A DNA stretch of 64,000 bases from Ecdyonurus torrentis (Eukaryota; Arthropoda; Insecta; Ephemeroptera; Heptageniidae), in contig OX439127.1 in NCBI GenBank assembly GCA_949318235.1, positions 13,163,355 through 13,227,354 of the forward strand. The letters are read 5' to 3'. The notes under the pieces are model-generated. The model searched no databases. It had not been told where the DNA came from and worked only from the letters and a program-made list of their open reading frames with translations. Made by a program: the position numbers and the translations under genes. Positions 1-64,000 of this stretch are shown in pieces (position 1 is the first letter of the stretch; the number at the start of each line of letters is the position of its first letter).

Positions 1-365
1 AGAATAACAATGCAAATTTAACAAAATTTTGGTAAAAATTTATCGTGGTCGTGTGTACAGTGTCTGAAAAATTAAAAGCATTTTAAATACGAGGAGTGTT
101 TGGCTTGTTTGCTAGCAGCTCACCTGAGCGCAAGGAGCTACCTCTTCTCTTTTCCGACAATCTTTGTCTTCTTCTTCCAAGCTTCATGTTAAACATCTAT
201 TTACTATTTATGTAAAAAGCGAGATTTATCATTATGCACAATATTTTGAGGTGCGCAAAAATGGATCAAGTTTAAATGGTTAGCCTTTATTTTTCGGAGT
301 ATTGGAACATACTCTTAATTGATGCTCTATGCATTATATATTTTTTGGACTAAGTTAGAAATGGT

Positions 366-455
366 TTTCTCTACCACAGTATCCCTATCAGTCTAAGCTT
401 ATTACTATCTCCCATTCCCCAATTTTTCCTAATCTAAAAGTGTTTCTATCAAATT
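366..455 (-). repeat. Dispersed ~110-bp repeat, copy 1
   Basis: This short repeat family occurs at least six times in the window. Its hallmarks are GATAGAAAAACACATAGAT at one end, GGGGAATGGGAGATAGTAAT in the middle, and CAGGGATACTGTGGTAGAGA at the other end. Here it is read on the minus strand. It is probably an old MITE or SINE fragment; no coding capacity. Confidence 0.6.
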
Positions 456-495
456 TCTTCAATACAATACAATGTTCAAAGTTGCAAAAACTCAC

Positions 496-3400
496 CTCTC
501 ACATCTACAGGCACATTACACATCTTCCTCACAGTGGGTTCATCTCCTAGTCTAGCCATCCTTGTATAATCATCTGTAAGCAAATACATATTGAAAATTA
601 AAACAAATGCCTAAACATTACGTGTGCACTTTATTATTATTATTTATTTATTTATTTTAAGGCCATTGACTTATAAAAAGATATGGCAGTACACCAGTAG
701 ATAGATTAGAGAAAATAAATACGATAGTTAACTGGTAGCTGGCAGGGACACCTTATGTGTGCAGTGTGAGAGAAAATGCTCTAATTAATAGGAATAGGTG
801 GTACATACCCTCATTAGAAATAATTTTCTCTCTCGTAAGATGTCCCAGCCAGCTTAAGATGCACTATATTTTATTGTCCCTTTTTTCTGTTGTTTGTGTT
901 TTGCTATCATAAATTTTTATTAGTCTAGTAACACAAATTCGATTTATCTTTAACGAATGTGTCTGTATTGGCAAACAAATGATTCAAATAGTTATCGCCA
1001 ACTGGACCTAATTTTATGCACGGTGATACTTTGAACCAAGAGAACTACTATGGGGTATTGCAATGCCAAATGTTGACTTATGTGGGTTTGAAATCCAAGG
1101 CACATACGACTGAAAGTAAATTTCAACATAATACACTTTTTAATTATACCACATTGCCTATAGCAATGATAGCAACAATCAAAATTGGGAGATATTGGAC
1201 CTCTCCCCCTCCCCTAAATAATTCATAAAAGCTTGATTGTTGTACTTATTAATTAACATGACAACATACAGTAAGTGATCAAAAATATGTAGTTTCTTTA
1301 AGGATGGATCAACTTTTTTAAATTTCAAACTAGAGTATTCTGGCATTTATTTAAAAAAACATTTTTTTAATTACAAATTGTAATTATGTAGTCTATAACA
1401 GTTGAAAGCTTAAAAACGTAATCAGTAGATGCTCACCAATATAATGACAGTAATTAAGTTTTGTTTTTTCAAAGAGATATATTACAATAACCAACAATTA
1501 AGCTTCGGTCATTATACTGAAACATAAATATGCCAACACAAAAGTTGCCTTCCCTATTAACAGTTTCCAATTATTCCACCACAAATTGTCATGTACATAT
1601 TTAAATCTAAATGTCATGTCATTACCACCACCATGTAGTCTGTCAGATTAAAGAATACCACGAGTGTAATGATAAATGTGTATGTTTGTTATGTGGTGGC
1701 TTCTGTACTAGGTACCACACTTTATTGTCCATCTCGGACCCTATCATTAAGTCATTATGCAAAACTGTAGACTTGTAGAATGCAATGTATCTATGATGTT
1801 TATGTGTCTTGGTGTTTAAAGCGATACTTAACCCTAAAAATAAGCAATTTTTATTCTTCTCTAAAATAATTCAATAGAAATCAGTCGTTTATTTTACTTT
1901 TCTAGCCCACGAGATAAGCGAGCCCCGCTAGTGTAAAGAGGAAATCTCTGACGTCAGAGATTTCCTTTACTGTGTGAGTAAAAAATCTGTACACCTTTTC
2001 AGGTAAGCTTAGTAGGTACAGCAAGGGGTACAATTTTTTTACTCTCACAGTAGAGGGGCGTGTACTCTATATCGTTACCCTCGCGGGGCTCGCTTATCCC
2101 GCGGACTAGAAAAGTCAAATAAACGACTGATTACTATTGAATTGTTTTAGAAAAGAACAAAAAATACTCATTTTTAGGGTTTAGTATTGCTTTAATAAAT
2201 TAATAATACATAAAATCTAAATTTTCTTTGTTTTGATTCATATTGTACAACCAATAATATGCGTATTAGGAAAAAACCATCGCGGTTAATATTAATAAGT
2301 TTAAAAAAATATTTAGAAAATAGTTGGTAGAGATTAGAGCACGTTGAATTGAAAATTAATAAAACGCGAAAATTCTCTAATTTAACCCATATATTCCCAT
2401 AATTATTTTGAATGAAATTTTTGGTCATATTGATATCTCAAGCTATTTTGGGGTTGGTGAATCCAAAAATGTCACCCAAAATTTTTTTCGACGCACGGTA
2501 TGCAAGCACTATGATGTTGCGAAAACGCATCACTGGGCTGAATGTGGTACATATTAGGAATATCTTTTATAATGACAAAGTTAAGTAATGAAGGCTTTTT
2601 TGATGTCACTTCATTTGATTTTTGAAAAAGGAACTAAAATAAGGGTGTTTTAGCGTAATTAGGGTGGTTTGGGGGTAGTTTTTCTGAAAATAACTTTTGA
2701 AATTTTTCTGAAAAATTAACAAAAGGAAAATAAAAATGGGAAAAATAATTTAAAATAAACAAAATGAACGAGAACATATACCTGATCTTATGTTATTTAT
2801 GCTAATCATATCGAGTTGCACGTCCTTGTTTGTTTTTGTTTATTTTTTCCCTTTTTATTCTCACATTAAATATTTTTCAGAAATTTTTCAAATGTTTTTT
2901 TCAGAAATACAACCCCCAAACCACCCTTATCCCGCTAAAACCCCCTATAATAGTTTATTTTACAATAATAAAAAAATATAAAATTAAAAAAGCCTATATA
3001 ACTACCCATCGTCAATATAAGATGTAACTCTATTTTGTACCTCATTGAGCCCAGTGATGCGTTTTCGCAACATTGAAGTTGAAGTGCCACCTGCACCCAG
3101 GGTTTGTATCACAGGTTCAACCAAATTTTTATACATGTTTCATAACATCGTGAGATTGTACAATTAATGTTTTAACTACATATCTTGAAAATTATAATTT
3201 ATATTATAATTTAAGTGCGTTAACCTAGGAGTAAGAGATTTTGCACAAAAAGGTCGCTTTGGTTTTTGCCTGATTTGATTAGCCTTATAATTAGGCTATG
3301 GCCTCAAATTTTTTTTATGCACAACTAAGATAATAAACTTTATTGTGTAGGGTTGACAAATCATTAAAATCTAAATTGCAGTTTGTAAAAAATTAAAAAT

Positions 3401-4437
3401 TTTAAATTTTAAAATGTTGCGAAAACGCAACTATAGTATTATATGGGTTAAATAGTAAATTGGGACTAGGGATCAAATATTCTAGCTTGAGCTAGTTAAA
3501 AAGTAGACGTTAAAGGGATGGAGGTATAGTGTCAAAGTGAGGAAGTGAGGGAGGACACATATTGCTTGCTGGCTGCCTGTCTTACACCCCTCTTAGACAC
3601 GATTTTATATTACAGTGTGAGGATGAGAGGTTTTAAACAGCAAGCCGAGTTTGCGCGCGCGATTTTAACCAATCAGCGCGTGCAGCTGCGGGGGCATCGC
3701 GTATAAAAACGCGACTGCCACTTGCTTCCTCAGCTCAGTCAGTTAGCAGATGTGGTGTGAGCCATCTCTAGCTGTACAGAGCTCTCTGCCGAGCCTTACT
3801 GATGAGTCCTAGGTAAAGGACGAAACCGGTCTAAGGCAAAGAGTAAGTCTGATGCTGTTTTATAATGTTGTGTCTTTGACGTAGTGTGAGAACGTGAGAT
3901 GCTAGGCACATCGTATTTTATTTTGACACTATACCTCCATCCCTTTAACGTCTACTTTTTAACTAGCTCAAGCTAGAATATTTGATCCCTAGTCCCAATT
4001 TACTATTTAGTTTAGAGAATTTTCGCGTTTTATTAATTTTCAATTCAACGTGCTCTAATCTCTACCAACTATTTTCTAAATATTTTTTTAAACTTATTAA
4101 TTGTACAACCAATACAACAATGATGGTTCAAACAATTCATTAATATTATATTGAGAGTTTGTAATTTAACGCCTATTTTACACGGGTAGTTTTAATGAAA
4201 GGGTTTAGCTTTCGTGTTACACCGTGTTATATAAGCAGTAAACTGACATTGAAAAGGAATTCCCGGTCGAGCCGAATTCCTTTTCAATGTCAGTTTACTG
4301 CTTATATAACACGGTGTAACACGAAAGCTAAACCCTTTCAATATTATATTATTTAGTGTAAAGCAAGTCTCAGGGAATAACATTTTCTTTCACTATAGCT
4401 ACTGGACAAGTAGTTCACAATAGGCCTATCATTAAAA

Positions 4438-4517
<80 letters not shown>

Positions 4518-6531
4518 CCTGGCTTAGATTTGGAGTCTTTGTTTAAATAAGGTAAAAATTGAAGAACGCGCCTCTACCAACTTTCTTTTTCCTCACTGCT
4601 ACATGGGGAGAATATAGCAATGCTCTATCCTTTTTATAATCAGTAGTCCAACTACCTTCACCTCAGGTGTAACTTTGGCAAATATATAGTAACTTTGTCA
4701 CTTTTGCCTGAGCAATAAAAAATTATAATCTACTGCACAATTAATTGATTTTTCATCCTACTTTTAGCATAGCAAAATAAAATGTTATGTCTCCCACAAA
4801 TTTATGTGTTTGTGGTTTTTAAAAAGGTAGGGAGTGCACTGAGAGTGAGAGAGTACAAGATAAATGCATACCAGATGTTGGGGATGCACACTCCATGCAG
4901 CATCCAGTCTAGGGTCACAAGTGCGCAAGGGCTAAATTCAAAGCTTAATACTACAAAAAAAAAAAAAAAAAATTATCACCGCCCGATTTGCCTTTGTTTC
5001 TAAGTTACACAATATTTTATATATGCTGGGTGGCAAAAGTTTTGAATGAAGAAAGTCTGCTTTATTCCTAATCACATCATCAAAAATATTCTTTTGCCAT
5101 TTTTGCTGTCATAGATTTGAACTCGGTACGCATGATAAGTACAAAATATATAATAAAATGTTTTAGGTTGAATTCACCTTTAGAAATTTGATCCCTATTC
5201 CCAATAATCTATAAACTACAGAATCTGCATGTTCTATTATTTCTCAATTTAACGCATTCTACATCACTACTATTTTCTTTTATGCTATATTTATTATTAT
5301 TATTATTCTAAACATTTATATATTAAATTTATGTTAGTTTAAATTAACAATAAACTAAACCAATTACCATTGGAATGAGGACTTTCTCCATGTTCACTGC
5401 CTGCAGCCAAGGGTACAGTACTAATATCCAATCGCTTTGCATATGCACCTGAAAAATAATTACAATAAGTAAATAAAAGCTGGGCACCAATAATTATTTA
5501 TAATATTGTGTTTAAATTTCAAACATGCACTTTAACTTCAACTTGTTAAAAGTACTTTGAGTGTTCAATGAGTTATGTTTTCTGAAATTAAATAAACTGA
5601 AAATGCAAATTGTTGTGTTTTTACATTCCTAAATTCATTCATTAAATTGTTACAAGCACAAGATTTGATTGCAGCTTGTTGTATAAAACTATATTTTTGA
5701 CCTCAGCCCATATTTTGTTTAAAACATAATAGTTACAGTAAAGGATGTTATTGAAAAACACATAGATAGATTAGGAAAAGTTGGGGAATGGGAGCTAATA
5801 ATGAGCTTAGACTGACAGGGATGTTGTGGTGTAAAGAAAATAAATTGTAGCCCAGGGCAATAATAAATATTAATAATAATAAGAAGCGTATGTACACTAT
5901 GTGGCTTGTAAAAAGTAAATGGAAATGCTGACACTGCAATGAAGTAGTTGGAATGCAATTGTAATTTCAAAAGCATTTCTCAGCCTTCTTGTAGCATTCG
6001 TCTGTGCAACAACTAAAATATGCATGCATTAAGGTATTTCTATAGATAGGTAATCCAAAGAGAATATCGTTATTCAATTTTCTGTTGCCTTTCAATTTAT
6101 TTTATCCTGGAAGTTATATTTTGTTGCCCATTTGATCAATGTAATTTTGACCCGCAATACACGTCTCCAGCTGACCAGTACTTTTCAGCGGGAATCCTCT
6201 CTGGATTACATGAGTTATCTACTTACATTAGCATGCATCTTTGGCCAGCTGTCTCAAGAACACCTTCTCTCTCTCTCAATGTAAAATTCATACCAATACA
6301 ATATATCGATCTCTTTGCATCAAGATGAAGCTTCTACACTTTTCAAATTTCCAAAGAATGAATGATCTACACTTTACAAAGTCACAGCTACCTGGAGCTT
6401 CTGCTACATAAAACAGGTGTGAATTCGCCAGTTAGCCTCAAATTTGTAAAGTGTAGATCGTTCATCTTCATCTTGATGTGAGAAATTTGATATTAAAAAC
6501 GGTGCAAGATCGTGAGTGCACAACTCAAGGA

Positions 6532-6622
<91 letters not shown>

Positions 6623-7803
6623 AGAAAGCAAAGATGGTATTTTGCTGTCTAGTTTGACTTTCTATGATCTTTTTCTCCAGACAGAAAGTGAGAACAAAGA
6701 CAGAGAGAGAGATAGAGAGAGAAAGGTGTGCAGGTGACGACTGGTCAAGGAGACATGCACACTTTGTTTGTTGCACAGACGACTGCTACAAAATGAAGAA
6801 ATGCAGCAAAGGGCACACTTTGCTTTTATATTGTCAATTACTGTCCAGATACTTTATTGGAGTGGTATTTCCTTTATTTACATTTTATAAGCCTCGTAAT
6901 GTACCAACTGCTCATACTAATCATATAGAAAGTGAGCTTTGTAAGAAGGTAATCTATTGCCTTGCATTTGGCTTACCAAGATGGCGTGAGCATTGCATAG
7001 TCATTTTCAGCACCTCATCTCTAGCTATGGACAGCTGATTCATCCACACTGGGACTCATTAGCATGGCAAGGAGAGAGAATCTTACCTCCAGCCTAGAAG
7101 GCTGGTAGAGAACTGAGTCACTGGTCAACCAAGCCATGGATTTTTATGTCCACAGCAGTGCCACCAGTGAGGCAAGAAAATTTCAGTTCTATGTTCAAAC
7201 TGCTAAAGCAAATTGTAAGACCAGGATATAAAGATTGAGAAATAGCAGGTTAAACATGGGCAAGACAAAAGAAGGAAAAGGAAGAATGGCACAACCTTGA
7301 AATGATGACAGAAAGACAAAACAGCTGTCCATAGCTAGAGATGCAATGCCAAAAATGCCAGTGTGATATGCACAATGCTCACACCCTCTAAACTAAATGT
7401 AAGCTATAATTCCATTCTAATAACACTTGCATTCTATATGATAAATATGAGCGGCTAGTACATACGCTTATTTTATTTATTTTTATTTTTTGAACATTTC
7501 CATAATGCAATAAGCTGATATACAAAAGTATAAATAATGCAATAGAGTAAAAATAAGCAGTATTTTCTTACAAGGAAAATATCCTTTAGCTTCTGTGCGT
7601 TGATTGATACCCAAAAGCCAGCCTGCTGGAGCAGAGCTCGAAGATCCTTCAGCTACTTTCAAGATGTCGTCTATTTCAAGTGCTACTTCTCCTGAACCAG
7701 CTGGAGAAAAAGCCTTGATTGCTTGGTATAAAACCAATCCATCTGATCTGGTATTCGAACCAGAATTGCCACTTCTATACACCATCATAACATCTTCATC
7801 CAT
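496..7803 (-). CDS. SH3-domain protein, 5' coding exons (possible PI3-kinase p85-like regulatory subunit), partial
   Basis: Three minus-strand exons chain in phase: 7572-7803 (start ATG at 7803, an in-frame TGA lies upstream, donor phase 1), 5368-5448 and 496-573. All have GT/AG borders and all end in phase 1. Exon 1 encodes a short acidic leader and then an SH3 domain: the YQAIKAF strand, an acidic EVALEIDDIL stretch, then GWLLGINQRT and GYFP, the usual GW...N...G.FP core. An SH3 domain this close to the N-terminus, with a long n-Src/RT insertion and a GWLxGxN..T motif, resembles the p85 subunit of class IA PI3-kinase, which recruits the lipid kinase to phosphotyrosine receptors. That identity is inference: RhoGAP and SH2 domains would lie beyond the left edge. 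Exons 2 and 3 (about 52 residues) show no domain I recognise. Other SH3 adaptors remain possible. Introns carry the hammerhead element and other repeats. Confidence 0.55.
1820..2191. mobile_element. TTAA-flanked foldback MITE, family A copy 1
   Basis: Long imperfect inverted repeats of about 110 bp (AGCGATACTTAACCCTAAAA at the left end, its near-complement at the right) are flanked by TTAA at 1816-1819 and 2192-2195. The target site is piggyBac-like. There is no transposase frame. The interior has a second palindrome with a TGACGTCA core near 1951. A diverged copy lies at 56588-56930. Confidence 0.75.
2386..3447. mobile_element. Non-autonomous piggyBac-like element nested in the hammerhead element
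   Basis: The ends are CCCATATA and TATATGGG, flanked by TTAA at 2382-2385 and 3448-3451, the piggyBac target and CCC terminus. Removing it restores the host repeat as seen in the uninterrupted copy near 8310-8330. The interior holds a further foldback (about 2512-3076) whose arms contain GTTGCGAAAACGCATCACTG and its complement, and GGGTGGTTTGGGGGTAG and its complement. No transposase frame is visible. Confidence 0.75.
3702..3740 (+). promoter_or_regulatory. Pol II-like promoter upstream of the hammerhead ribozyme
   Basis: A TATAAAA box at 3702-3708 is preceded by ACCAATCA at 3668-3675 within GC-rich sequence and followed 30-35 nt downstream by two TCAG initiator-like sites (3730-3733 and 3735-3738). 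A transcript starting there would carry the ribozyme about 60 nt from its 5' end. The assignment rests on motif spacing only. Confidence 0.45.
3793..3837 (+). ncRNA. Type I hammerhead ribozyme with loopless stem III
   Basis: All core elements are present and correctly spaced. Stem I is GCCUUA (3793-3798) paired with UAAGGC (3832-3837). The conserved box CUGAUGA is at 3799-3805. Stem II is GUCC (3806-3809) paired with GGAC (3818-3821) around an 8-nt loop. GAAA is at 3822-3825. Stem III is ACC/GGU (3825-3830) with no loop, and the cleavage nucleotide is C3831, so self-cleavage is predicted between 3831 and 3832. Beyond an internal loop, CUCU upstream can pair with AGAG at 3840-3843, extending stem I. 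Minimal stem III hammerheads are known from Penelope-like elements and animal retrozymes and often work best as dimers. Activity is predicted, not shown. Confidence 0.88.
4197..4339. repeat. Perfect 66-bp inverted repeat with 11-nt loop
   Basis: The arms 4197-4262 and 4274-4339 are exact reverse complements around CCGGTCGAGCC. The arms begin GAAAGGGTTTAGC and both border the loop with GAATTC. Similar AATATTATATT strings flank it on both sides. It could be a very young foldback element; a transcript would form a long perfect hairpin suitable for Dicer. Confidence 0.9.
4447..4515. repeat. (TA)n microsatellite
   Basis: About 34 uninterrupted TA units preceded by an A-run; sits between the hairpin repeat and single-copy-looking intron sequence. 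Confidence 0.95.
5185..5285. repeat. Diverged right-arm fragment of the hammerhead element
   Basis: The order TTTGATCCCTA...CCCAAT...CATGTTCTATTA...TCTACATCACTACTATTTTCT matches the right arm at 3990-4080 with many substitutions. It shows the family has been active over a long time. Confidence 0.55.
5742..5855 (+). repeat. Dispersed ~110-bp repeat, copy 2
   Basis: Same family as 366-455, on the plus strand, with AAAAACACATAGATAGATTA, GGGGAATGGGAG, GCTTAGACTGACAGGGATG and AGCCCAGGGCAAT recognisable in order. Confidence 0.6.
6028..6230. repeat. 203-bp duplicated segment, copy 1
   Basis: Identical in length to 38572-38774, with one mismatch noticed (CCCGCAATAC here, CCCCCAATAC there). It starts ATTAAGGTATTTC and ends ACTTACATTA. 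This copy is flanked on both sides by GCATGC, a possible 6-bp target duplication. No coding potential or tRNA-like box recognised. Confidence 0.8.
6535..6612. repeat. (GA)n microsatellite followed by a G-run
   Basis: About 38 GA units followed by a run of Gs. It generates spurious RERERE/SLSLSL frames that are not genes. Confidence 0.95.
6978..7385. repeat. Foldback repeat with CTAGCTATGGACAGCT arms
   Basis: Inverted arms at about 6981-7035 (GAGCATTGCATAGTCATTTT ... TAGCTATGGACAGCT) and 7319-7382 (reverse complement with small differences). A further arm fragment occurs at 53325-53378. No open frame. Confidence 0.55.
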
Positions 7804-8194
7804 CTTTTCATCCACTTTTATTCTTTGTACAGATAATTTAACCAGATCCAATGTCTCCCATCAAGTTAACCTAAAACAAAAGATTAAAAACCATCCATGA
7901 ATTTTGATTAAAAAAAAATGTCAAAGCAATGAGTAGTGTATTGTATTCATTCTTAGAAAGCTAAGAATTAGAGAGAAAGAGAGAGAGAGAGAGCTGGGGT
8001 AATAGGGACCACCAGATACAGTGAGACACTTAGCCTCATTCAAAGTTATTTTGCACAGGGTTTCGACTATTTTGCCCAACCCCAAAAAAAAAACAGTGTG
8101 TTTTTTCAAAAAAAAAAAAAAAAACACCTTGAAAAAACCCACGAAAAAAAAATACTTTTTAAAAAATGACTAAAAGCAAAGAAATATAATATAT

Positions 8195-8735
8195 AGGAAA
8201 AAACCATCGCGGTTGGTATTAATTACGTTTAAAAAAATAATTAGAAAATAGTTGGTAGAGATTAGAGCACGTTGAATTGAAAATTAATAAAACGCGAAAA
8301 TTCTCTAATTCAAATAGTAAATTGGGACTAGGGATGCAAATCATTATAGCTTGTGCTAAATAAAAATAGACGTTAAAAGGGATGAGGGGTATAGTGTCAA
8401 TGTAAAATACGATATACCTAACATCTCACGTTCTCACACTACATCAAAGGCACAACATTATAAAACAGTATCAGACTTACTCTTGGCCTTACTAAGTAAG
8501 TCTGATACTGTTTTATAATGTTGTGCCTTTGATGTGTGCCTTTGATGTAGTGTGAGAACGTGAGAACGTTCTCACACTACATCAAAGGCACAACATTATA
8601 AAACAGTATCAGACTTACTCTTTGCCTTACTAAGTAAGTCTGATACTGTTTTATAATGTTGTGCCTTTGATGTAGTGTGAGAACGTGAGATGTTAGGTAT
8701 ATCGTATTTTACATTGACACTATACCCCTCATGTG
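8195..8735. mobile_element. Second copy of the hammerhead element, rearranged into a zig-zag of inverted segments
   Basis: 8195-8400 matches the left arm of the 2.3-4.1 kb element without the TTAA insertion. It is followed by four alternating copies of a segment of about 60-100 bp (CAGACTTACTC ... ACATCTCACGTTCTCACAC): minus about 8390-8491, plus about 8493-8567, minus about 8568-8629, plus about 8631-8735. The ribozyme core itself is absent, but GCCTTACTAAG, the two stem I strands abutted, marks both turn-points (8486-8496 and 8624-8634). The right outer arm is missing. Confidence 0.7.
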
Positions 8736-10380
8736 AACAATCATAACAATAGGCATTCATAATATGTATGTACAATATGTATGTGTTATATGCATCATAA
8801 TGTATGCATAATTGCATAATATATGTATTTTATGTAATGTATCATACATATGCAGTGCATGCATATGTGTACATATGTATGTACATACATATGTAGAGAA
8901 ACGGCTTTCAGACTGAAAAATTGCTGCACTAAGAAAGCACCACTAAGAACCACTTAACATACAATCGCCATTTTTTGCATGCTTTACAGTGAATCAACAC
9001 AGTTAGGAAGTGTGTAAATGGTTTGTTTACATTCAAACAACTGGTATTATGACGGATGCTTAAACGACATTACATCACATTACAACATCCATCATTCATA
9101 TAACGCAGTCACTAAAAAAAAAAAAGACACAAAAATAATTCATTAAAAGACAAACAGTTCACTACACATTAATTCTTTCAGATAAAATTACTTACAGGCA
9201 ACAAGCAATTAGCTATGCCATTATTGACTTCTTCAATCGTCCATCAAAACAAAAGTCATATGAATGAATGCGTTGATGAAAACATCTTGAAGGAACACTT
9301 TCATGGATTGACGATACTGAATAAACATCTTAAATGTGCCTTAAATACCAATTTATATGTGCAACAAATTATAATAAATGGTGACACTTAATTTAAGACA
9401 GTGGTTCCTGCATAATCAAACTCAAAGTTGTTCACCCGCCCAGTAACATTACCATGAGGCGAAAGCCATGCTGTCTTAGTTTCACGCCCCTTATTACTTA
9501 TTATGTTACATAAAATCACTAGCTGGCATACAAATTACAGCATAAATCATGTGAAATAATTCAAGCTACTAAACTTCACTTAACAATATGGATACAAAAC
9601 TTGACGTCAATTTCTTGTAGCTTCCTTACAAAACTTCAGTTTCTCAAACTCGCCATTCTTTTTCGTTATTCCTATGACGGATGTGAAACTCCCCTCCCCC
9701 CACCAGTTTACAACCTAGCCCGCGAAGAATGTTTCAATTTAGAAATTTGACTTGATGCCGTGCAGAGATAACAAGGGAAGCTGTGCAAGAATGGTGTGTG
9801 CCGTACGTGCATTGGTGGTGTCTATATTGGTGGTAGTATAGGGTCAAAATACACAAAATAATATGTGCAAAAAATTATTCATATATAAGTATAGTTATCG
9901 GTAGTTGTAGTGTTGTAGTTTTAGTTTACAAAAGCGCGGAAATGCACACTTCTTCAAAGCGCCATGTGAGCAATATAATGATTATAGTTGATTACAATGA
10001 TCAATGATTATTAATTGCTGTATATACACTCGAGTGATAATTGATCAATTATCATTATTTATTATATACATGACTATTGACTTCCCCTAAACCTACCCGA
10101 AACTATAATTAAGTGGAAGATCTGAATTTTTGCCCAAATAATGAATGAAAAATTTATTTAGCAAGCTCGATCTTATATGAAATCTTTATTATATAATATT
10201 TTTTAATCTCTAAAATTAATATTATATACATCTATCTATTTCTTTCTCTATCTTTTTTCCCCCTTTTTATTTATTATTATTTTATTTATTATTAATCAAT
10301 ATTTTTTTTCATTTTACAGAAAATGAAAATGCACTTTCACGTGCTCATGCATATTATAGTCAGTAACAGATTCGAGTTTA

Positions 10381-10383
<3 letters not shown>

Positions 10384-10475
<92 letters not shown>
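10384..10475. repeat. (TA)n microsatellite
   Basis: About 46 TA units. Confidence 0.95.
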
Positions 10476-10477
<2 letters not shown>

Positions 10478-10524
10478 TAAATCATGTCACATGTGAATTA
10501 TGAATTATATTCTTTATATTACAT

Positions 10525-10600
10525 AGTGGCGGTCCTACAGAGGGGATTGAGGGGCAGATATCCTCGAGCCCACTATAGGTTTGGGGGCCCAGGGACGAGG
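10525..10600. repeat. Fragment related to the hAT-like element end
   Basis: AGTGGCGGTCCTACAGAGGG resembles the left end of the 61358-62695 element (CAGTGGCGGCCCAATAGAGG). The remainder is degenerate. Confidence 0.45.
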
Positions 10601-10660
10601 CCTACATGTAAAAAATTCAAAGCTCAGAAAAAAATAAAATGTAAAGAACAGGAAGATGAG

Positions 10661-10773
<113 letters not shown>

Positions 10774-10950
10774 AAAGCTTATGTGAAACAATGATTTTCA
10801 TTTGTACACATTTATCCCTAATTTTTAAATACACACAAAAAATTTTAATTAAAAAAAAAATCTAAAGATAAAATAAACAATTCAATTTCCCATAACGATT
10901 AACCTCAGACGTATACTGTAGGTGGACTTTTTTATTATTAATTATTATTA

Positions 10951-11217
10951 TTTTACTCTATAACTTTTCTTAAAAATTTCAGCATTGTACAATATAGCAT
11001 GTGTACCAAATTTCAAATCGATTTGTCCATCTATGTGATAAAAAAAATAGCAAGGTGAGCATAGGACATCCCATATGTTTCTTATAATATTTTCCCCCAT
11101 ATAACTGATGGATAAATCGATTTGAAATTTGGTACACATATACTATTGAAAGAAATAGAAACGTATTCTGATTTTTTTTTTTATTATTATTTTTTTTTTT
11201 TAAGTTATAGAGTAAAA
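10951..11217. repeat. Foldback MITE
   Basis: Arms TTACTCTATAACTT (10953-10966) and AAGTTATAGAGTAA (11202-11215) enclose a strong inner pair, GTGTACCAAATTTCAAATCG near 10999-11018 with its complement near 11117-11138. Outside it, GATTAACCTCAGACG at 10899 resembles the terminus of the 58706-59231 element, so the full element may be larger. Confidence 0.6.
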
Positions 11218-11240
11218 CAAAATAATCTTCCACGTCTAAC

Positions 11241-11701
11241 GTTAAAAAAAATATATATTTAGTCAGCAGTTTTTTATATTTTTAAATAAGGGTTGCCCTA
11301 TTAAAAAAGGCAGAATAACTTATATACTTAATGAATAAGACTACAAAAATTTCAAGGTGTAATTTTACTGCAAATTCTAAAAGAGGATAATGTCCTAAGT
11401 CACTAGATATGTGAATTTCTAATTTTGAGTGGACCCTTATAATTAATTTTTGAAAGTCTTGAAATGACGTTACGGTCGGTAACTTTCCCTATGCTATATG
11501 CCTATACTTACTTATATGTAGGTAGGTGATTTAGCTAATGCAATTTAGGTAGCTTAATTTTATGTATAATTTTAAATTTTTAGCAATACTATATTTAATT
11601 AGATGCTATATAATATGATGCTTATGCTATATTCATTGTTCCATACTATAGGCTTGCATTAACTTTGTATAATCAATTTGCTCACAAATATAACATATTT
11701 C

Positions 11702-11734
<33 letters not shown>

Positions 11735-11914
11735 CTCATGCAGGTCGTGAATTAAAACAATTAGTGGCGTATTTTTTTATTTGTGATTTCAATTTTATTA
11801 ATTAATTGTCATTTTAGTTGTTTAGTTTTAAAAATTTACCTTTTATTACAGCTTATGAAATTTTATTACGCATTTTATTTTCTTATTGTGATGAAATTTT
11901 ATTAAGAGAAATAG

Positions 11915-11964
<50 letters not shown>

Positions 11965-12972
11965 ATTAAAGCGCCTGGTATATATGCAACTTCTTAAGCT
12001 AAGTTGCACAACAAGTTGCATAATTTTCAAAAACTAAGGGGTAAATTAAAGTCAATGTTAGTGAATTAATGACTTTATGGTAAAATAATTATATAAACAC
12101 TATGTTTTCTTTATTTCATTTAAATGAGAAAAATGCTTCATAATTTTTATTTGAAAAGTGAAGTACGTTATATAAAAAAATATATATTTTTTTTCGCATT
12201 GTGGCAGATATCGTATAATAGCAGTTTTTAATTTTACATGTAATGCAAAAAGAATTGCACAAATTAATTTCAGCTTTAATTTTAACTTTGGTTAAATATT
12301 ATTATTTTAAAAAGAAGCCAGCATACTTAGAATGTCGGAAGCTAAAATCCCTTTTAATGCTTGGTGGATGTCAAGCCAACATTGTTCGGCCAGCATTCAG
12401 CGTTGTACGGTCGTACACCCTGTGAATGCTGAATTTACAGTTTATATTTGATTAAAAAATAAATAAATAAATAAATTCTAACTTTTTCCACACCCGTGGA
12501 AATTCTGAAAGATATATGCTAGCCATTATAAGTCAACAATAATTATTATATAAAATAGGAATCATTTAAGAATGCAAAATTAACTTTAAAAAATGTTATT
12601 ATATATTATATATATAATATAGCTCTTGATTTCTGAATAATTCACGCGTAACTTTTCAGCTTATTTATATTCATGCCTATATATCTTTTTGTTACATAAA
12701 CTGATCATAGTGATCATTTTATTAAAGACAATTGATGAATTAACTCTGCTACACCACATTTCAAAAAAATATTGCATCTCTTGAAATAAATAAAACTAGT
12801 GTGTCTTTTTCTTATTATTATATACGAATAAATGGAATAATTTGTTTTAAAATAAGAAATAAGAAAAAAAATATATAATTCTGACAGTTCTAAATGAATA
12901 TTTCATTCTAAATATTGTATCTGTCAAATGTCACTAATACAAATACGATATTTAAGGACAACGCAACTGCGC
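11241..12972. other. Intergenic AT-rich stretch before the gustatory receptor
   Basis: Contains a poly-A tract (11709-11733) and a (GA)n run (11920-11960). Frames here are short and show no coding character. I see nothing else. Confidence 0.6.
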
Positions 12973-12980
12973 TATATAAA
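12973..12980 (+). promoter_or_regulatory. Possible TATA box of the gustatory receptor
   Basis: TATATAAA lies 133 nt upstream of the receptor ATG, in a locally less simple sequence. In such an AT-rich genome this is weak evidence. Confidence 0.3.
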
Positions 12981-13112
12981 AGTCTGTTTGCTAATCCATT
13001 TGTCTGATTATATTCTTACCCCTTGAGGATGCGCAGATAAACGAAATTAAAGCAAACAATTATTTTCTAAAAATAAAAGGGTAGTATACCACCCAGTCTT
13101 TAAATCACAAGA

Positions 13113-17827
<4,715 letters not shown>

Positions 17828-17850
17828 TTGCATGTAACAATAATCTGTGG

Positions 17851-17856
17851 AATAAA
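17851..17856 (+). terminator. Polyadenylation signal AATAAA of the gustatory receptor
   Basis: Canonical hexamer 23 nt after the stop codon. It implies a very short 3' UTR; a longer alternative cannot be excluded. Confidence 0.5.
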
Positions 17857-18663
17857 ATGATGAGAAAATGCTTTTAAAAAAATGTATAAAATATGTAGTT
17901 TTTTTTATAATTTCTTTGTATAAAAAAAGATGCAGCATTATAAAATCATTTCTGTGTTGTAGTGTTAATCAAATGTAGGGTTTGTAGAGGTTTAAGAATA
18001 TAAAACTGTAATTTTAAATTACAGCTTGCAGTTAATTATTTAGTTTGTTTGTGCACTCTAAGCTTTTTAGTAAGGAACATAAATATCGTTTTGTGAAAAT
18101 TAATTTAATAAATTCAAAGTCAAATATAGGCCAACCTAATTAAAAGCAAGATAAATGAAAATAATAATTAGTATATAGTTTTATATTCCCGCGTTAAACG
18201 TTAATATTAAGACGAAATTTCCCTTCTTTTGTTTTGTTTTTTATTTTAATTTATAATATTATTACTTTTCTAATATTAAGAGCTTACATTTAAGTCCTAC
18301 CTATACAGAATTAAAATTAAGAAACGCAATTAGTCGTGTCTATTTTATTATTATCATTTTATTTTTATCAACTAAAATTTTCGTGAAACTTTATTTTTAA
18401 TGTATTTAATAATCCCTATCATAGGAACCTCAAAAAAAAAAAAAAAAAAAAAAGTGCAATACAGTATGTCATGTTTTGCGCTCTGGAGCTCCCATGCATC
18501 GCTGGTCTGATTGTAACAATCAAGGTATAAGTACTGCACACGGCGAATAAACGTGTTTTATTGAAACAATCGCAATTCTACCAAAATAAAAGCTAAAAAA
18601 ATCCAAAAGTTCTTAATCGTCTATAGGGTTGGAGAATCGTTAAATATTATTATCTATTACAGC

Positions 18664-19256
18664 CAGGGTCGGACTGGCTCGAAAAGGCCCACTCAGGAAG
18701 AGACCAGAGAGGGCCCACTGGGGGGGTCTGGGGGGGCGCAGCCCCCCCCAGCAAAAGGGGGGTCCGGGGGGCGAAGCCCCCCGGAAAATTTTAAGGCACG
18801 CCCCTTTTTTGAGGAAAAATCACTTAAAAAAGGTGCTTTTATTATTTCTTTGTTTTGCAAAAAAAATATAATTTTTTCAGTTTTTTTCAGTAAAGATTAA
18901 TTAAGTTAAATAACAATTTTGCTTAAGTTAATATACGATGAAAGAGTAAAAAACAAACAAAAAATACATAAGAACGAAATATTATCTATTAATTTAGTGA
19001 ATGTCATATATTTTACTTAAATTTACATAAAATTGTAACGTAATATTTTATTTTATTAATCAACATAAATTAAAATGTGTGCAACTTTTATTTTTGAAAT
19101 AATTATACTGTAGTATCACATGCAAAACTTATAGCAAAGATATTTTATGATACTTTGAAATGTGTTTGGATCCATATGCAGCTTAATCTTTAAATATAAA
19201 CCATAACTTTATTTATTTATTTTTAAATTATAGCCAGCATCAATAAGGAATTCGAA

Positions 19257-19319
<63 letters not shown>

Positions 19320-19321
19320 TA

Positions 19322-19365
<44 letters not shown>

Positions 19366-19656
19366 GAACATTGTCCCGAATTTTAGAAAATTAAAAAATT
19401 ACGTTACATATTTGATAACTTTAAATTGTCTGGGCATAGGAAAAAGCTGACTATCACTGTGAGGTCATTTTGCGTCCTTTTAAAAATTAATTAAAAATAC
19501 TAAATGAACTAAAAATTTAAAAACTCACATATTTATCGATTTAGGACAATGTGTCCTCTTTTATATATAATGTTTTTATGAAAATTACCCCTTCAAATTT
19601 CTTGGTATTCCTCTTTGTTCTGTATTAGGTAACAGTTTAATATTTTTTATTCCACT

Positions 19657-19687
<31 letters not shown>

Positions 19688-20233
19688 TCTTTTCTTTTCT
19701 TTAATTTTTTTTTGCGACACGATTGTTAATATTTTTTAGTATATGAATTAAATATTTCAGTCAATTTTGCATAATTATACTTTGTAGTGACTCGTAGATA
19801 AAAAAAAGAAGAAGAAGAAGAAGAAGAAGAAGAAATCTTCAAGGCTGAATACTATGGAAAATAAATTAACCTAGGTTTGTGAAGGTGTTGAGATAAGAGA
19901 ATAGTTCATATATAGTTCTTAATTGGGCAATGAAATAAGTAAATATAGTAAATAATAAATCGTAATTACACCGCATTCACGTATTATTGATGAGCGCTTT
20001 AATTTAAGATGCGAAACAAATAATAAGTATATGTGTGTAATTTGATGGAATTTTTAATTTTTTTTTAACTCTTTTCCTTTCAACTTTCTTCTTCTTCTTC
20101 TTCTTCTTCTCCTTTTTTTTTTTTTTTTTTTTTTTTCTTTTTTCATTTTTGTTTATTAGCGAGCAAAGGGCCCCCAGCCCAGGGGGGCCCGGTCAGGAAT
20201 TCCTGACCAACTTAAATGACCAGTCCGACCCTG
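18664..20233. mobile_element. Non-autonomous hAT element, 1,570 bp
   Basis: The ends CAGGGTCGGACTGG and CCAGTCCGACCCTG form perfect terminal inverted repeats. They are flanked by an exact 8-bp duplication ATTACAGC at 18656-18663 and 20234-20241, diagnostic of hAT transposition. GC-rich subterminal blocks (GGGGGG...CCCCCC) lie at both ends. The interior is AT-rich with (TA)n (19259-19360), (TC)n, (AAG)n and (CTT)n tracts and no transposase frame, so it depends on a partner element elsewhere. The perfect duplication suggests a relatively young insertion. Confidence 0.9.
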
Positions 20234-20241
20234 ATTACAGC

Positions 20242-23200
20242 ACAGCAGCACATGCATATATAATACATTGTTAATTTATTATTATTATTAAAAAATATAT
20301 AATATAAGTTAATTAATAGTAGTCATAATCTTAAATAATCTTATTTTTATAAAGTAAAGTAAAAAAAAAAGTAAATAAAGTATAAAAAAAAATGAAAATA
20401 TTTTAGTTTCTTGCACTTTATAATAGCTCGCTGTCAGAGTTATTATGCCATCTACGTCTCCTATACTACATATATATTTTTGACCTATAACGCTATCATA
20501 ATAATAATAATAAAATGCTTTTAATACATATAGCATAGGCTGCCAACAGTTTATGTATTTTCTGGCTGCAGGTCCTTTAGTTAAAGGCCGTAAACTGAAC
20601 TATTAAATGCTAATTTTAATATAGTAATTACATTTATGAGGTTATTATTGCAAATCAGAGTAATTGAAGGGAAAGTTTTTATTATGTATGATTAGAATTA
20701 CATTGTAAAAGATGAAGGTATATAAAATGAATATAATAAAACATGCCTGTAATACTTTTTATCTTTGATATAAATTATTAATAATTCACAAGCTATTATA
20801 CATTAAAGCAATACATCGTGCAGGTGTATTCATGAGCATGCAATAAGTGCCTAAGTGGTAATTGAACTGAGCAAACAACAGATAAACGTGGGAGTACAAA
20901 ATCACGTCCCCCACATCTTGTATAGGGATTAAGGAAAAAGAAATATATATCTCATGCCTTTCACTAACTGCATAGTATAACGGCCACAAAAACACAAAAC
21001 TGGAAATTTTGATGAGCATTTCAACTTGGCATGCCAGTTGAAGAACCACTAGTTAAATTTTATTGTGCAATTGCAACGATGCATACAAGCGGAGATACAA
21101 AATGTAAGTAACCCAGATATAAAACACAACATTTTTCTAAGTAATTACGTGAATTTAATAATATATATAAATATATATATGTTAAATCTTCACTCTCATA
21201 CACATTGTAAATTACAATTGAAACTATCATCAATTGTAGAACAATAATTTATAGTTTAAATATTTTGACAAATATATGCAAAGGGAGAGATGATGCAAAT
21301 TTTTATTTGCACGCTAAATTTCAATTAAAAATTTTTTAATGCAATTGCAAATTTATTGCGCATTGAATATTTGCTCCATGTAAACATCCTATAAGTAATG
21401 AGAAATGAAGAAGATATAAATATTCCAAGTCGTATGTAATGCAAAATTGAGAAAAAAATTGAGCTTTAAATAAACGAAGTTGTATTTTCACGAATAAAGA
21501 ACAGCTCGTATAAGCGGATCATGTATGTAATAAATAAGTATTTAAAATAAGTATCAATACATGATAATATGTTTACTATACTTTTATTTTCATTTTGTCT
21601 CAAAATTATTATTATTAAAAAAAAAAAATAACTCTATGAAAAAAAGAAAAGAATAAAGATGAACTATTACTGAAAGGATATTCAATCACATTTTAATATA
21701 TCCTATATTACAAAATAATTATAACTGCGTTAGAAAAATTTAATATAAATTATTTAGTAGAGTTAATTACATTACACCTATTTGTTTTCTGTATAATAAA
21801 AGAAGTAACCACAAACAATTTCGTTTGTTCCCTACACTTTAATTTTATTTTATTTTTAATGTCAATAGGATATTTATTTGTGCAGATTTTGAAAAAAATA
21901 GGAAAATAATTACTGCCAATATTTCGATCGTTTTGTTTAAAGTAATTAGGATTTGATAAAATAATAGTGCGATAAGTAAAACATGTCATAATAATATTTA
22001 TTATTATTAAGAAAAGTATGTATAGTTTTTACCAAAAGAAGATCTCAGCAACAACAAAAATTATAACTAAAAATATAAAAGATTATAGTTTTCATCTGAA
22101 AATATAATATATAAAGTATGTATTGCTGATTTATCATAAAGTTTATGTATTTAATGTATAAATAAAATGTTCCAATTTATTTCAAAAATATGAAATCTGT
22201 TTTTGCCTTGCCATGAGATCGTCATATAGGTTGTTGTACATTTTATTTTTTTTTAAATATAAAACTACATAGCTCTTTTTATATTATGTGTAAATTAAAA
22301 AAAAAAACATAAAAAAAAGATAAATTATGTATATTTTTGCCCTGGGGGTTTAGATTGTAATTCTAAATTATAGTTATTTTTACTTGCATATATAGCAATA
22401 TTGTGCAGTCGAGCTTTACTTTTTACACGATGGATAAAATATAATATAGCTTTTCCATGCTGTGTATGTGTACACCTATAGCATAATAAAATGCTATAGT
22501 TCAGCCAACATAAAAGTATAAAGCTATAATTCTTAATTCAGTCCCTGCTTTTCGTGTTATTTCTGAAAATGATTACTTATATAATTTTGTAAATATAAAT
22601 GTTAGTGTAATAAAGTTTAATTAGAAGAAGCAGATCACTGGGGGTCTTAATTTTATTCGGTTTGTCGTTTCTGTTTTTTTTTTTATTATTATTTTTTATT
22701 TATGGTATTTTATATAAAAATGGAAATGTTAATTTTATCCCCTTTAATATGTATGTTTGTGTATATTGTGTATATTTTATTATATAATATATATTATAGT
22801 ATGCATATATTCCAAAAATTAAGAATTTTAAAAATATATTTTTCATCGGAACACTTAATTTTATAACTGACTCATTTTAGATAGCAATAATTATACATAT
22901 CCATTTAATAAAAAGGGATGTACGATCGTTATAGATAATTTTGTGCTTAAAACCAATAAATTTGTTGCACGTATTTGTGTTCCAAATATTTTATTTTCAA
23001 ATACGCAGAGGAACTTTTTGTCCGCATACACAAAACATGGTGCAAAACATGCTATATGGTGCAAAACAGCTATATACGCGCCAAAAGTGATTATAAAGAG
23101 ATGAAATAATTATGATACTCAGTTCACAGCGCTTAGCTTAATCATTTTATTATAATGATGGAACACTGGGTGCACACAAGTCAAGTAGAATTACATCGTA

Positions 23201-23696
23201 TATAAGCTCAAAACATGATAGAAAGATACAAGTTAATTATTGAATAATTATTAATATAATATATTAGACGTCTAGACATTTAGACTATACAGGGTTCTAT
23301 AAGTATATAAGTATTTTCCCAATGTTAATTAAGTATAAAAAATAATTGGCGTGTCTTAAAAAATTTGTTTGCAATTGTGCGTTTAGACATTATAGAGACA
23401 ATGCGTATTATGCCATTAACTTTATTAAAATTATAACAAATAACAAAATACATATAAAACGTATTTGAAACGAGTGCGATGAAGTAAATTTAAACGAAGA
23501 ATATAATATAATTTATTTACATTAATTGCTTCTAAAATTTGCACTTTTATATATTAATGTATTGATAAAGGTACTATGTATGAGCACAATAATTATAGGA
23601 CCATTGTGAATGTGAATTTTAAACTCTAAGTGGTCAAACGAGAACCAAAAGCTTGCAGGGGAATCAGGCGATTTTCCGCATTTTTAAGGAAGATTT
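20242..23696. other. Intergenic AT-rich region, no gene seen
   Basis: Only short low-complexity frames occur, with no splice-consistent exon, transposon end or RNA gene that I can recognise. Confidence 0.6.
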
Positions 23697-24332
23697 ATGG
23701 AGTTTCGCCAAAAGATGAGTTTTCAGACTTTAGAGGATTGTGAGTGAACCACAAATTATTTCAATATTTTTAATTAAAAAAAAATATATATATAAACTTT
23801 AGGTCTTAAATTTGATATAATATAAAGTATTTTTTACTTTTTGTATTCTAGCTCTTATAGCATTTATACATTTCTATAATATACTTACCTGTATGTAAAT
23901 AATGTATCATACAATTTAATTATAATGACGACTGCAAATGTGTCATGTAAAATCAATATAAAGTTATTGATTGATATTGTTACAGATCCTACAATATGGA
24001 AAATACAGTGGATATTCCTCGTGGTCAGCATCTTTGTTCTTGCGCTTCCTAGCAGGAGTCAAGGACAATCTTTCCAAAGTTTTAAACAAAACAGACCAAG
24101 AGATGGACTATTCTACGAAGACATACTAAGGCACCGCGGTCGCACTCAAGATTCTTACCGCCTACATCCTGCTACTGTCGCAAAGGCTCTGTCTGAGGGT
24201 CGTACCCTACACAGTGTGGGCGAAATCGTCGCTGCTAAATCTCCACCTATCAGTTCTTTAAACAGTCTTGACAGAGAGCACGCCGAGACTTATTCTTTCT
24301 TTGACGCCTTCCCTCACTTCTCGCTCTTTTAA
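23697..24332 (+). CDS. Small secreted or membrane-anchored protein of unknown function, two exons
   Basis: Exon 2 (23986-24332) has balanced, non-AT codon use unlike its surroundings and a good acceptor (TTGTTACAG). It needs a phase 1 donor; the ATG at 23697 followed by a 43-nt exon ending at a GTGAGT donor (23739/23740) fits exactly and gives 129 aa. An alternative start is the ATG at 23925, which would read through the acceptor. The joined protein has a hydrophobic stretch IFLVVSIFVLAL around residues 22-33, then SRSQG, a plausible signal-peptide cleavage region. The remaining 90 residues are polar, with no cysteine and no clear dibasic cleavage sites, and end FFDAFPHFSLF. I do not recognise the family; a neuropeptide-like or cuticle-associated secreted peptide is possible but unproven. 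Confidence 0.45.
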
Positions 24333-25502
24333 TTTTTTTTTTTTAATTACATTTCATCTTCCTTTTAGAAAAGAAACTTTAAGTTATGTAATATCCAGAT
24401 GTATATCAATTTAACTTTCTTATCATCATTTTACTGTAGTCGTATCTAATAGAACTCTTCATGATTTTATCCAATATATTTTTTCTCCTTAAAAAAAAAA
24501 AAAAAAAAAAAAAAAAACTGCATCAATCCAACTGACGTAAATGTTACGATTTTTTTATGTATTGTCAAATATAGTTTAATAAAATATGTGTAACTAGGAA
24601 TAACAAAATAATATATAATATTTAATTTATTCAAGAACTTTAATAAACCTGATTTATAAACAACAAACAGCATTGTCATATACAAAATACAAAACATTCC
24701 GTAGTATTATTCAATCCCACAGATATAATAAGGCATGTGATTTTTATTCTTGCATCAGAAATTTCAAAATCAACTCTAAGTCGTAGGCCTTCAAACCACA
24801 TAAAACTGTGCATCCATTAGCTCATGACGTGCAATTAAGAATGAGCATGTTATGTTAACATTTGTGAATTATTATTTTGATCCATTTCATTAACGCCTTT
24901 TTAAATAGATTTAGTTTTTAAGATAAGGCAATTTCCTTTTAACACACTTGAAAACTTTAAACAGACATACAAGCAGTTTTCAATTGTTGTAACAATGATC
25001 AATATAAAACTAAAAATTCACTTTTCTTAAAAATTTAAACAACAAATGGCCATTATCACTAAATTATTAGAAGAACTTGCATTGATTTGGCATAGGTAAT
25101 AAATATATTTTCTAATTTATCTACCATTTATGGGGACATTGACTATTCACCACATGCACTGGCATTAATATTTTATGTAGTGAATAATCATTGGCAACTA
25201 AAGGCTTAGAATACATAGGCTTGGAATGTAAATCTACAATAATAAACAAACATAACTAGGTACTGGCATTGTTTTTTTCCCCTCACCACATATTTGAAAC
25301 AAGCTCTGTTTATATTTATTATTATTCAATGAAAAATATATATATATCATTTTAGTTTGGATCAACTACTGGAAGGATTTAAAATTTGCAGCAATTACCA
25401 ATGGCTTGCTGATACTTATAAAACATGGTATATAGTTGCATTAAAAATTACGAAGTGGTACTAAAATGTTACTTTCAAAATTAGTGTACAAAAGAACATT
25501 TC

Positions 25503-25537
<35 letters not shown>

Positions 25538-25936
25538 AGAAGAAGAAGAAGAAGAAGAAGAAGAAGAAAATTATTTAAATATCAATTAATGCCTGAATTT
25601 AAAGAATTTTGTGCTAGTACCTAAGTAGATGGATAAATTTTACACACACATATATAAAAAGAACTAGGGCCAAGAACAATTAAAGCTGCTAAAAGAGAAC
25701 TGCTGTACTTACACTAAAGGAGAGGAAGTAATCACTCAGCCTTACATATCTCTTCTAGATACATTATTATCTATAAAAAGTTTGTACTTCAAAGACTGTA
25801 GATGTAGATAATTCAAGGCAAGTTACACATATAAAAACAATTTAAGATACCTACAGTCTGAAAGTAAAAACTCAAATGTGTGCTCAGCTAATTAGAAGGA
25901 ACAGAGGTATGAAATTCTGATTGCAAGGTGCTCACA
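24333..25936. other. Intergenic; probable 3' UTR region of the carnitine carrier
   Basis: Holds two poly-A tracts, the second (25506-25534) running into (AAG)n to about 25566. On the minus strand an AATAAA lies opposite 25318-25323, a candidate polyadenylation signal for the carrier. No other gene seen. Confidence 0.45.
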
Positions 25937-46245
<20,309 letters not shown>

Positions 46246-46441
46246 TTATTATATTTCTTCATTGCATTTTCTGTAACTTTCTATTTTCACTTTAATCTTT
46301 AAGTAGAACACAACTCAATTGAGTATTGATAAGCTGCGTTTAATTTTTTTACGGCTTCATTTACATTCCTTGAAAACATCATTATTTTGCAGCTAAATTT
46401 TCATTGTATTTGATTCACAAATAAGTTAAATCAGCTTGTAA

Positions 46442-46493
46442 AATAAAGCCTTTTAGGCTCCTTGTATTATTTATATTTCATTAACTCAATAAA
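46442..46493 (+). terminator. Two AATAAA polyadenylation signals of beta-tubulin
   Basis: Hexamers at 46442-46447 and 46488-46493, about 200-250 nt after the stop, allow two closely spaced 3' ends. Confidence 0.6.
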
Positions 46494-46676
46494 AATGTTC
46501 AATTCAATATTAATCGTTTTTACTTTATATACCTTGTTAAATTAATCACCATTAAGAGGGGGAGGGGGAGTAACATATGCATGTACTTTATACTCAATGA
46601 GTCTCAAAGCAATGCATGACTTGATATATCCTATTTTTAGAAATAATTTAAGCATATTATAAGTTTTATATATATA

Positions 46677-46711
<35 letters not shown>

Positions 46712-46902
46712 GTTTTAAAGCACGTATGGTCTATAAAAAATATATTATTTCTTATTTCAACAATTATAAATTTAGGCTGAGTGCCGCATTGTCGTTTTTG
46801 TTAAGACTATTATAACCGTACTGTAATCTCTGTGCTTTACCAGAGTACATAACATACAACACTGATCAGATAGTACAATTACACCATTATAGATAGTACG
46901 AT

Positions 46903-47045
46903 CATTTTACTAAAAAATTAATTTCTATTGGCATATGGGAATATAACATTGTATTTATATAGATAGAGTTTTGTGTCAACTGAAATCTCCATCTGATTGC
47001 ATTGAATGTCCATTAGCCAATAGAAATTAATTTTTAAGTAAAATG
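46903..47045. repeat. 143-bp foldback repeat
   Basis: CATTTTACTAAAAAATTAAT and the following TTCTATTGGC pair with GCCAATAGAAATTAATTTTT and its extension, a nearly perfect 30-bp terminal repeat. Confidence 0.65.
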
Positions 47046-47526
47046 TCTACTTATAATTACATTAGTACAATATACTTCAATGGTCTAATATAAATTTACG
47101 AAAAGAAATAGAGAATTATCAGAGTATAACTGTAAATAAGTGCTTCCTGGATGAGGTAACATTAAATATTTTAACACAAGTGATAAAGGATGAAACAGTT
47201 ATTATCTCAACCATGGCGGAATTTATTGTTCTATGAATTAATGCAATATTAATAATACATATATTTAAAGATACTACTTGCAAGTTTAACGTCACTGATC
47301 ACATATAGTACAAAATCTTAATGGGTTTATAAATTATATTAAACCAAAGGAACCAAGTCTGCAGGCAACAGAATCTATAATAATCTATATTAATAATCTA
47401 ACTTTTCTTTGTCTAGCTTTTTAGCTTTCTTATTATCTATAGTCTGATATTTATTTATTATTATTATTTTACATACATATCATGACGCTATAATCCCTTT
47501 CGAGGTAAGCCAACAACACAGGTGTT

Positions 47527-47838
47527 TTATCCTGACCCAGTGATAAACTTCCACAACTTCCTATCCTGACATACTTCACATGCTTCCTCCAGTCTCATAC
47601 CTTGTTTCATACATTTCCTTTTGCATTTCATACTGTGTATATTCTTATTTTTCAAACATCTTCCAACCACCTCAGACCATGATGTTTTAGGCCTGCCTCT
47701 ATATCTCCTTCCATCCACTCTACTATGAAATACCTGTTTTGCTATTCTTTCATCACCCATTCTCTCAACATGACCAAACCACCGTAACACACTGTTCTCA
47801 TACTTCTCAGTCACAGTTTCTTTCACTCCACATATCAA
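47527..47838 (-). pseudogene. Non-LTR retrotransposon ORF2 C-terminal fragment
   Basis: About 100 residues contain VLRWFGHVERMGDERIAK and RRYRGRPKTSWSEVV, the hallmark of the segment after the reverse transcriptase in many arthropod LINE polyproteins. The rest of the element is missing. The fragment has a stop shortly after EACEVCQDRKLWKFI. Confidence 0.75.
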
Positions 47839-48373
47839 AATGCATTATTATCCATATAACTAAGTTTAACTTGAACTTGAGAAAGACATGAGTTGCAAGT
47901 ATAATGTACAATTTTATCATCATTAACGTAAAAAAAAAGTAATGCATTTTGTAATAATGGGGTGTAGGCCACAATCACTTAAAGTGACAACACATAAAAG
48001 AAAAAATAGAGTAATTTGATAGGCTATATCCTGTTTTATTTTGTTATTATTTTACATCAACTATACCTAGATTCACATAAAATCAATTGATTGATTGCAT
48101 GGAATAATATTTTTAATGGGGTACACACAATATTTTATTTCAATAAAATGACCACCAAGAAATTATTATTAAAACCAAAAGACATCGACTATGTTACCTT
48201 TTTTTATGTTTTAAAAGCATTTGAAAGTGTTGAGGTAGGATGTGCTATTATACTTTAACAAAAAAAATTATTGGACACTTGACTAATTTGGCGAATTTTG
48301 GTATTAGAAACATTTTGAGCGTATGCCCAGGTATTGGACTAATTCACACTCATTTTCCTTAAGGTTCCATGTG

Positions 48374-48480
48374 TACACTCCTCTCGAATAAATCTGATCG
48401 AAGCATTAATCTCTCCAAAAGGTTAAATATACGGGGAAACTTTTAATGCAAGCGGTCAGATTTATTCGGGAGGAATGTAC
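48374..48480. repeat. 107-bp foldback repeat, copy 1
   Basis: TACACTCCTCTCGAATAAAT pairs with ATTTATTCGGGAGGAATGTA. The internal GCATTAATCTCTCCAAAAGG is shared, inverted, with 59762-59860. Confidence 0.6.
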
Positions 48481-48849
48481 TGTATATCGTTATGGAACCT
48501 GTAGAGTCCAACAATTGTTAGGGTCTCTGTTTAAAAGTGGGGAACAATATAATACATTATATTTTCTTTATATGAAGAGGATATTAGGTATGGTTGCTTA
48601 CTGTTTTTCCTTGAATATCAGAAAAACTGGAATGTGAATAGAAACATGCATCCTACCACAGCACAACATTAGTCAGTACACTGAGCACACAGAATTTTCA
48701 TGTATGATTAACATTTATGATATTACCATCTATTCATAATATTATTTATATTATTATTGTTATTGTTAATATTTACTTAATTAAGTATATTATGATTACA
48801 TGTTTTATTTCACCCATCTTCATTAAAATCACAAAAAATTTGAAGGCTT

Positions 48850-48884
<35 letters not shown>

Positions 48885-49069
48885 TTGAAAGAACACATGA
48901 GGAGCAGTGTAGATTACGTCTGGGTATCAAACTTATGAATATGGGAGTAAAATTTATTATTTATTTTTAATCCATTATGACCACAAGATACATGGTTTAT
49001 TCTAACCAAGAATGTTTTTCCATGTGATTCAGTTATTATTATAATTACTCCACAAAAAAATATCCAATA

Positions 49070-49366
49070 ATAAAGAAAAGGATATAATTACCAGCAAGGG
49101 CCTTACCACAGTAGAAATTCTATGGAGAGGTCGAGGTCTCAAGTGGCAAAGGGTTTTAGTTATAAAAATGTTCACAACAGAAAGCATTTGTCATATATTA
49201 ATGACATTATCACGTATATCTCTTCTATGTGTTCTCAAAGGTTCACAAAGGTTCTAAGTTATGAACATTTTCATAACTAAAACTCTTTGTTACGTGAGAC
49301 CTCGACCTCTTCATATAACTTCTACTGTGGTAAGGCCCTTGCTGGTAATTACATCCTTTTCTTTAT
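49070..49366. mobile_element. Foldback MITE related to the 35.9 kb element
   Basis: Arms AAAGGATATAATTACCAGCA and TGCTGGTAATTACATCCTTT pair over about 120 bp, including GGTCGAGGTCTCA. The loop is about 50 bp. A half copy is at 33050-33180. Confidence 0.75.
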
Positions 49367-50352
49367 TTTTGATCCTAGCTGTGATGTTTTTTTTCCTTAA
49401 ATTGATTAAATAAAAAATAAGCTATAATTTAAATTCTATTTACTAGATTTTATATCACCAAAATAATAGCCTATAACAAGGTTATGATATCACCCTATAG
49501 GAACAGAACTAGGTACTTTGCAATTATTGGTTAAAATACGATGTACATCAATAAATTTATAGAAATAAACCCTTTCTGCCACTCCCTGTGGTGCACAAAA
49601 AAAAAAAAACACTTGTGAGACATATACTGTACACAATGATTTTGAAGATCTAAAGAATTCATAGACCCATATATAACTTGCATACATTAAATTATGAGAT
49701 AAAGCTGCATATATGTAATATAATTCAATTTCCTTTTTCAAATGGTCTCATTTTCAAAACTTTTAGTTCTAGGAATTAAAATTATATTTAGCACAGATAG
49801 TAATCTGAAGAATTTAAGACATGGATTTTAATTAACAGAAATATTTCCTGAATTATATTTAAATATAAATAAATGTTTTAAATAATAATAATAATAACAT
49901 TTTTCCTTGAATTGATATAACCTATTTAAAGTTAGCAAAAGAAATGCAATAAAAAGAAGAAGAAAAGTGAGGGAACATAATTTCAAATCATGTTTTTTTA
50001 TAAAATGTAGAATACTTAAGACTTGTATGAATCTAAACCTTACGCATTTAGTATTTTGGTTGATACTTTTTAACACTAATATTCATAGAAACAACCAATT
50101 TAGTACATAGCAACTAGCAGTCACAATAAGTGCATTAGATTTTGATTTGGTGAAATTCTAGGTCAGGCTATTCATTGGGTCCCTTGTGATTTCACATACA
50201 TATGAATGCCTATTTCAGTATTTGGAGGTGAAAAAATTACCATTGAAAAATAAAACTTCAAATGACATGCCAAATGTTATCAAAGCTGGAAACAATAATG
50301 AGGCTTTTATTAGCTAAATTAAGTCATTAAAGTGTGTAAAAGGAAGTCTTTT

Positions 50353-50390
<38 letters not shown>

Positions 50391-50890
50391 CTTTTTAATA
50401 GAGGGAAATGGTTATTAGCATCCTATATAAAAAAAAAGAAAGGTTTTTAATTTTTAACTCTTCGTGATCATAACTGGAGAACTATTGGTTATCACACAGT
50501 TAGAAATAACCAAAACATGAATTAGTTATTTGATATGAAACTGGAAGAGTGCATGGTAGATATTGAAAGTAAATGAATAAGAAAATGCTCTCTTCTCATA
50601 TTACCAAGTGGGGTGCGAGATGAGATGATGGGTGGGAGCAATGAGAAGATAAATGAGCATGTGAGGCTGAGCCATGGTCGTGTCTTACACAGGGTGCCGT
50701 TTTCTGTAAGCTTGCAGACCCTCTATTAGAAAGGTTTCTTTATTATTCTACCAGAACAAAGATCAGTGCATTGCCTTTGACGTTAAAATTTTAAAGGATA
50801 AGAAAAATAAGACAAATGACCCTCTCAGTTACACGCTATGTTTGCACGCTATGCTGGGAAGTCCAACTATCTGTGACTAACTGTGTGTGT

Positions 50891-50917
50891 GGGGGGGGGG
50901 GGGGGGGGGGAGGGGGG
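50891..50917. repeat. G20 homopolymer run
   Basis: Twenty Gs, an A, then six Gs, between GT and GA repeats; capable of G-quadruplex formation and a likely sequencing-error site. Shorter G- or C-runs occur at 51566-51578, 52568-52581 and 56330-56344. Confidence 0.9.
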
Positions 50918-52877
50918 AAAGAGAGAGAGAGAGAGAATTAAAATTTCTCTGAAAAGCCATCTCTTCCTATCTACTTATTGCTTCATGAAATTATAAAAAA
51001 AATGTGCAATTTTGTTATTATCTTGTGTGGTAACTCCCGATTTTGTGAAGTTTAATTCTGTGAATTTCTCAATTTTGTGAAATGCTTAGTTGGGTCTGCA
51101 GCAGACTTCAATATAAGCATGGCAATGTTAAAACTCGCTATTTTGTAAAATGGGCATTTTCTTGCAGGTCCCTTGTGACATAAAAAAATCAAGAGTTTAC
51201 TGTGTGTGTGTGTATTATATGAAGCAAATAAAAGCCATATATTTTTTCCATCTTTAAAGACATGATAGTAAGAACCAAATGTAAAAATCAAAAGCAATAA
51301 TGCTAATTTTTCTGTCTTAATACCTACATGTTATAAGTCATGTTAATAAAATATTTGTAGGTGCATAAAATGAAAGCAAATAAAAATCACGTTGTACTGG
51401 CAAAATAAAAACATAAATGCCTCCTTAAAAAGCAAAAGTATAAACATGTGGATAAAATGTCACCATCTTGGTGTATATTCTAACAATTTTATTACAATAC
51501 ATTGTTTCAAAGAGCTAAATTAATACATACTGACTTTTTGCAACTTGTCATGTTAAAAAGAAAATGGGGGGGGGGGGGTGATTAATTATATAAAAGCTTT
51601 AAATAAATTCTTAAAACATGGAGAAATAAACATTAACCAACTCTTTAAGGAGGAAGTAAAAGCACTCTTCTTTTTCCTTTGAAAATAGTAGCATAACACA
51701 GATGGTACAATTTCCTTCTTAACAAACACAAACAAATAATTTATATACTATATAAACATTATTAAATAGTAACAATAATAAATGATACAAAATATAAATA
51801 GTTAACAAATCTGTAATCATATAAAATATAAGTATCAAAGTCCTCTATGCCATATAACACAATAAAATAATAAGTGTATTAAATCTTTCCAAAATGGATT
51901 TTTTTTCTCTCTCTTAGGTTACTTTTAATACATCTTTAAAAAAAACAAATTTCAGTTATAAAACATTATAAAATAGTGTATAAATCAGTTATAAATACAA
52001 TTTTCAAAGATATGCATTGCACTATTGTACTCTCTGTTTGAGAAGTAGATTACATAAACAAATCAATAATAATCTTTCGGTTGTCCTCACCAAATATTAC
52101 ATTTCAAAATATTCATGTACAGATACCTTATCTGTTCAATTGAACATTTTTATCTCATTCTTTGTATGAAAATAAATATACTTTTGCAATAACTTAAAAT
52201 CTGAATTATCTGACTCAAAATGTCATCAAAATTTCTAGATATAATAATTAAAAATTCTGCTTCCCTTTGGAAATTAATTTTATTTTCCATGTCTTAGCTA
52301 AACCTTGTCAGTTGATTGATAAAGATTACATAGAATGGCACTATTATAAATATTACATTTGTTTGTAATTATTATAGACACTTTACTTATTAGTTTATAA
52401 TATGTACACATAGAAAAATTGTATGTTGTCAAAATATTCTTGTGAAAAAAATAATAGTACGATTGGCAAAAGTAATCTTGGTGTTTTTGGCACCAACAAT
52501 TTGTGATATAATTTTCATTGTCAAATCATTTCAGTACACATAGAAGTTAAAATGTATCCAACTACTCTACCCCCCCCCCCCCTCCCTTCCCCCAATTACT
52601 TTTTTCAGACACAATATCATTATAACACACATATATCCTAAATGCTACTGTCATCATGCAACATTATATGTACATAATGTACATAATAGGTATATATTAT
52701 TATAATAATAATTTTTAACATAAAATAGGGTATACTGATACTTCTGCAGTCCCCAACCCCTTTACCATTGCAAAAGCTAGTAAAAGCTTGAACAATTTTC
52801 TTTCCAGCAATTAGACCAGCTCAATCACTGCAATAATTTAAATTGTCAACCCGAAATAAATATTATTATATGTATCT

Positions 52878-53669
52878 TTAAATTTTCTTCTTCCTTGATT
52901 TCTTTTTCTTGTCTGCAGTAAATAGCTCTTCCTTTCTCTGGATACATTCACGGCAATACCAGTCTTCTTTGTCATCTGGAGGAACTTGAATTCCAACACA
53001 AACCCTAAAGTAGGCAGAGAATGTATCAATATTGGGGTAAACAAACTACATAAAAATAATACCTATTAGGAAAAAATCGTCTATGCAATAAATGTTAATT
53101 TAAAAAATCTGATAGAAAAACGCAGATATATTAGGAAGAATGGAGGAATGGGAAATAGTATGAGCTTACACTATAATAACGCCATAGTAGAGAAAATATT
53201 CTAACCCAGGCCAATAAGAAACTTATAAACATAATATATATTATGTAAATAGCTAATATTGCTCTGTAGAAAGCAATCTTCATAAAAATTGGGAATTTTG
53301 GTTTGTATATTGGTTTAGACGGCATGAGCACATTGTCATTTTCCGCACCTAATCTCTAGCCATGGACAGCTACTTCAACAGCTTCCTGCAAAGTACAAAA
53401 AAAAAAAAACTCTCTCACCCACACACAAGTGCACACGTTTTTTACAGAGCAAAATGAGCCACTTACATATGCTTATACATTTCTTTTTGGCCTGGGCTAG
53501 AATACTTTCTCTACCACGGCGTTTACCTAATCTGCCTATGTGTTTTTCTATCAAATCTTTTTAATTATGTATTAAAAAGAATGTCTGGTATTTTTTCCAA
53601 ATACCAGCCCTGGAAGTCAATGCATACATGCACTGAATTAATTAACTATTTTGGCCTACGGGCCAGAAT

Positions 53670-53730
<61 letters not shown>

Positions 53731-56700
53731 TTACCAATGATACCATGCATCACAATCATCACATCCAATCATTGGACTACCATCATCTGGTCCCTTACAA
53801 GCTGGGCAGATCCAAATTTTATTTCCAGCGTCATCCTGAAAGGTTAAATTTTTATTTAGCCACAACACAAAAAAACTGCCATTAAATAAAGATTTTAATT
53901 AGATATTTATTATTATTAGTGACTAAGCAAAGCAACTGTTTAGAGGCAGACTTTAGGTGATTTCAAAAACATACCCTTACGTTTCTACGTACTACACATT
54001 GCAGTTTGTTGAAATAAACAGGGATGTGAGCACAATTACTTTAAGTCAGCCTTAAAATATTTGCATCTTTATTAGTCTATAATTTATCTAGAAACGATAA
54101 AATACTTGCATGGTAAAATGCAACAGTTTCTTTGGAGACTGCGCTGCTAGTAAAAACTGATTTCTTGGTTGTCTCCTTTATCTTTGTTTCTGATTTCAAA
54201 GCTGATGTACTTGGCAAAGCTTGAGGGACTGCATGTGTTAGGTTTAATTCTGGAGTTTTTGGTCTTGAAGCTGATGAGGTCAAAGAAACAGGTTCTTGTG
54301 TTACAATCACAGCTTTAGATTTCTGCTTGGGTGGCCGAGTGATCAATGCAGAAAAACGAGCAAGTTCTGGAGATGGTGCCCTTGGAGTCTCCACTACATG
54401 TGGGGGTTCTTCTTTCTTGACAACTGGCTTGAAAGATCTGTTCAGAAATAAATACTAAGAATAAGAGTGATTCAAAATACATTATCAGACGTACTCACAT
54501 TTTTTTAGTTTGTGCATCTGGTGTTGGAGGTCGCGGGGAAGAGGGGCCCAATTTGAGAGTGATTTTAGGTACTCCACTTTCACTTTTTTCTTCTCTCTTA
54601 AAAAAATTAAAAAATGGTAAGAACAAAAGGCATTTAAATTAATAATAAGACATTGGTAATTCAGCATTTGAATACTAACCTCTCGTTCCTTCCTTTTTTC
54701 TTTCTTTTCCTTCTTTTCCTTGGATTTTTCTTTGTCTTTCTCTTTTTTTTCCTCTTTTTTCTTCTCACTCTTTTCTTTGTTTTTATTTTTCTCTTTCTTT
54801 TCCTTCTTTTTCTTGGGCTTTTTATCCTCCTTCTTGTCCTTTTTATGCTCCTTAGATTTCTAAAGATAGAAACAATATGAACACACATGCATACTCATAA
54901 AGTAATGTTCAAAACAAGATTTAAGAATTTTATAGTTTATACTACAATTTCATCACATTGTAACATATTTAATTTAGTACTGCTGTAACACACTTCTATT
55001 GGGCAATCACTGCATTTTGTTGCAAATTGTTGTGATGGTGTCACGCTAAGCAAAATGACTATCTCATTTTTTTGTCACACAAAGCAAAATGTCTATCTCA
55101 TTTCCGAACGTTATGTAGATGGCGCTCGACTTACACATTTTGCTTCGCGTGACAAAAAACGAGATACTGTACACATTTTGCTATGCGTGACAAATACTGA
55201 GATAGACATTTTGCTTAGCGTGACAAAGAAACAAGATACACATATTGTTTGCAACAACATTGATTTAAACTTTCTTTACCATTTATTATTTATTAACAAA
55301 GGGGTAGTTTGCAAAAATAAATAAATAAATTATATACAGTATATCAGCAAAATCTCCTGACTTTGCCCGATTTGCCCAAACATGAAATTTTGGGTTTTAT
55401 ATTTCAAACAGGTTTAAATAAAATGGTTTTAAAATGTGACATTTAAAAGCAAACAGGCACTTTTTTCTTTCTTATTAAAGGCGTAGAACACCTTGAACAA
55501 AAAAGTTGTGTAATATACACACAAAAATATACACGTCATACGTCATGACACAAACCTGAAAATCAACGTTGATTTGGCCGGAGTCATTGATTTCTAATTT
55601 ATTTTCCATTCAGAAAATGCCGCTGCCGGTCACTGACGTCACAGCTCGCCTGGTCCATGCGCAAGTAAACCGGGCAAGCTGTGACGTCAGTGACCGGCAA
55701 TGGCATTTTTTGAATGGAAAATAAATTAGAAATCAATGCCTCCGGCCAAATCAACTTTGATTTTCAGGTTTGTTAGGATATAAAGCAACTTTTTTGTTCA
55801 AGGTGTTCTACGCCTTTAATCATTTGCACCACCACTAGATGAAAACAAAAATTCTGAAACACAGCACACATATTGTCAAATAAATGTATGTTTTGGCAGT
55901 ACGGAATTGTTTTAATTTGTTTAGGTATTATTATTATTATTATTAAATACCACACTGATGATATTGTGACATGAATGTCAAAATTCTAAAATCTCAGATA
56001 GAACATTATTATTCAAGTTAATCATGATATAACATTAAAGGGTGGTTACATGATATTGCTGTTGAGCGCTATGTTTTTAGTAGATAAATATATTACACAG
56101 AATATAAGAGAACAATTTTTTTTGAGCCTATCTATAAAGTAAACACAATAACAAAATGTTACAATATAAAATAAGGGATATTGTAAACAACCTTGTGCAA
56201 AAGCATTACTAACTAAAAGTATGTAAGTTTGGAGGGATGAGAGATGAGAGTGAACAATATATTATTGGTCTTTCTTTTTTATAATTATTTTATGTTTTTG
56301 TATTATTATATCATACTTGCTCTCCTTCTCCCCCCCCCCCCCCCTTATCTTTGATTTTTGAATAATATATCTTGCGTCCTCACGAGCAAATCAGCTCACT
56401 GGAAGCAGTTGTGTATTATGACAATTTATGGGCATTGTAAAACAAAACTTTGTATAAAAATGTGATAATAAAATAAATAGATAAAATATATATTAGGGAA
56501 TGTTATTTTCTGCTCCTACTTGGCATCAAAGTGCAAGCTCAACTCAATAAGTGGAACCACCCAATAAGACACAGCACATTATTAATGAAGTGACACTAAA
56601 CTCTAAAAATAAGTCAATTGTGTTGTTCTCCAAACAATTTGAGCAGAAATTAGTAGTTTATTTGACTTTTCTAGCCAACGGGATAAGCGCACCCCGCAAG

Positions 56701-59700
56701 GGCAACAAGATACAGTAGACACCCCTCTACTATGAGAGTAAAAATATGAACCCCTTGCTCTACCTACTAAGCTTACTTGAGAAGGTGTATAGACTTTTTA
56801 CTCACACAGTAAAGGAGAAGTACTACATCGGGGCTCACTTATTTCGCGGGCTAGAGAAGTCAAATAAACAACTAATTTCTATTGAATTGTTTTTGAGAAG
56901 AATGAAAAATTCTTATTATAAGGGTTTTTAACAGTCCTTTTAAAAGAAAGGTAAGATTGCAAAGTTTACCTTCTCTATTTTTTCACAGGGCTTTTCATTT
57001 TCTGCTGATGTACTTGGCTCAGGATTGACAGCGATTACTGAGACCTCAGGTAATGTTGGAGGTTCAACATTTCTATTTTGCATGAAACATGGGGGAGGCA
57101 GTGGCAGATTTGGCATGGCAGGGTGAGGAAGGCTGCTTGCAGGAGCCAAGTGTCGAGCTGGAAAAGGCAATTGCAGAGTAGGGAAAAATGGGTGCATGAT
57201 TGGAGGAGGAATTAAGCCTGGAGCTGGAGGAAAATGTGGATAAAAAGGAAATATAGGAGCAAGTGGCTCCATAAGACGTGGCTCAGGAGTTTTTGGTCTG
57301 TCCATTGGTTCCAAATCAATGGTTTCAATTTTTGCCTTTTTAACTGGAATACTTTGATCTTCTTCTTCACCTTCTTTTTCTTCTCCATCTTCTTTATCAG
57401 CAACCTCATCTTTTGGTGCCTTTGATTTACTTTTAGACTTGACCTTTTCTTTCTTGTGCTTTTTTTCTCCAATTTTTTCCAATTTCATGGGCAATTCAGG
57501 TGTTCTGGGTGTTGATGGTGTACCAGGAGGAGAATATGTCTCAGACTGATAATCATCATAATCATAAGCAGTTCCTGCACTAGAGCCCGCTGCAGCTGAT
57601 ACAGTAGCAACCTTCTCGTACGAGGTTGACGGTTGATTTTGTTGAAGCACTGCATTAATGCACTCATCAATCTGAGCAAGGCGAGCTTCACTTTGTCCAT
57701 GCACTGACAAGTCTTCAGGCATCAATCCTAGAGATTTGCCATGAGATTCATTAAATAAGTCTTCACGGTATGATTTACTTACTTTGTCTTCTTTAACTTT
57801 TGATATTTTCTTCAAAATATTCAGTTTCTGTTTATCTGGCTCAGTTGATAACTTTCCTTCCACTACCATTCGCCCTTCTTTAGATTTTTCAAAGGGGGCA
57901 TTTGTTTTTGTAGAAGGTCCTGGCACTGGCCAATTATGTTTGTCTGGTTTACTCTTGGTTTGTTTGCTAGCTTTAGATAAATTCTGTATGTAACTTGTGT
58001 AATCTTTTGGATTGCCATGACAAGCTTCTGGTGGTAATGGGGATACTTTTCTAGCCCCTCCTTTGATTGCTTTCCACTTATTCAATTCTTTCATGCTTGC
58101 CAACTTCTTAACTCTGGGATCATCATCTGGTTGAACAAATAGTCTTGGCGCAGGGCTTTCTCTAGGCTCCTTCTTTTTACTGTTTTCTTTATCTAATTTC
58201 TTCAATCCAAGAGGGGCCTTTTTGGGGGGAGATTTCTTCATTTTCTTCTCACTTTTTACTTCAGGTGGGACTGTTGGGAATGATGAGGGGACAGGCGAAC
58301 GTGTTCCTGAATCTGAGGGAATCAATGGTGCACGAGATTCTGGCAATTTTCCTTCTCTTGCGGGGGAGATGAAACCCGATGTGGTCATCATCACACTACT
58401 GATCTCGCGCAGAGGACGACCTTCTTCTTCCATCAACAATCTGAAATCCCATATTTATAGAAACTCACAATGAGGACTTATTGGCAAGTTTACAAGTACA
58501 ACATTAATTACAGAATTAAGAGAGGAAATTCAGAAAAAATTTCATAAAATGGTAACATTTAAAATAAAAAAAAAAAAAAAATTTAAATAAGATAAAATTA
58601 AGGAAAAGGTTAACTTTATTATAACTGATATGTAATTATAAGATTTGACGGAAAACACAGATAAATTAGGCAAAATTGGGGAATGGGAGATAGTTAAGAG
58701 CTTAACGGTGAACCTCAGGCCTGGCCCCTCCCCTTTTTTCCAAAATTTATCTTAAAATATTTTAAAAATTATTTTGGGATATATTTCATCTTTACAAAAT
58801 AGAAGTTCAAGTATAATTTCTTTGTAATTTCCATACATTTCTCACAATTAATTTTTAACCATTTTTATTTTGCCGCGAAATTCAAAATCAATATTATTCA
58901 AATGGGCAAACTAATGCTTAATTTTCTCGAACCAGAAATAATTTTGAAATATAAAACAAAAAGTAATCGATAGAGCTTGGACATATCTATAACGTCTGAA
59001 AGTTTCAAAAAAAGTTGTCGAACCAAAATTTTTTTAAATTGAAAAACAAAAACATAATGCTAATCATATGCAAATTTTTATCCTAATTATCTCGAGTCAC
59101 AAATATTGTTTGAATATTCTGTTAACTGGAGCTCGTATATCATGACATTTTTTAACCCCGTTTAAGTTTTTAAAAAAAGTTGTTGAACCAATTTTGAGAT
59201 ATTTAGCTTTTGCTAGGTCTGAGGTTAATCCTTAAACTAACAGGGATGCTGTGGTATGGTATAGAGAAAATAATTTAAAACTCAGGGTACAAAATTTGCA
59301 TATGCCACAAAATTCCTTTCACTCTTTAAAGGCGTAGAACACCTTAAACAAAAAAGTTGCATAATATCCTAACAAACCTCAAAATCAACGTTGATTTGGC
59401 CGGAGTCATTGATTTCTCATTTATTTTCCATTCACAAAATGCCGCTGCCGGTCACTGACGTCACAGCTCGCCCAGTCTACTTGCGCGTGGACCAGACGAG
59501 CTGTGACGTCAGTGACCGGGGGCGGCTTGAATGGAAAATAAATTAGAAATCAATGACTCTGGCCAAATCAACGTTGATTTTCAGGTTTGTTAGGATATTA
59601 TGCAACTTTTTTGTTCAAGGTGTTCTACGCCTTTAAGTTGAATAATTAAATTAAAGCACCGGAAATTGAGATGTTAATTGACACAGATGTCTTGCATGAG

Positions 59701-62016
59701 ACAAAATATTTTAACCTGGTCTGAAATTAAGCGCGAGAGGCGTTTATAATACAAAAGGATGTGTACACTGGTCCCAAATAAATCTGACTGCTTGCATTTA
59801 AGTTTCCCCACATACTTAACATTTGGAGAGGTTAATGCTAAGGTCAGATTTTTTTGGTCAGATTTTTACTTTAGTGGGCTCATTATTACCTATAGGTCTA
59901 CTTAAATTTTTATAGAGGGCAAGTTTAGGAAGTGGGTTTGGCTAGCATTTAGTGCAGTGGGGCATTTTTTTTTTTTTTTTTTTTTTTTTTTATTTCACTG
60001 CTTTAAACACTTTACTCTCAAGCCATGTACAGCTCTGGCCAAAAGTTCCCAAACGATTTGCATAGGTAACCCGCAACCACCCTATGTTATCTTTATGAGA
60101 AAACGCAGCGGCCGCCGCTGCCCCGTTCGGGAACTTTTGGCCACAGCTGCACAATTGCTTCGGCCTCCTGTAGGCCTCAACAGCATGGCTTAGAGAGAGA
60201 AGCTCTCACTCTTAGGCAACCGTCTGAGAGCAAGTGCTGTAGTGGCAACAGGCGAGACTGACCAGTATTTATACCCACAGCCCGAGTGTACCTGTGTGGT
60301 TCACATTCCTCATGGGTTGCCAGTACTTGAAGTGCTGAAGTTCAAAAGCGCAGAATTTGAACCACTGCACTAAATTGCAAGCCAGGGATTTAAAGTAAAA
60401 AAGAGAAATAGTGGGATAAAAATAGGAGGTAAATGTTGGACAAAACATAAGGGGAAAAGTAAAAGAAAAAGGACCCAAGCTCTGGTTGATAATAAAGGGA
60501 AAAAAATCTACTTTGGGATAATTGATTCATCCATCTATCATCTTTTTATCAATCAATTATCACAAAGTGAATTCCTCATATAACAATATATTGACCATAA
60601 AATGATACTTATAATAATTATTTATATTAACCTTGCTCTTTTTATGGCCGGGCTTTCAAGTGGATCACCTGGTCGTTTGAATACACTTGCTTTTGAATTT
60701 GATACGTCTGATGGTGTCGAAGCAGGTGTTTCCATTAGAAGAGGCACTTGCTTGTTTTGTTCTGCAAGTAAAAAAAAAGCTTAAGCAAACTCAAGTTTCT
60801 TAAGAATGTATATGAAATAACAGCCTATTTTTTTATAGGCCTATAATTATTTTAAAACCTCACACCCAATATCCACCCTCCTAATAGAATACTCAAAACA
60901 AAATTACTTGTGTGCTCATCATTTGCTACACAAGTTTTAATTTTGATATTCAAAGACAAGGTAGTACAAAAACCTTGAATAAAACACAAAAGCAAGACAA
61001 GGTTTTATTAAATGTCTAACGGAAAAACTGACTGAGTGATAATTGATGATTAATTAATAGAAAAACACATAAATAATTGGAAATTTTGGGAAATGGGAGA
61101 TAGTAATGAACTTAGACCGAGACAGCATACCTTTAAGTCTAAGCTCATTTCTATTGCTCATTCCCTATTTTTTCCTAATCCATCCATGTGTTTTTTCTAT
61201 CAAATCTTATGTGTGTGTGAGTACATAATAATAGGGATACATATTCACACTCACACACAAACAAACACACATTTATAATATATAAACTAAGCTAAATTAT
61301 AAGCCAAAGTGAATATAATTATATTTATTAAATCTCTACTATTATTATCATCTGTTTCAGTGGCGGCCCAATAGAGGGGGATGAGGGGACATTTCCCCCG
61401 GGCGCCGGGGTAAAAAGGGCGCTGGAGCAAAAAGGGTGCACGGCGAGAGAAATTAGTGGCTATTATAAAAACGACAATAAAACAGCCTAACAGACAAAAA
61501 ACATATGAAATTGAAGCTTGATAATGCACAATCTGTAAAATAGTAATGCACTTAATTAATAATGTTAGCATTTTATGTAAAATAAAAATTATTTAAAAAC
61601 TCAATTTTTTATATAATTTTTAATTTTTTTTTTAATTTTTTTTTTTAATGAACTGCAAGGAACAGTTTTCTATCCGTCACAAATAATTATTTGTGGAGTT
61701 AGTACAGTAACTTAAATTCGGCTCAAATAAAATCTTCCGCAAATTTAGTAAGTAAAAGATATATCTTCAAATCACTGATCTATCTTCATATGTATATAAA
61801 ACGTCAAGCTCTTCGTGCGCAAAATTTTACTTGAACAACTTCTGTTCTAAACAAAAAATACTTTAGTGTGGTTCTATTATACAGATCAACTTTTATTGAC
61901 TTTGAGTTTAAAAACGATTTTTACGAGATCTCTATTATTATTATTTATTTATTTTACGGAGAGCAAAATTATTGCAAAACGCATATTTAAATTTACATGG
62001 GTCAATTGTCAACAAA

Positions 62017-62062
<46 letters not shown>

Positions 62063-62274
62063 GACAATTTGTTGTGGATAAATCTGTAAAATCAATTTTT
62101 AGAACCAAACTTTTTCAACCTGTAAAGTATTTTTAAAACACCTGAAAAAAAATTCAACATTCAATATAAGGGTCAAAATTGGGGTTCAAATATAGATTCA
62201 TTAGCATTGGGGGGTGGAGCATTTTGCGACACTTTCGTGTGCGACACTGTGCAACACTGTTGTGACAACATGCA

Positions 62275-62307
<33 letters not shown>

Positions 62308-63191
62308 AATTTTGGGTACAGCACACTCTACTTAATATATATACAGAAAATAAAAATACAATCCTACCTTAAATTACATGCTACCTTAATATATGTCGTT
62401 AAGAAATTTTTAAAAAGCAATTTAGAATAATATAATATGTTCTTATATTATTGAAGAAAAAAATATCAATATTTTTCTTCGATTTTATACTCAAATGGTG
62501 TAAAAAATATTAAATTTGAACTACTTGAATTGTAATAGCAAATTCTTTTAGGTATACTAATTTTGCATCTTATGCCAAAAAAGGGGCGTGGCGCAATAGG
62601 GTTATTTGCCTCATTCGCCTGATTATGCTATTTCTACGGGTAGGGGCGCACCGCGAGTTTATCCCCCGGGCGCCCAATTTGACGGGCCGCCACTGATTTT
62701 TGTTTACTTTTCCTGCCCCTGTGTCAATATATAAAACAATGTAACTAGCTTGGATCACGATACTGTGTAGTCAGTAGGCGTATTGCTCTCTAGCATGTGA
62801 AAACACGATCAAATATTTAAGTTATTACACTTTAATGATAACATGTAAATGTGGAAATTTAAATTTGATCGGGAAATTTTAATCAAATTAGAAACTTTTT
62901 TACAATTAAAAATATCATTTAACTTTTTTTTGGTATAAAAAATATATTTTAAATTTACTTGATTTTATTTGAAAATTATAGTGTTTGTTTTATTGGAATT
63001 AAATCATGTACAAAAAATTATTGGGAAAATATAGTTCTACTTTTAGTGATTTCCGGTTCAAGTCGGTCCCCCACCGCCTTAATTTTAAATCCTATATTCC
63101 TATTCTATTTTCTATCCTATGTCAGTTAGATTTTTTTTTTTTTGTTTTTTTTTTCAATTTAATTTTTTTTTTAATTATTATTATTACTATT

Positions 63192-63222
<31 letters not shown>

Positions 63223-63602
63223 GAAAATATTTTAAAATAAACTTTTTGTATGCTTTTCATTTGGTGCACAGCACATGCACCCAGCAACACTTCACATATT
63301 TTTAGTTAATTATTTGATCAAGATGACATTTACTTATTCAAATTTAAGATTTTTATTTATTTATTTACCGCATGTTTCTGGAAGAATTATCGTGCAAAGG
63401 AGCACCACGATGTATATCGACAAAAGTTTAGATTTATTCGCACTACATGATGAAATTTTGTTATAACAGGTTTTCCCTATGCTTTTACATGTAAATTTCG
63501 GCAGGAACCCAAATATAAATATAATGATATTGCTTCGCTACAATGAAATTTTGGAATATCTAAGTTCACTATAATGAGGTAATACTGTGTATGTATGTGT
63601 AT

Positions 63603-63679
<77 letters not shown>

Positions 63680-64000
63680 CACACACACCACCTGTAATTT
63701 TTAAATAATACTCTAATATTCTTACATGTAAATACTTACTTGTCAAGATAAATATATGAAACAATAAAGTTCAAAAAGAAAAAATAATACAAATTACAAA
63801 GTTTATAAGCTACATTAATATTCTATAATGCTATCATCAGTAAGAGAGAGAAAGAGAGAGAAATGCTTACCTTCCAAATCTGGATGCATGGGAGGAAGAT
63901 GTTCATGAACATGAACTGGTCTACGGACAACTTCATGGCTGCCAGGTTTTAAAAAATTCAAGTGCGTATCTCGAACTAGTGGATACTGGGGCACTTCCTG
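52878..64000 (-). CDS. TAF3: TAF3, TFIID subunit 3 with C-terminal PHD finger; 5' end beyond the window
   Basis: Eight exons chain in phase: 63871-64000 (partial), 60632-60761, 56970-58440, 54680-54859, 54499-54596, 54110-54437, 53735-53835 and 52878-53004, giving 854 aa to the stop. The first visible residues (PLVRDTHLNFLKPGSHEVV ... HEHLPPMHP) match the conserved segment after the TAF3 histone fold, which lies off the right edge. A proline-rich and lysine/glutamate-rich middle follows (exon 54680-54859 is almost pure K/E). The PHD finger is ICPAC, PDDGSPMIGCDDCDAWYHW, CVGIQVPP, WYCREC: the full C4HC3 zinc set plus the aromatic and acidic residues that read H3K4me3. A lysine-rich tail ends the protein. 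TAF3 (bip2 in Drosophila) links TFIID to active promoters. One intron, between 54110 and 53835, uses a GC donor. Confidence 0.93.
53105..53212 (+). repeat. Dispersed ~110-bp repeat, copy 3
   Basis: Family of 366-455, in TAF3's last intron; AAAAACGCAGATATATTAGG and GGAATGGGAAATAGTATGAG recognisable. An inverted partial copy follows at about 53483-53567. Confidence 0.55.
53675..53725. repeat. (GA)n microsatellite 9 nt inside the TAF3 PHD intron
   Basis: On the transcribed strand this is a (CT)n run that starts 9 nt after the GTAAGG donor at 53734. Confidence 0.95.
53920..54085. repeat. MITE-like repeat related to 40530-40675
   Basis: Shares GGATGTGAGCA and TTTAAGTCAGCCTTAAAA with the carrier-intron copy. 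It overlaps the TAF3 intron up to about 25 nt from the exon border. Confidence 0.45.
55041..55231. repeat. Multi-unit foldback built from a ~26-bp unit
   Basis: The unit GTCACGCTAAGCAAAATG...CTATCTCATTT occurs twice directly on the left, then twice or more inverted on the right (ACATTTTGCTTCGCGTGAC, ACATTTTGCTATGCGTGAC, GACATTTTGCTTAGCGTGAC). It is more complex than a simple terminal inverted repeat. Confidence 0.7.
55479..55815. mobile_element. TTAA-flanked foldback MITE, family B copy 1
   Basis: Ends AGGCGTAGAACACCTTGAAC and its complement, flanked by TTAA at 55475-55478 and 55816-55819. Long arms meet at a central palindrome with two copies of CACTGACGTCACAG-like sequence. Confidence 0.8.
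56588..56930. mobile_element. Foldback MITE, family A copy 2 (diverged)
   Basis: Follows 1820-2191 in order: CTCTAAAAATAAG, TTATTTGACTTTTCTAGCC, GGGATAAGCG, ACTCACACAGTAAAGGAGAA, GCGGGCTAGAGAAGTCAAAT. The outer ends have drifted. Confidence 0.7.
58647..59275 (+). repeat. Dispersed ~110-bp repeat, copy 4, split by an insertion
   Basis: The left half ends at 58705 and the right half resumes at 59236, separated by the TTAA-flanked element. Confidence 0.65.
58706..59231. mobile_element. TTAA-targeting element nested in a dispersed repeat
   Basis: Ends CGGTGAACCTCAGGCCT and the complement of GGATTAACCTCAGACCT, flanked by TTAA at 58702-58705 and 59232-59235. Its removal rejoins the dispersed repeat as GAGCTTAAACTAACAGGG, matching the other copies (GAGCTTAGACTGACAGGG). 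No frame. Confidence 0.75.
59330..59632. mobile_element. TTAA-flanked foldback MITE, family B copy 2
   Basis: Same ends and arms as 55479-55815, flanked by TTAA at 59326-59329 and 59633-59636. It again has two TGACGTCA sites around the centre and is 34 bp shorter. Confidence 0.8.
59762..59860. repeat. Foldback repeat, copy 2 (relative of 48374-48480)
   Basis: TGTACACTGGTCCCAAATAA, GCTTGCATTTAAGTTTCCCC and GGAGAGGTTAATGCTAAGGT are shared with the 48 kb copy in opposite internal order. Confidence 0.55.
60030..60149. mobile_element. 120-bp Tc1/mariner-type MITE, copy 2
   Basis: Near identical to 42769-42890. The left flank is TA; the right flank has mutated to CA. It lies in a TAF3 intron. Confidence 0.8.
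61056..61208. repeat. Two inverted copies of the dispersed ~110-bp repeat, abutting
   Basis: A plus-oriented half (GAAAAACACATAAATAATTG to AGACCGAGACAGCAT) is followed by a minus-oriented half (AAGTCTAAGCTCATTTCTAT to GTTTTTTCTATCAAATCTTA), forming a foldback. Confidence 0.6.
61358..62695. mobile_element. Putative hAT-like element, 1,338 bp
   Basis: Terminal repeats CAGTGGCGGCCCAA and GACGGGCCGCCACTG, with GC-rich subterminal CCCCCGGGCGCC blocks at both ends and an AT-rich interior. This is the same plan as the confirmed hAT at 18664. No clear 8-bp target duplication: flanks ATCTGTTT and ATTTTTGT agree at five of eight positions. No transposase frame. It sits in the TAF3 intron 60762-63870. 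Confidence 0.65.
62020..62060. repeat. Poly-A tract inside the hAT-like element
   Basis: About 40 As; a poly-T tract of about 28 nt follows at 62274-62301. Confidence 0.9.
63610..63676. repeat. (GT)n microsatellite in a TAF3 intron
   Basis: About 33 GT units about 200 nt downstream of the exon donor, in the direction of transcription. Confidence 0.95.

Follow-up and report, generated by a model that had tools for sequence, protein, structure and literature searches.

What kind of element carries a complete hammerhead ribozyme between long inverted arms without a reverse transcriptase of its own, and how does it move? The question is raised by a locus in a 64,000-nt stretch of the genome of Ecdyonurus torrentis (on contig OX439127.1; the whole stretch is referred to as the window), the genes of which are insect-like (a match to the 7tm_7 chemoreceptor model, and a beta-tubulin recognised by eye). 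The answer to which our analyses lead is that the locus is very probably a copy of a young, non-coding hammerhead retroelement with a unit of about 896 nt, which depends on a Penelope-like element (PLE) in the same genome and the RNA of which is predicted to cleave itself.

The first-pass annotation of the window had described a complete hammerhead with three stems, a loopless ACC/GGU stem III and a predicted cut between positions 3831 and 3832, and all of this was found again. On the plus strand, positions 3793-3837 hold the conserved core of a type I hammerhead, open at stem I, with a stem I of 6 bp, a stem II of 5 bp and a palindromic, loopless ACC/GGU stem III. A script requiring the core and stems I, II and III of at least 6, 4 and 3 bp, respectively, matched this single place in the 64-kb window and nothing in 100 dinucleotide shuffles. 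The covariance search suggested as a check gave a match over the whole length of Rfam model RF00163 (Hammerhead_1, positions 1-45 of 45) with 30.0 bits (E = 1.8e-5 for 501 nt, 0.0023 for 64 kb); as this is below the gathering score of 34, the default Rfam scan of the window returned no matches. The loose pattern CTGANGA...GAAA matched four times in the window, as expected by chance, and the minimum-energy fold of 3770-3860 is a structure other than the hammerhead and not clearly better than those of shuffled sequences (z = -1.58, 12/200 shuffles). The 503-Mb assembly that contains the window has 1,023 exact copies (514 + 509) of the 32-nt hammerhead core, against 0 + 0 of the reversed control. 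Upstream of the hammerhead we could read by eye the CCAAT/TATA/initiator arrangement noted earlier (CCAAT at 3669-3673, TATAAAA at 3702-3708 and TCAGTCAGT at 3735-3743), which constitutes a putative promoter.

The inverted arms, first placed at 2270-4105, are real, while the bounds of the element had to be revised to 2257-4099, between 15-bp target duplications, and the left arm proved to be split by a separate insertion. The features of the window that belong to the element or its relatives are as follows (the A and B ends are defined further below):

2242..2256, no strand: left target-site duplication, ATTGTACAACCAATA
2257..2385, minus strand: minus-oriented cDNA block, outer part, its tailed 3' end facing outward (A end; tail 2257-2290)
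2386..3447, no strand: separate foldback insertion CCCATAT...ATATGGG, outside the element proper (TTAA duplicated at 2382-2385 and 3448-3451)
3452..3536, minus strand: inner part of the minus-oriented block, with the head-to-head junction at about 3536/3537
3537..4099, plus strand: plus-oriented cDNA block with promoter-like part, hammerhead and right arm, ending in a tailless B end
3669..3743, plus strand: CCAAT, TATAAAA and initiator-like sequence, by eye
3793..3837, plus strand: type I hammerhead ribozyme, predicted cut between 3831 and 3832 (Rfam, full-structure script and genome core copies)
4100..4114, no strand: right target-site duplication, ATTGTACAACCAATA
5181..5278, plus strand: decayed relative of the right arm, 73%
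8194..8726, no strand: second copy of the family (window copy 2), without the TTAA insertion; minus block joins plus block at the predicted cut, hairpin doubled
40890..41084, plus strand: decayed relative (68%) of the sequence that follows the cut

The TTAA-flanked insertion in the left arm is 1,062 bp long and is missing from window copy 2 and from the relatives first fetched; we take it to be piggyBac-like, judging by its TTAA target-site duplication, and it carries GTTGCGAAAACGCA repeats. The right end of window copy 2 is neither A nor B, and a target duplication was looked for there and not found. Its stretch 8440-8688 consists of two near-identical hairpins, each centred on a predicted cut site, and looks like a duplicated cut-site junction. 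Two further repeats were seen in the window, namely a 70-bp inverted repeat (99%, 11-bp spacer) adjoining the element at 4193-4343, and a stretch of 207 bp at 38569-38775 which recurs at 6025-6231 with 99% identity.

For the genome-wide comparison 33 loci were fetched, representing 37 of the 40 listed best matches to the hammerhead stretch, and because they were chosen in this way they are biased towards young copies with an intact hammerhead. The search for further copies joining the same arms to the ribozyme was successful, as arm and ribozyme recur as one contiguous unit in these loci, which rules out that the ribozyme had merely inserted between unrelated arms. One unit from locus L012 (896 nt, GC 39%) was used as reference for mapping, and the units of the other loci measure 886-907 nt. 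Counted from the cut, the unit comprises the arm and 3' region (to about 280), the tail (to about 320), an internal part (318-607), the promoter-like part (TATA at 766, initiator-like site at 799) and the hammerhead, which extends to 895. Its longest stop-to-stop frame has 80 codons, in agreement with the earlier statement that the element lacks a reverse-transcriptase frame. Units also follow each other directly, with 226 exact tandem joints in the genome. Among the first 100 listed places of the core, which all lie on contig C1, neighbours no more than 2.5 kb away are divergent in 22 cases, convergent in none, and on the same strand at 886-904 bp in 12, and the neighbours around the first 100 listed of the 226 joints are divergent in 16 cases and convergent in none; runs on one strand reach three hammerheads or three joints among the listed places. 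On contig C4 (G000:C4 38438352-38559216) four identical element matches follow each other on one strand at intervals of about 40 kb, a pattern suggestive of tandem segmental duplication.

The usual insertion consists of two blocks placed head to head, their 3' ends both pointing outward (25 two-block insertions), and these outer ends are of two types: A ends, which finish in ...GATGGTTTTTTCCTAATACGC (unit positions 310-321) and bear a tail of about 40 nt, and B ends, which finish in ...TTTTTTTAAACTTATT (254-288) and are tailless. Judged by aligned positions, one A and one B end are combined in 21/25 two-block insertions, there is one odd end in the other 4/25, and the combinations A/A and B/B do not occur among the 25. 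The odd-ended insertions are L041, L042 and window copy 2, in which an A end is paired with an internal end, and L020b, in which a B end is paired with a 13-nt A stub (by eye); in L041 (1470-2032) and L042 (1246-2444) one end lies inside the unit, at 105 and 210, respectively. The ends of 12 single-block insertions are likewise A or B (by eye). A target duplication was found for 29/37 insertions and measures 11-17 bp in 24 of the 29, the other five being 8, 18, 20, 22 and 39 bp long, some of them within simple repeats; that of L041 overlaps element-like letters, as if local homology had been used in priming. Blocks meet with an overlap of 0-4 nt or with short extra sequence (a mismatch close to the anchor makes the measured gap too large), the 61 blocks range from 38 to 1,151 nt, and the arms within one insertion are often very unequal. 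Loci L001-L008, which overlap L009-L014, were excluded from the counts, and decayed or fragmentary pieces were left out (L020 4026-4257, L044 69-373, and parts of L016, L026, L038, L039, L041, L042, L045 and L048).

This is the layout of Penelope elements, which according to the accessible text of PMC3846280 and PMC11167929 have direct and inverted, head-to-head pseudo-LTRs with one tail of about 30-40 nt on one of them, a TATA/initiator-like sequence in the repeat, A+T-rich targets and short target duplications; the element differs from them in being without an ORF. The distinct element class that had been considered possible is therefore a reading that is not needed. A reverse-transcriptase frame met in locus L025 was used as query against the genome and gave 101 scored matches among 792 candidates, many of them 99-100% identical, with frames of up to 1,027 codons and often arranged as head-to-head pairs. 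One of these loci, L049, is a palindrome of 7,023 bp (99.8%) with two intact 1,027-codon frames. Its protein scores 25.6 bits against RVT_1, below the cut-off of 29.6, its C-terminus aligns weakly (E = 8e-4) with a GIY-YIG frame of another PLE in the window, and a PDB search returned nothing meaningful; the assignment of L049 as a putative PLE is based on domain order, typical motifs and layout, and rests partly on sub-threshold or weak matches. On this assignment, the reverse transcriptase plus GIY-YIG frame of an autonomous PLE is absent from the hammerhead unit and present in L049. The other PLE in the window, at 36283-38565, is a head-to-head palindrome of about 2.3 kb. Its two GIY-YIG frames score 17.8 bits, below the cut-off of 22.6, and it has a tail of about 34 nt at its left 3' end only (by eye). 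Directly after the stop of both frames (36596-36610, minus; 38268-38282, plus) it has CTGATGAAGAGAGGC...GCCCTCGAAAACG, which resembles a hammerhead core but for one additional A and has no Rfam match.

Several features connect the L049 lineage with the hammerhead element. The PLE tail, CCTAACCGCGATGGTTTTTTCCTTAAATTG, is present on exactly one side in 9/9 cases, i.e. L049 and eight pairs picked from the listing, one tail with an extra T having been missed by the regular expression. At the A site, the element and the PLE have 22 nt in common exactly (CTAACCGCGATGGTTTTTTCCT; at most 15 nt in 50 shuffles), within a 61-nt stretch of 80% identity (E = 3.6e-10), and this shared motif makes the L049 lineage the likely mobiliser of the element. 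As both the insertion ends and the layout match those of a Penelope element in the same genome, the hammerhead element has probably been copied by that retrotransposon. The autonomous PLEs L049 and L066 gave no match to the hammerhead regular expression, and L049 had no Rfam hammerhead either. The window copy represents this PLE-dependent, retrozyme-like element in truncated and interrupted form.

We then compared arms and units with regard to the template used. Over about 330 nt, the arms in nine head-to-head insertions showed 8 differences in total, versus a mean of 4.61 for a pair taken from different insertions (n = 1,157; one unit, L023-4201, with an identity of 0.88, was dropped), and 0/20,000 random draws were as low, although arm identity could instead reflect gene conversion. 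At C1:7610967-7614247, the sole multi-unit insertion sequenced (as five 456-nt pieces), five units, lying in both orientations, do not differ over the compared stretch of about 330 nt and have in common two substitutions and a deletion of 1 nt, none of which is present in 45 other units. Unit length has a standard deviation of 1.96 within insertions versus 7.72 overall (seven insertions with at least two spacings; 1/20,000 shuffles as homogeneous), with C8:10819691 as the exception (900 versus 907/907). The equal unit lengths and matching arms point to one template per insertion. As to its form, 46/61 blocks run through the hammerhead junction, 9/61 exceed one unit and 32/61 end upstream of the promoter-like part, and there is no pile-up of 5' ends at the cut (2/61 blocks within 5 nt, in a sample biased to intact hammerheads). 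Blocks which cross the junction, exceed a unit or pass the promoter suggest that most templates were a circle or a tandem RNA, and not a cleaved linear unit or a single-unit transcript, while the uniform units within an insertion favour a circle made by the ribozyme; judged from these sequences, rolling-circle copying of such a circle is likely.

These observations can be assembled into a possible mechanism. Tandem units would be transcribed from a Pol II promoter, the hammerhead, about 95 nt downstream of the initiator, would cut the RNA to unit lengths, and a host ligase may circularise these. The PLE protein would then make cuts 11-17 bp apart in the two strands of a target rich in A+T. Both target ends would serve as primers for reverse transcription of the element RNA, with one start at site A, which leaves the tail, and the other at site B, about 40 nt upstream. 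Each cDNA would travel between part of a turn and about three turns round its template, and end joining would link the two cDNA ends head to head. The combination of one A and one B end per insertion agrees with a target-primed start from either end of the cut target, and the accessible text of PMC11167929 describes a PLE protein that cuts and extends both target strands and whose reverse transcription begins at two neighbouring sites within the RNA, matching the genomic tail. In a more specific and tentative reading, to which we give a little less than an even chance, both ends of the cut target would have primed on one and the same circle made by the hammerhead, from two fixed starts about 40 nt apart, with up to about three turns and a head-to-head join, and each insertion would be the record of such a reaction.

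Much of this could also be obtained if the PLE copied linear RNA, transcribed in tandem from a homogeneous donor array and left uncleaved, with a hammerhead that only trims 5' ends or is dispensable, and we consider this quite possible while leaning against it. Such a transcript would yield blocks that cross the cut junction, as most do, and tandem donors exist in the genome. The hammerhead-less PLE L066 likewise shows cDNA of more than one unit, so that tandem cDNA does not need a ribozyme, and the accessible text of PMC11167929 reports that the PLE hammerhead is dispensable for insertion in vitro, its mutants being without effect and no reads being found at its cut. It is the pattern within and between insertions that speaks against a linear template: unit length is uniform within an insertion and differs between insertions, and the five units of one insertion have private variants in common, whereas a circle does not need a uniform donor for each insertion. 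The exact conservation of the core in so many copies points in the same direction, although the youth of the copies may account for that.

Two target-primed starts also have to be weighed against snap-back, a mechanism suggested for the Penelope elements of Adineta in which one cDNA or an antisense template is copied by self-priming, and for which the accessible text of PMC3846280 argues. While the near-identical arms, the palindromic junctions and the near-equal 5' ends of some insertions (L014, L026) would follow naturally from it, snap-back predicts equal outer ends, which none of the 25 two-block insertions has, 21 being A plus B; as the PLE is also one-tailed in all nine cases examined and the arms of one insertion are often very unequal in length, we consider this origin improbable. 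Further information came from the genome-wide search with RF00163, which gave 32 matches, 27 of them above the cut-off, among 74 scored candidates. The seven loci fetched from it represent a second hammerhead family with different letters in stems I and III but with pairing kept, and with a stem III that is again palindromic and loopless. Between the two families 2/6 pairs of stem I are changed on both sides and none is broken, a comparison of 5 sequences only in which 19/500 shuffles were as high. The four two-block loci of this family (L031-L034) all have a one-sided tail (4/4, by eye), which is shortened in L034 and accompanied by an additional internal tandem tail in L033. That a single tail is the rule in both hammerhead families as well as in the PLE speaks for two separate target-primed starts rather than for snap-back.

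The first description, as a foldback-type element, is in keeping with the window copy, where long inverted arms enclose the ribozyme and a target duplication is present, but a foldback or TIR DNA transposon with a captured ribozyme is most improbable, since such elements have identical inverted termini and a constant duplication length, whereas the outer ends of this one are unequal (tail versus no tail), its duplications vary, its blocks are of widely different length, direct tandem units are joined at 226 places and its end motif is that of a PLE.

Among elements already described, the metazoan non-LTR retrozymes come closest. In the accessible text of PMC7229834 these have a type I hammerhead, non-coding direct tandem units, a GC content below 50% and target duplications of more than 4 bp, with PLEs as suspected mobilisers, all of which agrees with the element. 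They have repeats of 150-450 bp and circles allowed to range from 150 to more than 1000 nt, versus about 896 nt for this unit, and the word 'inverted' is absent from that text, whereas the insertions described above are one-tailed and head to head and share their start motif with an intact PLE whose locus is named. As the unit (886-907) exceeds the stated 150-450 bp, we term the element a retrozyme-like variant, which in its mode of action appears to correspond to a metazoan retrozyme mobilised by a PLE, with a putative circular RNA intermediate. The plant LTR retrozymes resemble it in being non-autonomous, in carrying a hammerhead and in having circular RNA as proposed intermediate, and differ in their LTRs, type III hammerheads and 4-bp target duplications (PMC7229834, accessible text). 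The hammerheads of PLEs are minimal variants without helix III in the accessible text of PMC7761336, as opposed to the 3-bp stem III found in this family. The literature search, with most subscription papers outside its reach, returned no report of this element or of a motif linking a PLE with a retrozyme.

In the accessible text of PMC7229834 and PMC7761336, both the enzyme that mobilises animal retrozymes and the use of circular RNA as template are left as hypotheses. In Ecdyonurus torrentis, a young, high-copy hammerhead element and an intact PLE share end motif and layout in one assembled genome, which makes both the mobiliser and the circular template directly testable. If true, the two-ended copying of a circle would represent genomic evidence for rolling-circle reverse transcription of ribozyme-made circles by PLEs, and would explain how Penelope elements come to have inverted repeats with a single tail.
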